Below are positions 1-64,000 of a stretch of DNA of 64,000 nucleotides, one piece after another. Positions within the stretch are counted from its first letter, which is position 1, and every line of letters begins with the position of its first letter. The notes under the pieces were generated by a model. The model made no database searches and was not told the origin of the DNA. It saw only the letters and a list, made by a program, of their open reading frames with translations. The stretch is from IMG/VR virus record IMGVR_UViG_3300018080_000121, positions 1-64,000 of that record. The stretch is one strand, 5' to 3'. This DNA is from a virus. The position numbers and the translations under genes are program-made.

Positions 1-8
1 ATGTACTA

Positions 9-767
9 TCAACGATTCCACTCCTTCACTTTATGTCCAAGAAATTTAAACAGCTTTTGATTATAGGGTTTATAATGAGAAAGAAGTTTTTCTCGTAGTG
101 GACCACCTAACCTTTCTTTATGTTTTGACCATACTCGATAATATTTTTCTTCTCTATTTTTTTTAATATCTTCTTGTCTTGATCTATTTCGTAATATAAC
201 CCCATGTACTTCTTTTCGAGGAAGATTTAAATCAGATATCCCAAGAAAAGAAAAAACCTTTTTCATTTCTTCTGTTGTATTAGCTTTCATCCATTCCATA
301 ATACAAATATGAATTTGTGATTTATCAAAGAAAGGTAATAAATTCTTTTTCATTTTAGCAAAATATCTACCATCAGCATCATATCGATCTTGAAATACGT
401 TGAAATTAAATACAGATACTTTTCCTGCCTTTCGATTCATTTGAAAGTTCGAAAAAGCTCTATCTACAGGATTTCTCAAACATAGAATAATTTTAGCATT
501 TGGAATATACCTGTTCATAATCCGTATGCTAGAGTTTCGTTGGAGATAAAGAGGTGTTTTTTCTCCGTTTAATTTTCCGGCAACACATCGACTAGAATAC
601 CATTCAAGACCTTTTCCCCACGTTCGTCCACCACCCCAGAAATTCATTTCAATGCTTGTTTTACTTTTGGTCATCATGTTAATTTCTGGATGTTTGTCAA
701 GGTTATACCATAATGGTGTAGTTCCGCCCTTTGCTACCCCAGCTATAATGAAATCAGGTAAGATCAT
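9..767 (-). CDS. Sulfotransferase-family protein
   Basis: A 252-residue protein with the two PAPS-binding signatures of the sulfotransferase fold. The 5'-phosphosulfate loop AKGGTT is at residues 12-17, and the 3'-phosphate site LRNPVDRAFS is at 97-106. It should transfer a sulfuryl group from PAPS to a sugar or other hydroxyl acceptor in the cytoplasm. Its start codon overlaps the stop of the upstream methyltransferase, and it is the last complete gene of a glycan-modification operon. By context the acceptor is a phage- or host-surface glycan (inference). The C-terminal quarter is basic. Length fits a compact bacterial sulfotransferase. Confidence 0.85.
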   Translation of the reverse strand: MILPDFIIAGVAKGGTTPLWYNLDKHPEINMMTKSKTSIEMNFWGGGRTWGKGLEWYSSRCVAGKLNGEKTPLYLQRNSSIRIMNRYIPNAKIILCLRNPVDRAFSNFQMNRKAGKVSVFNFNVFQDRYDADGRYFAKMKKNLLPFFDKSQIHICIMEWMKANTTEEMKKVFSFLGISDLNLPRKEVHGVILRNRSRQEDIKKNREEKYYRVWSKHKERLGGPLREKLLSHYKPYNQKLFKFLGHKVKEWNR

Positions 768-1387
768 TATTTTTTTCCTATAAGAAATACTCCCTTTGGT
801 CCAGTGTCGTGCGGGTAGTCGACAATGTCAAATTCTACAACTTTAAAGTATTTCTCAACCTTCGGAATTAGATATTTCTTATCAATAGACCTTACATGAA
901 GCTCGCTTGTTTGACCTTTAAATGGACAAGTTATTATAATTGTCCCGCCAGGTACCAGAACCCTATGAGCTTCTTTTAATGTTTTATCTACATTATATAC
1001 GTGCTCTAGAGTTTCGGTTAATGTCACTGTATTAAATGATTCTTTTAAGAAGGTTAGTTCTTCTGCAAACCCTTGATGGAATTCAACTTTTTTGCTTTTA
1101 ACATTTTTTACAGCGTCTTTTAATACAGATTCCTGTACATCAATTCCAACTATCTCTTTTATATCATCTCTCTGACTAGCAAGATAACAAGTCAATCCAG
1201 CACCACAACCAATATCGAGAAGTTTTGGACCTACAATATTTTCTAATATTCTAGGAAATCTTTTATGATACCTTTTATGTCTTGGATGACTTGGATCATG
1301 ATATCTCCAGAATGTAGGTTCTTTTGACTGCCCTGGTTTATTTATTATTTTATAGTGTTTGTCTTTCTCAATAATTACGTCTTTCAT
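767..1387 (-). CDS. SAM-dependent class I methyltransferase
   Basis: A 206-residue Rossmann-fold methyltransferase of the Methyltransf_11 type. Motif I LDIGCGAG lies at 57-64, an acidic GID strand end at about 90, a TETLEH segment at about 125, and a VPGG turn just after. Fifty N-terminal residues rich in His, Lys and Arg precede the domain. It overlaps its neighbours by 4 nt (upstream) and by the start/stop codon (downstream), so it is translated with the sulfotransferase and the propeller protein. Small-molecule or sugar methylation is more likely than DNA methylation, since no DPPY or NPPY motif is visible. The substrate is unknown. Confidence 0.85.
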   Translation of the reverse strand: MKDVIIEKDKHYKIINKPGQSKEPTFWRYHDPSHPRHKRYHKRFPRILENIVGPKLLDIGCGAGLTCYLASQRDDIKEIVGIDVQESVLKDAVKNVKSKKVEFHQGFAEELTFLKESFNTVTLTETLEHVYNVDKTLKEAHRVLVPGGTIIITCPFKGQTSELHVRSIDKKYLIPKVEKYFKVVEFDIVDYPHDTGPKGVFLIGKK

Positions 1388-2292
1388 ATTTTCCCCGCCA
1401 AATTAGGTTGGTAAATTGTATCCCACTGAACTCCTTGATGTTTTGGTAGAGTGACTATATCAATAGTTTTTTGATCTTGTAAATCAATTACCGCCATCTT
1501 ACAAGAACTATTTTCACCATAAGCGTAACTAGCAAATATAAATGCTTTATCGTTATGGATAACCATCCCTCGCCACCAACCTGGTTTTCCAATATTGATC
1601 TTCTTATCAATTTTTACAGGCCACTTCTGTTCCAAGAGTTCATATATAACATAGATTTGATGTTCTCTTGTACCTGACAAATAAAAATCATCGTTATAAA
1701 AATTACCATCGTGACAATTATGTTTATCTAGAACAACCTGTTGTGTGCTTAACTCAACAACCTTTCCAGATTTTTTCCTTCTTTTTTCATTCTCAAAACA
1801 TGTTACAAACTTTAAACCTTTTTTGATAGTGATACAATTTGGATGACATACATGATTTGTTTTATATTTCTCATTCCACTTTTCCCATATATCAATTTTT
1901 CTCTTTTTGATTTCTGGAATTTTACTGAAAACAAACGTGAGAAAATTTGGACCCTCTTCAGGTTTCATTGGATTTCTTATTTCTTCAATTGCATCTAACC
2001 CGGTATTAACCACGTAAAGTCGATTATCATAGATAGTAAGATAATGAAGATCATTAAAAGTAGTTTGGGTATAAGATTTTTCATACTTCCACTTTTTCAA
2101 GTTGAAGTAGTGGAGGTCTTGCCAATCTGTCGCAATTAAATAATCCTTATGAATTATCCCACCTCTCCAACCTGATCTCCTCCATTTTTTAGAGTGTACA
2201 TATTGTCGAAGAATTTTGTTATTGATAGGATCATATTCAATTACTCCACCTTTATTCTGAATAATACTTTCAACAGGTATAATAAACTTCAT
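1384..2292 (-). CDS. DUF4915-like beta-propeller protein
   Basis: A 302-residue protein with repeated blades of the type GWRGGIIHKDYLIATDW, LHYLTIYDNRLYVVNTG and GWWRGMVIHNDKAFIFASY. Conserved CHPNCI and NCHDGNFYN elements lie between blades. The pattern recalls the DUF4915 family of glycan-associated bacterial proteins (recalled from family knowledge, not searched). No signal peptide is seen, so it is probably cytoplasmic. It sits in an operon of glycosyl-, methyl- and sulfotransferases with 1-4 nt overlaps, which suggests a role in making or modifying the same glycan. No catalytic residue can be named. Confidence 0.6.
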   Translation of the reverse strand: MKFIIPVESIIQNKGGVIEYDPINNKILRQYVHSKKWRRSGWRGGIIHKDYLIATDWQDLHYFNLKKWKYEKSYTQTTFNDLHYLTIYDNRLYVVNTGLDAIEEIRNPMKPEEGPNFLTFVFSKIPEIKKRKIDIWEKWNEKYKTNHVCHPNCITIKKGLKFVTCFENEKRRKKSGKVVELSTQQVVLDKHNCHDGNFYNDDFYLSGTREHQIYVIYELLEQKWPVKIDKKINIGKPGWWRGMVIHNDKAFIFASYAYGENSSCKMAVIDLQDQKTIDIVTLPKHQGVQWDTIYQPNLAGKI

Positions 2293-3290
2293 TAAAAACT
2301 CCCAATAAGATCTACAAGTCTCTTCATATTATCTTCTCTACTTCCTAAGGTCAAGATCATATCACGCGCTCTATTACCCATCCTTTTTCTTTTACCCGGT
2401 TGTTCCATTAAGAATTCTACAGTGTCGATAAAAGATTTTAAATTGTTTTCCGACACCAGTCCTGTTTTTCCAGATATCAAATAATCTTGCATTCCACTCA
2501 TTGGAGCATTAGTTCCTACAACTGGGCAGCAAGTTAACATAGCTTCAGCTGGTGGAATGTGAAGTCCTTCCAACTCTGTAGGTGAAAGCCAAATGTTCAC
2601 TTGGTTGTACATCTTGTTCTTTTGCTCTATTGTCGGATCCTTTGCAAATACATCTACATGTTTCATGTTTGGGGTCCCATCTGACCCAAAAGTCAATAGT
2701 AAAGTCCCCGGAAAAAGTTCCTTCATTTTTTTCGCTGTTTCGAATATCCATGACACTCTCTTTCCTGCTCTTTTTACTCCTGTATTATACAATCCGCCGA
2801 GTACTATTTCTCTATCTGTTCGTTCATAAGTTGGAAATATTTCATTAAAATCATAACCAGGTCTGATGATATAAGCGTTCTTTCCAAATTCTTGAAGTTT
2901 CTTTTGGAGACATGTGGAGTTCACCATTTTCAAAGTTGGTTGGTCAAGCACCTTTTTCTTAATTTTATCTTCTGACATATTCCACGTTTCCCAACCCCTG
3001 ATCCAATGCATCTTCAAACCACATTTGTCTGGTGCATCAACCGTTGTTTTTACTGTACCATAACCAGTTGCAATAATAGCTTCCGCTGCTGGAATATTTT
3101 GGACAGATTTAACTTTCTTAAATTTTGCTTTGAGTGGTACCCAAGTATTGCAATATTTTCCAGTATCAACTATAGTTACGTCATGACCTAAATCAACTAA
3201 TGTATTAGCTGATTTAATGATTGTTAGACTCCCACCATTATTTCCTAACCCGCAATTCATTGAATTAAAAATTATTCGCATATTAACCAT
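2292..3290 (-). CDS. Glycosyltransferase, GT4-like (GT-B fold)
   Basis: A 332-residue GT-B enzyme. The N-terminal half opens with MRIIFNSMNCGLGNNGGS and a glycine-rich donor/acceptor cleft. The C-terminal half carries the GT4 EX7E signature (E241 and E249 in SPTELEGLHIPPAEAM), followed by CPVVGTNAPMSG and a GKTGL loop. It would transfer a nucleotide-activated sugar with retention of configuration. The start could be the ATG at 3290, overlapping the PAAR gene, or the in-frame ATG at 3281. Neither has a strong ribosome binding site, so coupling to PAAR translation is likely. Donor and acceptor cannot be read from the sequence. Confidence 0.85.
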   Translation of the reverse strand: MVNMRIIFNSMNCGLGNNGGSLTIIKSANTLVDLGHDVTIVDTGKYCNTWVPLKAKFKKVKSVQNIPAAEAIIATGYGTVKTTVDAPDKCGLKMHWIRGWETWNMSEDKIKKKVLDQPTLKMVNSTCLQKKLQEFGKNAYIIRPGYDFNEIFPTYERTDREIVLGGLYNTGVKRAGKRVSWIFETAKKMKELFPGTLLLTFGSDGTPNMKHVDVFAKDPTIEQKNKMYNQVNIWLSPTELEGLHIPPAEAMLTCCPVVGTNAPMSGMQDYLISGKTGLVSENNLKSFIDTVEFLMEQPGKRKRMGNRARDMILTLGSREDNMKRLVDLIGSF

Positions 3291-3588
3291 CCGTTGTATG
3301 ATCTGGACTACCTGTTACGATAACGCCAATATTACAACCTGTTACAGAATCAGTGATTCTTGCGTCAGGTAGATTGTCAGTTTTTGCTGTTGGACTACCA
3401 GTTACAATAATTCCTGGGTGTCCACACCATCCAATTGTAGTGTCTGTAAGTCTAGCTTGTCCGAGGTTGTTTACTGTTCTTGTTGGGCTCGCAGTTACAA
3501 TGGGCCCTGACATTGGAATGCATGGAGCGGGCGGATGACAACAACATATACCTACCCATATATCAGTTAGTCTTGCGTTTGCTGGCAT
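3283..3588 (-). CDS. PAAR-repeat tail-spike tip protein
   Basis: A 101-residue protein built of three PAAR-like repeats. Each has an ARLTD or ARITD element followed by a Cys/His stretch and an IVTGSP or IVTASP element. PAAR proteins form a sharp metal-binding cone that caps the trimeric spike of contractile tails and type VI secretion systems (T4 gp5.4 is the phage example). Candidate metal ligands are the Cys-Cys-Cys-His cluster near residues 15-18 and the later CGH and GCN. Its gene is far from the central spike gene (37759) and embedded among fibre and glycan genes on the other strand. Confidence 0.8.
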   Translation of the reverse strand: MPANARLTDIWVGICCCHPPAPCIPMSGPIVTASPTRTVNNLGQARLTDTTIGWCGHPGIIVTGSPTAKTDNLPDARITDSVTGCNIGVIVTGSPDHTTDG

Positions 3589-3712
3589 TTCTAATTTTCC
3601 TTATACGGTTGAAGAATAGATACCTTTCTCGTCTATCCAGACAATTCATCATCCCTATATATCCTGCAGCACAAATCATAAAAAGACCAAAATCAATTAA
3701 AACATCTATCAT
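3563..3712 (-). CDS. Small membrane protein, 49 aa
   Basis: A short frame starting at an ATG that overlaps the TGA stop of the fibre-like gene (ATGA junction) and ending 26 nt inside the PAAR gene. It encodes one hydrophobic segment (VLIDFGLFMICAAGYIGMM) followed by a basic tail rich in Arg and Lys, the layout of a type II single-span membrane protein. The ATGA coupling and its fit in the gap between two real genes support translation. No family is recognised. Its place beside tail-tip genes leaves function open. Confidence 0.55.
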   Translation of the reverse strand: MIDVLIDFGLFMICAAGYIGMMNCLDRRERYLFFNRIRKIRNASKRKTN

Positions 3713-4437
3713 GATGCATGCCTCGCTAACTTGGTTTCTGAATCGGCGAGTTTGTCACGATTTGAAGTAAGCAATCCCTTTGCTCCGGACAATTTTGCAA
3801 TCATATCTTCGGTTCCATAGGTACCACCTAAACCTACTGGTTGTGTTTTATAGTCGTATGCAAAATCAAACTCATCAATTCTTGATTGAATTTCAGAATC
3901 ACTATCCCATCCAACACCATTATATTCGTAGGTTAACACTCCAACTTTCTCAACTCCAGAAGGAATAACTGCATCATCAACAGTGACTAGAGTTAATCCT
4001 ATATAACTTGTAGTGTCATATTCTGAGATTGTTATTGTTGTATGGGATGTTGTTCCCCCTTCATCAAATAAAATGGTTTCACCACTAGGAAATTTTGTAG
4101 TTTGATTTCCGTCGCATGTAAATTGTGTACTTGATATATAGGTTACATTGTTTGTTGAAGTTGTATCGGTGTTGTCAAGATCTATATCTGCAACATACCA
4201 ATCTGTTGCATTAGATACACCAAAATCTCCGTATGTATGAACCATATCGCCCTTGTCAGGAAGTAAATCATTTTCCAAATCATCACAACTGCTTGACATC
4301 GTGTATTCTAATGCTGCTTGTTTTTCTTGTAAGTCAGCAATTTGATCATCAACACTGTTTATTGATGTCTGGACGTCAGCTGCATCAGAAGCTGCAGAAT
4401 CAACCATATCTTTTAAAGTATCAGCTGGATTAGCCAA
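3709..4437 (-). CDS. Probable tail fibre or tail-associated virion protein
   Basis: A 242-residue acidic protein with an N-terminal Ala/Asp/Gln-rich coiled coil (residues about 5-50). A long Thr/Asp/Ser-rich beta-type middle follows (residues about 65-175), then a helical C-terminal end. Low aromatic content and repeated TTST and DDTT stretches resemble fibrous adhesin-like virion proteins. A good ribosome binding site (AAGGAGGTGG in the sense direction) precedes the start. The gene lies between a coiled-coil protein and a PAAR tip gene. No family could be named; a fibre or fibre-connector role is inferred from composition and context. Confidence 0.5.
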   Translation of the reverse strand: MANPADTLKDMVDSAASDAADVQTSINSVDDQIADLQEKQAALEYTMSSSCDDLENDLLPDKGDMVHTYGDFGVSNATDWYVADIDLDNTDTTSTNNVTYISSTQFTCDGNQTTKFPSGETILFDEGGTTSHTTITISEYDTTSYIGLTLVTVDDAVIPSGVEKVGVLTYEYNGVGWDSDSEIQSRIDEFDFAYDYKTQPVGLGGTYGTEDMIAKLSGAKGLLTSNRDKLADSETKLARHAS

Positions 4438-4451
4438 CGTTGACCACCTCC

Positions 4452-4685
4452 TTATGAGTTATTTACGGATGGTATTTGATCCATCAATTTATTAATCTCT
4501 GCTTTGAGATTTTCAATTTCAACATTTAACCTTTGTATTTCTGCAAATGCACTCTTTAACATTTCTACATTATGTCTGAGGTTAAGTTTACCATCAGACG
4601 AACCTTGTAATGCAAAGTACTCAAGGTTCGTAATAAGTTGTCGCACTTGCTTTCCATAAACTGCCATCCATGCGGTTTCGTTCAT
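4452..4685 (-). CDS. Small coiled-coil protein
   Basis: A 77-residue helical protein. Residues about 35-70 show heptad-like spacing of Leu, Ile and Met with Glu and Lys between (LKSAFAEIQRLNVEIENLKA), a probable coiled coil. Its start overlaps the stop of the upstream glycosyltransferase by one base and it lies just before the fibre-like gene. It may be a fibre chaperone or a small oligomerising virion component, but nothing in the sequence decides this. Confidence 0.5.
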   Translation of the reverse strand: MNETAWMAVYGKQVRQLITNLEYFALQGSSDGKLNLRHNVEMLKSAFAEIQRLNVEIENLKAEINKLMDQIPSVNNS

Positions 4686-6451
4686 TATCTTCTCCTCTTC
4701 ATTTTCTTTAAAATTCTGTTCATTTCTAAAACAACTCTATCAGGCTTAATATTAAATTTTGGATCATCTAGAAAAGTTGTTGGTGTATTTTTTACATTGT
4801 AGGTTACTGTGTGGGGTTTCTTTTCATTTCCCCATTGTAATGTAGGAGTTCCAATTAAGTTTGATAAATTAGGAATTCCACTTTGACTTCCAATACATAA
4901 AATTGCTCGTCTCAAAACTTCAATTGTTACACCTACAAGAGATGTATTAGCAGGTAACTGAAATTTGTTGATGTCATAATACCTATCTTTTGGATCAGGA
5001 ATATATTCTGGTGCTCTTCCGCATAACACAAAGGAATATCTATTTCTAAGATTCTCAATCAAATCGTAAAATTCTTTCCAGTTATTCCAGTTTCTCTTCT
5101 TATTATGACGTCTAAATCTTGGACCTAATACAATTACTGGTTTATCACTTGGAATCATTTTATCTACAAATGTTTTGTTTTGAGGTCTGGGTTTAAAGTT
5201 AAAGATTTTTTGTGCGTCTGGGAATTGTCCCTTCTCAGTATATCTTCTAGCACCAATCCTTGGGACTATATGTTCGAGAATTGTATATTCCGCAGAATAT
5301 TTCGCTCGAAAATTATGTACCAGTTGTTTATATTTTTGATCAGGGAACCCTGTTAGTTTTAAACAATCAGATGTATATTTTTGGAAGTCACCTGAAATCT
5401 CAAGCGGTATCAACTCATCAGCGTATTTTCCATATAAGTCAAAACGATCTTCCCGAGTGTATACTATTAATTTTGCACCTTTGTGTTTATGCTTCTTATA
5501 CCATAACACATGAGGCGCAAATCTTAAAAGTTCCCATCCAAACTCACCGAGAAATGGGCCAGCTAAAATTGCATATTTTGTTTTTTGAGTATGAATATTC
5601 TCGGATTTTTCTTCCTCTGTTATCACGGGATTCTTGTCGATTCTCTTATCTCCTTTCACCATGTTATAAAATTCATCAAATGTCATCGATTCAACTTTTC
5701 GATCTGAATTAGCATACTTGATCTTTTCCATTCTTTTTGCGTCAGACCCAAAACCAATGACATTACAAATGCTTCCTACATATTTTCCACTATTTAAAGC
5801 AAGTACTTTTTTAACTCCAAGTATATAAGGTTGTCCCTTAGTTAATCTATCCATCTTAACCCAGTAATTTTGATCGTGTTTTTTACAAAGACCAACTAAT
5901 GGACCAAGATCAAGATACCCAACATCTCTAAAGAAGTTTGGTCTAACAGTCCAAAAAGCACTTCCGCCCAATTTACCAAGGTATGCTTTGTATCCCGCAA
6001 TTCTTGTAGAAATAATAGAACCAAATTTTATGGCGCTAGGATGCTGACTAATAACTTTAACATTCTCCATTCGATGACGTTTGACATCTCTCCAAGCCTT
6101 TTTAATTACTTCATCCCAGTCTGGAGTAACTAACATATCATTATCAAGAAATAACAAGAAATCAGTCTTGTCTTTCTTTGGGTCTTGCTCATGGTTTTGA
6201 CCAAATTGATTCAATGCTGCAGCTTTCGAGAAAGCTTCATGTGTAGACGCTTTTGTGTTAAAAGTAACTTGGGAAATCATTCCCTCCCGGAACAACTTCG
6301 AAAAATAATCAAAGTGTTCTTGGAGTTTATAGTTAGTAATATTATCATAAACGTACAATTGGAATGGATTTTTAGTGTGTTTATGTAAAGCCTCTATTAC
6401 TTTTTTAGTTACTGCTAATCGGTTTCGGACGCACAGACCTATCTTTATCAT
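4685..6451 (-). CDS. Two-domain glycosyltransferase (GT-A plus GT-B-like)
   Basis: A 588-residue fusion. Residues 1 to about 270 form a GT-A family 2-like domain beginning MIKIGLCVRNRLAVTKKVI, with the metal-binding DND at 103-105 (FLDNDMLVTPDW). From about 290 a second domain begins with AILAGPFLGEFGWELLRFAP and ends with a helix-rich region containing SQSGIPNLSNLIGTPTLQWG. This is typical of GT-B sugar-nucleotide enzymes and resembles the donor site of GT9 proteins. The ATG at 6451 is preferred over an upstream in-frame TTG. It overlaps the GT9 gene by 47 nt. Two consecutive transfer reactions on one glycan are inferred. Confidence 0.75.
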   Translation of the reverse strand: MIKIGLCVRNRLAVTKKVIEALHKHTKNPFQLYVYDNITNYKLQEHFDYFSKLFREGMISQVTFNTKASTHEAFSKAAALNQFGQNHEQDPKKDKTDFLLFLDNDMLVTPDWDEVIKKAWRDVKRHRMENVKVISQHPSAIKFGSIISTRIAGYKAYLGKLGGSAFWTVRPNFFRDVGYLDLGPLVGLCKKHDQNYWVKMDRLTKGQPYILGVKKVLALNSGKYVGSICNVIGFGSDAKRMEKIKYANSDRKVESMTFDEFYNMVKGDKRIDKNPVITEEEKSENIHTQKTKYAILAGPFLGEFGWELLRFAPHVLWYKKHKHKGAKLIVYTREDRFDLYGKYADELIPLEISGDFQKYTSDCLKLTGFPDQKYKQLVHNFRAKYSAEYTILEHIVPRIGARRYTEKGQFPDAQKIFNFKPRPQNKTFVDKMIPSDKPVIVLGPRFRRHNKKRNWNNWKEFYDLIENLRNRYSFVLCGRAPEYIPDPKDRYYDINKFQLPANTSLVGVTIEVLRRAILCIGSQSGIPNLSNLIGTPTLQWGNEKKPHTVTYNVKNTPTTFLDDPKFNIKPDRVVLEMNRILKKMKRRR

Positions 6452-7700
6452 TACTAATGAGCCTCTCAATACGATTAACTACTTCATCAACATTTATAGT
6501 ACTATAACATTTTGGACTTTTTCCAATCGCATTTCTACATAGGTTCATTCCATGTGTAAAACATGGAGCACATTCTGTTTTTCCCTCAATCCAATCAATA
6601 TTTTTATATGTCTCTAATCTAATTTTTCCAGGAAATGCTCCATAAATTCCAAAACCAGGAACTCTTAAACTGGCAGCAATATGAATCAATGAACTATCAG
6701 GAGATAATATACAATCAGCTAAATGTGCTAATGCGATTGTATAATCTAAAGTTTGTGATTCCTTTGTAAAATTTAATACACAATGCTGCACATCCTCATC
6801 TAACGATTCAATAAATGCTTGAATATGTGTATGCATATGAGGAGCATCTGTGATAATTACAGTATGGTTTTTCCTGACTAAATGACCAAGAAGATCTTTC
6901 CATAAATTTGGACTTGGTGTTCTAATTGGTGAAGAAGCCCGCAATTGTACCAAAACAAAATTCTTTACATTATTTTGATCTAAATACTTTTGACATGCTT
7001 CAACTTTATCCTTTACAGGATTTTGAGTAGGGATAAGTTTTTCATCTGGTAAATTAAGACCCATCCATTTTGTAAAAAGTCGATAAGCATTTTCCTCGGT
7101 AGCTTCTCTACACCTTTCAATAACACCCTCAAAAATTGAATGGTAATCTGATCTTAATAAATGGGTTAAAGAAAATGGAAGGTCTAGAATTTCATCTACA
7201 CAATCCCAACCTTCTATCATAGCTTGGTATTGCGGACCACACGCAAATTTGATTGTGCAGGTCGGATATTTTTCTTTTAGATAGATTAGATTAGGTTGGA
7301 TGAATAAAAGATCTCCAATCCCTCCTGTTCTTGTAACCAAGAGGGATTTGTCAGTAAGATCTTGACCTGTATAAGGTCTATATACTTTATTGAATTGTAC
7401 GGTGGCTGGTTTAAGAATTTTAACCTTTCTGAAATTGTCATACCATAATTGTTTATAAACACCTAATCCCATTACATATTTTTGTTTCTTTTTAAGAACT
7501 TGATGTTTGAATTTATTCTGTATGAACCCTGCAGTTCTTAGAGCTTCAGCAATTACAATATTTGGGGGTGATTCTCGAAGTTCCTCCATATGTTGTACAT
7601 ACTGTGGTTTGTCGCTTTTCAACCCCATTTTTTTAATAGATTGTCTTTGGATTTCCTTATCAACTTTAGGTCCCTTTCCATCAAATTCAAAACTCTTCAC
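6405..7700 (-). CDS. Heptosyltransferase-like glycosyltransferase (GT9)
   Basis: A 431-residue protein with the GT9 (ADP-heptose:LPS heptosyltransferase) layout. The nucleotide-sugar enzyme start TRTGGIGDLLFIQP is at about 123-136. A QLRASSP strand lies near 252, and the donor-site motif LSPDSSLIHIAASLRVP near 330. About 110 extra N-terminal residues are not part of the usual fold. Four C-terminal cysteines (ECAPC, LC, KC) may bind metal. GT9 enzymes usually build the lipopolysaccharide inner core, so the gene hints at a diderm host or at glycosylation of virion proteins. It is followed by a second glycosyltransferase in the same operon. Confidence 0.85.
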   Translation of the reverse strand: MKSFEFDGKGPKVDKEIQRQSIKKMGLKSDKPQYVQHMEELRESPPNIVIAEALRTAGFIQNKFKHQVLKKKQKYVMGLGVYKQLWYDNFRKVKILKPATVQFNKVYRPYTGQDLTDKSLLVTRTGGIGDLLFIQPNLIYLKEKYPTCTIKFACGPQYQAMIEGWDCVDEILDLPFSLTHLLRSDYHSIFEGVIERCREATEENAYRLFTKWMGLNLPDEKLIPTQNPVKDKVEACQKYLDQNNVKNFVLVQLRASSPIRTPSPNLWKDLLGHLVRKNHTVIITDAPHMHTHIQAFIESLDEDVQHCVLNFTKESQTLDYTIALAHLADCILSPDSSLIHIAASLRVPGFGIYGAFPGKIRLETYKNIDWIEGKTECAPCFTHGMNLCRNAIGKSPKCYSTINVDEVVNRIERLISNDKDRSVRPKPISSN

Positions 7701-7717
7701 CTGTAAACTCCTTTCAA

Positions 7718-8233
7718 TTATTTCGATTTTCTTGCTGCAACTCTAGAAAGTATCTGTTGTTTTTTCCTCTCTATATCTGCATAATCTGCTGGTGTTAATT
7801 CATATGCTTTTTGTTTGCGTCTTGGGACTGCATCTTTTAATGCTTGTTTCACTTTCTTAAAAAATTTAGATCCTGGTGTTTTTTGACTTCTTGCATTTAC
7901 TGCTCTAGTCATCCAGGCGGTTGCTTCACCTACTTTTTTTTTAGAAAACGCCTCGCCCATGATATCTTTTAGTTGTTGATTTCTTCTTAAGAGGATGCCT
8001 GCGGTCGTATGACGATTAATTTCACGAGGTTTTTGCGGATCTTCTAATCCTCGTTGAGCGCGAAATTTTCTTTTAGCTCTTTCAAAATTAGCTTCTTCGC
8101 CCTTTTTAGTCCATTTCTTTTTGAAAAAAGATCTCAATCCCTCATCAACTAAGTCGTCAACCAAACCTTCAACGACTCTTATATCTTCTATTGTACCATC
8201 AAGATATGCATCTACAAGTTTATCTGGTTTCAT
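7718..8233 (-). CDS. Basic protein of unknown function, possible internal virion protein
   Basis: A 171-residue, strongly basic protein rich in Lys, Arg and Gln, with repeated KKK and RRK stretches. The ATG at 8233 has a GGGGGAAG ribosome binding site 7 nt upstream and is chosen over a TTG at 8248. The N terminus (MKPDKLVDAYLDGTIEDI) is acidic and hydrophobic, unlike the rest, and loosely resembles the starts of the genes at 8763, 45515 and 50728. Small basic proteins of this kind are often packaged with phage DNA. No family is recognised. Confidence 0.5.
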   Translation of the reverse strand: MKPDKLVDAYLDGTIEDIRVVEGLVDDLVDEGLRSFFKKKWTKKGEEANFERAKRKFRAQRGLEDPQKPREINRHTTAGILLRRNQQLKDIMGEAFSKKKVGEATAWMTRAVNARSQKTPGSKFFKKVKQALKDAVPRRKQKAYELTPADYADIERKKQQILSRVAARKSK

Positions 8234-8252
8234 GATAACTTCCCCCAATATT

Positions 8253-8522
8253 TTAAACCATCCCAGACATATTCTTAGGTGGTTGGTATTCCTTTCCTGC
8301 TGCTGACATCTTAGCTTTTTGATGTTCTTGTTTTTTCCTCAACAATTCTTTTTGTTTTCTTGCTTCTCGTTTCTTTTTGATCCAATTTGTCAGTCTGGAT
8401 ATATCCTGACCGACTCCTTGAGCGGTCTGTATACCCATCAATGTATTATATACCCAATCTTCTCCCAAAAGATAGTAATCAACCATTACTTCTGAGAGTT
8501 GAATTTTCTCTTTTAGTTTCAT
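8253..8522 (-). CDS. Small Lys-rich protein, unknown
   Basis: An 89-residue protein with an amphipathic N-terminal half and a Lys/Arg/Gln-rich C-terminal half (KKKREARKQKELLRKKQ). The ATG at 8522 follows a GGGAGGT ribosome binding site and is preferred to an earlier in-frame start at 8561 that would run into the neighbouring gene. It is one of four consecutive small basic genes. DNA- or virion-associated function is an inference from composition only. Confidence 0.45.
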   Translation of the reverse strand: MKLKEKIQLSEVMVDYYLLGEDWVYNTLMGIQTAQGVGQDISRLTNWIKKKREARKQKELLRKKQEHQKAKMSAAGKEYQPPKNMSGMV

Positions 8523-8523
8523 A

Positions 8524-8733
8524 CTACCTCCCAGCGAGCCAATTAGTACTCTTTTTACCAAGTACTCCGGGTGTAACGTCTCTGTCTTGACTCTTTTTTT
8601 GTAATTTTCTACCCTCTTTATATTTTTTTAAAAGGTCTTTTAGTTTTATAAAATTAGATTTTCTAACTTTCTGTTCTTTCTTTTTTGACTCAAAAACATT
8701 ATTTAATAAATGTTTGTACATAATATAGCCCAT
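8524..8733 (-). CDS. Small basic protein, unknown
   Basis: A 69-residue Lys-rich helical protein beginning MGYIMYKHLLNNVFESKKKE and ending KKSTNWLAGR. No clear ribosome binding site precedes the ATG at 8733; an internal in-frame ATG 12 nt later is an alternative. A GAACAAATTA promoter-like motif lies just upstream (8741-8760). Its stop is one base from the preferred start of the next gene, consistent with co-translation. No family is recognised. Confidence 0.45.
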   Translation of the reverse strand: MGYIMYKHLLNNVFESKKKEQKVRKSNFIKLKDLLKKYKEGRKLQKKSQDRDVTPGVLGKKSTNWLAGR

Positions 8734-8740
8734 ATAATAA

Positions 8741-8760
8741 GTTTTATAATTTGTTCTTCT
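8741..8760 (-). promoter_or_regulatory. Promoter-like motif, GAACAAATTA type
   Basis: On the minus strand this reads AGAAGAACAAATTATAAAAC. It matches the AGAACAAA motif found upstream of several operon-leading genes in this window, but lies closer to the start (about 10-20 nt) than the others, so it is a weaker candidate. Confidence 0.3.
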
Positions 8761-8762
8761 TG

Positions 8763-9281
8763 TTATACATTCTTAATCCTTGAGGTGAGTTTTTGTGCAA
8801 CCTTTTTGGGTTTCTTTTTTCCTCGCCAGTATGTACTTCCATAAGCTTCATCTTTTAGAGATGCGCAATACCCTTCTGCTCCATCTCCCATATGTTTTCT
8901 CATTCTCTTAACACACTTCTTAAAAAAGCCTTTTTCTTTTGGGGATTTATCACCAACTGTCTTAGCTAGAGAACGACCCGCTTTAGTAATGGATTTTTTA
9001 GTCCATCCTTTTGGCATACCCTCAAACCCAGCTTCTGTTATTCCAAATTTCTTCTTTTGATTTTTAATACAATCTTTCTTAGTAGCAGGATTTCTTACAT
9101 TTTTACATCTTTTATTTATTGCTCTAGTGATAGCTGCTTTTCTCTGCATCTTATTTAACTTACCTTTTGTCATAGCGTATAAAAGACCACCAGCTGTCAA
9201 ACCTGATAGAGCACCCATTGCAAGTCCCTGACCCAAGGAGCTATCTTGTAAATATTGTAAATACTCATCTAAAGGATCCAT
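8763..9281 (-). CDS. Basic, Cys-containing protein with N-terminal membrane or targeting segment
   Basis: A 172-residue protein. Residues 1-12 are MDPLDEYLQYLQ. Next comes a Gly/Ala-rich hydrophobic segment (GLAMGALSGLTAGGLLYAM), then a very basic remainder. The region with CVKRMRKHMGDGAEGYCASL and STYWRGK resembles a Cys-containing motif seen at the ends of various phage structural proteins (recalled, not searched). The N terminus resembles those of the M48 peptidase at 45515 and the Ala-rich protein at 50728. An internal virion role is suspected. A promoter-like motif sits 10-22 nt upstream of its start. Confidence 0.5.
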   Translation of the reverse strand: MDPLDEYLQYLQDSSLGQGLAMGALSGLTAGGLLYAMTKGKLNKMQRKAAITRAINKRCKNVRNPATKKDCIKNQKKKFGITEAGFEGMPKGWTKKSITKAGRSLAKTVGDKSPKEKGFFKKCVKRMRKHMGDGAEGYCASLKDEAYGSTYWRGKKKPKKVAQKLTSRIKNV

Positions 9282-9290
9282 AACAACACC

Positions 9291-9303
9291 TTATTTTGTT
9301 CTA
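9291..9303 (-). promoter_or_regulatory. Promoter-like motif, TAGAACAAAATAA
   Basis: On the minus strand the sequence AAATAAATAGAACAAAATAA precedes the gene that starts at 9281. An 8-bp inverted repeat (9311-9329, TATAAGTT / AACTTATA around TGT) lies directly upstream of it. The core AGAACAAA is identical to that at 27477, 32188 and 41733 on the plus strand. Confidence 0.4.
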
Positions 9304-9419
9304 TTTATTTTATAAGTTTGTAACTTATATTTTAGAATATTTTTAAGAAATTATACTTCCATAAAAATGTGAAAATATTAGTTCTTAGTATATACAAGGG
9401 TATTTTTAAACCAATGAAT

Positions 9420-9977
9420 TTATTCAAAAATTTTGTTTATCATTTCTTTAATTTTTGTTTCTCCTGAGAAGTTATTTGTAGGATAATCAACAATTCTCTC
9501 ATCCAAATCTAAAACTTTTGAAATAGTCTTTTTCATCTCTGGGAGAGTCATTAATTCAACTTCACCCATACTCGAAATCCATTTAAAGTCGTCATGTTCA
9601 TGTGATAATTTTACAGGTTGTTTAGGATCTTTCATTTGACATAAATAATTGTACTGTGTAGATTCTCTTCTTCCACTATCCGCTATATATGTAAATTTAT
9701 CAATAAATCTTAAAATACGAACATCTAATCCAGTTTCTTCTTTCACTTCTCTTTTGAGACATTTAATAGTATCCTCGTCTAGTCCTTGATCACATTTACC
9801 TCTTGGAAATTCAAAATGAAGGGGCCAATGATCTGTTGGAGATCTTCTAATTAATAAGATGAGGGTTTCCCCTTTTTCTCCTAGCTTCGCAATAACTGCT
9901 CCAGCCACATTTACTTTTTTAACAAATTTTTTCCTATCTGTAAATATAGTATTCATTACTGATTTATCTAAAGTCAT
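9420..9977 (-). CDS. Nudix hydrolase
   Basis: A 185-residue protein with a Nudix fold start (VNVAGAVIAKLGEKGETLIL). A Nudix box spans residues about 60-86, ending in the canonical REVKEETGL. The spacing between the first Gly and the first Glu appears two residues longer than the textbook GX5EX7REUXEEXGU. Such enzymes cleave nucleoside diphosphates linked to another moiety; candidates are diadenosine tetraphosphate, dNTPs or RNA caps. The start overlaps the stop of the upstream virion gene by 4 nt. About 140 AT-rich non-coding bases follow the gene. Confidence 0.85.
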   Translation of the reverse strand: MTLDKSVMNTIFTDRKKFVKKVNVAGAVIAKLGEKGETLILLIRRSPTDHWPLHFEFPRGKCDQGLDEDTIKCLKREVKEETGLDVRILRFIDKFTYIADSGRRESTQYNYLCQMKDPKQPVKLSHEHDDFKWISSMGEVELMTLPEMKKTISKVLDLDERIVDYPTNNFSGETKIKEMINKIFE

Positions 9978-11191
9978 ACCACTACCTCATAGACATATAA
10001 CTCAAGGAATTCTCCTTCCTTTAATATAACATCTGAGCTAATTGATAATATATTACCGCTATTTTCTATTGTATAATCATCACCGTATTCTAGTCTACCT
10101 TCTGAATTTTGTACTATTAAAAGTGTTTGATCTGTAATTGGTTCTGGTAGATCAATGAAAACTACAGATGTAGCATCTGCTTCTTGTGTGGTGATTTCAT
10201 GGAAGTATCTTATCTTAAATTGTCTTTCAGTTTTAGTAATTGCATCAACTTCATCAGGTAAATCAGGAGGAACTGTATCACTAATGCCATCTTGTAATCC
10301 TGAGTCCCATACAGTATCAATACTATCTTTTGCATCGGGTGCTTCATTATAATCAGGATATTCAGAGTATGTGTGTCCATATCGAAAATTAGTAACAATG
10401 CCTTCTGCAATATAATCACTATCAATTATAATAAAACTTGGTATCTCAAGTTCATATTCAATTGTTAATGATAAACGCCAATCAGCAAGAGAATCTAATC
10501 CACCATGTCTTGCTGATGCATCCGATATTCCTCTTAAGATGTATCGTGGTTTAATTTTTCCTGCTATGACCAATTCATTTCTATTTGTAGTTCTTACAAG
10601 ATGATCATAAGCACCAGCGCTATCCCAATCAAGTCCATAGGAAACACCAGTTTCGTCATTTTCGTATCTAAAGTTTTTAAGCTCATCAGGAATGATAATA
10701 AATGAATTGAAATATACAGGCGTGATTATTCTTCCTTCTCCTCCAAAATATTGCATCATTAAAAGTTTTACATCAAAATATTCATAAAAAGAATTTACCA
10801 GAATTAATAATTCAAACTCTCCTCGAAGTCTTGTAAACCCTACATTAATTTGAGTATTTGCATCTTTATAGATAGGTTCATATAGTCTTTGTATAAACCC
10901 TGAGTTTAAATTTGGAAATCTATAGAGTTGTTTTGCTCCGGAATTTGCTTCATCAAGGTTGAAGTCTCCTGAAGGGTTCAGAATCATAGATGTTAAATTT
11001 GGCATATCCATTTCGCGTCCTAGATTCATCTGTTCTTTTAGATAATCCACAGCTTTATCATATGTCCCTACAACGCGATAATTAGTTCTTGGATACATAT
11101 AATCTGCAAAGTAACTTAATGTATCCTCAATAAATCCACCAAATACATTATGTATAAACGTATAATGATAACCGTCTCTAGTCCTTGCCAT
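9974..11191 (-). CDS. Large probable virion structural protein, unknown
   Basis: A 405-residue acidic, aromatic-rich beta-type protein (many Tyr/Phe/Asp, few Lys), with an N-terminal stretch that mentions FGGFIEDTLSYFADYMYPR. The last 80 residues (VVFIDLPEPITDQTLLIVQN onward) look like an Ig-like or jelly-roll add-on domain. It overlaps the next upstream gene by 14 nt. The composition and its place among two other large unknown proteins suggest a tail, neck or baseplate component. No family is recognised. Confidence 0.5.
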   Translation of the reverse strand: MARTRDGYHYTFIHNVFGGFIEDTLSYFADYMYPRTNYRVVGTYDKAVDYLKEQMNLGREMDMPNLTSMILNPSGDFNLDEANSGAKQLYRFPNLNSGFIQRLYEPIYKDANTQINVGFTRLRGEFELLILVNSFYEYFDVKLLMMQYFGGEGRIITPVYFNSFIIIPDELKNFRYENDETGVSYGLDWDSAGAYDHLVRTTNRNELVIAGKIKPRYILRGISDASARHGGLDSLADWRLSLTIEYELEIPSFIIIDSDYIAEGIVTNFRYGHTYSEYPDYNEAPDAKDSIDTVWDSGLQDGISDTVPPDLPDEVDAITKTERQFKIRYFHEITTQEADATSVVFIDLPEPITDQTLLIVQNSEGRLEYGDDYTIENSGNILSISSDVILKEGEFLELYVYEVVV

Positions 11192-11828
11192 TCAATCCTA
11201 ACTCCTTGTCGACTTCAGAAAGAGTGATAATCTCTTTTTCATCTGATGGAACTGCAACAAGTTCTTGTTTTCCTTGCATTCCAGCAGTCAAACTCTCTTT
11301 ATGAAATTCGTCTAATAGTGATAATGCTCGTGATGTCCCTATTTGAATTCCTGTCGTCCTTACTACCTTTTTACCAAGCTTCTTAATAATATTTTGTCTC
11401 TCAGCAATTACGAACACAAACTCATTGCTATAACTTGTAAGAGTTAGTCCGTACAAAGTTAATGTATCAAAAAGTGTTCTATCATTAACTTCAATTTTTG
11501 ATAGTCTGAGAGTTTCATTGAAAAGAAAATTAACGTCGTAATAATAATCAGATTTGATATTTTCAAATTGATTAATGATATCCAGGGTTGTCTTCCTATA
11601 GTTGTGTAGTGTTAAGAATGTTTCACAGAATTTAGAAGACTCCAAATTCTTAAACATGTTCACTTTAACACCATGAGAAGCAACACTTCCTTCAAAATCT
11701 GCGTCAACACTAAAAAGTAAAAATGATGATCTCTTATTAAAGAATGTACCAATATTGTAATAACCATCCAGAAACGGGACTCTTAACATATAACTTCGAT
11801 CAAACGTTCTTCCAAGATTCAATGACAT
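11178..11828 (-). CDS. Probable virion or replication-associated protein, unknown
   Basis: A 216-residue protein with aromatic-rich alternating strands (FLLFSVDADFEGSVASHG, YYYDVNFLFNETLRL) and a charged C-terminal tail (VPSDEKEIITLSEVDKELG). The start has a plausible AAGGAGAAT ribosome binding site. It lies 15 nt from the upstream 642-residue gene and overlaps the downstream 405-residue gene, so the three are probably made together. No family is recognised. Confidence 0.45.
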   Translation of the reverse strand: MSLNLGRTFDRSYMLRVPFLDGYYNIGTFFNKRSSFLLFSVDADFEGSVASHGVKVNMFKNLESSKFCETFLTLHNYRKTTLDIINQFENIKSDYYYDVNFLFNETLRLSKIEVNDRTLFDTLTLYGLTLTSYSNEFVFVIAERQNIIKKLGKKVVRTTGIQIGTSRALSLLDEFHKESLTAGMQGKQELVAVPSDEKEIITLSEVDKELGLNGKD

Positions 11829-11843
11829 TCTAAATTCTCCTTT

Positions 11844-13772
11844 CTATAGGTCGAGGTTGGCTCCGCCCAACCAATCACCTTCACTTCCAGTGTTATCTTC
11901 TAGATTCTCGGTACCTTGTATTTTTGCAAGTATTAAGTCTTTCGAGATACATTCTTCAATCTTCATAAAGAAGGATTTATACCCCTCGTTCTTTTCAGAT
12001 TCATTCCAGACATACAATCCTTGAAGTACACTCTCATCAAGTTCTTGAGATGGAATTTCTGGATTGGAAAAATCATAGTTTGATTCTTCAAGTCCATCTA
12101 CAGCTCTAAGTAGCTTATCAACATACTTATCCTGAATAGAATCTTTAACGAACCTTATGTATCTAACAATGTTTGTTTCTTTCTTTGTAGGTTCCGTTTT
12201 ATGTTGGGTGCGTTTTGGCTTTCTCTTTTTAATCTGCAAATTACCAAAGAGACCCAAATAATCTTCATTGTCAGTTTCCTTTGAGGGATCAGCACCCAAA
12301 TGAACTTTCACTTCCAACGGAACAATCTCGTTTGTAATTTGTTCTAACTCAAAGGTATTTTTATAAGGAAGAATCACAGAATGGTCGTCATACGCAGCAT
12401 TATGCACAAGATCAATCGAACTGGTTTTTACTCCAGCTTCTAGAGCTTTCTCTACAATTGCTCCAACTTCTACAGGAGAAATATCTTTACAATTATTCAT
12501 TGTAAGCATTTCCTGATAATGTCGAAAGAAACCCTTCTCCAAATAATCCTTGTATTTTGATACTACATAATTCTTTATAGCTTCTGGATTTTGATGGTCA
12601 AGAAAACTAAAACATAATACGTCCATGAAGCATCTGGTAGCCATAAAAACCATTGCTCCATTTGAATAAGCATCTGAATTCACTGACTCTATTTTACTTC
12701 GGTATATTCTTAAGTAACTATTCATTAAGAGTATATCATGTGCAAGATCTGTGTTATATTGACTTGTTTCAGATGGAGAATATTTTAAGATGTTTGATGT
12801 AGCTGGAAGAGCCACATTATTTAACATATATTTTTGGAATGGAACTCTAAATAAGATGTTGGACATGTAACATATTGACTTATAATCATCGATAGACATT
12901 CCTGGAAACAACTCAACTCCCTCTCCTACTTTAAGATGTTTTATAATGGAGTCAAGTGGATTCGAGTCTGTCATAACAGCGGTCATCATCTGGTCGAAAA
13001 CCTGACAATCACCTTTTAAAATATTATCTAGAAAGTTACTTTGGAACTCTTGCGTGACAGGCTCCTGCGGCGCAACCACGTCACTGTCCAACTCCGGGAT
13101 CTTAACGTTATCTTCATTTTCCGTGACAAACTTCTCGAAGTCATCGATGTTACTGGTGTCGACGTCGATCGGCTCATCGTCGTGCGCAACCTCCTGTGGC
13201 GAAACTTGACCAACCAACTGTGATGGAAGAATCTTTAAACTAGCATTTATAGCTTTCTGTTCTTGTACGAGCATACTAAGCAGGTAACCATTTTTCATAC
13301 CTAACATTAGGTCAACGTATTTATCTTTAAACATTCGTGCTAGTTCTATAATTTCTTGACATTCCGAAAGTGGAATTATCACCTTACCTTCATCAGATGG
13401 TCCAAATACTATTCTAATAACTACCAGTCTATCACCTGTGTTTGGGTCTTTACGAAATTCAAATATGAGATCTCTTTTCTTGTTATATCTTTTTGTGATA
13501 TCTCCTGATTCAGGATTGTCATAGATTTCTTTGAGATTAGGAGCAACGGTGTTGAATGTTCTTACTAAATCACTAACGTTTGACCTACAGATACTACAAA
13601 CTCTCCTTTTCCTATTATTATCAATTGAGATAGAAAACCTAGGTTTTGAGAAGTTGATATAGTCAGTTGTCGTTACAACAATTGAGATATCTAAATACCC
13701 ATCAGAATGATATGCATTATCTTTGTATGAGTAAAGAGATTGATTAATCCAAATTACTTCTTCATTATACAT
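11844..13772 (-). CDS. Large multidomain protein, unknown
   Basis: A 642-residue protein. Residues 1-150 look like a beta-rich domain with a CSIC pair (RRVCSICRSNVSD) and strands DLIFEFRKDP and RLVVIRIVFGPSDEG. Residues about 185-245 are a Pro/Asp/Glu-rich acidic linker encoded by an unusually GC-rich stretch (about 13040-13210). The remainder is helical, and a basic patch (KKRKPKRTQHKTEPTKKE) lies near 530. A strong AAAGGAGATT ribosome binding site precedes the start. It could be a large virion protein or a nucleic-acid-binding factor. It leads the minus-strand block that runs toward the Nudix gene. Confidence 0.45.
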   Translation of the reverse strand: MYNEEVIWINQSLYSYKDNAYHSDGYLDISIVVTTTDYINFSKPRFSISIDNNRKRRVCSICRSNVSDLVRTFNTVAPNLKEIYDNPESGDITKRYNKKRDLIFEFRKDPNTGDRLVVIRIVFGPSDEGKVIIPLSECQEIIELARMFKDKYVDLMLGMKNGYLLSMLVQEQKAINASLKILPSQLVGQVSPQEVAHDDEPIDVDTSNIDDFEKFVTENEDNVKIPELDSDVVAPQEPVTQEFQSNFLDNILKGDCQVFDQMMTAVMTDSNPLDSIIKHLKVGEGVELFPGMSIDDYKSICYMSNILFRVPFQKYMLNNVALPATSNILKYSPSETSQYNTDLAHDILLMNSYLRIYRSKIESVNSDAYSNGAMVFMATRCFMDVLCFSFLDHQNPEAIKNYVVSKYKDYLEKGFFRHYQEMLTMNNCKDISPVEVGAIVEKALEAGVKTSSIDLVHNAAYDDHSVILPYKNTFELEQITNEIVPLEVKVHLGADPSKETDNEDYLGLFGNLQIKKRKPKRTQHKTEPTKKETNIVRYIRFVKDSIQDKYVDKLLRAVDGLEESNYDFSNPEIPSQELDESVLQGLYVWNESEKNEGYKSFFMKIEECISKDLILAKIQGTENLEDNTGSEGDWLGGANLDL

Positions 13773-13790
13773 TTCCTTTAATCTCCTTTC

Positions 13791-13810
13791 TAATTCTTAT
13801 TCTATATTTA
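13791..13810 (-). promoter_or_regulatory. Degenerate promoter-like motif upstream of the 642-aa gene
   Basis: The minus strand reads AAATATAGAATAAGAATTAG about 20-40 nt upstream of the start at 13772. It resembles the AGAACAAATTA motif with GAATAAG in place of GAACAAA. A 7-bp hairpin (13819-13835, GTCGCCC / GGGTGAC) lies just behind it. The match is imperfect, so this is a weak call. Confidence 0.3.
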
Positions 13811-13950
13811 TTTTAGATGTCGCCCGAAGGGTGACTATAGATTAAAAGCTTAAAAGCTTTATCATTATATGATTATAGGGTTTTTGTGTGTTGTAAATCC
13901 ATAGAATTATTCCATATTTTAAAATGTAATAATAACATAAAATGGTTATT

Positions 13951-15180
13951 TTAAAACGCATGACTGAGTCCTTGGAAATCTTCTAGGAGATTATCAACCG
14001 TAATCGCGTTTTTACATTCTTTTTTTTGTTCTTTTTCTTTAGCCAGAACCCAAGCACGTCTTAATTCATCAATTTCCCTCAAACGACTTATATCTTCTTT
14101 CAATTGTTGATTGTCTTCTATTATCTTTTGATTTTGTTGAACTAATGTAGTTAACAAATCAACTACTTGTTCTTGATGCGATTTCTTTTTTGGTTTCTTT
14201 GGGTTTTCTATATTACCACGTCTTACTAAAAAATGATATCTTGTCAAATCCATATTAGTTACTTCAATTAAACCAGTAGTTTCCAATTCTCTTATCCAAC
14301 TAACGACCATATTTTTTCTTACAGAATCTACATTAGTTCTAATTCCCAAATCTGTTACAATTTCTTCAATTTTCAAAGTTTTTTGAACCATCCTATTCAA
14401 ATGGATTAAGTAGCGTCTAAAGATGAGATTTGCATTAGGCGAGAGGGAATACAAAATCTTAGCTAGTTCAGGTTTAATAATAGAATAACCTTGGGACATA
14501 ATATTGTGAGTAAATAACGTTCCTAAAATAGTATCAAAATTGAAGGTGTAGGTTGAACCATATACACCTTGATCTTGTTTTTCTTCTACAAAAAATAAAG
14601 GTGAGAAATATTTATTTTGATATTTTTTTTGAAATGTTGTTTCTAATTTTTTCTTCTTAGTCTTTTTTCTATTTCCATTTGAGTTAATTATTGTTTTGAT
14701 GCTATAACTTGTTTTTACATTACATGTAGCTATTTTGTTAATAGTTTGTCGTAATTTTGCTGTACTCATTCCTTTAAGAGGAAGAGACTTTAACATTTCT
14801 TTACTAGTTCTTGAGAATTTAAAAGGTTTACAGGTTCCTCTTAGAGTTTCTAAATCTTTGGGATGCACATTAGGTTCTTCACAATCAGCTATGAATCCTA
14901 CATTAGTTGAGAAAGGTAATTGTTGGAGAATGCTACCATTAGCAGAAACAGTGCTGATATTATGTTTCTTCTTAATTATACTCTCAAAATGTAGCTGGCA
15001 CTCAGTGGCTAAATAATCCATTAAATTAAAACAATAAACATCCCACGTACAATTTTTCTCAGATTCAAATTTCCCATGACTTGCATTCACTTTATACCCA
15101 TTAGATAAATCATTTCCTCTTTTCTTTTCGATAGGTAAAAATGCTTGGTTTACTCCACGTTCACTAATCAATCCGATCAT
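13951..15180 (-). CDS. Winged-helix protein, candidate replication initiator or regulator
   Basis: A 409-residue, Lys-rich protein. A probable winged-helix region runs from about residue 225 to 315 (SPNANLIFRRYLIHLNRMVQ, then a helix with DLGIRTNVDSVRKNMVVSWI and a wing ELETTGLIEV). The arrangement recalls plasmid Rep/TrfA-type initiators. A coiled coil follows at about 335-375. It is the first gene left of the strand switch and is preceded by a divergent AT-rich region. A replication initiator or transcription regulator is inferred; no catalytic motif is visible. The start has a GAAAGGAGA ribosome binding site. Confidence 0.45.
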   Translation of the reverse strand: MIGLISERGVNQAFLPIEKKRGNDLSNGYKVNASHGKFESEKNCTWDVYCFNLMDYLATECQLHFESIIKKKHNISTVSANGSILQQLPFSTNVGFIADCEEPNVHPKDLETLRGTCKPFKFSRTSKEMLKSLPLKGMSTAKLRQTINKIATCNVKTSYSIKTIINSNGNRKKTKKKKLETTFQKKYQNKYFSPLFFVEEKQDQGVYGSTYTFNFDTILGTLFTHNIMSQGYSIIKPELAKILYSLSPNANLIFRRYLIHLNRMVQKTLKIEEIVTDLGIRTNVDSVRKNMVVSWIRELETTGLIEVTNMDLTRYHFLVRRGNIENPKKPKKKSHQEQVVDLLTTLVQQNQKIIEDNQQLKEDISRLREIDELRRAWVLAKEKEQKKECKNAITVDNLLEDFQGLSHAF

Positions 15181-15334
15181 AAATGTCTCCTTTCACACTA
15201 AACCTATTTTAACATTTGTTACTAAACTATAGGAAATTTTCTTAATTAGATTATTAGAACCAAACTATATATATTACTATATGTATGGGAACATATTTGT
15301 TTCTATATGAACAAAAGTTTAAAAGGAGACAGAC
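15181..15334. promoter_or_regulatory. Divergent promoter region and strand switch
   Basis: This 154-nt AT-rich stretch separates all minus-strand genes from all plus-strand genes. Leftward, TTTAGTAACAAATGTT (complement of 15211-15226) lies about 33 nt from the start at 15180. Rightward, TATATGAACAAAAG (15304-15317) lies about 20 nt from the start at 15335. Both resemble the AGAACAAA motif seen elsewhere. An ATATGT/ACATAT inverted repeat sits between them. A replication origin here is possible, given the Rep-like neighbour, but no iterons are seen. Confidence 0.5.
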
Positions 15335-15520
15335 ATGTATGAATTTTTAACTGGAGTAATTGACAGTGCAAAGGAAAGAATCAGACGGTACTTCCAAAAG
15401 AATGAAGTACAAGATTTCCTTATGTGGTGTTTTGTATATGGATTCTTAGCCGTCATATTAATATTTGGTGTAGTCCCTTGGTTAATCGGTTTAGGGATGT
15501 ATATTTATTGGATATTCTAA
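15335..15520 (+). CDS. Small two-span membrane protein
   Basis: A 61-residue protein with a charged amphipathic N terminus (SAKERIRRYFQKNEVQ) followed by hydrophobic segments FLMWCFVYGFLAVILIFGVV and WLIGLGMYIYWIF that could form one or two membrane spans. A strong AAAAGGAGA ribosome binding site precedes the ATG. It directly precedes a membrane-anchored lytic transglycosylase, so a holin-like or lysis-accessory role is conceivable, but its size and sequence do not prove it. Confidence 0.55.
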   Translation: MYEFLTGVIDSAKERIRRYFQKNEVQDFLMWCFVYGFLAVILIFGVVPWLIGLGMYIYWIF

Positions 15521-15538
15521 CTAGGAGGTGATGGGAGG

Positions 15539-16213
15539 ATGAGTGTAACGACTAGAGAAAAGAAGATGGCGTTGTTAGTATTTGTAGTTTGTAGTTTGCT
15601 ATTATTGTTGAATATGGGAATGTTATTGTTTAACGCAAAAATGATGAAATCAATTCAGGACACCATTGTAGAAATTACGAACAAACCGGAACCAAAACCT
15701 GAGGTCATTGCTCAGATAGTTGACCCTTTTGAGCTGAGCAAAGATATGGAGATTCTGTCCTCCTACATCCAATCAAGAAATAATAGGATTGCTGTTGAGA
15801 TAGCGGATAGAATTGCTTGGGAGATTCATAATCAAGCTGAGTTGCAAAATATGGAGATTGGAGTTATATGTGGAGTTATTGAAACTGAGTCCACATGGAA
15901 CCCATTTGCAACATCTCCCAAAGGCGCAAAAGGATTAATGCAAATACTCAAAGAAGATGGAGTTGAAATTGATCCTAAATGTGCTTATGACCTCAGGTAT
16001 AATATTCAAAAGGGTGTGGAGATTTTAAAGTCTAAACTCCAGAAATCAAAAGGGAATTTGGACCTAGCTCTTCACTGGTATGTTGGGAAAGAAGATGGAT
16101 ATACCGAGAAAGTGTTTAAACACATGAATCGGTATGTTGCATACAAAACTCGAATTGCGACCACGGAGGAGAACGTTGATCGAACTGACGAAGCAACAGG
16201 AGAAAGTGTGTAA
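15539..16213 (+). CDS. Membrane-anchored lytic transglycosylase (SLT domain)
   Basis: A 224-residue protein with an N-terminal membrane anchor (residues about 10-32, ALLVFVVCSLLLLLNMGML) and a Pro-rich stalk. An SLT-type lysozyme domain starts near 85. The signature IETESTWNP (catalytic Glu about 117) and GAKGLMQI (129-136) is clear. It would cleave the MurNAc-GlcNAc bond of peptidoglycan without hydrolysis. Its membrane anchor suggests action from the periplasmic face. The gene has a GGAGGTGATGGGAGG leader and its 3' end overlaps the helicase gene by 38 nt. Confidence 0.8.
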   Translation: MSVTTREKKMALLVFVVCSLLLLLNMGMLLFNAKMMKSIQDTIVEITNKPEPKPEVIAQIVDPFELSKDMEILSSYIQSRNNRIAVEIADRIAWEIHNQAELQNMEIGVICGVIETESTWNPFATSPKGAKGLMQILKEDGVEIDPKCAYDLRYNIQKGVEILKSKLQKSKGNLDLALHWYVGKEDGYTEKVFKHMNRYVAYKTRIATTEENVDRTDEATGESV

Positions 16214-17408
16214 CAATGTAATTGATTGGTACAACTCAAACCTGTCCCAGTATGTTACAGTTGGTGGATATGCTGGGACAGGAAAAACATCAATCATTCC
16301 TTATCTTGTAGATTACTTAAGACGAGGAAGGTGGGGTCGTCTTGCTTTTGCTGCATTCACAGGAAAAGCTAGTTTTGTTATGAAGACAAAATTAAGGGAA
16401 GCTGGAGTAATAGATCCAGATGACTTTTGTGGGACATTACATAGTTTAATGTATGTTCCATTGATGAAAGAAGTGAAAATCAAGGGGGTTAAAAAGAAAG
16501 TCATCAGCGGTTGGAGAAAGAAAGAAGATCTTGATGTGACTGCAGTAATTGTAGATGAAGCATCTATGGTTAATAGAGAATTATGGAATGACTTGCTGTC
16601 TTATGATGTGCCAATTATTGCAATTGGAGACCATGGTCAATTACCCCCTGTAGGTGGTAAATTCAATTTAATGCAGTCCCCTCAATTAATGCTAACCAAA
16701 GTTCATCGACAAGCACTTGATAGCCCTATTATTCAACTTTCGCAAAGAGTACGACAAACTGGAAAACTCGTCTTAGGTTATCCAAAGTCATTACACCAAC
16801 CGGTGTTTGCAATGAATTGGAGAGACCCAAGATGCCAAAATACATTCAAAGGTATTAACTTCCAACAAGATATCATTTGTTTATGTGGGTTTAACTCAAC
16901 TCGAGTAGAGTTGAATAATATGATTCGAGAGAAGAAAAAATGGAAAATGAAATTTCCTTATCTGGGTGAACGAATGATATGTCTTCGTAACAATCATAAC
17001 AGCGGTGTAATGAATGGTCAAATTGGTACACTGACCTTTGGTATGCCTTCTGGTCATCCTGGATTAATGAACGCAACCGTTAAGATGGATGGTATTGGAG
17101 ATGATTATCTTACCTTGATATATGATGGTTGTTTTGGTCAGGTTTCTTACGACGAAGTCTTTGAGATGAATCTTCGTAAGAAATATGAAAAGGCGATGAA
17201 AGACCATGGTTGTATTAACCTTGACCTTTTTGACTATGGTTACGCGATCACCGTCCATAAGTCACAGGGGAGTGAATGGGATAAGGTTATACTATTTGAC
17301 CAAAGGAATAAATATCAAAACGATGATGATTATCGTAGGTGGTTGTACACAGCAGTTACTAGAGCAAGGGAGAAATTATTTGTGATTTATAACTACAACA
17401 ACTGGTAG
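16176..17408 (+). CDS. dda: Dda-like SF1B DNA helicase
   Basis: A 410-residue helicase if it starts at the TTG at 16176, which has a perfect GGAGGAGA ribosome binding site (16165-16172). Motif I is GGYAGTGKTS (30-39). Motif II is IVDEAS, followed by IGDHGQLPPV. The C-terminal motifs are VHKSQGSEWDK and YTAVTRAREKLFV. This order matches T4 Dda, which unwinds DNA 5'-3' and remodels replication and recombination intermediates. Length is close to Dda. A farther upstream ATG exists but would put 14 basic residues ahead of the fold without a ribosome binding site. Confidence 0.85.
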   Translation: MIELTKQQEKVCNNVIDWYNSNLSQYVTVGGYAGTGKTSIIPYLVDYLRRGRWGRLAFAAFTGKASFVMKTKLREAGVIDPDDFCGTLHSLMYVPLMKEVKIKGVKKKVISGWRKKEDLDVTAVIVDEASMVNRELWNDLLSYDVPIIAIGDHGQLPPVGGKFNLMQSPQLMLTKVHRQALDSPIIQLSQRVRQTGKLVLGYPKSLHQPVFAMNWRDPRCQNTFKGINFQQDIICLCGFNSTRVELNNMIREKKKWKMKFPYLGERMICLRNNHNSGVMNGQIGTLTFGMPSGHPGLMNATVKMDGIGDDYLTLIYDGCFGQVSYDEVFEMNLRKKYEKAMKDHGCINLDLFDYGYAITVHKSQGSEWDKVILFDQRNKYQNDDDYRRWLYTAVTRAREKLFVIYNYNNW

Positions 17409-17418
17409 GGAGGATGTT

Positions 17419-17958
17419 GTGAGAGGATTAACGGTAGGATTATGTGTGATAGTTGGGATGCTGTTTATACTTCTTATTCAAGCTGGTGCCCAACTGTGGT
17501 TTGGAAGGGAAGCTGTATATCTATTCCTCAAAGGAACAAGAGAAGCAAACCCAATATTTTCATGGACAATCTTTCCTCTTGGGTGTGTTGCGATACCTTT
17601 CGGAATTTATATGGCAATAAGGTTCGATAATGAGATTCTTCCTAAACGATATTATATGGAATATTCTCAAGCGGTTGGATGGGGAGTTATGACTGATGTC
17701 GCTGTTTTTGAGTCATGTTCTCTACGAGGTGCATTCAATCATATAAGAGAATGGTCAATGTACACATCTCGACATAGACATTGCTCCTTTGAACAATTCA
17801 AGTGGTATGTGTGGATGGGAAGGTGTTCAGTAGATTGTTTATTTCCTGTTCCTAAGAGGTTAAAGGATATGACGGACCAAGAGGTTAAAGAATACTACCA
17901 AGACAAAAAACTTGGGAAAGGGTTTCGAGAAAAGATAAAGGGGAAAAGAGAAGAATGA
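17419..17958 (+). CDS. Two-span membrane protein, unknown
   Basis: A 179-residue protein starting at a GTG with a GGGAGGA ribosome binding site. Two hydrophobic segments at about 5-25 (VGLCVIVGMLFILLIQAGAQ) and 46-66 (IFSWTIFPLGCVAIPFGIYM) anchor it. The remaining 110 residues are cytoplasmic-looking, rich in Trp, Tyr and Cys, and end in a Lys-rich tail. Its stop overlaps the next start. No family is recognised. Confidence 0.55.
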   Translation: MRGLTVGLCVIVGMLFILLIQAGAQLWFGREAVYLFLKGTREANPIFSWTIFPLGCVAIPFGIYMAIRFDNEILPKRYYMEYSQAVGWGVMTDVAVFESCSLRGAFNHIREWSMYTSRHRHCSFEQFKWYVWMGRCSVDCLFPVPKRLKDMTDQEVKEYYQDKKLGKGFREKIKGKREE

Positions 17959-18467
17959 AACAACCCTTATTTAGAGAATGGGTAAATGAGTTACCTTGGA
18001 AAATGCAAACGGTAATGGTACAGGGGTTAAGGGCGCCAGACACTCATTTCTGTAAGAATATGAAAGACATATGTAGATGGATGAGGAGTCTGGTCTTCCA
18101 TAACGCTGACAAAAATCATACGTTTATGTGCGAAAAAAATAAACGACTTCCACAATGGAGTGATATCGAAAATGAGATAAATTATTGCTCATTACATTGT
18201 GCAACCCATTTCATATATGCGCTAGAAATAATAGCGTATAAATATCCATTGGAAAAAGGGAGAAGTAATCTGGCAATGTATCTTTACGAGGGACTTGTAC
18301 ATCATATGTGTCATTTTGCAATTGAGACTGAGGATGAATTAGATGTCAGATTATCTGATGTAGAAGAAAGACCTGAGTTGTGTATTGCGATTTGTAGACC
18401 AGAACCTGAGCCAGAACCTAAAACATGTCCATCTGGAAGAGCGGACAATTATTCATGGAGGCCTTAA
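17955..18467 (+). CDS. Cys/His-rich protein, unknown
   Basis: A 170-residue protein overlapping its predecessor by 4 nt. It contains many Cys, His and Trp residues (HFCKNMKDICRW, NYCSLHCATHF, HHMCHF) and ends in a Pro/Glu repeat (RPEPEPEPKTCPSG). The helical middle part resembles no family I can name. Metal binding is plausible from the Cys/His pattern. Co-transcribed with membrane proteins upstream and downstream. Confidence 0.5.
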   Translation: MKQPLFREWVNELPWKMQTVMVQGLRAPDTHFCKNMKDICRWMRSLVFHNADKNHTFMCEKNKRLPQWSDIENEINYCSLHCATHFIYALEIIAYKYPLEKGRSNLAMYLYEGLVHHMCHFAIETEDELDVRLSDVEERPELCIAICRPEPEPEPKTCPSGRADNYSWRP

Positions 18468-18468
18468 A

Positions 18469-18549
18469 TTGAATTGGAAGGATGTGATTAACATCATCAT
18501 CATTATAGGTGGACTCGCAGTCTTATTAATGGAATGTGGATTTTTTTAG
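18469..18549 (+). CDS. Tiny single-span membrane peptide, 26 aa
   Basis: A TTG-started frame with GGAGG seven bases upstream (GGAGGCCTTAAATTG). It overlaps nothing but sits exactly in the space after the previous stop. The peptide is NWKDVINIIIIIGGLAVLLM plus a short end, almost entirely one membrane span. Spacing, ribosome binding site and hydrophobicity support a real gene, though length alone gives little proof. Confidence 0.4.
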   Translation: MNWKDVINIIIIIGGLAVLLMECGFF

Positions 18550-18557
18550 GAGGGTAG

Positions 18558-18686
18558 ATGAAAGCGCCAAATGAATGGTGGAGATTGATTGATGGATTGA
18601 TGACAGGTGTTATATTAATCGCACTTGGAATTTGGTTGGTCACCGTAACCGGTTTTGCAGACTGGTTAAAAAGGGTGTTAGAATGA
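18558..18686 (+). CDS. Small single-span membrane protein, 42 aa
   Basis: Begins at an ATG with a strong TTAGGAGGGTAG ribosome binding site and ends in an ATGA junction with the next gene. The sequence MKAPNEWWRLIDGLMTGVIL leads into IALGIWLVTVTGFADW and a basic end, giving one membrane span. It is one of a run of small membrane proteins between 15.3 and 18.7 kb. No family recognised. Confidence 0.5.
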   Translation: MKAPNEWWRLIDGLMTGVILIALGIWLVTVTGFADWLKRVLE

Positions 18687-19060
18687 AAAAGTTTTGGAAA
18701 TGGGTAGGATATATTATAGAGGTGACGGAGGACACTTTCTGGGCGCACCTTGAAGATAAAACAGATCCAACCAAACCTGACATGGAAGCTGAAATTCCAA
18801 AAGACCAAATCAGAGAGCGAGATCGAGAGTGGATTCAAGTAGGTGCTTACTTTTCGTTTTACATCAGGTATTATGAGGGAGAACCAGATAAGGAATCTCG
18901 TGCATTTTTTCATTTTATTAAAGCTAGATGGACAGAGGAGGATGTCCAACGAGCAAAGGAACGTGCAACGGAACTATCTAGATTTTTCGTGGAACGAGAA
19001 ACCACAGAAGAAAAACTAAGACGAGTAGTAGAGTACATGAAAAAAGAGTTTCCGGACTAA
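18683..19060 (+). CDS. Charged protein, unknown, last gene before a terminator
   Basis: A 125-residue protein starting at the ATG of an ATGA overlap. The N-terminal half is beta-like with many Trp and Phe (WKWVGYIIEVTEDTFWAHL), possibly a small OB or SH3-type fold. The C-terminal 45 residues form a charged helix (EEDVQRAKERATELSRFF). A rho-independent terminator begins inside its last codons. No family recognised. Confidence 0.5.
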   Translation: MKKFWKWVGYIIEVTEDTFWAHLEDKTDPTKPDMEAEIPKDQIRERDREWIQVGAYFSFYIRYYEGEPDKESRAFFHFIKARWTEEDVQRAKERATELSRFFVERETTEEKLRRVVEYMKKEFPD

Positions 19061-19078
19061 TTCGGACTCTTTTTTTTT
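19041..19078 (+). terminator. Rho-independent terminator
   Basis: The sequence AAAAAGAGT, two unpaired T, CCG, an 8-nt loop, CGG, ACTCTTTTT forms a stem of about 12 pairs with a TT bulge and runs into a stretch of nine T. It overlaps the last codons of the preceding gene and separates the membrane-protein cluster from the clamp-loader operon. Confidence 0.75.
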
Positions 19079-19157
19079 GTTTGAATTTTCTTATGAAACT
19101 ATTTTGTCAAAAGGTAACATAAACCAAATGAAAGAGTATGTTAGGAGGTATGTTGAA

Positions 19158-19406
19158 ATGGAAATGGCAAACCCCATTTGTAACCAATGTGGAACAGCTC
19201 ACCCAGCATTGCAACCGGGTGAAAAATGTCCAATGATGCCTGAAAAATCAAAAGCTGGGATTGCACTAGACTTTAATCTAATTTTTGAACCATTAAAAAC
19301 AATTTTAAAAGCTCAAGTTGATATGAAAGGAATCCAAGATTTTGATAAATTTTGTAAGTATATGATTGTAGAAATTACAAAATCTGCAGAAGCTTACAAA
19401 GAGTAA
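19158..19406 (+). CDS. Small zinc-ribbon-like protein, unknown
   Basis: An 82-residue protein if it starts at the ATG at 19158, which has an AGGAGG ribosome binding site nine bases upstream. Earlier in-frame starts (19128, or a TTG at 19077 inside the terminator) are less likely. Its beginning ANPICNQCGTAHPALQPGEK with a later CP gives three or four possible zinc ligands. The rest is helical. It sits 9 nt before the clamp loader, where T4 has the small loader subunit gp62 in its operon. There is no sequence resemblance to gp62. Confidence 0.5.
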   Translation: MEMANPICNQCGTAHPALQPGEKCPMMPEKSKAGIALDFNLIFEPLKTILKAQVDMKGIQDFDKFCKYMIVEITKSAEAYKE

Positions 19407-19415
19407 GGAGGAGAA

Positions 19416-20399
19416 GTGAAGATAGAACAAACTCTGTGGGTAGAGAAATACAGACCTCGAACATTGAAAGAAGTGGCTTTATCTGAAGACCACTATCAGG
19501 AGTTTGGAAGGTTTTTAAAGAATAAAGAAATTCCAAACATTTTGTTGTCTGGACCAGCGGGAGGTGGAAAAACAACTCTCGCAAGAATTGTTACATCTAA
19601 AGCAGGCGTAATAAGTCAGAGAGATCATAATGTTTTGGAGATAAACGGTTCTGCAAAAGAAACTAGAGGTATTGATTTTGTAGATAAAGTAATTGAACCA
19701 TTTCTAAAAATCCCACCCGCAGGTCAAGATAAATATCGCATTGTTTTTATTGATGAGGGTGACAACTTAACGGAAGCAAGTTTCAGATCTCTTAGAGGCG
19801 TAATAGAAAAATATCAAGTAAAGTATGGGAGATTTATTCTTACTTGTAATTACCTCTCTAAAATTCCTGACCCAGTTCAGAGTCGTTTTGCAGTATATAT
19901 GTTTAAGCAACTCCCAATGGAATTTGTTGATAAATACTGCAAAGATATTCTGTCTAATGAAAAGGTTAAATATCAAGAAGAAGATCTGAAGTTTATAATT
20001 GATAATCTATATCCGGATGTTAGAAGGATAGTATATGAACTTCAACGACGCTCAATAAATGGAACTTTAAAAGTAAATAAAGATGTAGCTTTAACATCTG
20101 AGAAAGCAATCATTGGTTCGATTATTGAGATAGTTGGTTATTTAAAAGATAAGAAGCCACATAAAGTGAATAAACTCATGACTTCAATAATCAACTTACT
20201 TGATAAACAAGATCTTGAGTTTAGAAATATCTATGTCAATCTCTTTAATTCAAAACAAATTCCAGTCCCTGCAAAAGTATTAGTAAATAAATATTCTAGA
20301 GAACACCAATCATGTCTTGTCCCATCAATGCATTTCGCTGCTATGATAATGGAGATTATTCAATGCGTGAATCAGTACTACAGGAGTATTGAAAAATGA
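19416..20399 (+). CDS. Clamp-loader AAA+ ATPase (gp44-like)
   Basis: A 327-residue AAA+ protein of the RFC-small/T4 gp44 group, started by a GTG with an AAGGAGGAG ribosome binding site. It opens with the RFC box WVEKYRPRTLKEV. Walker A is GPAGGGKTT (46-54), Walker B is IDEGD (112-116, in place of DEAD or DExD), and an arginine-finger box PVQSRF lies at 153-158. The C-terminal collar domain is helical. It would open the sliding clamp and load it onto primer-template junctions. Its stop overlaps the next start (ATGA). Confidence 0.9.
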   Translation: MKIEQTLWVEKYRPRTLKEVALSEDHYQEFGRFLKNKEIPNILLSGPAGGGKTTLARIVTSKAGVISQRDHNVLEINGSAKETRGIDFVDKVIEPFLKIPPAGQDKYRIVFIDEGDNLTEASFRSLRGVIEKYQVKYGRFILTCNYLSKIPDPVQSRFAVYMFKQLPMEFVDKYCKDILSNEKVKYQEEDLKFIIDNLYPDVRRIVYELQRRSINGTLKVNKDVALTSEKAIIGSIIEIVGYLKDKKPHKVNKLMTSIINLLDKQDLEFRNIYVNLFNSKQIPVPAKVLVNKYSREHQSCLVPSMHFAAMIMEIIQCVNQYYRSIEK

Positions 20400-20764
20400 A
20401 ATTGACACCATCGAAAATCCAGACTGCAGATCAAGTCCGAACCAGAATTAAAGCACTTGGTGAAGAAGGGTTTAGAAAATGTAATGGGTGTGGTGGTACT
20501 GGGTTAGCAGGAATAACAAAACATGATTCTGGGTTTATGTGGAATGGTGATTATTGTGAAAAGTGTGATGGTAGTGGATACCTTGATTGGGAAGATTCGC
20601 AGCTTTTTTTCATATGTGAGAAATGTAATGGGACGGGTAGAACTCAGAATTGGGGCATTTGTGAGGCGTGCGGAGGAGAAGGTACAATCGACTTCGTCCA
20701 AAGAGTTACAAGGGCGCATCTCTTACCCATGCAAGGAGTGTGTCATTCTACCAATGGGGTGTAG
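20396..20764 (+). CDS. DnaJ-type cysteine-rich zinc-finger protein without J domain
   Basis: A 122-residue protein with four CxxCxGxG repeats: CNGCGGTG (29-36), CEKCDGSG (54-61), CEKCNGTG (74-81) and CEACGGEG (89-96). This is the signature of the DnaJ/Hsp40 central domain, which binds two zinc ions and unfolded polypeptides. No HPD J domain is present. It overlaps the clamp loader by 4 nt. The last 100 bases overlap another Cys-rich frame in the +1 phase, so either two overlapping genes or a frameshifted fusion may be made. Confidence 0.75.
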   Translation: MKLTPSKIQTADQVRTRIKALGEEGFRKCNGCGGTGLAGITKHDSGFMWNGDYCEKCDGSGYLDWEDSQLFFICEKCNGTGRTQNWGICEACGGEGTIDFVQRVTRAHLLPMQGVCHSTNGV

Positions 20765-20981
20765 TCAATTATGTAATCAGGTAACAAATGATGAAAAGTC
20801 ATTGATTGGGATTGTTGTACTTACTGGCTGTTGTCCTGATTGTGGAGGTGAATTAGAACTAAGTGAAGATGGAAAATTTCATGGTGATAGCACATATCAA
20901 CAATGTCAAGTATGCAAACATTTTTTTGCTGTCTATAAAGATCACGGAAAAACAATAAGAGTATTTAGGACATTTCACTAA
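20661..20981 (+). CDS. Cys-rich protein with PCxxCV motif, overlapping start
   Basis: The open frame encodes PCKECVILPMGCSQLC, which matches the CxxCV...CxxxC mini-motif of the genes at 54359, 59661 and 63517, followed by CCPDCGGELE and QQCQVCKHFF zinc-ribbon pairs. The start is uncertain. A GTG at 20661 has a weak GGGG ribosome binding site and an ATG at 20628 has none. A +1 frameshift from the DnaJ-type gene would also give the conserved motif. The stop overlaps the primase start by one base. A zinc-binding regulatory or nucleic-acid role is inferred. Confidence 0.5.
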   Translation: MRRAEEKVQSTSSKELQGRISYPCKECVILPMGCSQLCNQVTNDEKSLIGIVVLTGCCPDCGGELELSEDGKFHGDSTYQQCQVCKHFFAVYKDHGKTIRVFRTFH

Positions 20982-21964
20982 TGACAGGAATTTACAAAGA
21001 AGGGTTTCTAGAGTATCTCGAGGAGAATTTAGGTGGTAAACCTCGAGTTAATGTAAAGAACATTATTTGTAAATGTCCCTGGTGTGATGTTGGTAGAACA
21101 ACCAGTAAAGATCACCTGTGGATTTCAATTGAAGCTCCGATCTTTAATTGTTTTAGAGCTGGATGTAAGCAGAGTGGAGTACTATCAAAACTACTTAATA
21201 AAATTGAAGGAAAAGATTCGTCAGGTAAATATGTAGACCAGGGTAAAATTAAATCTCTAGCAAAGAAACGACTAACATTAAAAAGAACAGTTTTTCGACC
21301 AAAGAGATTTATACTACCACAACTTGATGAACAAGTTTTTCATTATAAAGCATTGTATACAAGACAGAGATTCAAATTCGCCAAAGAGAATTTGAAGACT
21401 ATCAAAGGACTTATATTTGATGTAGACCAATTTTTTAGGATTAACAAAATAGAGCTGTCAGAAAAGGAGGAAGGACTACGACAGTATTTCCACACAAACT
21501 TTGTAGGTTTCATTTCTGAGTACCATACGAACCTGGTGTTGAGAAATGTAGATAAGAAATCTGATTTTAGATACTACAGAATGAAGCTGCAACAGTACCC
21601 ATTAACCGATTATTATAAACTAGACACTGGAAATTTTTTGTCTAAAATTGTAGTCTTAGCTGAGGGAATATATGACATATCAACCGAACATATATTTGAC
21701 TCATTAGGGTTAAGGAATAAAGCAAGATTATATGCAGCTACAATTTCATCGTCCTACCTTTCTCTCCTAAAAAGTATTGCATTCCATGAACAAATATTTC
21801 AACAAGATGTTCATATCTTATCAGATATTGATGTTGATTTAAGTTACTATAAAAAGTTAAAATATTATAATAAACATCTAATTAACACCTTAACGGTGTA
21901 TTACAATAGGTCTGGAAAAGACTTTAATGTTACACCAATTATCGTGGATAAGCAGGTAGTATAG
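20981..21964 (+). CDS. DNA primase-like protein (zinc ribbon plus TOPRIM)
   Basis: A 327-residue protein. An N-terminal zinc finger (IICKCPWC at 28-35, second pair C57 and C62) resembles the CHC2 primase zinc domain. A TOPRIM-like core follows, with VVLAEGIYDIST near 220 (acidic motif 1) and LSDIDVD near 280 (motif 2). The size and layout correspond to T4 gp61, which makes short RNA primers for lagging-strand synthesis. The gene lies between the clamp loader and the probable sliding clamp. The matching replicative helicase is not in the window. Confidence 0.75.
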   Translation: MTGIYKEGFLEYLEENLGGKPRVNVKNIICKCPWCDVGRTTSKDHLWISIEAPIFNCFRAGCKQSGVLSKLLNKIEGKDSSGKYVDQGKIKSLAKKRLTLKRTVFRPKRFILPQLDEQVFHYKALYTRQRFKFAKENLKTIKGLIFDVDQFFRINKIELSEKEEGLRQYFHTNFVGFISEYHTNLVLRNVDKKSDFRYYRMKLQQYPLTDYYKLDTGNFLSKIVVLAEGIYDISTEHIFDSLGLRNKARLYAATISSSYLSLLKSIAFHEQIFQQDVHILSDIDVDLSYYKKLKYYNKHLINTLTVYYNRSGKDFNVTPIIVDKQVV

Positions 21965-21972
21965 GGAGGACT

Positions 21973-22368
21973 ATGAAGAAAGTATCTTTACAACAACGAA
22001 TTAAAGAAGCATTTGAAGATACAGTCGAGACAAATAATCTGAGGTATGATGGGACGATGTTAGACATTGATTATTTTGGATTATTTTGTAAAGCAACATC
22101 CAAGGATCGATTATTCAAATTCCTTGGCGCAAACGTCTGTATGTTCAATTGTTTACATGAGGATGATGAATCAGTATTGGTCATTTTTTCAATACCGATT
22201 AACTCAGACTCAAGTACAAAAAATATTGCTGATCGAGTGATGGAAATCACAGAAACAATGGAACGGTGTTTTACTACACTTGATTTCATCCAAGCTAAGG
22301 AAAAGAAAAATGATAAATTTGTATATGTGACAGTAATAAAAAAGTTGACCAGTCGAGAGGAGGATTAA
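21973..22368 (+). CDS. Unknown protein of the replication operon
   Basis: A 131-residue protein with a GGGAGGA ribosome binding site. It appears alpha/beta (LDIDYFGLFCKATSKD, VLVIFSIPINSDS, FVYVTVIKKL) with a helix in its C-terminal half. Nothing identifies it. Its position between primase and sliding clamp and the tight spacing suggest a replication accessory role. Confidence 0.5.
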   Translation: MKKVSLQQRIKEAFEDTVETNNLRYDGTMLDIDYFGLFCKATSKDRLFKFLGANVCMFNCLHEDDESVLVIFSIPINSDSSTKNIADRVMEITETMERCFTTLDFIQAKEKKNDKFVYVTVIKKLTSREED

Positions 22369-22572
22369 ATGCGAGGAACAAGAGCGAAGATGATCTTTAA
22401 TCTTGTATTACATCAAGACGATAATATGATTGAGACCATCAAACGTGAATGTTTTAGTGTTGGAGCTAACAAAGATAAAATGTTCAATGACCTTGAAGGT
22501 ACGCAAGTATACAAGTTAGCTAAGAGACTTTGGAGAAGGTTTGGAAAAAAAGATAAATGGGGAATCGCCTAA
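22369..22572 (+). CDS. Small basic protein, unknown
   Basis: A 67-residue protein with a GAGGAGGAT ribosome binding site, starting right at the previous stop. It is helical with a basic end (KLAKRLWRRFGKKDKW). Possibly DNA-binding or a polymerase/clamp accessory, but no family is recognised. Confidence 0.45.
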   Translation: MRGTRAKMIFNLVLHQDDNMIETIKRECFSVGANKDKMFNDLEGTQVYKLAKRLWRRFGKKDKWGIA

Positions 22573-22587
22573 AAGGAGGTAGAAGGA

Positions 22588-23325
22588 ATGCAGCAAGTAG
22601 GTTTGAGCGCGGAACGTTATGAAGAGTTTTTGAGGTGTTTGGGAATTTTGAAAGACATTTGTAATGATGTTGATATACAAGAAGGGGTTGCTCGACAACG
22701 TACAAATGATAAAGCGACAGTATTTGAAATTATGTTGACATCGATTCTCGACGATTTGAGTATTCCATTGATCAATCTAAAACAAAAGTTGGATTTGTTA
22801 AAGATTTTTTCTGAACAAGAGGTTGAAATTACTGTAGAAGATGATGGGAGTTTTTCATTTTCTGACCAATATTCAACTCTACATTTCGATGGTCCTGATT
22901 TAGATTTTATGGATAACAAATTTCTTACCGATGAGGAACTTGATAGTATCTTTGTATTGAATGAAGAAGACATGATATTGAATACAGAACTATCAACGAC
23001 GATCTCTGAACGTATGAGAGTTATTGCTCAGGGGTTTAGTGTCAATACAACCCAAGTAGTTTTTGATGGTGAAACTGCTTCTATGACAATGCAAACTCAA
23101 AGTAAAGAGCAAACAGCAAAAATCATTTCTGATATTATGGCTGAGAGAGTTATGAATTGTACTAGCAGTTTGGTTAACACACCATTTATTATTGACCATG
23201 ATGGTGATATAATTTTCAAGATGTATAACTTTCAAGATAATGTTTGTTCCAATAAATGTTCTACAACCATAGGTGATATTGACATTAACATTTATAGCAG
23301 GAGTGCACTTACAGAGGTTGAATAA
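22588..23325 (+). CDS. Probable sliding clamp (gp45/PCNA-like)
   Basis: A 245-residue acidic protein (T4 gp45 is 228 residues). It has the alternating helix/strand pattern of clamps: an opening helix YEEFLRCLGILKDIC, then a paired-domain rhythm with LKQKLDLLKIF-x-VEITVEDDGSFSFSD in the first half and FDGETASMTMQTQSKEQTAK in the second. Identity is too low to be certain. Context is supportive, because clamp loader, primase and FEN nuclease surround it and no other clamp candidate is present. A clear AAAGGAGGT ribosome binding site precedes the start. Structure prediction would decide. Confidence 0.55.
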   Translation: MQQVGLSAERYEEFLRCLGILKDICNDVDIQEGVARQRTNDKATVFEIMLTSILDDLSIPLINLKQKLDLLKIFSEQEVEITVEDDGSFSFSDQYSTLHFDGPDLDFMDNKFLTDEELDSIFVLNEEDMILNTELSTTISERMRVIAQGFSVNTTQVVFDGETASMTMQTQSKEQTAKIISDIMAERVMNCTSSLVNTPFIIDHDGDIIFKMYNFQDNVCSNKCSTTIGDIDINIYSRSALTEVE

Positions 23326-23531
23326 TGCCACTTTATCATTGCAATCTTTGTCATCATGAGTGGGAGGGTCCTAAAGAGGAAAGTCCGAAATGTGATTGGT
23401 GTAAGGAGGGAAAGGGATGGGTATTACAGGAGGAAACTCCCTTGGAAAAGTTCTTGATCGAATTTTCCAAAGATCCGGAAAAGTTCTTACGGATGATCTC
23501 AGGAAGAGAAAATGTGAACTCAAAGACATAA
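23325..23531 (+). CDS. Small zinc-ribbon protein
   Basis: A 68-residue protein beginning MPLYHCNLCHHEWEG with a second pair CDWC, a classical zinc ribbon. It continues as a helical tail with EETPLEKFLIEFSKDPEKFL. Its start overlaps the stop of the clamp candidate. Its last 115 nt overlap the next gene in another phase, and both readings look protein-like, so this may be a genuine dual-coding stretch. Confidence 0.6.
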   Translation: MPLYHCNLCHHEWEGPKEESPKCDWCKEGKGWVLQEETPLEKFLIEFSKDPEKFLRMISGRENVNSKT

Positions 23532-23860
23532 AAGCTAATTTTAAGGTTGATGTGAAGTTTAATGACTTTCGAGATTGGTTTGTAATGGAGAAAGATAAGG
23601 ATCGATTTAACAAAGTTCATAAAACTGAAATGTCAGTTTATGTTGAAGATATGTTAGCGGCTACTCACATGATCCCTATTAACTTTAAAAAGGTTACCGT
23701 TAAACTTACATTTTCTGTAACGAGACCTATACAACTAACTAAGTTTCGATGGTTAATACCTGAGATGGGAACAGATAGAACTTCTACCTTTGTTCCACCA
23801 ACGATGGTAGACCCTGGCGATACTATTAACTTTAATTGTGATTTAACAATGGATCTATAA
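23417..23860 (+). CDS. Unknown protein, long overlap with zinc-ribbon gene
   Basis: A 147-residue protein whose ATG has a strong TAAGGAGGG ribosome binding site that lies inside the zinc-ribbon gene. The N-terminal 40 residues (KVLDRIFQRSGKVLTDDLRK) are helical. The C-terminal half is beta-rich (VTVKLTFSVTRPIQLTKFRW) and ends acidic. If the overlap were not used, translation could begin at a GTG near 23550 with weaker signals. The gene directly precedes the FEN-type exonuclease. No family recognised. Confidence 0.55.
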   Translation: MGITGGNSLGKVLDRIFQRSGKVLTDDLRKRKCELKDIKANFKVDVKFNDFRDWFVMEKDKDRFNKVHKTEMSVYVEDMLAATHMIPINFKKVTVKLTFSVTRPIQLTKFRWLIPEMGTDRTSTFVPPTMVDPGDTINFNCDLTMDL

Positions 23861-23861
23861 T

Positions 23862-24998
23862 ATGCACCCATCAAGTATACTAAGCTACTACCCAACGTAC
23901 TCAATTTTAGACGAGATCATATCCTACAATGATTATGATGTAATTAACGTTTATGTAGATCTAAAGAATTGTCTACAAAGTATTTATATGGAACATACTA
24001 TTGTAAATATGGTCGAGTCTACAAAATTGAGTGGTCAACATGACACATCTGTGTTCACTTCATTATTATCCTTCCTATCATTCCATAGAGTGTATGCTGC
24101 TCGAAGAAATATTAAGATTAAGTTCTATATTTTTTATGAGAGTGGTAGGTCATATTATCATAATAATGTAAGTAAGAAGTATAAAGTGTCTAGACGAATA
24201 GATGACTTATATGGTTTGGACGCAGTAGATCGAAAAACATTTTTCGAAGTCATAAGAAATAATCTTGCTCTAATTGAAAATGCTGGTAATCGATTGCCTG
24301 ATATTAAGGTATTGAGATTACTAAATTTTGAAGCTGACTTTATTCCATATTATCTAACTACAAGAAAATTAGTTGAAACGGACCCAAATGTAGCTCATGT
24401 AGTTTACTCGAACGACCATGACCTATGTCAAACTGTAAATGATCATTGTTATATCTTTTCAAAAGTCCCTTATAAAAAGAGAATTATCAAAAAGGGTGAA
24501 GGGATGAAACAACAGTTGAAGTGTGACTGTGATCTTGGGGATGAAATTCAACCATTAGCAATGGCGATTATAGGCGATCCTGGAGATGATGTTGATGGGG
24601 TTAAAGGTGTTGGTCCAAAGCGATTCTTATCTAATGCTAAAGATTTATTAAAGATGACAGGAGGGATGGAACAACTATACGAAAATGTATTGAAGGGTAA
24701 ACAAATCTTCGACACTAAAGGAATTATCAAGAACAAATATATAAACAAGATACTTAGTGAAGAAGAAAAACGCAAACTTATTTCTAATAATCTTCGATTG
24801 GTTTCCTTTGAATTGATATCCAGATATTTTGATGATCCGGATACAACGGAAATGTTAGAGAGAAGAAAGAACTTACTGAAAGTATTGGATACAAACGACA
24901 TTGTTAAATTAGACCGAATGAGAGAAGTTCTAGAAATGAACAGAATAGACATTCAAGGGGATGATTTGGAGAATATATACCATGGTTATGGAGGGTAA
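23862..24998 (+). CDS. 5'-3' exonuclease / RNase H-like FEN-family nuclease
   Basis: A 378-residue FEN/PIN-type nuclease. Acidic active-site elements are VYVDLKN near residue 33, NFEADF near 165 and YSNDHDLC near 189. They are followed by the H3TH DNA-binding element GDPGDDVDGVKGVGPKRF near 237-254. The family removes RNA primers and 5' flaps (T4 rnh is the analogue, about 305 residues). The extra C-terminal 70 residues are helical. It belongs to the replication operon. Confidence 0.85.
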   Translation: MHPSSILSYYPTYSILDEIISYNDYDVINVYVDLKNCLQSIYMEHTIVNMVESTKLSGQHDTSVFTSLLSFLSFHRVYAARRNIKIKFYIFYESGRSYYHNNVSKKYKVSRRIDDLYGLDAVDRKTFFEVIRNNLALIENAGNRLPDIKVLRLLNFEADFIPYYLTTRKLVETDPNVAHVVYSNDHDLCQTVNDHCYIFSKVPYKKRIIKKGEGMKQQLKCDCDLGDEIQPLAMAIIGDPGDDVDGVKGVGPKRFLSNAKDLLKMTGGMEQLYENVLKGKQIFDTKGIIKNKYINKILSEEEKRKLISNNLRLVSFELISRYFDDPDTTEMLERRKNLLKVLDTNDIVKLDRMREVLEMNRIDIQGDDLENIYHGYGG

Positions 24999-25000
24999 TT

Positions 25001-25720
25001 ATGCTCAACCAATCCCGTGTCCTAGATTATATAAAGGACAATCTTGGGTTTCCATTCCAGCAGCTAGAATTTACAGACGATGACATTATAAACTATTTTG
25101 TAACTTATTCACTCAGAGAGTTTTCAGGGTATGTACCTGACGTAAACAAAATAGATCTTAATGTCAACGCTACACAATTACAAGTCCCTGGAAGACAAAA
25201 TGAATACTATCTTGTAGAACCGGACAATCTTGAGATAATGAATGTTATTGATGTGTATTATCCCGCTACTGATTTGTATATTCATGGTCATCCTGTTTAC
25301 GGACCATTCACACATTTTGAGTTGAGGGAATGGGCGCTGGCTACTGAGATGGCTAACGAGACCAAACAATTTTCTTCGTGGGACAAAACCTTTGCGTTTA
25401 AACATCCTAATATACTTCGTATATCACCTGTCCCTACCGACATAACACATTGTACAGTAGAGTACGAAAGAATACAACCACCTGATTTGGGAGGTATCCC
25501 AAATGAACATCAAGTCATATTTTGTGAATTTGCAATGGCGGATTGCATGATTAGAATTGGTCGTGTCAGAAAGAAATACGGTGACGGGAATATGCGCACA
25601 CCTTTTGGCGAAATCCCAGTCGGCGCAGAAATTTTTGATGAAGGTAAGGAGAAGAAACGAGAACTAATTGAGAGACTAGATAGGTTATACTTACCGAATG
25701 TGGTTATTGATCACGGATAG
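25001..25720 (+). CDS. Probable virion connector or neck protein, unknown
   Basis: A 239-residue protein whose beginning LDYIKDNLGFPFQQLEFTDD and later PDNLEIMNVIDVYYPA, WDKTFAFKHPNILRISPVP and TVEYERI resemble head-tail connector or neck-type proteins of large myophages. These proteins show an N-terminal helical pair followed by a beta domain (recalled, not searched). The C terminus is a basic helix. It lies between FEN and RuvC genes, unusual for a structural gene. No firm family call. Confidence 0.4.
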   Translation: MLNQSRVLDYIKDNLGFPFQQLEFTDDDIINYFVTYSLREFSGYVPDVNKIDLNVNATQLQVPGRQNEYYLVEPDNLEIMNVIDVYYPATDLYIHGHPVYGPFTHFELREWALATEMANETKQFSSWDKTFAFKHPNILRISPVPTDITHCTVEYERIQPPDLGGIPNEHQVIFCEFAMADCMIRIGRVRKKYGDGNMRTPFGEIPVGAEIFDEGKEKKRELIERLDRLYLPNVVIDHG

Positions 25721-25729
25721 GAGTTTTGA

Positions 25730-26209
25730 ATGGAGAAATTTTTTGTTGGGGTCGACCCCAGTTTGACGGGAAATGCGATAGTTATTATTGACAACAAAGG
25801 AAATATCCACGACACAAAACTAGTCTCTACTCACAAAGAATGTTACCTTAATGGTGAACAAAGAGTACTAGATGTATTTAACGAGGTTAAATACATTGCA
25901 AATGTTTGTAGATTAGAGGCTGTATATATAGAAGGTCTTTCATACATGTCTGTAAGTCCAACATTGTTTGAAAGATGCGGTCTTCTATATTTAATCCTTA
26001 CGCATTTATTTGAGAGAGAAGTTCCCTATAAAATTGTCCCACCTACAACCTTGAAAAAATTTACAACAGATAATGGAAGAGCAGATAAAAAAGAAATGAT
26101 GAAAGTTGCTAAGAGTAGATGGGGTGTAGACTTTGAAGACGATAATATATGTGACGCATATTGTCTTGCTCGCATGGCTCTAAAGGAATCTACCAATGGC
26201 AACCGTTAA
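25730..26209 (+). CDS. RuvC-like Holliday-junction resolvase
   Basis: A 159-residue RNase H-fold protein beginning with FVGVDPSLTGNAIVII (catalytic Asp at 9). A second acidic residue sits in VYIEGL (Glu 68), and a C-terminal DDNICDAYCLA carries the last two acids (Asp 138 and 142). This is the RuvC four-acid arrangement. It would cut branched DNA before packaging, in place of T4 gp49. A GATAGGAG ribosome binding site precedes the start. Confidence 0.85.
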   Translation: MEKFFVGVDPSLTGNAIVIIDNKGNIHDTKLVSTHKECYLNGEQRVLDVFNEVKYIANVCRLEAVYIEGLSYMSVSPTLFERCGLLYLILTHLFEREVPYKIVPPTTLKKFTTDNGRADKKEMMKVAKSRWGVDFEDDNICDAYCLARMALKESTNGNR

Positions 26210-26699
26210 ATTTGTAGTACATGATCATAAAGCAAGAAGAGCTGGATATCATCAAGATTTAAGATTTCAAGATCCAAAGAATATGAAAAATTGGTATAGT
26301 TTTGCTGTACCAAAGAAGGTACCACTCAATCCAGGTGAAAAGGTTCTTGCTATTCAAACTCATGTACATACAGAAGAGGAAGCTTTATTTCAAGGCGAGA
26401 TTCCCCCGAAAGAATATGGCGGTGGAATAATTACAGTATTTGATCAAGGTGTATGCAGAATAGAAAAACTAACCTCTGCACATATTGTGATACAATTTCA
26501 AGGAGCAAAAATTAAAGGGTTGTATCATATGGTATCCTTGGGAAATGTGAAGAAGTCTAAGTTTAAACAAAAACAATATCTTTTATTTAAGTCAAAAATG
26601 ACAGACTATCAACCTTTAAAGATTAAAGGAAGTTCGTTAGACACGATATTAAAAACAGGATCTAGATTTAGAATGTATCCTGGAGGTCGTATCGCATGA
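26196..26699 (+). CDS. Stand-alone LigD-type 3'-phosphoesterase domain protein
   Basis: A 167-residue protein that reads like the phosphoesterase (PE) domain of bacterial ligase D. FVVHDHKARRAGYHQDLRFQ (H11, H19, D21, R23) matches the FVVQKH..LHYDFRLE block of LigD. SFAVPKKVPLNPGEKVLAI, THVHTE (third His) and IPPKEYGGG complete the family signature. PE domains trim 3'-phosphates and ribonucleotides at broken DNA ends. No ligase or polymerase domain is attached. It overlaps RuvC by 14 nt and the ferritin-like gene by 4 nt. Confidence 0.8.
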   Translation: MATVKFVVHDHKARRAGYHQDLRFQDPKNMKNWYSFAVPKKVPLNPGEKVLAIQTHVHTEEEALFQGEIPPKEYGGGIITVFDQGVCRIEKLTSAHIVIQFQGAKIKGLYHMVSLGNVKKSKFKQKQYLLFKSKMTDYQPLKIKGSSLDTILKTGSRFRMYPGGRIA

Positions 26700-27019
26700 A
26701 AAAAATTAAAGAAACACTAAACGAAATATTTGTAGGGTCCGTTCAAGATCTGAAGAATGCGACTCCCGACAATAGAGATAAAGAGATTTTAAGAATGGCA
26801 ATAATTGCTGAACTAGATGCATCAAATCTTTATGAGCAGATGTCTGAGATTGCTATACACCCAGCAGTTAAAAAACTTCTACTAGATATATCAAAAGAAG
26901 AAAAAGTTCATGTGGGCGAATTTGAATTCTTATTAGAACGATTAGATCCAGAGCATGAGGAAAGCGAAGAAGAGGGAAAAGAAGAAGCTGAAGAGTTGAC
27001 ATCTGATCTATGGGGGTAA
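26696..27019 (+). CDS. Ferritin-like four-helix-forming protein, encapsulin-ferritin type
   Basis: A 107-residue, two-helix protein. Helix 1 contains ILRMAIIAELDASNLYEQ and helix 2 contains LLDISKEEKVHVGEFEFLL. The metal ligands E39, E69 and H72 have the same 30- and 3-residue spacing I recall for encapsulated ferritins (E32, E62, H65). The acidic end (EESEEEGKEEAEELTSDLWG) may be a packaging or docking tail. Such proteins oxidise iron inside an HK97-fold shell. A phage capsid has the same fold, so capsid association is an attractive inference. Confidence 0.7.
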   Translation: MKKIKETLNEIFVGSVQDLKNATPDNRDKEILRMAIIAELDASNLYEQMSEIAIHPAVKKLLLDISKEEKVHVGEFEFLLERLDPEHEESEEEGKEEAEELTSDLWG

Positions 27020-27020
27020 G

Positions 27021-27419
27021 ATGAGCCGTTCAAAAGTAAAGAAGTACCTTGGAAATATCTTCCGAGAAGACGTTGGTGGGAAATCTATAAAAGATAAAAT
27101 TGTTAATTTCTTTGTAAAGAATCCATATCCGGATGATGATCAAGTTCATAAATTTGCAGAGAAAGAGGGAATCAATCCACATCGTCTGGAATCTTATATC
27201 TATTCTCTCTTGTCGGACTTTATTACTGGTGTTGGCAAACATGATCACATTCCAGATACTAAGTTTGATGCTAATGAATTGGAGATGGGAATTGAAGTAG
27301 AGAAGGAACATACAGATTCAGAAACCATCTCAAAATCAATCGCAAAAGACCATTTGATGGAATGTCCTACATATTACACTCGTCTCGCAAAGATGGAAAA
27401 AGAATGCGAAGAAAGATAG
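27021..27419 (+). CDS. DUF5661-like protein
   Basis: A 132-residue protein. The C-terminal half reads GVGKHDHIPDTKFDANELEM and then GIEVEKEHTDSETISKSIAK, ending DHLMECPTYYTRLAKME, as in the DUF5661 family found in many phages (recalled). The His/Glu/Asp pattern suggests metal binding. The N-terminal part (VKKYLGNIFREDVGGKS) is basic. It follows the ferritin-like gene by one base, which raises the possibility that both act together. Confidence 0.65.
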   Translation: MSRSKVKKYLGNIFREDVGGKSIKDKIVNFFVKNPYPDDDQVHKFAEKEGINPHRLESYIYSLLSDFITGVGKHDHIPDTKFDANELEMGIEVEKEHTDSETISKSIAKDHLMECPTYYTRLAKMEKECEER

Positions 27420-27469
27420 AATCTTAAGTGAATTTGTTTGTTTCGTATTGAAAATAGAATTTTTCTAGG

Positions 27470-27487
27470 TATATATAGAACAAATTA
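27470..27487 (+). promoter_or_regulatory. Promoter-like motif upstream of nrdJ
   Basis: TATATATAGAACAAATTA lies about 35 nt before the nrdJ start in a 100-nt gap. It is flanked by an imperfect inverted repeat (27457-27468 GAATTTTTCTAG and 27491-27501 CTAGAAAATTC), which could be an operator. The AGAACAAATTA core is identical to that at 32188. Confidence 0.45.
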
Positions 27488-27519
27488 ATACTAGAAAATT
27501 CTTAAAGGAGAAATGTTAT

Positions 27520-29247
27520 ATGGGAAAAGTTGTATTGTCGGATAACGCTACACAAGTTGCTGAAAGTAGATACTTTATGGACGGAGAAAATTGGATGTCA
27601 TGTACTCACCGCGTAGCAAGCGTGATATCAACACCAGAAAATGAACGACAAAAGTATCTGGATGCTTTCCATGAAATGATTCATAATATGGATTTTCTTC
27701 CTGGTGGAAGAATATTGAGAAATTGCGGGCGACCAAGGGGGTCGCTTTTTAACTGTTACCATCTCCCAATAGGTGATAGCATTGAGGAGATTGGTCAGTT
27801 AATTAAGGACGCATTAATTCTCTGGTCAGAAGGCGGTGGTGTTGGTGTAAACTTTTCACCATTACGACCAAGGGGAGATAAAATTTTTGGAAAGGGTGGA
27901 ACATCATCAGGTTTAGTCAGTTTTATCCAAGCTACGGATGCTGTTGCTGAGACCATTGAAAGTGGGGGAAGCAGAAGAGCAGCAGCTATCGCTCATGTAG
28001 ATGTGTCACATCCAGAGGTGATGGATTTTATTGACGCTAAGTTGGTGGATGGAAGGATCACACACTTTAATATTTCTGTATCTGTAAATGGCAAATTTCT
28101 TGAAGCAGTAGAAGCTGATGGGGATTGGGAATTCAAATTCAAACAGAGAAGTTATGGTAAGGTAAAAGCTAGAGTTATTTGGGATAAAATTGTTGAGAAT
28201 ATGGTAAAGTGTGCTGAACCAGGTTTAATCAACTGGGACAACTTTTCAAAGAACAACTCGTATTATTTTGAACCTGTATTGGGAACTAATCCCTGTGGAG
28301 AAACAACACTTGGACCTTATGGTGTATGCGACCTAGGTTCATTAGTTCTTCCAAATTTTATCACAGGTAAAGTAAACACAAATTGGCAAAAACTAGAAAG
28401 AACAATTAAACTTGCAGTAAGATTTTTAGACAACGTCATTGACGTTAATAAGTATACCTTAAAAGACATTGATATTAATGCCCATAAATCTAGGAGAATT
28501 GGGATTGGAGTACTTGGGCTTGCAGAATATTTATTTGCAAAGAAATTGAGATATGGGAGTGAAAGAGCAATTACAGAAATTGAAAGATTGATGCAATTCA
28601 TTAGAAATGCTTGTTATGTAGCTTCAATTGAACTAGCAGCAGAAAAAGGTTCATTCCCTGCATTTGATCCTATTCAACATAAGAAAGCTTCGTTCGTAAG
28701 AAAACTTCCCGCCAGAATTCGAGCAGACATAAAGAACTTTGGTATTAGGAATACCACGTTAATGGCGATTGCTCCAAATGGTACGATCTCCCTTTTAGCT
28801 GACTATACAGGTAGTGGGGAACCACTATTTGCTAAAGCGTATATGCGACATGACCGTGTTGGAGATAGAATGTATATTCATCCTATCTATGAAGAGATGT
28901 TAAAATCAAGAGAAGAAATTCCAAATTGGTTTGTAGATACATTTGATTTATCTCCTACTGATCATTTTGAAGTTCAGGTCGCGCTACAGAAATATAATGA
29001 TGGGTCGGTTTCGAAAACAATCAATTTACCACATGAAACTACCCCAGATGAGCTGAGTGCCTTATTGTTAGAGTACATTACAGATCTGAAAGGTGTTACC
29101 GTCTATCGAGACGGATGTAGAGATGGACAACCACTTCGCCGTGTTACAGAGGAGGATGCTCGAGCCTACCTAGAGAAAAATGGAAAGATTGAGTCAAATC
29201 GAACAGAGGATGATGTTCGTTGTGTGAATGGTTCATGTGAATTATAA
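27520..29247 (+). CDS. nrdJ: Class II (adenosylcobalamin-dependent) ribonucleotide reductase
   Basis: A 575-residue catalytic subunit that reduces ribonucleotides to deoxyribonucleotides. Key parts are the first redox cysteine (SLFNCYH, C79), the substrate-loop segment SEGGGVGVNFSPLRPRGD, and the radical-site motif NPCGE (C259, E261). Also present are APNGTISLLA and a C-terminal pair CVNGSC (C568, C573) for re-reduction by thioredoxin. No NrdB partner or activase is nearby, which fits class II enzymes that need vitamin B12. No cobalamin riboswitch is visible upstream. Confidence 0.9.
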   Translation: MGKVVLSDNATQVAESRYFMDGENWMSCTHRVASVISTPENERQKYLDAFHEMIHNMDFLPGGRILRNCGRPRGSLFNCYHLPIGDSIEEIGQLIKDALILWSEGGGVGVNFSPLRPRGDKIFGKGGTSSGLVSFIQATDAVAETIESGGSRRAAAIAHVDVSHPEVMDFIDAKLVDGRITHFNISVSVNGKFLEAVEADGDWEFKFKQRSYGKVKARVIWDKIVENMVKCAEPGLINWDNFSKNNSYYFEPVLGTNPCGETTLGPYGVCDLGSLVLPNFITGKVNTNWQKLERTIKLAVRFLDNVIDVNKYTLKDIDINAHKSRRIGIGVLGLAEYLFAKKLRYGSERAITEIERLMQFIRNACYVASIELAAEKGSFPAFDPIQHKKASFVRKLPARIRADIKNFGIRNTTLMAIAPNGTISLLADYTGSGEPLFAKAYMRHDRVGDRMYIHPIYEEMLKSREEIPNWFVDTFDLSPTDHFEVQVALQKYNDGSVSKTINLPHETTPDELSALLLEYITDLKGVTVYRDGCRDGQPLRRVTEEDARAYLEKNGKIESNRTEDDVRCVNGSCEL

Positions 29248-29255
29248 AACGGGAG

Positions 29256-29271
29256 TCTCTAGACGCAGAGA
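29256..29271 (+). repeat. 16-bp inverted repeat, left copy
   Basis: TCTCTAGACGCAGAGA, 9 bases after the nrdJ stop. Its perfect reverse complement is at 29887-29902, so the two copies bracket the outer-membrane-protein gene. Each copy is itself a 5-bp hairpin (TCTCT/AGAGA) with a 6-nt loop. Confidence 0.85.
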
Positions 29272-29302
29272 TCCGAAATAAAACACAGGAGGAAATGTAG
29301 TA

Positions 29303-29872
29303 ATGAAGATGTTTAAATTATTTGGAATTTTTACAATTGTAGTTGCACTTATGTGCGCAGTACCTGCATTCGCAACAGAGGATGTAAAAGCAGTACCTGA
29401 TTCAGGCAACCCTGGTAAAATAGGGTTTGGATTTCATACATTAAGTTCTACTGAAGATACTTACGCGGGTGTAAGTATCCGAGGTTGGACTGACAGCTGG
29501 CTAGGAATGGAAGGAAATTTTTATTATTCAAATGCAGAAGTTAAAAATGAACAAGGTGTTCAAGCCGACGGAGATCTTGCGTTGTATGGCGTGAAGTTGA
29601 TGGCGGCTCCAGTACGTGCTGAACAATCTAAGTTTTATTTCTTTGGCGAAGGATTATGGGGTAAAATTGACGACATTGCTATTTCTGATAAAGCAGATAT
29701 AGCGACCTATGGCGCCGGTTTTGGTTTTGAATGGAACTTTGCTGGAGTACCAGAACTTGGAATTGATATTGAAACCGGGTATTATCTTACTGATACAGAT
29801 GGTACCATTGAACTTGAGAATGAAGATCAAGAGGTTAAAGTCGGCTTCGGAATGCACTATTACTTCGACTAA
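29303..29872 (+). CDS. Outer-membrane beta-barrel protein with signal peptide
   Basis: A 189-residue protein with a typical signal peptide (MKMFKLFGIFTIVVALM, cleavage after AFA at 25). Alternating aromatic strands follow (IGFGFHTLSS, GMEGNFYYSNAE, SKFYFFGEGLWG, YGAGFGFEWNF, IDIETGYYLTD) and it ends VGFGMHYYFD. This is an eight-stranded OmpX-like barrel layout; the last residue is Asp after the usual terminal Phe. It would be exported to the host outer membrane, possibly changing surface receptors or blocking superinfection. A 16-bp inverted repeat flanks the gene. Confidence 0.75.
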   Translation: MKMFKLFGIFTIVVALMCAVPAFATEDVKAVPDSGNPGKIGFGFHTLSSTEDTYAGVSIRGWTDSWLGMEGNFYYSNAEVKNEQGVQADGDLALYGVKLMAAPVRAEQSKFYFFGEGLWGKIDDIAISDKADIATYGAGFGFEWNFAGVPELGIDIETGYYLTDTDGTIELENEDQEVKVGFGMHYYFD

Positions 29873-29886
29873 CCATTAATCTAATT

Positions 29887-29902
29887 TCTCTGCGTCTAGA
29901 GA
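29887..29902 (+). repeat. 16-bp inverted repeat, right copy
   Basis: TCTCTGCGTCTAGAGA, the exact reverse complement of 29256-29271, lying between the stop of the beta-barrel gene and the next start. The match does not extend beyond 16 bp on either side. Confidence 0.85.
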
Positions 29903-29927
29903 GTTTCGTTTGTAGAAAGGAGTACAT

Positions 29928-30332
29928 ATGGAATCAAAAATTAAGCAATTAGAAAAATGGATTAAAGAAGAACTGTGTCGATGGACTACTTATGAAAGAT
30001 TAGTTGATGATGTAAGTGGTGAGGGTAGTGATGTAGAACGAAAGTGGAGCTTTAAAATATATACTGATAGGTACGTATATAGATTTATAGCCATCGACCG
30101 ATATGGTAAAGACGGATATCTTGGTTGTCAAGTATCCTCCAGAAAAAAGAGAGCTGGTGAAAGCTGGACGAGGGGGAATGATTTACCTGATGGTCCTTTT
30201 ACTAGAGAAACGTGGGAGAGAATTAAAAATGATATGATTGGTTGGGAAATCGTCCCGACTGCATTTTACCCAAACCCTGAAACACTTTCTAGTGAACCAG
30301 CTCAAACAGTAGAGGAGGGAATTGGATGTTAA
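29928..30332 (+). CDS. Unknown protein, 134 aa
   Basis: A protein with an AAAGGAG ribosome binding site. The middle part is beta-rich (KWSFKIYTDRYVYRFIAIDR, GYLGCQVSSRK), and the C-terminal part is Trp- and Pro-rich (FTRETWERIKNDMIGWEIVP). It overlaps the next gene by 7 nt. No family recognised. Confidence 0.5.
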   Translation: MESKIKQLEKWIKEELCRWTTYERLVDDVSGEGSDVERKWSFKIYTDRYVYRFIAIDRYGKDGYLGCQVSSRKKRAGESWTRGNDLPDGPFTRETWERIKNDMIGWEIVPTAFYPNPETLSSEPAQTVEEGIGC

Positions 30333-30535
30333 TACTTGAAGCAAAAGAAAAGTGTCCACATTCTGGTCGGTGTAAATACAATGTTGGAAATACGTGTTAT
30401 GGTGCAAGGAATGATCGGGATACCACATTCTCTTGTGAATATGTAGATTCTTCCGGTCGGATTACTGAGTTTGGTCAACAAAGACATCCAATGGACAAAA
30501 CAGGTAAAATGAAAGTTATAATGGAAGGTGCTTAA
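30326..30535 (+). CDS. Small Cys-containing protein, unknown
   Basis: A 69-residue protein with CPHSGRCKYNVGNTC near the beginning and a later SCEYV, four cysteines in zinc-finger-like spacing. It has a GAGGAGGG ribosome binding site within the previous gene and its stop overlaps the next start by one base. No family recognised. Confidence 0.5.
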   Translation: MLILEAKEKCPHSGRCKYNVGNTCYGARNDRDTTFSCEYVDSSGRITEFGQQRHPMDKTGKMKVIMEGA

Positions 30536-30969
30536 TGAGTTTTGACAATAATGAATTAATCATCGCCGAGCTTCTCGAAGGGTTTAAAAAACAACGTGTA
30601 GATCTCGAAAAGATGATTGATGATGTCGAACAAATTAAAGAGAAGATAGATACGTTGTTTCCTGATAAGATAGAGAAAAGATTCAGAAATATCTTTGAAG
30701 AGAAAGTTAAAGCAGCATCATCTATGTTCAATGTTTTGTTGGACATCAGAAAAGAGTTAATTAAAAGTATGCGAGATGAGATTGAAATTCGTCGTCGTAT
30801 TACACTTGAATCGACAGGTGGAATGGAAGATATCATCGATGTCCGAGATTTAGCCACACAGGTTGAAAAGTTAAATAAGAAGAAGTTAAAAGTTGTGGAA
30901 AACGTGAAGGACAAGGGAGAGAAGAATGATGGTGGAAAAAGAGGAACAGAAAGTTCAGGAGCAAGATAG
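30535..30969 (+). CDS. Coiled-coil protein preceding uvsX
   Basis: A 144-residue, strongly charged helical protein with long Glu/Lys-rich heptad stretches (LEKMIDDVEQIKEKIDTLF, RDLATQVEKLNKKKLKVVE). Its 3' end overlaps uvsX by 44 nt. A recombination mediator such as T4 UvsY (137 residues, helical, near UvsX function) is a reasonable guess from size and position, but no sequence match is claimed. Confidence 0.5.
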   Translation: MSFDNNELIIAELLEGFKKQRVDLEKMIDDVEQIKEKIDTLFPDKIEKRFRNIFEEKVKAASSMFNVLLDIRKELIKSMRDEIEIRRRITLESTGGMEDIIDVRDLATQVEKLNKKKLKVVENVKDKGEKNDGGKRGTESSGAR

Positions 30970-32146
30970 CGGTCCAGCTCAACCCACAAAAGAAGACCTG
31001 TCCAAAATGATGGAGAGTGTTTCTATTAATAAAGATGATGTTGAGATTGAGATTGACAAGGACGAGATTGAAAAGAAAGCAGAAAATGTAGGAGTTGATC
31101 CTGAAACCCTTGCTCTCTATGAAGAGTTTGGTAGTTTCTTAAAAGTTAAAGCTGACATTACGGAAGACACAGGGGTAAAAGCTGTTATCCCTACAGGGAT
31201 TGATGTTCTAGATGGCGCACTCGGTGGTGGATTTGCTGTTGGTACAATGAGTCAAATTGTTGGAAATCCTGGAAGTGGTAAAAGTATGTTAGCTATCCAG
31301 ACAATGGGTTCTGCTCAAAAAGAATATAAGGGTTGTTTAGCATCATTTTTAGACTCAGAAGAAGCCACGACCTCATTAAGACTTTCAAATCTTGGAGTTA
31401 AATATCCTCCAATTAAACCATATACAGATGTGACAGTTGAAAAAGTTTTCAAACATCTTGAAACTATGTGTCTCTTTAAAGAACAAAAGAACATAGTCGA
31501 TGTACCATCTGTAGTGTGCTGGGATTCAATAGCAAATACCCTCTCAGAAAAAGAAAGAGAAGTCGAGGATATTAATTCTGTTATTGGGTACAAAGCAAGA
31601 TTGTTAAGCATTCTAGTTCCAAAATATGTTGCGAAATGTTCAAAGTATGGAATAGCATGGATTACTGTAAATCAAATGCGAGATCAATTAGCAATTGGTC
31701 CTTATTCTGCACCAAAAGAACTAAGATATCTCAGTACCGGAAAAACTCTACCTGGTGGAAATGTACTAAAGTTTAATGCGTTTACACTTCTAGAGTTGAA
31801 AGCAAAAGCCGCTTTAGATCCTGAGAAGATGGGGTTTGAAGGAATGATGGTTACAGCTACAACTGTTAAAAATAAACTGATGCCACCTAATATAGTTGTT
31901 GAATTGATAGGAGATTTTGTAAGGGGATTTAACAACTTCAGAACGAGTTATAACTTCTTAGTAAAAGAAAAGAGACTTGTTTCAGGTGCGTGGAACTACT
32001 TGAAAAGTTATAAAGATAAGAAGTTTCGTACCAAAGATGCTGAGATTTTGTACTACGAAGATGAGAACTTTAGAAAAGCATTTGACGAAGCAACACAAGA
32101 AGCAATTCAAACGGAGATCATACAAAAATATAATCCTAAACTCTAA
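30926..32146 (+). CDS. uvsX: RecA/UvsX-like recombinase
   Basis: A 406-residue RecA-fold protein. An acidic 75-residue N-terminal extension precedes the core, which begins IPTGIDVLDGALGGGFAVG. Walker A is GNPGSGKS (113-120), a Walker B-like strand is SVVCWDSIANTL, and loop region VNQMRDQ follows. Size fits T4 UvsX (391). It would form filaments on single-stranded DNA and drive strand exchange and recombination-dependent replication, together with the UvsW-like helicase at 62110. Confidence 0.9.
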   Translation: MMVEKEEQKVQEQDSGPAQPTKEDLSKMMESVSINKDDVEIEIDKDEIEKKAENVGVDPETLALYEEFGSFLKVKADITEDTGVKAVIPTGIDVLDGALGGGFAVGTMSQIVGNPGSGKSMLAIQTMGSAQKEYKGCLASFLDSEEATTSLRLSNLGVKYPPIKPYTDVTVEKVFKHLETMCLFKEQKNIVDVPSVVCWDSIANTLSEKEREVEDINSVIGYKARLLSILVPKYVAKCSKYGIAWITVNQMRDQLAIGPYSAPKELRYLSTGKTLPGGNVLKFNAFTLLELKAKAALDPEKMGFEGMMVTATTVKNKLMPPNIVVELIGDFVRGFNNFRTSYNFLVKEKRLVSGAWNYLKSYKDKKFRTKDAEILYYEDENFRKAFDEATQEAIQTEIIQKYNPKL

Positions 32147-32183
32147 CTAGATTTCTCCAAGTTTCCCTCTAACAAGCGTATGA

Positions 32184-32200
32184 TTTTAGAACAAATTACA
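32184..32200 (+). promoter_or_regulatory. Promoter-like motif TTTTAGAACAAATTACA
   Basis: In the 92-nt gap between uvsX and the KH-protein gene, about 39 nt before its start. It shares TTTTAGAACAAA with 41729-41740 and AGAACAAATTA with 27477-27487. Confidence 0.45.
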
Positions 32201-32238
32201 AAATTGAATTACGCTAACAATTTGAAGGGGGAAATGTT

Positions 32239-32538
32239 ATGAAGCAGATGTCAGACTTGCTGCGCGATTATGTTGAAGATACCGTTAAACGACTTGTGGA
32301 CAACCCAAACGAAGTCTCGATTTTTATTACCGTATCTACAAAATCAGTGATTGTACAAATAAAGAGTAAACAAGAAGATCTGGGAAAAATCATTGGTAAG
32401 AAAGGTAGAACCATTGATGCTCTTAAGATCATAACATTAGCAATAAAAAACACACATTTTCCACGAGATACGCGGCGTGTGTCGTTGGAAATAATTGAGG
32501 ATGAAAACTCAAATTTTATGGATCTAAATAAAGGCTAG
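32239..32538 (+). CDS. KH-domain RNA-binding protein (KhpA-like)
   Basis: A 99-residue type II-like KH protein with the GxxG loop in IIGKKGRTIDALK (51-63) and the flanking strand VIVQIKSKQEDLG. Size and layout resemble bacterial KhpA, a small global RNA-binding protein. It leads an operon after a promoter-like motif and has a GGGGGAAATG leader. Possible roles are regulation of phage or host mRNAs. It could be relevant to the structured RNA at 52.3 kb (speculation). Confidence 0.75.
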   Translation: MKQMSDLLRDYVEDTVKRLVDNPNEVSIFITVSTKSVIVQIKSKQEDLGKIIGKKGRTIDALKIITLAIKNTHFPRDTRRVSLEIIEDENSNFMDLNKG

Positions 32539-32566
32539 GTAAATTGATATAAGGAGGACTTTCACG

Positions 32567-33130
32567 ATGTTACAGAAAGAAAGTAAGATCAGAGTTCTTG
32601 AGAACTTTTACTCACTGGACTATGTTTTCTTTGGAAAACCAGTAAAGAAAATGCAGGCCTGTTGTCCATCTCTGATCGAAGATTACATTACAGTTAAAGG
32701 TGCATTGATGTCCTTAATGATTGAAATGTATAAACTGATAGATCATAAACCTGAAGCGATTGACGGTGTAGTCACGTCTGAAGGTTTAGCTGAGACAGCA
32801 AGAGAAAATGCTAAAATTGCCCGAGAAAACGCACACCACTTAGTTCATTCCGACAAAGGTCGACAAGACATTAAAGAAGAACTAAGGAATAGTATTACCG
32901 AAGATAGTGATATCAACATCGAAGAAGAGGTAAAAGACAAAATTAGAGAAAAAGCTTTCTCTCTCGCAATCGACAATATTCTCATTGGTAGAGCAGTCAC
33001 CGAATCTGATCAAATTGAAGTACTCAATGATTGGGAAGGGAAGATTGTAGAGGACGCCTATAAGGTTCTAAGAGATAGCTTGGTAGAAAGTGCTATGTTT
33101 GTCTTAGAAGCGGATGAACTCCTTGAATAA
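32567..33130 (+). CDS. Helical protein, unknown
   Basis: A 187-residue acidic, mostly helical protein with an ATAAGGAGGA ribosome binding site. It has a repeated ARENAKIARENAH segment near 88-100 and ends VLEADELLE. It overlaps the Cas4-like nuclease by 17 nt, suggesting co-translation. No family recognised. Confidence 0.5.
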   Translation: MLQKESKIRVLENFYSLDYVFFGKPVKKMQACCPSLIEDYITVKGALMSLMIEMYKLIDHKPEAIDGVVTSEGLAETARENAKIARENAHHLVHSDKGRQDIKEELRNSITEDSDINIEEEVKDKIREKAFSLAIDNILIGRAVTESDQIEVLNDWEGKIVEDAYKVLRDSLVESAMFVLEADELLE

Positions 33131-34019
33131 TGATTATGGAGAACTTGTAAAATATCTCGAGTCACAATTACCGACAGAAAAGGAGATTCCTGATGAATCT
33201 CCTGAACAAGTTTCTGACAATACTCAGAAATTAATCCGAGAATCTTTTGAGGATATACATTCGGATGTCCAGATGGGTACACCGAATGTTACCTCAAAGG
33301 GTTTCGATGTAGGTCGTTTCGAATCTCTTATGAGAGCTCAATTAGTCGGCGACCATAAAAAGATTCAGACCTATGAAAGACCTTATATATCAGTTACCGA
33401 GTTGATTTCTTGTATACGTAAGAGTTATTACAGTCGAATGAAATATCAAATCGACGTTGCACAACAATACTCATTTGCGTATCTATATTTGATCAATAAA
33501 GTCGGGAACGCGGTACATGACGTAATTCAATCTTTATATGATCATACAGAGATTGAAAAAACTATTGTCAGTGAGAAGTTTAAGGTAAAAGGTAGAGTCG
33601 ATGGCATTCGAGACAATTTTCTACTTGAGTACAAAACAATAGATGAGCGAAAATTTAAAGGTGCGTATTTACCAAGTCATTATCATCAAGGACTAATTTA
33701 TGCGTATATATTGAATACTGAGTATGGCTATAACATTGATACAATAACAATAGTCTATATAGTTAGATCACTCAAACGAGTTGTCCCCTTTGACCTACCT
33801 CTCAAAGATGACCTTTCTGTCGACTTCTTAAAAAGGTCTCTTATCCTTCATTCATGTCTTACTGACCAGATAGTTCCAGATCCGATTGGTGCAGATAAGG
33901 AGCAGTGTACGTATTGCTCTTATAAAAAATACTGTAAGAAAGATCATACTGAGATGCTAAGACCGTTTGCACAGACGGCAAAGAAAAACATGAAGCCGAA
34001 GACAGCGTTCTTGTTGTAA
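33114..34019 (+). CDS. Cas4/RecB-like PD-(D/E)XK nuclease with Fe-S cysteines
   Basis: A 301-residue nuclease. Core elements are NAVHDVIQS (H135), GRVDGI (D163) and LEYKT (E172, K174), the PD-(D/E)XK active site. C100 (ELISCIRKSYY) and C265, C268 and C274 (QCTYCSYKKYC) form the Cas4/AddB-type iron-sulfur cluster. Such enzymes process DNA ends by exonucleolytic cleavage. No CRISPR array or other Cas protein is present, so a recombination role beside UvsX is more likely. Confidence 0.8.
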   Translation: MNSLNNDYGELVKYLESQLPTEKEIPDESPEQVSDNTQKLIRESFEDIHSDVQMGTPNVTSKGFDVGRFESLMRAQLVGDHKKIQTYERPYISVTELISCIRKSYYSRMKYQIDVAQQYSFAYLYLINKVGNAVHDVIQSLYDHTEIEKTIVSEKFKVKGRVDGIRDNFLLEYKTIDERKFKGAYLPSHYHQGLIYAYILNTEYGYNIDTITIVYIVRSLKRVVPFDLPLKDDLSVDFLKRSLILHSCLTDQIVPDPIGADKEQCTYCSYKKYCKKDHTEMLRPFAQTAKKNMKPKTAFLL

Positions 34020-34034
34020 TATTGGAGGAACAAC

Positions 34035-35846
34035 ATGATAGTTATTTACCCTATGATAGTTTCGAAGTCGGTTAATCCTAATGTTCTTCCTGGTGTATGT
34101 AAAGCGCTGGAAAAATACCTTATTGTTAACAAGATGGATAAGATTGTTGATAATGTAAATAAACAAGCTGGTTCAAAGAAGGAAGTTATTAAGTTAGCAA
34201 AAGGTAAACTGACTATGGAGTCAGTAGAAGAGATCCAGGAAGATAGACCTAAAGGTTCAACTGTTGGAAAAAAAGGGACAACGGCAACAGGAACTAGAGG
34301 TCAAAGTAGTGTTGGGGCAGGATTACCAGGAACTTCATCTGGGCAACGTGCAGGTGGGCGAACTGTTTCTGCACAAGCTGATGCCGAGGGTGGTAAAGGC
34401 GGAATGGCTTGGTCTGCTGGTGGAGCAGGTGGTACAGGACATGGGGGTCTTGCTATAGCTGTAGCACCAACTCCTGAAAAACCAAAAGAGAGACCACCAG
34501 AAGCTAGAGCTACAGCAAGGTTTGATACAAAAATTGATAGTAGAGCTATTACCGTAGAACCTACGACAATTTCAATTGACACTGTTAAAGGTACTCTATA
34601 TCTTGGTATCAAAGTTGTTCCTTATATTGTAAACAATGATACATCACTAATACGTTTGTTAATGAACGATAGATATAGAAGCAAAGCAAGCGCCAACGTT
34701 CAATGGCAAACAAGACGAATTCTTAAAATGATGTGGGGGTTCGCAAATAGGTTCTGGAAGTATACAGTTGGTTTGTTCCATCAAACTGGTCTAGTAGGGC
34801 AAGAGTTATACACGGGAACTCTTACAGGTGATTGGAAAAAAGATGTAATCATTGGAACAACAAAATTTGATAAAAATTTATTCATTCTTGTAAATCAAAC
34901 AGATTTAAAGAGTGACTTTTTATATGATGCAAGTAAAGTTAAGAGATTGTTTAAATTAATGTGGCCATCTCTCATGGTTGCAGATGAAGTTAATCAGAGA
35001 ATGCACTTTTGTATGGACGAATATAAAGGAATGTGTTCAGTAGTTAACTATGGATATTTGTATGCCCTTAGTAGAGAGACGGTACAAGCGTATGAAAAAA
35101 TTACTGATGTACAGAGGTCCGCAGCCTCAGTATTTCGGATGAAGGGGAGATTAACTAACATGATACGCGATGACATTGCATACGATAAATATCTTAAGTA
35201 TTCAAGGGTCAATTTGGTATCAGAATCCGTGGGGTCGCCCATAGTTTCTCGTGTTATGAAAGATATCAAATCTGCGCCAAAGAAGTACAAACAAATATTT
35301 AATGATATGTTGAAAGCGTCACAAAGAAGAGACATGAAAGGTTTGATGTCTTCTGCAAATAAATTAGGAAAGTTTACAATTGATTTTGCTTCACTACAAC
35401 CTATAATGAGAGCTGTTGATGGAAATTACGACAGGGTGTATAAATTTACAGATAAAGTATTTGCAAATTCACTACCCGAAATTCCTTCAGCGCTTCGAAG
35501 TGCAGGTGCTTCATTTCTTGCATTTGCTTCACTTGGAGCAGACAACCCAATGTCTGAAGTTAAAAAGAACATTAAGAAGGTTGTAGTTGATACAAGAAAG
35601 AGTATGAAAAAGAAAGTTGGGGATGAAGATTTTGATAGAGAGATGATGTATGCTTTTGTATTTGGTATTATTTCTACAGGTATTGTAGCTGCAGCCGCTG
35701 TAGCTATTATTCCACCTGTTGTATCATTTGTTGCATCGATTACAGGTACTATAAGCTGGATTGTAACAATTGCTGTTCTTGCAATTGCGTCAGTGACAGT
35801 ATTGAGTATCTTCCAATCTCTTGGTTTTATTCCAGGAGGTAAATAA
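34035..35846 (+). CDS. Large membrane-segment-containing virion protein, unknown
   Basis: A 603-residue protein. Residues about 75-155 form a Gly/Ala/Ser-rich flexible region (GGAGGTGHGGLAIAVAP). A middle domain rich in aromatic residues and Lys follows. Two hydrophobic segments near the C terminus (IISTGIVAAAAVAIIPPVVS and ISWIVTIAVLAIASVTVLSI) look like membrane spans. It opens a block of virion and baseplate genes. A tail or injection protein that inserts in the host membrane is a possible reading; no family is recognised. Confidence 0.5.
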   Translation: MIVIYPMIVSKSVNPNVLPGVCKALEKYLIVNKMDKIVDNVNKQAGSKKEVIKLAKGKLTMESVEEIQEDRPKGSTVGKKGTTATGTRGQSSVGAGLPGTSSGQRAGGRTVSAQADAEGGKGGMAWSAGGAGGTGHGGLAIAVAPTPEKPKERPPEARATARFDTKIDSRAITVEPTTISIDTVKGTLYLGIKVVPYIVNNDTSLIRLLMNDRYRSKASANVQWQTRRILKMMWGFANRFWKYTVGLFHQTGLVGQELYTGTLTGDWKKDVIIGTTKFDKNLFILVNQTDLKSDFLYDASKVKRLFKLMWPSLMVADEVNQRMHFCMDEYKGMCSVVNYGYLYALSRETVQAYEKITDVQRSAASVFRMKGRLTNMIRDDIAYDKYLKYSRVNLVSESVGSPIVSRVMKDIKSAPKKYKQIFNDMLKASQRRDMKGLMSSANKLGKFTIDFASLQPIMRAVDGNYDRVYKFTDKVFANSLPEIPSALRSAGASFLAFASLGADNPMSEVKKNIKKVVVDTRKSMKKKVGDEDFDREMMYAFVFGIISTGIVAAAAVAIIPPVVSFVASITGTISWIVTIAVLAIASVTVLSIFQSLGFIPGGK

Positions 35847-36445
35847 TGGATGAATTAAAAGTTAATGTAGAAGGTTTAGAGTTGTATAGTGATCAATATC
35901 CTTTTCGTCTTCCCCTTCGGATTAGGACTTTTGAGAGCGAAGCTGACTACATGAAATTCATTCGTAATGTTGAGAGGCATGTTAGAAATAGTATAGAATA
36001 TAGATTGTGGAAGAATTATATCATTGATGTTCTTGGTGTGACTTGTTGCATGGTCACTGAAGAAAGAATGGATCAATGTTCTGTAGAAGTTCACCATCAT
36101 GTTCCTTCATTATTTGTTTTGGTAAAGGCGTTGGTAAATGAAAAAATTGAAAAAGAAGAAGAGTTTTCTTCATTTGATATTGCATTAGACGCAATTGAAA
36201 TACACTTTCAAAATCAAGTGGGTTATGTAACTCTTGTAAAGAGTATACATGAAAAATTTCATAATGGATTTCTAAAAATCCCAAGTTCCCTTATAAGGGG
36301 AAACTATCAAGCGTTTATGGAGTCTTATGTAAAATATCTAGATGATGAAGATCTTGATGTTATTAATAATCGACTCGCTGTAAATGAAGGTAATTGCGGA
36401 TGGGGTAGAGACAACTATCCTGCACTTCAAAAAGGTTCTTCATAA
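35846..36445 (+). CDS. HNH-like protein, degenerate
   Basis: A 199-residue protein. CSVEVHHHVPSL and a later IHEKFHNGFLKIP resemble the two halves of an HNH (His-Me finger) site, but the zinc cysteines usual between them are absent. About 80 residues separate them. Either an inactive HNH relative or an unrelated virion component is possible. It overlaps the previous stop by one base and lies inside the structural block, which argues for a virion role. Confidence 0.4.
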   Translation: MDELKVNVEGLELYSDQYPFRLPLRIRTFESEADYMKFIRNVERHVRNSIEYRLWKNYIIDVLGVTCCMVTEERMDQCSVEVHHHVPSLFVLVKALVNEKIEKEEEFSSFDIALDAIEIHFQNQVGYVTLVKSIHEKFHNGFLKIPSSLIRGNYQAFMESYVKYLDDEDLDVINNRLAVNEGNCGWGRDNYPALQKGSS

Positions 36446-36457
36446 TAGAGGAAATTT

Positions 36458-36856
36458 ATGCCGTTCACAATTGATACAGAGAGCAATCAAAATCAAGCTC
36501 TATCTCTTGACTTAGATTATATGTCTGAGAGATATCTTACTGAGACTGGTTTGTTTTCTTTTCCATCACCTAGTCTATGGGTATTAGAACAGAACTTATA
36601 TTTCTTACTTAGAAATTCAACAAAGAAAACATTTGAGTCAAAATATGAGATGCGTCCAGATTATCTATCATATGATGAATATGGAACTGTTGTTCTGGCT
36701 CCTTTATTAATGTATGTGAATGGAATTTTTACAATTGAAGATTTTACAATGAATGAGGTTGTGATTCCTAGTTTTTCTTATATACTGGAGATTGTGGAGG
36801 ACCGTTTTATTTCAAAAGATAAACCTGAATCTGAGTTAGAAGCAGTCGATTGGTAA
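36458..36856 (+). CDS. gp53-like baseplate wedge candidate
   Basis: A 132-residue protein with RPDYLSYDEYGTVVLAPLLM and the continuing YVNGIFTIEDFTM and VVIPSFSYILEIV. This arrangement is typical of the T4 gp53 family and its LysM-like relatives, in which a Tyr-Gly-dipeptide strand precedes a Leu/Trp-rich helix. Length is shorter than T4 gp53 (196). The following genes are baseplate-type, which supports the call. Confidence 0.5.
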   Translation: MPFTIDTESNQNQALSLDLDYMSERYLTETGLFSFPSPSLWVLEQNLYFLLRNSTKKTFESKYEMRPDYLSYDEYGTVVLAPLLMYVNGIFTIEDFTMNEVVIPSFSYILEIVEDRFISKDKPESELEAVDW

Positions 36857-36869
36857 CATTGGGGGACAG

Positions 36870-37754
36870 ATGATAATATTAGATAAGTTTACACTTTTAA
36901 AAGATGTACCTAATGTCCTTCATTTGTCAGAAAATGTACTTAAAGCGAACTCTGTAAGAAATGCAAATGATACAGTAAAATCAATTATGGGTATCATGGA
37001 AAAAAGAATTACACACTTTGCTACGAAGCCTGTCTTTAAGTATGTTAAAAAAGGTAAGTTCCATATTGTATACACACCTAGTTATAATCTTCCTGTTTCT
37101 TACAATATTCCAACCAAAGGAATTGTGATCAATTTAGCTTCGTTTAATGTAAGAGATGTGACTCCTACAAATCCAAGTCCTCGAGATTTATATGCATGCT
37201 TTGCGTATGGAATTTGTTTTATGAAGATGGTCACAGGAAAAGCTAAATTTCCCGACAAATTCTCTTCTGTAATTTCAACATATTTAATGACTGTATTTTT
37301 TAGAATCTTTGGAAAAGAATATGGTCTCCTTGGACGCTACTCCACCCAAATACCCAAGCTCAAATTTCTAACTTCGTGTTATATCAATGCGTCATTCTTT
37401 GGAATTAAAGGAGATTCAAATTATAGAAGAGCTAGTATGGAGACAGGTATAGATTATAGAGATGTAAAATCACAACTGGATAAGTTTAAATTTGATAACA
37501 TTGATGACTTTATCAACGCGTTGTCAGACTTTAAAGTATTTCCTGGTATTTCTAAGTATCATTTTACATCAAAACTCTTAAAGATGTTAACTATTAATTT
37601 TCTTCCAGCTATAGAAGATTGTTCTAGATTTACATCTGTTCTGACAGCATCTAGTGTTCCAGGAGTGACATTTATACCTTCAGCTTTGATAAGATACAAT
37701 GAAGATGAATTTGACAAGGTAATGAAAATTTCTCAGACAATATTTAGTAGGTGA
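36870..37754 (+). CDS. Probable virion or baseplate protein, unknown
   Basis: A 294-residue protein with a GGGGGACAG ribosome binding site. It is rich in Phe, Ser and Lys and mostly helical, with a beta hairpin near 58-78 (VKKGKFHIVYTPSYNLPVS). No family is recognised. Placement between the gp53-like gene and the spike gene suggests a baseplate part. Confidence 0.45.
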   Translation: MIILDKFTLLKDVPNVLHLSENVLKANSVRNANDTVKSIMGIMEKRITHFATKPVFKYVKKGKFHIVYTPSYNLPVSYNIPTKGIVINLASFNVRDVTPTNPSPRDLYACFAYGICFMKMVTGKAKFPDKFSSVISTYLMTVFFRIFGKEYGLLGRYSTQIPKLKFLTSCYINASFFGIKGDSNYRRASMETGIDYRDVKSQLDKFKFDNIDDFINALSDFKVFPGISKYHFTSKLLKMLTINFLPAIEDCSRFTSVLTASSVPGVTFIPSALIRYNEDEFDKVMKISQTIFSR

Positions 37755-37758
37755 AATA

Positions 37759-38643
37759 ATGGATTCTTCGAATAGACTTCTTGGCTTTTATAGGGCAAAA
37801 GTGGTGAACAATAGGGATCCAGAAAAACAGGGTCGAGTAATTGTATGGATTCCTGCTATTATGCCTGAGGTTGAAGACACGAAAGGACTATGGGCAAGAC
37901 CTGGAAATAATCCTGTGGGCGGGAGGAATATGCAAGGAGATTCCGCTCATCATAATATGGGAACATGTTATGTCCCACAAGTGGGTAGTTGGGTTTTTGT
38001 ATTTTTTGAAGCCGGAAATATTGATTCGCCATACTATTTTGGTTCTCTTGATATTGGAAATACAAAATCATTACCTGAATGTCAAGACGCAGAATATTGG
38101 AATAAATGGGTTGTGTTTAAAAGTCCACAAGGTCGGTGTGTAGTTATTTCTGATGACCCAAATGATGAAAGAATTGAAATTACAGGAAAGAAAAGACAGA
38201 TTTCAGAACCACCAACTGGAGATGTTCCTTCAGTCTACAATATAGATGATAATCAAACGACTATTTTACTTGATGAAAAATCAGGTCGAGAAAAACTCTT
38301 AATCAGGACGTATAAGGGTGATTTCATTCATATTGATATAGACTCTCAAAAGTTACAATGTTTCTTTGAAGGTGATATTGTGATTGAGAGTGGAGGAAGC
38401 ATTCATATTACTGCTGAAAAGGACGTAAAAGTAAAAGCAGGAATGAATATGCACCTACAATCTGTTCAAGCTATGCATCAAAAGAGTGGAATGAATACGC
38501 ATCATGAATCTGGGGCAGAACATCATACAAAAGTAGCCGGTACTATCAATCGAGATGGGGCGTCAATAAGTGATAACGGCGGGGCAGCTCAACAAGCTGT
38601 TGAACCAAATCCAGACCTTCCAGTAGGTGAAAGGAGCACATAA
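37759..38643 (+). CDS. Central baseplate spike protein (gp5/VgrG-type OB fold)
   Basis: A 294-residue protein. The N-terminal OB fold reads GFYRAKVVNNRDPEKQGRVI, then VWIPAIMP, and VGSWVFVFFEAGNIDSPYYF, as in gp5 and VgrG relatives. From about 170 a beta-helix follows (GDFIHIDIDSQKLQCFFEGD, then IVIESGGSIHITAEKDVKVK). The end is His- and Met-rich (MHLQSVQAMHQKSGMNTHHE), which may bind metal. No lysozyme domain is inserted. It would be the trimeric needle capped by the PAAR protein. Confidence 0.8.
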   Translation: MDSSNRLLGFYRAKVVNNRDPEKQGRVIVWIPAIMPEVEDTKGLWARPGNNPVGGRNMQGDSAHHNMGTCYVPQVGSWVFVFFEAGNIDSPYYFGSLDIGNTKSLPECQDAEYWNKWVVFKSPQGRCVVISDDPNDERIEITGKKRQISEPPTGDVPSVYNIDDNQTTILLDEKSGREKLLIRTYKGDFIHIDIDSQKLQCFFEGDIVIESGGSIHITAEKDVKVKAGMNMHLQSVQAMHQKSGMNTHHESGAEHHTKVAGTINRDGASISDNGGAAQQAVEPNPDLPVGERST

Positions 38644-39608
38644 TGTCTTTATTACCAATACCAGACTTACCACAAGCTCCTGAGCTTCCTGGTGTACCTG
38701 ATGTGGGTGATATTATTGACGGTGCTGTTGATCAGATTCCTGGAATTTCAGATGTTGTTGGGGACATTGATTGCAACCCTCAAAAGTCATTATGTGATAA
38801 ATTTAATAACCAACTAGATGATGCGATAAAGCAAATTGAGAATTTTAGTAATATCTTTCGAGATAAACTCGGTAGAGTCCAAGATAAACTTGAGTCTTTC
38901 AAACTAGATATTCCAAGTACAGAAATTGATGATCTATCAAAAACTATGGAAGATGAAGCCGCTGCTGCCCTCCCGGACATTGATCCTTGCGATCCAGCAG
39001 AAATTTTAAAGACTCTAGAAAATTGTGGATTGGCGTTTCCCAGTCTTGCTTCTCCAAAACAAATGGAGAAGGATATGAGAGATTGGATGAGTTTTAAATT
39101 GAAAAATATATTTGGGGATTTTGAATTTCCAGACTTTGATTTTGCGATGCCAGATTTTCCAAGGTTACCATCATTCGAATTACCGGAATTTCAACTCCCA
39201 GAATTTTCTATATCTCTTGATTTTGATGGTTTAGATAACTTGTTAAGTAAGTGGAAATTTCCTGATCTTTTGGGGTCAATGGATGGACTTTTTAACTGCC
39301 TTGATTCTATTTGTAAAGACGTTGATTTGGACGATAAAATTACTAGAGTGAATAATAGTCTTAGTGGCATGGGAATTTCTGATAGTGGAACATTAGATAC
39401 AAAACAATTGATGGATAGTGTTGGTTTATCAGATCTCCATCAAGCTGGTGTTAATAAAGCAAAAAGTACAATGGCAGATCTAAAATCTGCTTATACAAGT
39501 GCAGCTGAAAATGGTGCAACTGCAGTTACTAATCAAACAAAAAATATGGTTGCTCAAACTACACAGCCCGCAGAAGGTGTTATTGCTAAATACAAGTCAT
39601 TGTTTTAG
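38643..39608 (+). CDS. Virion protein with Pro/Asp/Phe-rich repeats
   Basis: A 321-residue acidic protein. It starts with a Pro-rich region (LPIPDLPQAPELPGVPDVGD) and has short repeats of the type FPDFDFAMPDFPRLPSFELP around 160-195. Helices elsewhere are amphipathic. It overlaps the spike gene by one base (TAATG) and precedes the amidase. A tail or baseplate linker is inferred. No family recognised. Confidence 0.5.
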   Translation: MSLLPIPDLPQAPELPGVPDVGDIIDGAVDQIPGISDVVGDIDCNPQKSLCDKFNNQLDDAIKQIENFSNIFRDKLGRVQDKLESFKLDIPSTEIDDLSKTMEDEAAAALPDIDPCDPAEILKTLENCGLAFPSLASPKQMEKDMRDWMSFKLKNIFGDFEFPDFDFAMPDFPRLPSFELPEFQLPEFSISLDFDGLDNLLSKWKFPDLLGSMDGLFNCLDSICKDVDLDDKITRVNNSLSGMGISDSGTLDTKQLMDSVGLSDLHQAGVNKAKSTMADLKSAYTSAAENGATAVTNQTKNMVAQTTQPAEGVIAKYKSLF

Positions 39609-39613
39609 GAGTT

Positions 39614-40132
39614 ATGATGAAGATACCTTTAAAACCAAGTCTTCTTAAAATTCGAAGAAAGTCTCCAAGGTGGATTATCCTCCATCATACCGCAGAGATA
39701 TATGACGATCCTGCAGCAACAGTAGCAAATACAAAATTTCAAATACCTGCAATTGCAAAAGGAGTACTTGAGAAGAAACAAGGTGATGTAAATTATCACT
39801 ACATTGTAGATAAAATTGGTGAAGACTTTCAACCGATTGTATGTAGACCCTTTGTGTTTATGTGTGACTGGCCAGATATTAGACCTGATGTAAATAATGC
39901 CGCTGTTCATATTGCTGTATTAGGAAATTTTGATTTTAAAGTACCTGAAAAGAGATTGTATGAAATATTATGTTTTAGATTAATTAACCCCATGTTAAAA
40001 ATGTGGGGACTCTCTCCAAGCCGCGTCAAATTTCACAGAGACGTGTCAACGGATAAAGATCTTTCCTGTCCTGGCGACTTTATTGATATGGCTGTCGTCC
40101 AAGCGATGATAAGACGCTTTGTTATTAAGTAG
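39614..40132 (+). CDS. N-acetylmuramoyl-L-alanine amidase (amidase_2)
   Basis: A 172-residue enzyme with the amidase_2 fold. ILHHTAE (H24/H25), VNYHYIVDK, AVHIAVLGNFD and the zinc pair HRD (H141) with SCPG (C152) match T7 lysozyme/PGRP enzymes. It cuts the bond between MurNAc and the stem peptide. No signal peptide is present, so it needs a holin for release or is carried in the virion. Its place after the spike genes allows either endolysin or tail-associated use. Confidence 0.85.
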   Translation: MMKIPLKPSLLKIRRKSPRWIILHHTAEIYDDPAATVANTKFQIPAIAKGVLEKKQGDVNYHYIVDKIGEDFQPIVCRPFVFMCDWPDIRPDVNNAAVHIAVLGNFDFKVPEKRLYEILCFRLINPMLKMWGLSPSRVKFHRDVSTDKDLSCPGDFIDMAVVQAMIRRFVIK

Positions 40133-40228
40133 TCTGTTTCTCACCTGTTTGTTTCCATTATAGTAATTTCGATTATATATATAACCTTTATGAGTTTAAT
40201 GTTATATAAACCATGAAAGGAGATGTAT

Positions 40229-41680
40229 ATGCTGTCGTTTGAGAAAGAGAGTTTGAAAAAGTGGAACATGAAAATGGATGATAAACATGTCTTCACACTT
40301 AATTTAATGACCTCTTCTATCACAAATAAATTTAACATTGTTTCTGATTTTATCCAGAATGTGTCCAAAGTTATTGGTCAAGAATTTGATGATTGGTTCT
40401 TGGAATTTCTGACAAACTACAAAGCGAGAAAAGATTTTGCAACTATTGTTGAGAATATTGATAAATTAAAAGGTTTTGTTGATAAGTATATTGACGAAAG
40501 TGACCTTGACTTTTCTAAATTTGTAGATGTAAGTAAAGCAAAAAAAGGAACAATCCTTTTTATGCCTGATGAAATTGAAATGATTATTCGAGCTTCTGGT
40601 TATTTGAAATTGTATTCTGTGATTTCTAATAGTCAGGATATGCAGCTAAGCAGAAAGTTGCATGGTGAAGCTTATAATATGATCATTACGGACATTGTTA
40701 AGAGTGAAGTTGCAGCGAAAATTTTTAACGTTGTAAAAACCAAAACCTACAAATACAATATGACTGACAAGTATATGTGGGAATACATTAAAATGATTCA
40801 ATGTAAGTCAATAGACGTCCACACAGTTGAGATTTTTAACTTTATTATGAACTCCATTCTGGTTCTCTGTGAAGAGGACAAAAACCCAATTACATACTTT
40901 GTTGGAGTTGTTGACGAGTCTGTAAAATGGTTCTTGAGATCTGTATATAAGAAAACGGTCATTTATGACGACTCGATATCTACAGAAGATATTCATGGAA
41001 TGAACATTGACAATCTCAAGACGTATAGTTATAATGATACTCTTGGGAGACTCAAGGGAATCGCATATGAGAAGATTTACCAAGATTTGGATAAGTCGTC
41101 TATAATGTTAATTGATGAAGATAATGAATCTGATAAAAACATTACAGAATTCCAAAATAGAATTTTAGACGTCGAATTCATTTCTCCATTATGTGATTGT
41201 TTAGTATTTCCAATATTATCAAAGATGACAAACATTCCTTATACACATTTTACAACATTGTCACCTGAACATGCTACAATACTTTCATTGTATGTAAAAC
41301 GAATTTTGGAGAAAGTTTTTAAGAGTGAGTACCCGAATTTGTTTACGCTTCTGGAATATTTCCCAACTACTGCGCCTGCTATTGCAACTACATATAAAAT
41401 TAAAAATGTAAATGATGATGGTGGGTTCATTCAAATTCAAAATAACGTTGCGAATTTTTTTGGCTTTTCTACGAAGATTTTACCTTACAAAATTATGAGC
41501 TACTTTGTAGGTAGGAGTTCAAGAGTCAATTTCCAACATGTTTTGACTGGAAAGAAGTTGGGTGGTATCCCTCTTTCTAAAGTGGAGTCAGATGTAGTTA
41601 AATTTTATACTCTTTTCTTTTCTGGAGCTTTGGATGAAAAGATTGAAGAGATGAGAAACTACATGCAAGATGACTTCTAA
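40229..41680 (+). CDS. Large unknown protein, end of the structural block
   Basis: A 483-residue mostly helical protein rich in Lys, Asp and Tyr. The ATG at 40229 lies six bases after AAAGGAG. The ATG at 40223 would touch the ribosome binding site and is less likely. There are no recognisable motifs. A 97-nt AT-rich leader with an 8-bp inverted repeat (TATATAAC/GTTATATA) precedes it, and a perfect terminator follows. It forms its own transcription unit or the tail of the previous one. Confidence 0.5.
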   Translation: MLSFEKESLKKWNMKMDDKHVFTLNLMTSSITNKFNIVSDFIQNVSKVIGQEFDDWFLEFLTNYKARKDFATIVENIDKLKGFVDKYIDESDLDFSKFVDVSKAKKGTILFMPDEIEMIIRASGYLKLYSVISNSQDMQLSRKLHGEAYNMIITDIVKSEVAAKIFNVVKTKTYKYNMTDKYMWEYIKMIQCKSIDVHTVEIFNFIMNSILVLCEEDKNPITYFVGVVDESVKWFLRSVYKKTVIYDDSISTEDIHGMNIDNLKTYSYNDTLGRLKGIAYEKIYQDLDKSSIMLIDEDNESDKNITEFQNRILDVEFISPLCDCLVFPILSKMTNIPYTHFTTLSPEHATILSLYVKRILEKVFKSEYPNLFTLLEYFPTTAPAIATTYKIKNVNDDGGFIQIQNNVANFFGFSTKILPYKIMSYFVGRSSRVNFQHVLTGKKLGGIPLSKVESDVVKFYTLFFSGALDEKIEEMRNYMQDDF

Positions 41681-41683
41681 AAT

Positions 41684-41718
41684 AATGGGTAGAGTCTTGT
41701 CGGGACTCTACCCATTTT
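41684..41718 (+). terminator. Rho-independent terminator
   Basis: A 13-bp perfect stem (AATGGGTAGAGTC / GACTCTACCCATT) with a 7-nt loop TTGTCGG and a short T-run after it. It lies 4 nt behind the stop of the 483-residue gene and immediately before a promoter-like motif, so it marks a transcription-unit boundary. Confidence 0.8.
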
Positions 41719-41728
41719 CCGTTGTTAA

Positions 41729-41746
41729 TTTTAGAACAAACTTAAA
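41729..41746 (+). promoter_or_regulatory. Promoter-like motif TTTTAGAACAAACTTAAA
   Basis: It begins 10 nt after the terminator stem and ends 29 nt before the start at 41776. Its first twelve bases match the motif at 32184. Location directly behind a terminator is strong support for a promoter. Confidence 0.5.
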
Positions 41747-41775
41747 ATGTGATACCTTTGTTAAGGAGTTATACA

Positions 41776-42189
41776 ATGACAAAATTACAGGAAAGCTTTG
41801 AAATCCTAGAAGAATTACTCCGCCAGGCTCACGAGTTAATATCTCCTATGACATACCATGATGATCTTGAGAGATTGACCCCACAGTTTATGATGGGTGA
41901 TATGCAAAAGAATCCTGGATGTTATATTAAAATGGATACTGGTCGAAAAACGATGGTGTTTCCTATCTGTAATAGAAATGGAATCAAGACACCACAAATG
42001 ATCAAGTTCTCTCTAAAGTTAGCAGCAAGATTAAACGATGCAGATTATGTTGATCAAGAAAGAATTTCAATTGTGATTTCGAAGTTAAATCGTCTTTTAA
42101 ACAGATATGACAGACCAGTACCAAAGCCTTCTAGAGCCGCTGGAGTTAAAAGTCTAGCCACACAAAAATTTAATCAATTGATGAAATAA
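41776..42189 (+). CDS. Unknown protein heading the RNA polymerase operon
   Basis: A 137-residue protein started by the ATG at 41776, with AAGGAG ten bases upstream; an earlier in-frame start at 41749 lies too close to the promoter motif. It has a helical N terminus (MTKLQESFEILEELLRQAHE), a beta segment (GCYIKMDTGRKTMVFPICNR) and a basic end. It directly precedes the beta-prime gene by one base. A polymerase accessory role is conceivable; no family recognised. Confidence 0.5.
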   Translation: MTKLQESFEILEELLRQAHELISPMTYHDDLERLTPQFMMGDMQKNPGCYIKMDTGRKTMVFPICNRNGIKTPQMIKFSLKLAARLNDADYVDQERISIVISKLNRLLNRYDRPVPKPSRAAGVKSLATQKFNQLMK

Positions 42190-42190
42190 A

Positions 42191-44530
42191 ATGTTAAGAC
42201 TTCTGAATACTGATTCTTATGTGAAAGGTCTTACACCAGTAACGTCGATGACATATACTACTAAAGCTGGTGAGTTTCATGAGGATGGTCTGTTTAGCGA
42301 AAAAATTTTTGGGCCTAATGGATCTCTTGAGAGACGACAAACCTTTTCATATATTGAGTTGAGATCAAAAGTAGTACACCCTGCCGCTTTAAGAATAATT
42401 CTCCAGTTAGATAGACGTGTAGAAAAGTTTTTATCTACCGAAGACTCATTCATTTTGAATAAAGGTCGCCTAGAAGTAGTAGAGACTGGAGGTGTCACTG
42501 GAATCAATGAGTTCATCAAATTGTTTCCAAGGATCAAGTGGAGAGGTGAAACAGACACAAGAGAAAAGTTAATCAAATTTATTGAAAATGAGAAAAAGAA
42601 AAAAACTCTTTTCATTGATAAAATACCTGTTATCCCACCTGATTTAAGACCTGCAGTTCTAGGTGAAGATGGAAACTGGATGATTGACGCTCTTAATGAC
42701 GTATACATTTCAATTATGAGAAGAGCTGCTCAAGTGAGATCTTCTGGTTCTGGACCTTTATATGATTTATTAAACTATGCATTACAAAATGCAGTTATGG
42801 ATCATGACAACTATATTCGAACGAGAATTAATAAGAAACAAGGTCTCATTAGAAGTCAGATGCTTGGTAAGCGTGTAGACTTTTCAGGCAGAGCAGTTAT
42901 TACACCAAGTCCAAAAATCAACTTAAATGAACTTGGGGTTCCATTACGTTTGGCAGTTGGTCTCTTTGAACCATTCATATTACATCGCTTGCTTTATTCC
43001 GGTAAAGTTAATAGAGAAACTTTAGCAACACTTGTTGAAGAATTTACAGGGTTGGAATTATCTGTGGATGGCATCAAACGAGTATTGAAAGCTATTAAAG
43101 AAAACGATAAAATCCCTGAAGATTTATATGAGTTATTTTTTGAAGCAACTGATGCTGCAATGGCGGGAAGGGTAGTTGTACTAAAACGTGACCCTGTATT
43201 ACATACACAAAGTTATATGGCTTACTTTCCTGTATTACATAGGGGAAATACATTAGAAATGTCAACACTTCAAGTTGGTGCTCACAATGCTGACTTTGAT
43301 GGTGACCAAATGGCAGTATTTCATCCATTGACAGATGAAGCTCAAAGAGAAGCTAGAGAGAGAATGACACGTCTTACTAGCGGTACATCTTCTTCTCAGT
43401 TAGTATTTGAATTATCAAAAGAGATGTGGGCGGGTTTATATATCATAACTAAAGATAAAAAGTCATCTAAACCTGCAAAAGCTGTATCTGATGAAGATTT
43501 GGAAAATATAACTGACCCATATATTCCTGTAAAATATAGAGGAAAGACAACTACAGCAGGAAAAGCAATTTTCAATAGCTGTTTTCCAAAAGGAATGTCA
43601 TTTCAAACAGGTATTGCATCTAAAAAATTAACAGGGTCTTTAATACAATTAGCTTTTAAAAAGTATGGTGAACCGGCAACTATTAAAATTGCTAATAAAT
43701 TGAAACATGTAGCTTTTAAATGGGCAACTATCACTGCTCCATCAATGACTCTTGATACATTTCAACTTCCAAAATCTGTGTATGTGATTAAAGAAAAGAT
43801 CAAAACTGCAACTCCAGAAGAAGCACAAGATCTTATTGATAAAGCTCAAAAAATTGTAGAGAAAGAATTAAAAGATACAGGGTTTGGTGATTTAGTAGAA
43901 TCTGGATCTGCTAAAGGTTGGGGTCAGCCAATGCAGATCCTTGTTTCTAAAGGTGTTATTGCTGATCCTGATGGTAATGTTTTAGATCCTGTAGCTGGTT
44001 CATTTGCGGACGGCTTATCAAATGTTGACTTCTTTAAAGCATCACAGGGCGCAAGAAAAGGTATTATTGACCGTGTTATCAACACGGCGGATACCGGATA
44101 TATGGCTCGTCGACTTGCATATTTCCTCAATACTGTAGAAGTTGATCGCACTCTACGAGATTGTAAAACAACCAGGACTCTTGATTTTCTATTAACAGAA
44201 GATTTAATAGATCGATTTACTGGTCGATTCGTTATTAAAAATGGTAAGTTAATGCCATTTGAACAAGCGAAATTGAAATTAGGTGATATTGTTCATTTAC
44301 GAAGTCCTGTTTTTTGTAGAAGTCCAAAAATATGTCACACTTGCTATGGGAGATTAATTGAGAGACATAGAACTCCATATGTCGGTATTTTAGCATCACA
44401 GATTATTGGAGAGAGAGGGACCCAGCTAATTATGAAGACATTCCATACAGGTGGTGCTGTAACATTGATTAAACGAGATATGTTAAGTGATATAATTAAT
44501 AATGATCCATTGTCAGGATTGAAAAAATAG
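42191..44530 (+). CDS. RNA polymerase beta-prime subunit, compact and unsplit
   Basis: A 779-residue beta-prime homologue. The lid/clamp region contains LGKRVDFSGRAVI (225-237). The catalytic loop NADFDGDQM is at 366-374, with Mg-binding D368, D370 and D372. The bridge-helix/trigger-loop region GARKGIIDRV...TGYMARRL lies at 620-642, and the second zinc site uses C658, C709, C715 and C718. The end SQIIGERGTQLIMKTFHTGG (736-755) is the classic C-terminal signature. The N-terminal zinc domain and large lineage inserts are absent, about half of the bacterial length. Unlike phiKZ-type phages it is one chain. Confidence 0.9.
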   Translation: MLRLLNTDSYVKGLTPVTSMTYTTKAGEFHEDGLFSEKIFGPNGSLERRQTFSYIELRSKVVHPAALRIILQLDRRVEKFLSTEDSFILNKGRLEVVETGGVTGINEFIKLFPRIKWRGETDTREKLIKFIENEKKKKTLFIDKIPVIPPDLRPAVLGEDGNWMIDALNDVYISIMRRAAQVRSSGSGPLYDLLNYALQNAVMDHDNYIRTRINKKQGLIRSQMLGKRVDFSGRAVITPSPKINLNELGVPLRLAVGLFEPFILHRLLYSGKVNRETLATLVEEFTGLELSVDGIKRVLKAIKENDKIPEDLYELFFEATDAAMAGRVVVLKRDPVLHTQSYMAYFPVLHRGNTLEMSTLQVGAHNADFDGDQMAVFHPLTDEAQREARERMTRLTSGTSSSQLVFELSKEMWAGLYIITKDKKSSKPAKAVSDEDLENITDPYIPVKYRGKTTTAGKAIFNSCFPKGMSFQTGIASKKLTGSLIQLAFKKYGEPATIKIANKLKHVAFKWATITAPSMTLDTFQLPKSVYVIKEKIKTATPEEAQDLIDKAQKIVEKELKDTGFGDLVESGSAKGWGQPMQILVSKGVIADPDGNVLDPVAGSFADGLSNVDFFKASQGARKGIIDRVINTADTGYMARRLAYFLNTVEVDRTLRDCKTTRTLDFLLTEDLIDRFTGRFVIKNGKLMPFEQAKLKLGDIVHLRSPVFCRSPKICHTCYGRLIERHRTPYVGILASQIIGERGTQLIMKTFHTGGAVTLIKRDMLSDIINNDPLSGLKK

Positions 44531-44540
44531 TGGAGTTGTT

Positions 44541-44801
44541 ATGAAAACTTTCAGAACTGAATCAAAATATCATGATGACGCGTTAAAACGAGACATCAAA
44601 AGAAAAGTAACCGTAGCTGGTGTTACATTAGTTGGACTTCCACTTGTTACTATGTACGCACTCTTTCAAGTATATGAAAGACTATTAGCAAAGAAAAAGA
44701 AAGCTAAAACTCCAAGAGAAAAGTCTGAGATCGAATGGAAGATACAAAGACTAGCCAGACGAGCTAAGAAATTAATGGCGAAGGTGAAGAAAAATGGCTA
44801 A
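44541..44801 (+). CDS. Small basic protein with membrane segment
   Basis: An 86-residue protein with a hydrophobic stretch (VAGVTLVGLPLVTMYALFQV) and a very basic helical C terminus (KKKKAKTPREK, RLARRAKKLMAKVKKNG). It overlaps the next gene by 8 nt. It lies between the two RNA polymerase genes. Internal virion or membrane-associated function is possible. Confidence 0.5.
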   Translation: MKTFRTESKYHDDALKRDIKRKVTVAGVTLVGLPLVTMYALFQVYERLLAKKKKAKTPREKSEIEWKIQRLARRAKKLMAKVKKNG

Positions 44802-45510
44802 GAGTATATCTACATATCTAAAACAATCTGGTAATGATCTTGTTGTGTTAAGAGATTGTGTTCTTACTATTGATATGTCCAACTATGATGCCGACAATAT
44901 GAGAATGGAAGAGAAGATATGGGTCAAGTCATTGTTAGCAAAAGCGGAGTTTGGAGATCTAATATTTGATATTGTTCTGGATTATCCTGTAGACCTTCAT
45001 GTATATAAGATGGACAAAGTAGGAAAAGAATACATCAAACTCCATTATACAGCGAATTCAATTATGCTATCAGTTTCAATTGAAGCCGCTGAATCTAAAG
45101 TTCAGATTTCATATGTAGATCGTCTAATTGGCGGAAAAGAGATCTTAAAAGATGCTTCTCATTTATATAGAAAGTTGTTTGCAGTATATGGCAAACTTTC
45201 AAATATGGATTCTGCACACCTAGAGGTCCTTTGTTCTCAAGTATTAAGAGATAGACAAAATGTCCAAATACCTGCGAGGTTAGGAAAAAAGTGGGATCCT
45301 ACTTTAGTAAATCTAAAGAAAGTAGTTTTCTCAGAAGGGTTTATCAATGGGCTTGCATTTGAGAATGTCAATGAAGCAATTAAGACTGGTTTGATATCTG
45401 ATGAACGAGCCGAACCTAGTATTATTGAAAAGGTTATGACAGGTACGTTGGTTGATGATAGACGTGGACAAAAAGGTATGGTAGGAAGTAGACATTATAA
45501 AAATAGGTAA
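44794..45510 (+). CDS. Unknown protein between RNA polymerase genes
   Basis: A 238-residue alpha/beta protein with a beta-rich middle (LHVYKMDKVGKEYIKLHYT, SIMLSVSIEAAESKVQISYV) and a helical C terminus ending GQKGMVGSRHYKNR. No motif identifies it. Being encoded between beta-prime and beta makes it a candidate polymerase-associated or co-packaged protein. Confidence 0.45.
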   Translation: MAKSISTYLKQSGNDLVVLRDCVLTIDMSNYDADNMRMEEKIWVKSLLAKAEFGDLIFDIVLDYPVDLHVYKMDKVGKEYIKLHYTANSIMLSVSIEAAESKVQISYVDRLIGGKEILKDASHLYRKLFAVYGKLSNMDSAHLEVLCSQVLRDRQNVQIPARLGKKWDPTLVNLKKVVFSEGFINGLAFENVNEAIKTGLISDERAEPSIIEKVMTGTLVDDRRGQKGMVGSRHYKNR

Positions 45511-45514
45511 TGAT

Positions 45515-46297
45515 ATGTTACTAGAAGAATATCTAGATCATTTACAGGAAATTGAACCAACCACTGCTGCAGGAATAGTAATTGGATCCATGACTTTTTT
45601 GATGATTGTAGGTGGTCCAATTCTGCAAGCACATATGTTAGTGAAAACCTCGAAAAGACACAAGGTTCTAGAAAAGAAACTTAAGGACATACTTCAAGAT
45701 GGACGAGATTGGAAGATATATATCATGAAAGAGAAGCTTCCAAATGCTGGCATTTTAAGTGAAAAACCAGAGATATTTGTAACATCTGGATTGTTTAAGT
45801 ATGTAACGGATCGAGAAGTGATGGCTATACTACTCCACGAAGTAGGTCATATCAGGGGGTTTCATGCGACAAAACAAGGGTGGTCTACAGCAATATTAGT
45901 CAGTCCCGCCATTGCTGCAGCGACAACAACATTATTCAATACCGCAACATTAGTGGCTTCAGCGTTAGCACCACTAGCGGTAATGGCTATTCTATTTACA
46001 TCACATATGATCATGCTTCCTATGAGTAGAAGTCATGAATATAAAGCAGATGAACATACAATACGATATGGATATGGAAAGGATCTAGCCTCAGCCCTTA
46101 AGAAAATGATAAAAGTTCATCAAAAAGGACATTCAAAATTATCTAAGAAAATAGCAAGTTATCTTGATCCACATCCGACAGTTGAAAGGCGAGTAGCAAA
46201 TATATTACTACACGCCTCAACGATAAAACTCATTCTAAAAAATACTTTAACTAAATCGGATGTAGTTAAACATCTCGCAAAACTTTGGAAGGGTTAA
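45515..46297 (+). CDS. M48-family membrane metallopeptidase (HtpX-like)
   Basis: A 260-residue protease. The zinc motif HEVGH is at 108-112, with the third ligand in EYKAD (E175-D179). The late motif DPHPTVERRVAN is typical of M48 enzymes. Two membrane regions are visible (about 19-42 and 126-167). The N terminus MLLEEYLDHLQEIEPTTAAG resembles those of the genes at 8763 and 50728. HtpX proteases degrade misfolded membrane proteins. In a phage it could process virion or host membrane proteins. Confidence 0.8.
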   Translation: MLLEEYLDHLQEIEPTTAAGIVIGSMTFLMIVGGPILQAHMLVKTSKRHKVLEKKLKDILQDGRDWKIYIMKEKLPNAGILSEKPEIFVTSGLFKYVTDREVMAILLHEVGHIRGFHATKQGWSTAILVSPAIAAATTTLFNTATLVASALAPLAVMAILFTSHMIMLPMSRSHEYKADEHTIRYGYGKDLASALKKMIKVHQKGHSKLSKKIASYLDPHPTVERRVANILLHASTIKLILKNTLTKSDVVKHLAKLWKG

Positions 46298-46299
46298 AA

Positions 46300-46644
46300 A
46301 TGTATACATATAGAGCTAAGGTAACAAGGGTTGTCGACGGTGATACATTCCATGCTGAAGTGGATCTTGGCTTTAAATTAACTATGAAACAAACATTTAG
46401 GTTAGCTGAGATTGACACCCCAGAGACATTTCGACCAAAATCTGAAGCAGAAAGAGCGCATGGACAGCAGGCTAAGGAGTTCGTTAAACGAGCAATTGAA
46501 GGAAAGATTGTTACTGTCAAAACGAAGAAGACGGGAAAGTATGGTAGATATATCGCCTATGTAACTTATGGTGGTGGACTTAGTCTATTACAAGAATTAA
46601 GGGACAAAGGATTCGAAAAGAAGGAATCATATGATACAATTTAA
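46300..46644 (+). CDS. Staphylococcal-nuclease-like (SNase) thermonuclease domain protein
   Basis: A 114-residue OB-fold nuclease. RVVDGDTF (10-17), FRLAEIDTPE (33-42) and GKYGRYIAYV carry the SNase active-site residues. R34 and E42 are spaced as R35 and E43 of the staphylococcal enzyme, and the later Arg sits in GRYIAYV. The preferred start is the ATG at 46300, with GGAAGGG upstream; an in-frame start at 46285 lies inside the peptidase gene. No secretion signal is present, so it acts inside the host or virion. It may degrade host DNA or RNA. Confidence 0.8.
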   Translation: MYTYRAKVTRVVDGDTFHAEVDLGFKLTMKQTFRLAEIDTPETFRPKSEAERAHGQQAKEFVKRAIEGKIVTVKTKKTGKYGRYIAYVTYGGGLSLLQELRDKGFEKKESYDTI

Positions 46645-49600
46645 GTCACTTAAGCAGTATACTCATCTGGTTGATGGAATTCGATTTCCAAAAAATAGGA
46701 ACGAACCATTTTTACTAGTTTATATGAGTGAGAACTCTACGTTGTTAGATGATTATACTAAGTTAAATCTTCGAAGAACCGATGCGCGGTTTGTTATGGT
46801 TCCGTTAACTAAGATACCTATTTCCAGAATGACAGCTGAGTTAAAAAAATTATATAAGACTCAAGGGTTATACGCATATTCTACATCCCAAAAAGTTCCT
46901 GAAGGACAGAATTTAATTTACGATCTAAGTAACTTTTTGAAAACAATGGACACTACTTATAATGTCAAAACGTACCGACAGCGAGCAGGATTCTTGTTGA
47001 AAAATATGTTGTTAAAAGTTGCAAATTCATACCCTCCCAACTATCAAAAAATACTAATCTATTCAGTTGATACAACAAAATCTATGAATTCATTTATAGA
47101 TAGAAAGATATTTCCTTTGTTGATTCAATTGAAAAAAGAACCTTTCCAATTTGATCATCTAATTCTTAATACCATTGGTGATGCAACTTCTAGGTATCGT
47201 CTTCTAATTAAAGACAGACAATTTAATTTCAATAGAATTCACCAATTTCTAAAGAAGATTAGGCTATTAGATCCCGAAAAAGAGAAAGAAGAACAATTAG
47301 TAAATGCGACTAGTGCGGTCATGAATCGAATTGATGCTGACATTGAACCTAGTAACAAAAGTAAAATAAGGGACGCAATTGTTAGATTTTTTAAGAGAAG
47401 TCCTAAGTCTTTAGAGAAGGCGAGTATTGATTCTATAGATGATAATGAAGCTCAGGAAATCGCTACAGCGTCAATTCTATTTAAAGCGAATGGTGATTTG
47501 TATAGAGCTAGAAGAACCGCCAAATCAATTCCTACAACAAATAAGAAAGCCGCTTTAAAAGTGGTAGATAAACGATATTCTGATGAGCTTTTAAAACCTC
47601 ATAAAACCGAAACTTTATCTGATGATGTAATAGTCCAAGTGGCTAACATTCCAAAAGCTGTAGGGAATAAATCACCGGAGCATATATTTGAGAAACGAAA
47701 AATAGACTTTGCAACTAATCTAAAGAAGGATATGACTAACTCATTTCGAGTTCTCCAGTCAAAAGAGGTCCCATTAAAAGTAGCTAGTGTAAAGATAATA
47801 CAAAAACCAAGTCGTTCTGGAGAATTGCGCAAATCAGATGTTAGTACAATTCAAGTTACTCTTACTGACAAATTTAGAAGAAAACATGTTGTTGATATTG
47901 ATATTCCTAACGTGGGTGAAGATGGTACCTTTTATGTAAATGGTAAACGCAAATGTCTCATTAACCAAATAGTACTTTGTCCTATTTCGTTTCCTAAACC
48001 TTATGATGCTAAGTTTGAGAGTAGTTATTCAACTTTCCATATTTGGAGCAAGAGAACCAAAAGAGAACAGTACTTAGAAGGGTATATTGGTTCATACAAA
48101 CTCCCTCTAATGATACTTCTGGCGTTTAGTTTTGGTTGGGAAGAAACTCTTAAATTGTATGATATCACTCATGAATTTGTAACAGAGAAACCAAGTAAAG
48201 AAGTTGGGTGGAGATATAAATTAGCTGATGACAGATATCTTATTTTTGGAAATGTTGATACCCCATTAAAGGAGGAAATGTGTCAATCGTTTATCCACGC
48301 AAATGTTGCTGCTTATAAACTCAATCAAGAATTTGGAACTAAAGAATATTTTAATGATTTGATTATTAAAATAAGTGGGCGTATTAATTCCACCTTCTTA
48401 ATCGAGTCAAACCTTGAGAATATTGTTGATCCTGTAGCAAGACAGGTGTTAATCAACCAACAACTACCAAGTGATTTATACCTGATTATGAAATATATGG
48501 CTTCAAAGGTAGTAACGGGGTTTACACAAAAACGCAATGACATATCAAACCAGCGAATTAGGAACTCTGAGATATTGGTCCATTTGGCACAGAAACAAAT
48601 ACTTGCTGCCTATACCGAATACAAAGAGCAAGTCCTGGCCGGAAATAAAAAAGCTAATTTTGAGTTGTCACAAACTAAAGTGTTGTCTGATTTTATCAAT
48701 TCCGAAATTGTTTCTGATATGGAGTATGCAAATCCTGTAGAAGAGATGGCTACAAAAACAAGGGTCTCTCCTGTTGGAAAGACTATTGGTGGTATTCCAG
48801 ACAAACAAGCTATCCAAAATGAAGGTCGAAATGTTCATGATTCTATGTTTGGAAATATTGATACATTAGATACTCCTGAAGGACCAAATGTTGGCATTGT
48901 CCAACAATTAACAGTAGACGCATACATCACATCAGCTCGAGGACTTATTGCGACAAAGGATATTAAAGAGGGAGAAGACTCTGGCTTACTTTCTACTACT
49001 AGTTCGCAAATTCCATTTGTTGAAAATAACGATGGGAATAGAGTAATGTTCGGATGTAATCAATCTAGACAAGCAATACCTCTTAAAAACCCAGAACCAC
49101 CAATGATTCAAACGGGATATGAATCTATCCTTACTAACGTTTTATCTGATGCGTTTGTAAAGAGAGCGCCTTGTGCTGGAAAGATAAAAGAGATAACAGA
49201 TGATTTCATTAAAGTAGCTTGTAAGGGTGGTCCTGCAAAGAAAGTAGATATAATTCCTGTTCATTTGAGATCTGGGTCTGGAAAAGATACTCTCAGTGTT
49301 TTTAATCCAAAAGTAAAAGTTGGTCAATCTGTTGCTAATAATCAAATTATTGCAGAAGGTGCCTGTATATCTCAAGGCACTATTGCTCTTGGTAGGACTC
49401 TTTGTGTAGCTTATATGCCTTACAAAGGTTATAATTTTGAGGACGGAATTGTAATTGCAGAGTCGGTTGCTAAAGAAGAAAAACTAACATCTCTCCATGG
49501 AATCATGGAAGAAGTTCTTGTTTCAAGAGATGATAGAATCACTTTTATGACAGAACTTGGAACAAAAACTAAAAGGGGTGATCCGTTAATTCGTAAGACA

Positions 49601-50722
49601 ATAGGAGAAGTTGAACAACTTATTGGTTATGAAGAAGAGGTAGAAGGGGAAGAAATTGTATCAGGACATTTTATCAAAAAATCCCCTGGAGGTGTTGTAG
49701 TTGATATTGAAGTGTTTTCAAATGTTCCAGAAAGTAAATTCCCAGATTTAAAACCTCTCATTCAACGAACAAGATCTCGATATAAAGTTCAACCAAAAGA
49801 GAAATTTACAGTTCGTGGTGAAACTGTAAAGGGTGTGTTGATTAGATTTAAAGTTGAACAAGAATTACCGATTGGAGTTGGAGATAAATTAACAAATCGA
49901 CATGGTGCGAAAGGTATTGTATCGTTGATTGAGAAAGATGAATTGATGCCACGGACTCCTACCGGAGATAAAATTGAAGTAATTTTAAACCCAATCGGTG
50001 TTATTGGTAGAATGAACGTTGGACAATTATATGAAATGTATGTTGGGTTAATCTCCAGAGAATTAGGTAGAAGGATAATAGCTGGGAAGAGTAAATCAAA
50101 AGCTGTAGCTCTGATGAAAAGTGTCTTACCAAAACTAGATACAACAAAGAATAAAGAATTCAGTAAAACATTAATTCGAAAATTTCAGGGATTGAATGCA
50201 ACTAAATTTAAACAGTTTATGGATCAAGTAAGTCAATCAAATAATATGACGATCCTAGTACCACCATTTAAAGCTCCAAGTTATCCTGAGATACTTTCAG
50301 CAATGAAAATGTTGAAATTGAAGCCGGGTTATAAGTTAAAGCTTCCAGAGTATAACACAACAACAAAACATGAAGTCCCAATCGGATATCAATACATTTT
50401 GAAACTCGAACATATTGGAGCTGAGAAACTGCACGTTAGAAGTACAGGTCCGATAACAAGTAAGACAATGCAACCGACTTCGGGTAAACGAAGAGAGGGT
50501 GGTCAGAGAATGGGTGAGTTGGATACATACTCGTTTATATCTTATAATTGTCCAAACTTGTTAGCAGAATTTTTTGGACCACTTTCAGATGACCATGTGA
50601 CAAAGAATCAAATTTTGTCCGATATTATACAGACAGGTAGTGCTCAGTATAGACCACCTAAAGCATCACCTGTCCGAGATTTGTTAAATTCATATTTTGT
50701 TTCATTAATGATAGGGAGGTAG
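46631..50722 (+). CDS. RNA polymerase beta subunit with long N-terminal extension
   Basis: A 1363-residue beta homologue. Recognisable parts are GTFYVNGKRKCLINQIVL (432-449), LDTPEGPNVGIV near 750, AYMPYKGYNFEDGIVIAES near 930, and GDKLTNRHGAKGIVS near 1085. The end QRMGELDTYSFISYN near 1300 matches the GEMEVWAL-type C terminus. The first shared motif lies about 300 residues later than in bacterial beta, so residues 1 to about 370 are largely unique and rich in Lys, Asp and Ser. With beta-prime it would form the catalytic core. No alpha, omega or sigma gene is in the window. Confidence 0.9.
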   Translation: MIQFKSLKQYTHLVDGIRFPKNRNEPFLLVYMSENSTLLDDYTKLNLRRTDARFVMVPLTKIPISRMTAELKKLYKTQGLYAYSTSQKVPEGQNLIYDLSNFLKTMDTTYNVKTYRQRAGFLLKNMLLKVANSYPPNYQKILIYSVDTTKSMNSFIDRKIFPLLIQLKKEPFQFDHLILNTIGDATSRYRLLIKDRQFNFNRIHQFLKKIRLLDPEKEKEEQLVNATSAVMNRIDADIEPSNKSKIRDAIVRFFKRSPKSLEKASIDSIDDNEAQEIATASILFKANGDLYRARRTAKSIPTTNKKAALKVVDKRYSDELLKPHKTETLSDDVIVQVANIPKAVGNKSPEHIFEKRKIDFATNLKKDMTNSFRVLQSKEVPLKVASVKIIQKPSRSGELRKSDVSTIQVTLTDKFRRKHVVDIDIPNVGEDGTFYVNGKRKCLINQIVLCPISFPKPYDAKFESSYSTFHIWSKRTKREQYLEGYIGSYKLPLMILLAFSFGWEETLKLYDITHEFVTEKPSKEVGWRYKLADDRYLIFGNVDTPLKEEMCQSFIHANVAAYKLNQEFGTKEYFNDLIIKISGRINSTFLIESNLENIVDPVARQVLINQQLPSDLYLIMKYMASKVVTGFTQKRNDISNQRIRNSEILVHLAQKQILAAYTEYKEQVLAGNKKANFELSQTKVLSDFINSEIVSDMEYANPVEEMATKTRVSPVGKTIGGIPDKQAIQNEGRNVHDSMFGNIDTLDTPEGPNVGIVQQLTVDAYITSARGLIATKDIKEGEDSGLLSTTSSQIPFVENNDGNRVMFGCNQSRQAIPLKNPEPPMIQTGYESILTNVLSDAFVKRAPCAGKIKEITDDFIKVACKGGPAKKVDIIPVHLRSGSGKDTLSVFNPKVKVGQSVANNQIIAEGACISQGTIALGRTLCVAYMPYKGYNFEDGIVIAESVAKEEKLTSLHGIMEEVLVSRDDRITFMTELGTKTKRGDPLIRKTIGEVEQLIGYEEEVEGEEIVSGHFIKKSPGGVVVDIEVFSNVPESKFPDLKPLIQRTRSRYKVQPKEKFTVRGETVKGVLIRFKVEQELPIGVGDKLTNRHGAKGIVSLIEKDELMPRTPTGDKIEVILNPIGVIGRMNVGQLYEMYVGLISRELGRRIIAGKSKSKAVALMKSVLPKLDTTKNKEFSKTLIRKFQGLNATKFKQFMDQVSQSNNMTILVPPFKAPSYPEILSAMKMLKLKPGYKLKLPEYNTTTKHEVPIGYQYILKLEHIGAEKLHVRSTGPITSKTMQPTSGKRREGGQRMGELDTYSFISYNCPNLLAEFFGPLSDDHVTKNQILSDIIQTGSAQYRPPKASPVRDLLNSYFVSLMIGR

Positions 50723-50727
50723 TTACA

Positions 50728-51048
50728 ATGATTACTGACGCTTACTTAGAGTTCCTAACTGAGCAAGATGAGGGTGAAGAAGAAAAGAAGCCTTTTTATA
50801 AAAGAGGATCTTTTTGGAAGAAAGCTGGCGCTGTTGCTGCATTAGGTGCAGCTGGATACGCTGGTCATAAATATGGTGGAAGAGCAGCAGCTGCGGCTAA
50901 AAGTGCTGCAGAGAAAGTTGGACAACGAACCGGACTTACCGCCGGCATGAAAGCTATGCGAGCATCGTTGAAAAGTCAGGCAGCTGAGCGAGCAAAAGCT
51001 AAGGCTGCCAAAGCCGCTCAAGCTAAACAACCAGCAACAACGGTATAA
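50728..51048 (+). CDS. Ala/Lys-rich small protein
   Basis: A 106-residue protein. The N terminus MITDAYLEFLTEQDEGEEEK is acidic and resembles those of 8763 and 45515. A Gly/Ala hydrophobic segment (AGAVAALGAAGYAGHKYGG) follows, and the last 50 residues are Ala, Lys and Gln repeats (ERAKAKAAKAAQAKQPATTV) similar to histone-tail-like DNA-binding sequences. A GGGAGGTAG ribosome binding site precedes the start. Likely internal virion or DNA-compacting protein (inference). Confidence 0.5.
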   Translation: MITDAYLEFLTEQDEGEEEKKPFYKRGSFWKKAGAVAALGAAGYAGHKYGGRAAAAAKSAAEKVGQRTGLTAGMKAMRASLKSQAAERAKAKAAKAAQAKQPATTV

Positions 51049-51049
51049 T

Positions 51050-51634
51050 ATGGATAGATCTAAAATTCTAATGGGAGCAAGTGTTGCCCCATTGGAGATG
51101 GATGATGAGGATCTTTGGGGACAGCAAGAAGACGCTTCTATCCAGTATGATGTTCTAGAATTAGTTGACGCTATTGATAAGTTAGAGTTTAAGTCTTTAT
51201 ACTTAAACTCAATTAATAATATCAAAGCAGAAACAGTACCTGCTCAACGAGACTTTTGTCAGAAGTTTCTTATAAAAGTAAAAGAATTATATGATTTTGA
51301 GTTTCTCCCACATCCCGAATTAGAAAACCAAATCGACATGAACAACGTTTATGATCTTTTAGAGTTTCTGAATTTTGGGTGTATACCCTTCCTTGGGGAT
51401 GTGTGGAGATTCCTCAAAGTCGATTTAAGAAAAATTGATGTGATATCTTTCTGCACCCAAAACGAGGATAAAGTTATCTCTGAGATTGAGGACCAGATTC
51501 AATCACACGATTATAGCGAGTTAATTTCTATATTTCTTAGAACATATAATAAAGAAAGTATGGTAAGTTGGTTTGCGAGAATGACCCAACGTTATAAAAT
51601 GTTGGTGTTACTAAGAATCGCGGAAGGGATGTAA
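51050..51634 (+). CDS. Unknown acidic protein
   Basis: A 194-residue helical, acidic protein (IQYDVLELVDAIDKLEFKSL, VYDLLEFLNFGCIPFLGDVW) one base after the previous stop and without a clear ribosome binding site of its own, so it is probably translationally coupled. No family recognised. Confidence 0.45.
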   Translation: MDRSKILMGASVAPLEMDDEDLWGQQEDASIQYDVLELVDAIDKLEFKSLYLNSINNIKAETVPAQRDFCQKFLIKVKELYDFEFLPHPELENQIDMNNVYDLLEFLNFGCIPFLGDVWRFLKVDLRKIDVISFCTQNEDKVISEIEDQIQSHDYSELISIFLRTYNKESMVSWFARMTQRYKMLVLLRIAEGM

Positions 51635-51635
51635 A

Positions 51636-51893
51636 ATGAGTGAATTTCGAATTGAGTTAAAGAAAGGGTCTGCTAAATTAGTGGCTGACCGAGAAGAACT
51701 GGTTGGAGTTTCTGAAACACATGAAGGTCTTGTATTCAATTTCAAGGGCGGTATGAATGTTGTAATACATGATGATTATATGTCCAGTTCTGTGAAGAAA
51801 AGGGTTACTAATGCAGATCGTCAATTTGCTGAGGGAAATCTCATTTTTGATATGGATAATCCTCGGGCACCTGTCCTTGTGGACACCACTTAA
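51636..51893 (+). CDS. Small unknown protein, last gene before the RNA locus
   Basis: An 85-residue protein with a GGAAGGGATG leader. Mostly beta strands (FRIELKKGSAKLVADREELV, LVFNFKGGMNVVIHDDYMS). No family recognised. About 700 nt without a large gene follow. Confidence 0.5.
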   Translation: MSEFRIELKKGSAKLVADREELVGVSETHEGLVFNFKGGMNVVIHDDYMSSSVKKRVTNADRQFAEGNLIFDMDNPRAPVLVDTT

Positions 51894-52040
51894 AAATTCT
51901 ATATAAAAATCAAGATCTATATATATTAATATACAGATAGGAATATTTGTATTTACAGATGTTCCTGAATACCAATCAATTAAAACACAGATAAGGGGAT
52001 AAGTTTGCAATCACATAGTCGATTTCGAAAAACGGGAGGT
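51894..52040 (+). promoter_or_regulatory. AT-rich gap, possible promoter region for the RNA locus
   Basis: A 147-nt stretch with TTCTATATAAAAATCAAG and TCTATATATATTAATATAC elements (51898-51941) that could serve as a promoter for the downstream structured RNA. It lacks the AGAACAAA motif of the other units. No terminator or coding frame is seen here. Weak call. Confidence 0.25.
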
Positions 52041-52112
52041 ATGGGTTTCTTCCGTTGTCATGGAAAGGGGGTGGGGCGACTGGGTCGTTGGGCAATTCAG
52101 GTTAACCATTAG
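52041..52112 (+). CDS. Possible 23-aa peptide
   Basis: An ATG with a strong CGGGAGGT ribosome binding site opens a 23-codon frame (MGFFRCHGKGVGRLGRWAIQ and three more). The peptide is basic and Gly-rich. The strong ribosome binding site in an otherwise gene-poor stretch is the only support. It could be a leader peptide for the downstream RNA region. Confidence 0.3.
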   Translation: MGFFRCHGKGVGRLGRWAIQVNH

Positions 52113-52132
52113 GGCAGCAAGAAGGGAACGAG

Positions 52133-52309
52133 GTGGCGAAGAAACAGGACGTGAAGAAGCTGAGAAGAAGAGTCATACATTATTATGAGCAGGCAGCGCT
52201 ACCTGTACTTATTAAAGAAGCGCAGGATCTTGGACTACGAATTCCGAAAGCCATTTTAATGGAATTTGAAAAAACGCGTCAAGATTCTCCAATGCACAAC
52301 CAAGGCTAA
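52133..52309 (+). CDS. Small basic protein, 58 aa, GTG start
   Basis: A frame starting at GTG with GAAGGGAACGAG upstream and ending TAA at 52309. The peptide (MAKKQDVKKLRRRVIHYYEQ, then AALPVLIKEAQDLGLRIPKA and a short tail) is helical and basic and looks like a real protein. It ends four bases before the first RNA hairpin. A nucleic-acid-binding partner of the RNA is possible. No family recognised. Confidence 0.45.
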   Translation: MAKKQDVKKLRRRVIHYYEQAALPVLIKEAQDLGLRIPKAILMEFEKTRQDSPMHNQG

Positions 52310-52312
52310 ATA

Positions 52313-52354
52313 ACGATAGTGATGACCAACCTCGACGTTGGAGATTGCTATTGT
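52313..52354 (+). ncRNA. Structured RNA locus, hairpin 1
   Basis: Eleven pairs (52313-52323 with 52344-52354, three of them G.U), a 2x2 internal loop, then five pairs CCAAC/GTTGG around the loop CTCGAC. It begins right after the stop of the 58-residue gene. The G.U pairs are on the plus strand. It may be part of one RNA together with the next two hairpins. Confidence 0.6.
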
Positions 52355-52359
52355 ATCGT

Positions 52360-52400
52360 ATATAATGATCGACGCACCCGACTGCGATCGATGGTTATGT
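52360..52400 (+). ncRNA. Structured RNA locus, hairpin 2
   Basis: Upper stem TCGACGCA with TGCG-A-TCGA (one bulged A at 52387), loop CCCGAC, extended below by A-U, one G/G mismatch and seven more pairs (52360-52366 with 52394-52400). The loop CCCGAC differs by one base from the CTCGAC loop of hairpin 1, a hint of a shared recognition element. Confidence 0.6.
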
Positions 52401-52413
52401 CAAATTTAGACAA

Positions 52414-52531
52414 TGCGAGTCGCTAGCACTTGACTGCTAGGAACTCCATTCTAATCTTATGTCTAATCCTTAATTGGATTAGGTGTTTGATTGGAATGGG
52501 GTTTCTAGTGGTCAAGTGCTGGCGACTCACG
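52414..52531 (+). ncRNA. Structured RNA locus, 118-nt long hairpin (hairpin 3)
   Basis: Positions 52414-52469 pair with 52476-52531 in register and without any bulge. That is 56 positions, of which 53 pair (43 Watson-Crick, 10 G.U) and three are mismatches (52416/52529, and 52457-52458 with 52487-52488), closed by the loop TTAATT. Ten G.U wobbles exist only in plus-strand RNA. In DNA or antisense RNA they would be mismatches, so the structure was probably selected as RNA. It lies between the 58-residue gene and the gene at 52589. A T-rich tract (52541-52566) follows. Function unknown. Confidence 0.75.
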
Positions 52532-52588
52532 CCTAAACCGTTTTCCGTTTTTGTCGTTTTTCGTTTGAATATTTTCGGGAGGTGCTTA

Positions 52589-53161
52589 ATGAGATTTGTC
52601 TCGGCTGAGCAATTTATAGAAAAGCTTGGCTGCAGGGTCTATCCGATAACACTGATTAAGTTTATGTTGAATAAACGGAGAATTTTACGTTACATTTCAG
52701 CAGCGGCAGGTGATGACTTTAAAGCAGCTAGCTACCAGGTGGGTCCAGAAGGATGCGAAGTATGTGAAAGTAAGAAAGAACAGAATATTCTATGTAGACA
52801 ACATACATCTATCCATCGTGTTCTTAATACTGACACAGTAGCATTTGATTTGGATACCAATTTGTACTTCTACAAGAATGAGATTTTTCGTATGGTAGGT
52901 AATCGACTTGTAATCGTATATTGTCCACATACAAAATTGATTATGGGTGAGCTTACCGACGATAAAGTACGGAAGGTAATTCCAATCACTGTAGAAGACC
53001 CTAAACTTACCTCCCTTCCTCAATATGCGAATGTTAAGAAATTTATATCTACCGAATTGATGTATAATCATATGAAATGCTGGTTTGACAGGGAGTTTTC
53101 AATAGTTACACTTCCAGATAATGGCGGAAGTAGTAATTGGTGTCTTATTACTAACAGATAG
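52589..53161 (+). CDS. Zinc-finger-containing protein, unknown
   Basis: A 190-residue protein starting at the ATG at 52589 with CGGGAGGTG upstream. Earlier in-frame codons run through the RNA hairpin and are not used. A possible metal site CEVCESKKEQNILCRQH lies near 60-76, and the rest is alpha/beta (NLYFYKNEIFRMVGNRLVIV). First protein gene after the RNA locus and just before the probable SSB. No family recognised. Confidence 0.5.
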   Translation: MRFVSAEQFIEKLGCRVYPITLIKFMLNKRRILRYISAAAGDDFKAASYQVGPEGCEVCESKKEQNILCRQHTSIHRVLNTDTVAFDLDTNLYFYKNEIFRMVGNRLVIVYCPHTKLIMGELTDDKVRKVIPITVEDPKLTSLPQYANVKKFISTELMYNHMKCWFDREFSIVTLPDNGGSSNWCLITNR

Positions 53162-53174
53162 GAGGATTTAAGAA

Positions 53175-54107
53175 ATGAGTAGTTACGAAGAGTACGCGGG
53201 TCTGGGAGAGACCGGGTATGAAGATCAAGAGCCAGTAAAGCCGGAGGATGAGTTTTTCCACGCCTTGTATATAGCTGGAAACTCAAGAGAAAACCATGCG
53301 GGTATTACTGAGCAATCAGGAAAGTTGCAGATAAGAGGTGTTGAGTATAATCTAGATGCCATAAATATGGTTATTACCCATGTTAAGAAAGTTCTGGTGA
53401 AGTCATCGAGAGATGCAAAGGGCAGAGAGAAACTGGAATGCTTCAGTTATAAAAAAGAGCCAAGACCTCCGTGGCATGGATTTGAAAATCGAGTATGTGG
53501 TTCTAACTCTGCTGAAAGAGCTGCAGATCAATGGTGCCAAGACTGTCGTGAACAGATTATCGTCGCCGGACTTTATTGTGATGCAAAGGGCAAACCGATC
53601 CTCAGCGAGGAGAAGAGACCCATTTTTATCTTTCTCAGGGGTAAGGGTATGAAATACAGTAATGTATCTGAGTACCTTGGGAGCATGTTTAAGTTGGATC
53701 TTGAACCAATGTTCCAACCTGTTACGGAAGAGAGCAAAGCGTTTGAGAAGAAAGTTGTGAATAACAAACGATTTGTTACTCAAATTGGAATGGGAAAACA
53801 ATCCTCGAATTATGGCGATAAAGATGTTTTCACTTTGACCAATACGGTTCAACTCGAAAACAAAAACGTACTTGAAGTATTGAAGATTGCGAAGCAGACT
53901 CAGGATAAATTCAATGAGAAAATGGACTGGACAAGGACTCCATCGACAAGTGGATATTCTCCGCAACAAGCTCCTGTTGACCAGTCCAATGTGATTCCTG
54001 ATTCTGAAGGGGGAGAAGCTCCAAAGCAACAAGAAGCATCTCCCGCTCAGCAACCACAACAAGCTCCAAAAGACGAGACCTTTAATTTTGAAGACATCAA
54101 TTTCTAA
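53175..54107 (+). CDS. Probable single-stranded DNA-binding protein
   Basis: A 310-residue protein. An alpha/beta core has a Cys cluster (VCGSNSAERAADQWCQDC and later LYCD), probably a zinc site as in T4 gp32. The C-terminal 80 residues are a Gln/Pro/Ser-rich linker ending in the acidic-aromatic tail DETFNFEDINF, the same type of tail that SSB proteins use to dock partners. Length is near gp32 (301). A TAGGAGGAT ribosome binding site precedes it. Identification rests on layout, not on an alignment. Confidence 0.55.
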   Translation: MSSYEEYAGLGETGYEDQEPVKPEDEFFHALYIAGNSRENHAGITEQSGKLQIRGVEYNLDAINMVITHVKKVLVKSSRDAKGREKLECFSYKKEPRPPWHGFENRVCGSNSAERAADQWCQDCREQIIVAGLYCDAKGKPILSEEKRPIFIFLRGKGMKYSNVSEYLGSMFKLDLEPMFQPVTEESKAFEKKVVNNKRFVTQIGMGKQSSNYGDKDVFTLTNTVQLENKNVLEVLKIAKQTQDKFNEKMDWTRTPSTSGYSPQQAPVDQSNVIPDSEGGEAPKQQEASPAQQPQQAPKDETFNFEDINF

Positions 54108-54303
54108 GGTCACTGATGTAAAATGTGTCGATGGAAAACGGCATAAGTGGGATAAAACAATCAAACATTGGGCGTGGTGTAAGAAATGTGGTTCTATAAC
54201 TAAGTTTCATTATCGCGCTCATCATGACAAACCATGGACACGAGTAAAAGAAAAAAGTATGCATGGCAATTATTTGATTGGAATTCCAGAACATTTACTC
54301 TAA
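54088..54303 (+). CDS. Small zinc-ribbon protein, overlapping start
   Basis: A 71-residue basic protein with KRHKWDKTIKHWAWCKKCGS and an earlier KCVDGK, a likely zinc knuckle, and several His. The only in-frame start is a TTG at 54088 that overlaps the SSB tail by 20 nt, so translation would be coupled. No family recognised. Confidence 0.45.
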   Translation: MKTSISKVTDVKCVDGKRHKWDKTIKHWAWCKKCGSITKFHYRAHHDKPWTRVKEKSMHGNYLIGIPEHLL

Positions 54304-54316
54304 AGGATGAACCTAT

Positions 54317-54339
54317 GGGAGGGACAAGATGTCCCTCCC
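54317..54339 (+). other. Perfect 9-bp hairpin in an intergenic leader
   Basis: GGGAGGGAC and GTCCCTCCC flank the loop AAGAT. It lies 13 nt after one stop and 19 nt before the next start. No T-run follows, so it is not a standard terminator. It could protect a processed 3' end or regulate translation of the following Cys-rich gene. The GGGAGG is also ribosome-binding-site-like and is hidden in the stem. Confidence 0.6.
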
Positions 54340-54358
54340 TTCAGAAAGGATGTTAAAC

Positions 54359-54715
54359 ATGAAGAGCCCTTGCGATGACTGTGTTGTTAGTATAATGTGC
54401 ACGGCGATGTGTGAGGAAGCTCTACCATATTACAAGAGTCTTGCCACTAAAGACCAAACCTTTGACCATGATCATTATTTCCATCGTGTTGAAAAGTATT
54501 GGGAGGACAAGGCGAGTGGGGTAGAGAGTCCCACGTCAATAAGGACAGAAGATTCTAATATAGAGTTACACCCAAAGGAGAAGAACGATGGCAAGAAACG
54601 TAGAACAAAAGTACTTCGAAAGATTGGACATCGCTGTGCTTCCTATCTCAAAGATAAAGTCCTTAATAAAAGGAGACATCTTGGGAACGCTGAATGCGTG
54701 GAGCAGCGGTCGTAA
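54359..54715 (+). CDS. Cys-rich mini-motif protein, overlaps MoxR gene
   Basis: A 118-residue protein beginning MKSPCDDCVVSIMCTAMCEE, one of four proteins in the window with the PCxxCV...CxxxC motif. The rest is charged. The last 128 nt overlap the MoxR gene in another phase and encode a very basic tail. The true C-terminal end may have been shorter in ancestors. AGAAAGG precedes the ATG. Probable metal binding, function unknown. Confidence 0.5.
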   Translation: MKSPCDDCVVSIMCTAMCEEALPYYKSLATKDQTFDHDHYFHRVEKYWEDKASGVESPTSIRTEDSNIELHPKEKNDGKKRRTKVLRKIGHRCASYLKDKVLNKRRHLGNAECVEQRS

Positions 54716-55811
54716 TGTTGATAAACAATGTTTTCATATAGTCGGACCCGCCGGAGTGGGAAAGACTCAAATTTGTGAACAGATACAAATCGAACTTACC
54801 GAAGAATTGAAACAGCCGGTTGAGATGATTATGGTCAAATCACCGGTCCTGTCCAGAGATGATTTCATTATCCCATTTCCGATTGTGGATAATGGAAATA
54901 CATCATTCCGAATGTTATATTCCGACTTCGTTCCGAAAGATCCAGATAGTATTGGACTATTTGTGATCGACGAATTCTCAAGAGGTGATCACTCACTTCA
55001 ACAATTGCTGTGGCAAGTACAAAATGAGTATAAGGTCCACTTGTATGATTTTCCAAAGAAGTGGTTTGTTATCTCTATTGATAACCCTGATGACTCTGAA
55101 TACCAAATGGATACAATGGAAGACGCTGCTGGGTTGAGGAGGCAGCTACATCTGTATACTGAGGTTAGTGTTCCAGACTTCTTGTCCCATGCGATGAAGA
55201 AGGAGTTCCACCCAACAATTATTCAATTTATCCAAGCTCATCCGGACTTTCTCTATGACTTTAATGCTCAGAAGGTTGGCGCGGTATTTTCTAACCCAGC
55301 AAGTTACGAGAAGTTGTCTGACCAAATGTGGAAGTTTGAGTTGGGTAGAGGAATTAAAGAAAGTTACAATGAGATAGAGCCACTTGCTGCTGGATTGCTT
55401 AATTCCAGTAAAGCAAGAATGTTTATCGAGTTCATCCAAGAAGGAAAGGATGTGAACCCAAGAGATATCTTTTATGATTATAAGAAGAAAGTACGTCCGA
55501 TAATCATAAATCTCAAAAGAGAAAAAGATAATGCCACTCTTGGAAATATTATGACTGGGTTCTTGACCTTTGTGACATCGGAACGTCCGACTCATACAAC
55601 AAAGAAAATTAAGGATAATGTCTCTCAGTTTTTGGTTGATATGCCTATTGATACTTCGGCAATCTTTATGTCATCTCTTGATGGTATGGAGAGGACTTCA
55701 CCAGAGTTTGTATACATGGCGGAATTCCATCGAGCATTGTTGGAACATGGTGATACATACCGTGTACACTTTTATGAAAAGGCGATCCAAGCAGCTGAAA
55801 ATGGGAGGTAG
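54588..55811 (+). CDS. MoxR-type AAA+ ATPase
   Basis: A 407-residue AAA+ protein with Walker A GPAGVGKTQ (53-61) and a Walker B strand FVIDEFSRG. The PLA-like element QLLWQVQNEYKVHLYD and sensor 1 region VISIDNPDD are typical for MoxR proteins working with VWA-domain partners. AAGGAGAAG precedes the ATG. It is followed two bases later by the VWA/peptidase-like gene. MoxR/VWA pairs act as remodelling chaperones for metal insertion or complex disassembly. The target here is unknown. Confidence 0.75.
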   Translation: MARNVEQKYFERLDIAVLPISKIKSLIKGDILGTLNAWSSGRNVDKQCFHIVGPAGVGKTQICEQIQIELTEELKQPVEMIMVKSPVLSRDDFIIPFPIVDNGNTSFRMLYSDFVPKDPDSIGLFVIDEFSRGDHSLQQLLWQVQNEYKVHLYDFPKKWFVISIDNPDDSEYQMDTMEDAAGLRRQLHLYTEVSVPDFLSHAMKKEFHPTIIQFIQAHPDFLYDFNAQKVGAVFSNPASYEKLSDQMWKFELGRGIKESYNEIEPLAAGLLNSSKARMFIEFIQEGKDVNPRDIFYDYKKKVRPIIINLKREKDNATLGNIMTGFLTFVTSERPTHTTKKIKDNVSQFLVDMPIDTSAIFMSSLDGMERTSPEFVYMAEFHRALLEHGDTYRVHFYEKAIQAAENGR

Positions 55812-55813
55812 GT

Positions 55814-57100
55814 ATGGAACAAAGCGAGAGATTACGAGAATTAGTAGCTGTGATGACATTTCAAAACAGTTACTGGGGTTATCTCTTTGCTAGGATTCGT
55901 CGAGTTGAAGATTCAAATCTTCCATCAATTATGGGTGTTAGTCCAAATTCGGACGGAACTATTTCATTAAGATTTCATCCGGAGTTAGTAAGAGATACAG
56001 ATGATGAAAATTTGAAATGGATCCTTGAGCATGAAGGAATGCATGTATTGAATAAACATATTCCAAGGCTCTTAACTATCTTAGCCAATGAGGTTGATCA
56101 GAAGCGAGAAATGGCTAAGATGGCAGTTTGGAATATTGCTGCGGATTGTGCAGTTAACGTGGCTATTGCAATACCCAAAATCTTAAAGATTGGTGGGAGA
56201 CCATGGACTGGTCAACATCCAGACTTATATGGACTACCAGACGATAGATCGACTGAGTATTATTTCTCCAAACTAATGAGTGAATACGATTCAATGGAGT
56301 CGGAAGGTGGAGAAGGTTCAGGAGAAGATTTGTTTGGTATGGCTGACGATGTAGATGACCATGGCTCATGGGGTAACGTAACAAAACAAGTAACAGATGT
56401 TGGATCTTTAGCAAGAAAGATTGACGGATATACAAAGAAGATAATCAAAGAATCTTTGAAAGCTGCTGGTAGGAATCGTGGTACAATACCCGGTCATATT
56501 ATGGAGCTTATTGAGTCTGCTCTTGAACCTCCAAAGGTCCCGTATTACCAATTAATCCGGCGACTTATAAGAGGCTCAAAAATGAGCAAATTCAAACGAG
56601 CATTCACAAAGGTGAATCGAAAACGAACTTATGTGTTTACAATCGGAGAACTAAATATCCCTCAAATCTCGCCGTTTCCAGGGAGAACCAGAGACTTTAC
56701 ATTCAATATCTGTGTCCTAATTGATACCTCCGGAAGTATGTCACCGGATGATATTAAAGAAGGTCTCTCAGGAGTTAAGAACATAATCGAGAATGATAGA
56801 CATTGTAAGTTGACCGTTCTTGAGAATGATACACATCTCCAAAAAGAGTACGAATGTAAAAAGATTCGTGATATTGATTTTGAAGTAAAAGGTCGTGGTG
56901 GAACTATACTCGAACCAGGACTGAGAAGAGCGAGAGAATTGAGACCGGATGTAACCTTATGTTTTACAGATGGTTACTGTGATGATATTAACACTTTACC
57001 CAGAAAGATACTTCCTCGAAAGTTAATCTGGGCGATCCAACAAAATGGTACAGCTGAACATGTGAATAAAACTGGATACATAGTGAGGATTGAAAAATGA
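55814..57100 (+). CDS. VWA-domain protein with HExxH metallopeptidase-like N terminus
   Basis: A 428-residue protein of the DUF2201 type. The N-terminal domain contains LEHEGMHVLNKH (H73, E74, H77), a zinc-peptidase-like motif. The C-terminal VWA domain has the MIDAS motif DTSGSMS (from 304) with a later CFTDGY. The middle has an acidic insert (ESEGGEGSGEDLF). It directly follows the MoxR ATPase and presumably works with it. Whether the peptidase is active is not decidable. A GGGAGGTAG ribosome binding site precedes it. Confidence 0.75.
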   Translation: MEQSERLRELVAVMTFQNSYWGYLFARIRRVEDSNLPSIMGVSPNSDGTISLRFHPELVRDTDDENLKWILEHEGMHVLNKHIPRLLTILANEVDQKREMAKMAVWNIAADCAVNVAIAIPKILKIGGRPWTGQHPDLYGLPDDRSTEYYFSKLMSEYDSMESEGGEGSGEDLFGMADDVDDHGSWGNVTKQVTDVGSLARKIDGYTKKIIKESLKAAGRNRGTIPGHIMELIESALEPPKVPYYQLIRRLIRGSKMSKFKRAFTKVNRKRTYVFTIGELNIPQISPFPGRTRDFTFNICVLIDTSGSMSPDDIKEGLSGVKNIIENDRHCKLTVLENDTHLQKEYECKKIRDIDFEVKGRGGTILEPGLRRARELRPDVTLCFTDGYCDDINTLPRKILPRKLIWAIQQNGTAEHVNKTGYIVRIEK

Positions 57101-57330
57101 TACCAGAATGGGGATGTTTCAAAGGGTTAACGTTTATGTGACTTCCACTTCAATATTGGCTACGTGTTAGCGAATTGGCGTTTATAGTCTGGGCTGTTTT
57201 TATGATCTTTACATTTACAATGATTTACCAACTCATAAAGATGGGCGCAAATGAATTTGGCGTAACGAAGTGGGAATTTATCAAGGACATGTTCAAGGAG
57301 ACGTATGGATGGATATGGAAAAAGAAATAG
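57097..57330 (+). pseudogene. Small membrane-protein frame interrupted by one UGA
   Basis: An ATG overlapping the previous TGA stop (ATGA) opens a 77-codon frame whose codon 15 is TGA (57139-57141). Before it the reading is MIPEWGCFKGLTFM. After it comes LPLQYWLRVSELAFIVWAVF, then MIFTFTMIYQLIKMG, and a basic Trp-rich end at TAG 57328. The continuous membrane-span character and the exact gap fit suggest a former or recoded gene; a single TGG-to-TGA change would explain it. Other genes here use TGA as a normal stop. It overlaps the next gene by 22 nt. Confidence 0.5.
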
Positions 57331-57722
57331 CAAATAAAATCATGCTACTTGGTAAGTGGAGCAATCCGAAACCAGGAACCGGAGCTTCTGTTATGTATCG
57401 TGCAGCTTGTGATTGTACCGATCCTGATTGTGATATCACAATAGATATGGAATATGACCCAGATTTTGGTATGATAGATCTCATGTTTTATAAAGATGTT
57501 CATACGTTTGACGAAGTATGGGACCCAGAAACTGGAGCAGATCATATTCGCAATATCATAGGACGAATCAAGAAAGCACTAAAATTGATCTTTACTGGGC
57601 GATTAAAAATGGAAGAGTCGTTCCATATCCAAGGTGAAGACCAAATTGATGGATGGATAGAAGCTCTACGAAAGGGGAAGGAGTTCATATTAGAGGACTT
57701 AAGAAAGATGCAAGAGGAGTAG
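57309..57722 (+). CDS. Unknown acidic protein before the topoisomerase
   Basis: A 137-residue protein. ATG at 57309 lies eight bases after AAGGAG, and an ATG six bases later is also possible. It contains ACDCTDPDCDITIDMEYDPD, an acidic Cys/Asp segment, and a helical end with Trp and Lys. Two bases separate it from the topoisomerase gene. No family recognised. Confidence 0.5.
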   Translation: MDMEKEIANKIMLLGKWSNPKPGTGASVMYRAACDCTDPDCDITIDMEYDPDFGMIDLMFYKDVHTFDEVWDPETGADHIRNIIGRIKKALKLIFTGRLKMEESFHIQGEDQIDGWIEALRKGKEFILEDLRKMQEE

Positions 57723-57724
57723 AT

Positions 57725-59515
57725 ATGGCACAATATACTGCGAAAGATATAAGAACGCTTAATCCAATGGAGCAGATACGTCTCTCTCCAGGTATGTGGA
57801 TTGGTCCTACAGAAGATCCACACCACCTAATTGAAGAGGCGTTGGATAATGCTCTGGATGAAGCTCAAGGAGGACACGTGTCAATAATCGCTGTGAATAT
57901 TGACACAAAGAATAATGTCTGTGCAGTTATAGATAATGGAAGAGGTATTCCAATATCTGACAATACTCCTGTAAAGATTTCTACTGAGTTATTCTCAGGA
58001 GCAAAATTCCAGGACAAAAAGACTGCATATGAAATAGCGAGTGGTCTTCATGGTGTTGGTCTTGTTGCTGTGAATGCTTTGAGTACAGATTACGAAGTAG
58101 ACATTTACAGGAATGGTAAGCATGGATATTTCCTTTTTAAAGATGGGAAGTTGAAAAAGAAGTACATTAAACCATTCAAAAGTGAAAAACCTTTTTCAAC
58201 GAAGATTCAATTCAAACCAAACCCAAAAACATTTGAAAGTACAATTCCGGATCTAGATCGAATAAGGAGACGGTTGAGTACAGCATCTGCGGAGATGGGG
58301 AAAAAGATTTCTTTTGTATTACAGGTAGATAACAAGAAAGAGGTATTCAAATTATCTCTAACGGATCACTTTGGACAGCATTGTTTAAATAATGGAGAAG
58401 AGAATACGGGTATAGCTGGATTGAAATCGTCCATAACACCTGAAGCATTTAATGTTCTCTTGTCATATTCTTTGAATGGTAGTATGACTCCAAAGGTTTT
58501 GTCATCTGTAAATCTTCTTCCGGTCGACTCAGGTGGGACACACGTCAATTGTTTTTACGATATTTTGAGAGAGTTCTTCTCTGCGAAAGCAAAGAAAGCG
58601 GGATATCGTTTCCTTCCAAATGATTGTCTGATTGGTCTGAGAGCATATTTAATGCTCAGTCTAAGAGAACCAAAGTTCTCAAGTCAGACAAAAGAGAAAC
58701 TTACCAACAGAAAAACTGACATGGAGAAATTGTCAGCTCAACTCAAAACACAAATCGAAACCTACTTTACAAAACACGGGGACAAATTAGAACTGCTACT
58801 CCAGCGTTTCGCAGACTATCGAGCGCGACTGGAAGCGAAGAAGATCAAAACCGCACCCAACGGAAAGAGAGTAGCTACGAAATTCACAAAGCTGAGAGAC
58901 TGTACGTCAAAAATGGGTGAACTGTTTATAGTAGAAGGAGATTCAGCAGGCGGCGGTTTTGTATCTTGTCGTGATCCAAGGAAGCATGCAATCTTACCTT
59001 TGAGAGGAAAAATTCCTTCAGCTGCAAGTGCGAAAGACATCTTAAAGAATAAGGAAATTGGAGAACTGATTCAGTCGTTAGGAACGGGTGTTGGACCTAC
59101 TTTCAATTTGAAGAATTTGAAGTATAATAAGATTATATGTGCTACAGATGCTGACGAGGATGGGTATCATATTCTCTGTCTTGTTACTCTGGTTTTAGCA
59201 GTTCTAGTCCCCGAAGTCATTAAAGCTGGTAAGTATTATTTCGTCCAGACTCCACTGTGGGCTATAAATGAAAGAAAAACATTTACCCCAATCTGGACAG
59301 ATGAAGAACTTACAAAAGCGAGAGAAGCAAATCGACATCTAACTCGACTCAAAGGGTTGGGTGAATTGAATCCTGACCAATTGAAAGTTGTTACGATTGA
59401 CTCAACAAGAAAACTTGTACCGATTCCATACACAAAGAATCTCGGAAAGATCATAAAACTCTTTTCGGACTCAAGTCAAAAACGAAAACTTCTAGAAGGA
59501 AAATGGAAAGTATAG
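57725..59515 (+). CDS. Type II DNA topoisomerase, ATPase/TOPRIM subunit (GyrB/gp39-like)
   Basis: A 596-residue protein with a GHKL ATPase domain (NALDEAQGGHVSIIAV, DNGRGIPI, GLHGVGLVAVNALS). The TOPRIM motifs are IVEGDSAGG (E404 and following) and DADEDGYHI (from 475). It corresponds to T4 gp39 plus gp60 in one chain. The start is the ATG at 57725, two bases after the previous stop, with GCAAGAGGAG upstream. It would relax or disentangle DNA with the subunit encoded at 59843. The C-terminal end matches the gp60 region. Confidence 0.9.
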   Translation: MAQYTAKDIRTLNPMEQIRLSPGMWIGPTEDPHHLIEEALDNALDEAQGGHVSIIAVNIDTKNNVCAVIDNGRGIPISDNTPVKISTELFSGAKFQDKKTAYEIASGLHGVGLVAVNALSTDYEVDIYRNGKHGYFLFKDGKLKKKYIKPFKSEKPFSTKIQFKPNPKTFESTIPDLDRIRRRLSTASAEMGKKISFVLQVDNKKEVFKLSLTDHFGQHCLNNGEENTGIAGLKSSITPEAFNVLLSYSLNGSMTPKVLSSVNLLPVDSGGTHVNCFYDILREFFSAKAKKAGYRFLPNDCLIGLRAYLMLSLREPKFSSQTKEKLTNRKTDMEKLSAQLKTQIETYFTKHGDKLELLLQRFADYRARLEAKKIKTAPNGKRVATKFTKLRDCTSKMGELFIVEGDSAGGGFVSCRDPRKHAILPLRGKIPSAASAKDILKNKEIGELIQSLGTGVGPTFNLKNLKYNKIICATDADEDGYHILCLVTLVLAVLVPEVIKAGKYYFVQTPLWAINERKTFTPIWTDEELTKAREANRHLTRLKGLGELNPDQLKVVTIDSTRKLVPIPYTKNLGKIIKLFSDSSQKRKLLEGKWKV

Positions 59516-59524
59516 GAGGTGTAA

Positions 59525-59686
59525 ATGTCCCAGAAGAGAAAAAATAGCACCCCAGCTAGGACCCGGTATAATGCTGAGAAGAGATGGGAAGTCAATAAAC
59601 TGAAAAAACAAGAGAAGCACAAAAAACGTGTGGAGAAGAAGGCTCAAAGGAAAAAGGACCGTGAAAATACTGAATCCATGTCGTAA
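59525..59686 (+). CDS. Very basic small protein, 53 aa
   Basis: A frame with a perfect TAGGAGGTG ribosome binding site. The peptide (MSQKRKNSTPARTRYNAEKR and a Lys-rich remainder) is almost all Lys, Arg, Glu and Gln, helical, probably nucleic-acid-binding. It overlaps the following Cys-rich gene by 26 nt. No family recognised. Confidence 0.5.
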   Translation: MSQKRKNSTPARTRYNAEKRWEVNKLKKQEKHKKRVEKKAQRKKDRENTESMS

Positions 59687-59831
59687 TTGTGTGATCAAAA
59701 TGTGTTGTACATGTCGGTGTCCTGATCGTCGGGATTACTGGGATACGAGAGAAAATTTTTCTTGGTGGATAGCTCACGCTTGTAAGTGGGTTGCAACGAT
59801 TAATATCATTTATATATTCTTTGTAAAATGA
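59661..59831 (+). CDS. Cys-rich mini-motif protein with membrane segment
   Basis: A 56-residue protein started by GTG at 59661 with AAAGGA upstream. NPCRNCVIKMCCTCRCPDRR contains the shared PCxxCV...CxxxC motif. A C-terminal hydrophobic stretch (WWIAHACKWVATINIIYIFF) would anchor it in the membrane. It is the most compact member of the four-protein family. Metal binding at the membrane is inferred. Confidence 0.5.
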   Translation: MKILNPCRNCVIKMCCTCRCPDRRDYWDTRENFSWWIAHACKWVATINIIYIFFVK

Positions 59832-59842
59832 GAGGGAGATAA

Positions 59843-61171
59843 ATGGATCAGTTAATACCGCAGTGGTATAGAAGATATGGCGAGTATGTGAACTCATTTA
59901 GATCCTTCCCGTTAAAAGACGATGGTTTGAAACCTGTTGAAAGAAGACTTTTAATTACCGCTTATTTAGTTGCTCGTGATAAGCGAGTTAAGTCAGCTAG
60001 TGTGGATGGAACTTGTATTGCGAAATACCATCCACATGGTTCATGTTATGGAACTATTGTACAGTTGGTCAAAAATGGTTTTCTTGAAGGTCAAGGAAAT
60101 TTTGGAAATAGCTTGGGAGTAGATCCATCACCTCCAGCAGCTATGAGATACACAGAGTGTAAGCTACCAAAGTCCACCCTTGATATGGCTTTTAAGTACA
60201 TTAAACATGTTCCATACATCGAAGGTGAACTCAGTAATGAGGAACCTGCATTTCTACCAACAATGTTTCCATTCTGTCTTATGGGAAGGGAGTACACTCA
60301 AGGAATTGGATTTGGTTTTAGAACCTACGTTCCTTGTTACCGTCTTGAAGATCTTCATAAGAGACTTATGTTTCTTTTGAAGGTCAGAAAGACCAAACCA
60401 ACAATTCGACCCATAACCGATTGTCAAATCCTGTCTCCGGATACTGAGTTGGAAACTTTGCTAACGACCGGTAAAGCTACGATAAAGGTTAAAGGAGTTA
60501 TCGTAATAACCAAAACACACTGCAAAGCAAGACTCAAATCTTGGCCACCGGGTAGACGATTCGAGTCCATTCTGGGTAAATTCAAAAAAGAACTTGAGAA
60601 CAACGACATTGGTTTTATCGACCAATCGAATGATGAGGTCGGTACAGCAATAGATTTTACAGTCTTGAAGCAAAGAAATCGAGATAAAATCTTCAGCTCA
60701 TTTGTGAAGAAACTCGAAGCCGCTGTAACCGGAACTATTTCATTTGAAGCTATTACGGTTGATAGGAATAGTCATGTGAATCTAACCTCAGTAGATGAAA
60801 TGCTCCTTGGGACATATGTAAATTTCAAGGAAGTAAATGAAGCCATGCTGAAATATGAAATTCAAAAGAATAACTCCATGATTAAAGAGTTGCAAGATTT
60901 GGAGAAAATTAGAGCTCCATTATCTGCAATTCTAAAACAGACACCTGGTAGACTTACAAAGAAATTACTTGAAAAGTCTATTAAGTTTATCTCTGATAAG
61001 TCTGGAGTTCCCGTAAAGACAGTTAAGGAGTTGATAGCAAAATATCATATTCAAAAACTCTTAACAGTTGATACGGATACAGGTGAATTAAGACAAAAAG
61101 GAAAGGAACTAACGAGTTCCTTAAAGAATATTGACCAGTTTGTACTGAGTCAATATGACGCGGTAAAATAG
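59843..61171 (+). CDS. Type II DNA topoisomerase, DNA-cleavage subunit (gp52/GyrA-like)
   Basis: A 442-residue protein, the length of T4 gp52. The winged-helix core has AKYHPHGSCYGTIVQL (60-75) and QGNFGNS, and the catalytic Tyr 103 with its neighbouring Arg in AAMRYTECKL. No C-terminal DNA-wrapping domain is present, as in T4. A GAGGGAGAT ribosome binding site precedes the start. It would act with the ATPase subunit encoded just upstream. Confidence 0.9.
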   Translation: MDQLIPQWYRRYGEYVNSFRSFPLKDDGLKPVERRLLITAYLVARDKRVKSASVDGTCIAKYHPHGSCYGTIVQLVKNGFLEGQGNFGNSLGVDPSPPAAMRYTECKLPKSTLDMAFKYIKHVPYIEGELSNEEPAFLPTMFPFCLMGREYTQGIGFGFRTYVPCYRLEDLHKRLMFLLKVRKTKPTIRPITDCQILSPDTELETLLTTGKATIKVKGVIVITKTHCKARLKSWPPGRRFESILGKFKKELENNDIGFIDQSNDEVGTAIDFTVLKQRNRDKIFSSFVKKLEAAVTGTISFEAITVDRNSHVNLTSVDEMLLGTYVNFKEVNEAMLKYEIQKNNSMIKELQDLEKIRAPLSAILKQTPGRLTKKLLEKSIKFISDKSGVPVKTVKELIAKYHIQKLLTVDTDTGELRQKGKELTSSLKNIDQFVLSQYDAVK

Positions 61172-61179
61172 GAGGAGAT

Positions 61180-61773
61180 ATGTATGAGGAACTTCAGAAG
61201 TGGGTAAATGAAAATGTCCCTGATGATAAACTCATTTGGAAACGAGGACTTGGTGACCAGGTGATGTTTGTCAGGGATAAGATCCCAGCAATCTTGGCGA
61301 GATCATCCGAAGAGTATCGGGGAATCAAAGAACGAATTATGGTTGTCAGTACTCACCATTCAAAGTCAGTATGTCTTCCAGTGTATCGTCTTGAATGGTT
61401 CGACTATACATTCACGATGCGATACAATTTCTATAATTGGATAGTATCTGTAAGGACACCGTATGGAAAACCATTCTATAACATTGACTGGCTAGGAATG
61501 ATTACCTCGGAGGATAAGGATATCAATTCCGTATATTGTGAAGGGTTCTCAAAAGATGATGTCTATGGAGCCTACAAAGATGGAGAGAGAAAGTTTACAA
61601 TTTCTCTATACGATAACTATGAACTCTATACATTCTTTAAAGTCATAAAGAATTGGGTAGTAAAGGAGGAAGCTAAACGTGTACAGAATCAGGCGAATTT
61701 ATCATGTGACGATGGGTCACAGACTGAGCAAACATCTGGGTCTGTGCCAGAACTTTCACGGGCACAATGTTGA
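61180..61773 (+). CDS. Unknown protein overlapping queD
   Basis: A 197-residue protein with a TAGGAGGAG ribosome binding site. It is alpha/beta with many aromatic residues (DYTFTMRYNFYNWIVSVRTP). The last 30 residues, Gln/Ser/Thr-rich, are encoded by DNA shared with queD (95-nt overlap) and may not be under selection. No family recognised. Confidence 0.5.
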   Translation: MYEELQKWVNENVPDDKLIWKRGLGDQVMFVRDKIPAILARSSEEYRGIKERIMVVSTHHSKSVCLPVYRLEWFDYTFTMRYNFYNWIVSVRTPYGKPFYNIDWLGMITSEDKDINSVYCEGFSKDDVYGAYKDGERKFTISLYDNYELYTFFKVIKNWVVKEEAKRVQNQANLSCDDGSQTEQTSGSVPELSRAQC

Positions 61774-62110
61774 ATTTGAAATATCATTGTCAGCTCCATC
61801 ATTGAATGATAATGATATGATTATGGACTTTTCAGAATTAAAAGAGATTGGTGAGAACATATTTGAAATGATGGATCACGCCACACTCTTTAATCCCACA
61901 GATGAAAATCTTAAGTTCTTTCAAGAGCATGGATTCAAGACATTGACATTTCCGACGAAAGCGAATGAGGATCCGACTGCTGAGGTAACATGTAAGTGGG
62001 TGTACAGGATTTTTCGCGCGGGTTTGGACGAGCGAGGTCTTGAAGATGTTACTATTGACTTTGTTCGTATGTGGGAAAACAAGAACTCAATGGCGGAGTA
62101 CAGTGAATAA
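61679..62110 (+). CDS. queD: 6-carboxytetrahydropterin synthase (QueD-like)
   Basis: A 143-residue T-fold enzyme. H14 (MGHRLSKH), the catalytic C23 and the pair H27/H29 in CQNFHGHN form the zinc site. FEISLSAPS, MDFSELK, DHATLF and PTAEV match the family. The start is a GTG at 61679 with AAAGGAGGA upstream, inside the previous gene. QueD makes a precursor of 7-deazaguanine (preQ0), which phages use to modify DNA. The remaining pathway genes are not in this window. Confidence 0.85.
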   Translation: MYRIRRIYHVTMGHRLSKHLGLCQNFHGHNVEFEISLSAPSLNDNDMIMDFSELKEIGENIFEMMDHATLFNPTDENLKFFQEHGFKTLTFPTKANEDPTAEVTCKWVYRIFRAGLDERGLEDVTIDFVRMWENKNSMAEYSE

Positions 62111-63516
62111 TGTTAAAGTTTAAGAGAAGATCAGGGATCATCATTCCACGGGAGTACGAGCAGTATGATTTCTACCAGATGATCCTGAAGCATTTAACGA
62201 GACGTCAACAAAACTACAACTCACCAGACTTTGTAGTCAACCAATTCTTTTCACAGTCAGATAAGTTTCTGACCATTCCTAGATTCTTCCCATTACAAAA
62301 TTACATAGAGTGCGGGTATGTCGACGCCCAGCATGAAGGACAAGATATTGATATTGAACACAAGATAACTCCAAGAAATGAAACACAAGAAAAGACAATG
62401 GAGTTTATGTGTAACAATGACAATGGGATTATCCAGCTGGGTCCAGGAATGGGAAAGACAGTAATCAGTATTTATATGATTGCGAAAAAGAAAAAGAAGA
62501 CTTTTATTCTGGTGCATCGAGATTCTCTCGATAAACAATGGCGCAAACGACTCATCGAGCATTCTTCTCTTAAAGAAAAGGATATTGCTTTACTAACAAC
62601 TGCAAAATTGGAAGAGCATTTGCAATATCCAGTCGTAATTGCTACAACACAAACGTTTACGTCAATACTCAAACGACGTAGAATGGACTTCCTTATCGAG
62701 TTAGATAAAGCAAACATCGGGGTATTTATCGGAGATGAGGTTCATACTACGGTAGGTGCTCCCACATTTAGTCAGTGTTCCATACACATGCCATCTAAGG
62801 TGACGTTCGGACTTAGCGCCACTCCCTACAGATGGGATGGGAACACTGACATTATCGAGTACCATCTTGGAGATGTCTTTGGAATTGATGACGATTCTGA
62901 TACTATGTCTGCGGATGTAACTATTCTACTCTCTGACTATGGTATTGATTCTCCAAGGAGGTACAAATACTTACATTGGGAAGGTCAGTTTCAGCGCTCG
63001 CGATACCTTAACATTATGAAAAACTCAACGACCTTTATGACTTTGGTAAAAGCAATGATTAGAAGATTACAAGATCGAAATCTTTTGGTCATTTGTGAGC
63101 GAGTTAAGAAACTGATCGACCCTTTGTATGATTGGTCGAAACATCCAGATAAGAAGAAATTTATAGCTGGTTCGCCATTATCAAATTTGGAAAGTCAGTT
63201 AACATTCTCAACTCCAGGTAAGATACGAGATGGTATTGATGCTCCATGGAAGGATACATTAATTATTACATCACCTGTTAGAAATATTGAACAGTTGAGT
63301 GGTCGAGTGATTCGAACAAAACCTGGAAAGAAACAACCAGTTATAATTGATATGGTTGATTATGGGTGTCCAGATATGTCTCGTCAAACTTATAGTAGAA
63401 TTAAATACTACAAAAAGAAAGGATGGAAGATAAGGTACATATTTGTCAATCCTGTTAACATGCAAAAACATGAGATGGAGGAAGACGAAGCTCTTCGAAT
63501 CATCAAAGGAGAGTAG
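62110..63516 (+). CDS. uvsW: UvsW-like SF2 helicase
   Basis: A 468-residue helicase. Motif I GPGMGKT (111-117), motif Ia LVHRDSL, motif II DEVH near 208, motif III GLSATPYRWDG, and C-terminal motifs around GRVIRTKPGKK. The N-terminal 85 residues correspond to the small DNA-binding domain of T4 UvsW. It would remodel R-loops and stalled forks and oppose UvsX intermediates. Start overlaps the queD stop by one base. Confidence 0.8.
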   Translation: MLKFKRRSGIIIPREYEQYDFYQMILKHLTRRQQNYNSPDFVVNQFFSQSDKFLTIPRFFPLQNYIECGYVDAQHEGQDIDIEHKITPRNETQEKTMEFMCNNDNGIIQLGPGMGKTVISIYMIAKKKKKTFILVHRDSLDKQWRKRLIEHSSLKEKDIALLTTAKLEEHLQYPVVIATTQTFTSILKRRRMDFLIELDKANIGVFIGDEVHTTVGAPTFSQCSIHMPSKVTFGLSATPYRWDGNTDIIEYHLGDVFGIDDDSDTMSADVTILLSDYGIDSPRRYKYLHWEGQFQRSRYLNIMKNSTTFMTLVKAMIRRLQDRNLLVICERVKKLIDPLYDWSKHPDKKKFIAGSPLSNLESQLTFSTPGKIRDGIDAPWKDTLIITSPVRNIEQLSGRVIRTKPGKKQPVIIDMVDYGCPDMSRQTYSRIKYYKKKGWKIRYIFVNPVNMQKHEMEEDEALRIIKGE

Positions 63517-63711
63517 ATGCGACGACCCAATCCTTATGGTATTGGTCCAGTTCCAATATTTGATCCATGTGAAAAATGTGTGATTAAAATGTGTTGCTCA
63601 TATCTTTGTGAAGAGAAGATCAAATATGAAGGAGCAAAAGTACCACCAATAAAAACTAGAGTATACACGAAAGGAAAAAGAATAAAATGCGTAAAAAAGC
63701 GGATTTCGTAA
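63517..63711 (+). CDS. Cys-rich mini-motif protein
   Basis: A 64-residue protein right after the helicase stop. FDPCEKCVIKMCCSYLCEEK carries the shared motif, with the inner CVIKMCC identical to that at 59661. The C terminus is basic (KTRVYTKGKRIKCVKKRIS). Likely zinc- or iron-binding, function unknown. Confidence 0.5.
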   Translation: MRRPNPYGIGPVPIFDPCEKCVIKMCCSYLCEEKIKYEGAKVPPIKTRVYTKGKRIKCVKKRIS

Positions 63712-64000
63712 CCAACAGTAGTTCGACGTCATATATCTTGACGGATAAGGAAGGTAGAATTGATCCACAGGGTAAGATGTTGATCGATTTGAAGAAGCAA
63801 GCGGATCTGACTGTGATTACGACAGAGATCTTGGACGAAATTGAGAAAAATGGATTCTATAAAATTGGTCAGTATTCCAGAATTGAACTGGATGAAGGTG
63901 AACTTGAAAACGCCAGATTTGTGTTGTCGCACGGCGAGAAGGTTTACTGGATTGATGTATATGACGATCCAGCATGGTTTATTCCCAGTGGAGTAGTTGC
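63687..64000 (+). CDS. Partial protein with FVTNSSSTSY N terminus
   Basis: The frame starts at ATG 63687 (AAAGGA upstream), overlaps the previous gene by 25 nt and is open to the window end (104 codons). It begins MRKKADFVTNSSSTSYIL. The DFVTNSSSxS start is shared by many uncharacterised bacterial and phage proteins (recalled). The remainder is acidic alpha/beta. Function unknown. Confidence 0.55.
   Translation, partial: MRKKADFVTNSSSTSYILTDKEGRIDPQGKMLIDLKKQADLTVITTEILDEIEKNGFYKIGQYSRIELDEGELENARFVLSHGEKVYWIDVYDDPAWFIPSGVV

Follow-up and report, generated by a model that had tools for sequence, protein, structure and literature searches.

An inverted repeat flanking a phage outer-membrane-protein gene probably provides the arms of a long-range mRNA helix

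The window analysed here covers the initial 64 kb of a virus record of 121,292 b with a G+C content of 37%. Three consecutive genes on the + strand, namely nrdJ, a gene for a predicted outer-membrane protein (OMP) and a gene for a 134-aa protein, form the locus together with the repeats on either side of the OMP gene, and the following features can be assigned:

27520..29247, + strand: nrdJ, the upstream gene, encoding a class II-like ribonucleotide reductase of 575 aa (PF02867, E 1.6e-102)
29247..29271, + strand: candidate 5' arm of a long-range helix, AAACGGGAGTCTCTAGACGCAGAGA, in which 24 of 25 columns can pair with 29887-29911, G-U counted
29287..29292, + strand: Shine-Dalgarno sequence AGGAGG of the OMP gene, assigned from the sequence, inside the loop and outside the helix, 16 nt past the 5' arm
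29303..29872, + strand: predicted beta-barrel outer-membrane protein of 189 aa with a signal-like N terminus (PF13505, structure model, Foldseek)
29887..29911, + strand: candidate 3' arm of the long-range helix, TCTCTGCGTCTAGAGAGTTTCGTTT, with the core at 29888-29901
29916..29922, + strand: Shine-Dalgarno sequence AAAGGAG of the 134-aa gene, assigned from the sequence, about 4-5 nt past the 3' arm
29928..30332, + strand: downstream gene, 134 aa, without a Pfam or PHROG match

The protein encoded between the repeats matches OMP_b-brl (PF13505) with an E-value of 2.9e-8, and its structure model, which is of moderate confidence (mean pLDDT 66, pTM 0.60), contains eight strands. In a Foldseek search the nearest structures were Ail, OmpA, OprF, OmpX and NspA (E 1.8e-5 to 2.3e-4), with a TM-score of up to 0.56 of the query. 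The N terminus forms a signal-like helix that was called as a signal peptide by eye, such that the product is predicted to belong with the eight-stranded barrels of the OmpA/OmpX/Ail type. This agrees with the initial annotation, which had read the gene as encoding a signal-bearing beta-barrel. Among annotated phages neither DNA similarity to the locus nor protein similarity to the OMP was found.

The left repeat, TCTCTAGACGCAGAGA, occupies positions 29256-29271 of the + strand, and positions 29887-29902 are its exact reverse complement, so that the two are indeed perfect inverted 16-bp copies around a single gene, as had been described. A search of the whole 121,292-b record that allowed up to two mismatches returned just these two copies, one per strand. 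Each copy can also fold locally, as had likewise been noted, into a small hairpin of 5-7 bp (-3.7 to -5.1 kcal/mol) with a loop of 6 nt, either AGACGC or GCGUCU, and each loop is complementary to the loop of the other arm. On the basis of the sequence the paired region exceeds the 16-bp repeats and joins 29247-29271 with 29887-29911. The first base of the 5' arm is also the final base of the nrdJ stop codon, and the arm includes a core of 14 nt (29257-29270). At the gathering cut-offs of Rfam the window gave no match to a known RNA family.

Queries of viral contigs and of genome contigs recovered OMP relatives in two further phages only, L003 (IMGVR_UViG_3300017987_005478, 127,917 b) and L036 (IMGVR_UViG_3300017989_000062, 149,482 b), whose orthologues are 79% and 71% identical, respectively. 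In both, the identical 14-nt core CTCTAGACGCAGAG flanks the OMP gene and occurs once per strand in the genome, and the repeat-flanked gene has the same orientation in all three phages. Among the three, identity at the four-fold-degenerate positions of nrdJ and omp has fallen to 32-51%, which is near synonymous saturation, so that the unchanged 14-mers at six sites can be attributed to selection. The 16-mer together with the following AGGAG is absent from other IMG/VR contigs. The remaining exact 16-mer matches in IMG/VR (L004-L012) are about as numerous as expected by chance for a collection of such size, by our own estimate, and exact inverted partners are absent from the sequence examined, the partner in L004 carrying three mismatches. 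A second inverted repeat, TGAGAATCTCATA / TGAGAATCTCGTA, is present with equal spacing in the genomes of both relatives (L057, 2646-2980; G002, 87742-88076); it lies within a topoisomerase-like coding gene (G001; L057) and was set aside, as it probably reflects coding conservation.

The predicted helix comprises 24 pairs in 25 columns in the window phage, and L003 and L036 reach 23-24 pairs. In each of the three, a stem of at least about 20 bp could thus close a loop of some 600-615 nt, within which lie the complete OMP gene and its ribosome-binding site. Arm pairs were counted by script in a fixed register from the core; the MAFFT alignment of the arms had gaps. In the first ten outer columns 26 of the 30 cells pair across the three phages, compared to a mean of 16.9 in within-sequence shuffles of these columns, which reached 26 in 16 of 200,000 cases, and sliding the register by 1-3 positions leaves 12-19 outer cells paired. 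Both sides have changed with pairing kept in outer columns 3, 6, 7 and 10 (column 3 being A-U, C-G and U-A), one-sided changes via G-U are seen in columns 4 and 5, and columns 1 and 2, beside the core, are often unpaired. The four two-sided columns suggest compensatory change on the transcribed strand, within a set of three sequences, and this covariation comprises few events in three phages, of which L003 and L036 are closer to each other.

The outer arms contain six G-U wobbles on the coding strand and no A-C, which is the wobble signature expected if the other strand were the pairing RNA. Folded as a duplex, the arms are predicted to reach -38.4, -38.7 and -32.0 kcal/mol on the coding strand, but -30.9, -28.4 and -27.3 kcal/mol on the opposite one. 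Outer pairing within each phage (8-9 of 10) equals or exceeds pairing across phages, with values of 4-7 for combinations of the window phage with its relatives. The stem is present in both the MFE and the centroid folds of all three mRNAs, with pair probabilities mostly >0.95 and an ensemble gain of 12-14 kcal/mol. By contrast to the outer arms, the core does not vary: 0 of its 14 columns have changed versus 6 of 8 well-paired outer columns (Fisher p 0.0004), and for the hairpin loop columns alone the count is 0 of 6 (p 0.01). Because the core is invariant while the outer columns vary, pairing alone is insufficient to account for it. This invariance, with the loop included, points to an added sequence-specific role, and recognition of the core by some protein or RNA, or a function at the DNA level, may add to or underlie the role of the RNA. 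An alternation between local and long-range folds would constrain the stem of the hairpin, not its loop.

The nrdJ product is 89% identical to its L003 counterpart, and the operon common to the relatives consists of nrdJ, the 134-aa gene, a 69-aa gene, a gene of about 140 aa and a RecA/UvsX-like gene. The slot after nrdJ holds the OMP unit in the window phage, L003 and L036, and in L018 a phosphoribosyltransferase-domain gene (3973-4347) in its place; the 134-aa gene adjoins the OMP cassette in L003 and L036, and in L018 it follows the phosphoribosyltransferase gene. Both units are missing after nrdJ in L019 and L020, which lack the 134-aa gene too. A profile search of 12 such records, run without a positive control, detected no OMP relative. 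Judged from these gene orders, the OMP gene is an accessory insertion within an otherwise conserved operon, and the view of the initial annotation that the unit is a self-contained cassette is borne out by the more distant relatives, in which the slot carries the phosphoribosyltransferase gene or nothing.

In L036 a NUMOD3 ORF (3986-4936) parts nrdJ from the left repeat, which still lies directly before the OMP gene, and the arms would therefore belong to the OMP gene and not to nrdJ. NUMOD3 is typical of homing endonucleases, and homing-endonuclease-like ORFs are located at differing operon junctions in L036 (the NUMOD3 ORF), L003 (7789-8685) and L019 (8699-9619). Two other genes of the neighbourhood may be mentioned. 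A DUF5661 gene lies between a rubrerythrin-like gene and nrdJ in the window (27021-27419) and is missing there in L003 and L036. The same operon encodes a KH-domain RNA-binding protein of the KhpA/KhpB type (32239-32538; PF13083, E 3.8e-17), with apparent counterparts in L003, L036, L018 and L020, which is a possible phage RNA chaperone. No intrinsic terminator was found on the coding strand between 27400 and 31000 and no consensus promoter between nrdJ and the OMP gene, such consensus scans being weak evidence.

Accessory genes must be expressed without upsetting the operon that hosts them, for which the textbook answer is a promoter and a terminator of their own. The conservation seen here points to an RNA answer, namely a helix around one complete gene, similar to the stems that release rRNAs. 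We propose that the two repeats pair with each other over a long range in the mRNA of the coding strand, forming a helix with the whole OMP gene and its ribosome-binding site in the loop, and that this helix most likely serves as an RNase III processing or insulation element, a reading to which we assign a probability of about 0.55. Among the possibilities raised by the initial annotation, RNA stems that separate the mRNA are thereby favoured, given the covarying pairs, the restriction of G-U to the coding strand and the presence of the stem in the MFE and centroid folds. A processing or insulation role is likely given that nrdJ, omp and the genes after them share one strand and no strong signal for a promoter or terminator was found between them. 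A separating bracket also fits the placement of the arms, since they start at the nrdJ stop codon, end before the next ribosome-binding site and leave that of the OMP gene uncovered.

The arms may fold first as small hairpins, whose complementary 6-nt loops would touch and start the long-range pairing across 600 nt. The hairpin-closing pair gives slight support to such a loop-loop start, as in L003 and L036 it is still locally paired (A-U in place of U-A on the left, U-G in place of U-A on the right) with its long-range partner lost. RNase III, which is specific for double strands, would then cut the helix and yield a separate OMP mRNA, so that the accessory message would be uncoupled from the nucleotide-metabolism operon. 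Neither the window phage nor L003 or L036 encodes an RNase III, and the host enzyme is therefore assumed. Whereas the arms, their conservation, covariation and strand bias and the accessory nature of the gene are drawn directly from the sequences, the formation of the helix in vivo, its cleavage by RNase III, the loop-loop nucleation and an effect on expression are what we infer from them.

The length of the repeat by itself is not beyond chance: when the whole genome was randomised 60 times by a first-order Markov model, the longest perfect inverted pair with copies no more than 3 kb apart measured 13-17 bp, and 11 of the 60 sequences reached 16 bp or more. It is the conservation that constitutes the evidence. 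The core, its place and its orientation are kept in three diverged phages, and when all one- to three-gene brackets (about 100 per genome) were ranked by an ungapped helix score, the helix around the OMP gene came first in all three genomes (51 vs 27, 38.5 vs 30.5 and 47 vs 26.5 for the runner-up). The best bracket in shuffled genomes scored 30.5 and the best of 117 brackets at 18 related or control loci 34; an earlier energy ranking of whole-gap duplexes was discarded, since it was dominated by long gaps. A chance inverted repeat near a gene is thus exceedingly improbable. A role of the 14-bp core as a DNA-level site, be it for protein binding, for recombination or as the end of a mobile cassette, with copies in inverted orientation and RNA pairing as a by-product, would account for the identity of the core and its loop at six sites amid four-fold sites of 32-51% identity, which suggests sequence-specific recognition, and for the accessory nature of the OMP unit, which is absent from L018-L020. 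It explains neither the confinement of G-U wobbles to the coding strand (six, against none on the other) nor the covariation of the outer pairs, and the 16-mer with AGGAG occurs in no further IMG/VR contig. Phage_integrase (PF00589) and Resolvase (PF00239) domains were absent from the window phage, L003 and L036 in searches whose controls matched, and visual inspection beyond the arms revealed no clear target-site duplication. The transposon-like ends considered in the initial annotation thus far have no positive support. The suggestion of the initial annotation that the repeats are sites of inversion or recombination is not upheld, as no recombinase domain and no inverted relative was found and the unit occurs with the same flanks in a single orientation, the very pattern that had been named there as speaking against it. 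We therefore consider a DNA-level site improbable as the main explanation.

A closer competitor in kind accepts the helix as real and assigns to it protection or control, such that the joining of the 5' and 3' UTRs slows the decay of the OMP mRNA, or a switch between the helix and the local hairpins tunes translation or transcription past the gene. The anatomy is the same as that of the 5'-3' UTR pairing of icaR (PMC3868564), and the local hairpin-closing pair is kept in L003 and L036 despite the lost long-range pair. By contrast, the local hairpins reach only -3.7 to -5.1 kcal/mol, which is weak compared to the -32 to -39 kcal/mol of the helix, and occlusion of the Shine-Dalgarno sequence as in icaR is not predicted: the OMP site lies outside the helix, and its accessibility with and without the helix is nearly equal (0.57 vs 0.65, 0.52 vs 0.59 and 0.79 vs 0.71). 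Occlusion was thus rejected, and protection or control as a whole appears unlikely, if still deserving of attention. Going beyond the processing element favoured here, the unit could be a portable RNA insulator, in which a gene travels with a two-arm element, a loop-nucleated helix allows its mRNA to be excised from any operon and the core is read by a further factor; this extension is speculative. If the RNA bracket is confirmed, phage genomes could be searched for RNA-insulated genes by a simple rule, and engineered operons would gain a compact element to keep messages apart.

Morons of phages are, like the OMP unit, accessory genes inserted into conserved operons, and the OMP itself may be likened to Lom, which we take to be a comparable small outer-membrane barrel of a phage. 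Morons are usually described with a promoter and a terminator of their own, whereas neither was found for the OMP unit by the scans used here. In E. coli, RNase III cuts the duplexes that flank the 16S and 23S rRNAs, and there, as proposed for the phage arms, distant complementary flanks close over an RNA for its release from a longer transcript (PMC8708148). The phage helix differs in that it encloses a protein-coding gene and has an invariant, partly self-complementary core, with cleavage being presumed. In Bacillus subtilis, RNase III cleaves mRNA duplexes that form over long distances; they measure 10-36 bp, the cuts lie up to 505 nt apart, and the targets in priA, yqeU, atpA and asnB are, as in the phage, intramolecular duplexes that span hundreds of nucleotides (PMC11780869); by contrast, the phage helix encloses an entire operon gene and is conserved with covariation. 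In icaR of Staphylococcus aureus, sequences flanking one ORF pair within the same mRNA, as in the phage OMP mRNA, and this pairing of the 5'-UTR with the 3'-UTR blocks the Shine-Dalgarno sequence and makes an RNase III site (PMC3868564), while the phage helix leaves the Shine-Dalgarno sequence of the OMP gene free. A limited literature search found no description of a gene-enclosing helix in a phage. Long-range RNase III targets and the pairing of 5' with 3' UTRs are thus already known, and what the present case would add is a helix that is conserved and closes around a single accessory gene in a phage operon.
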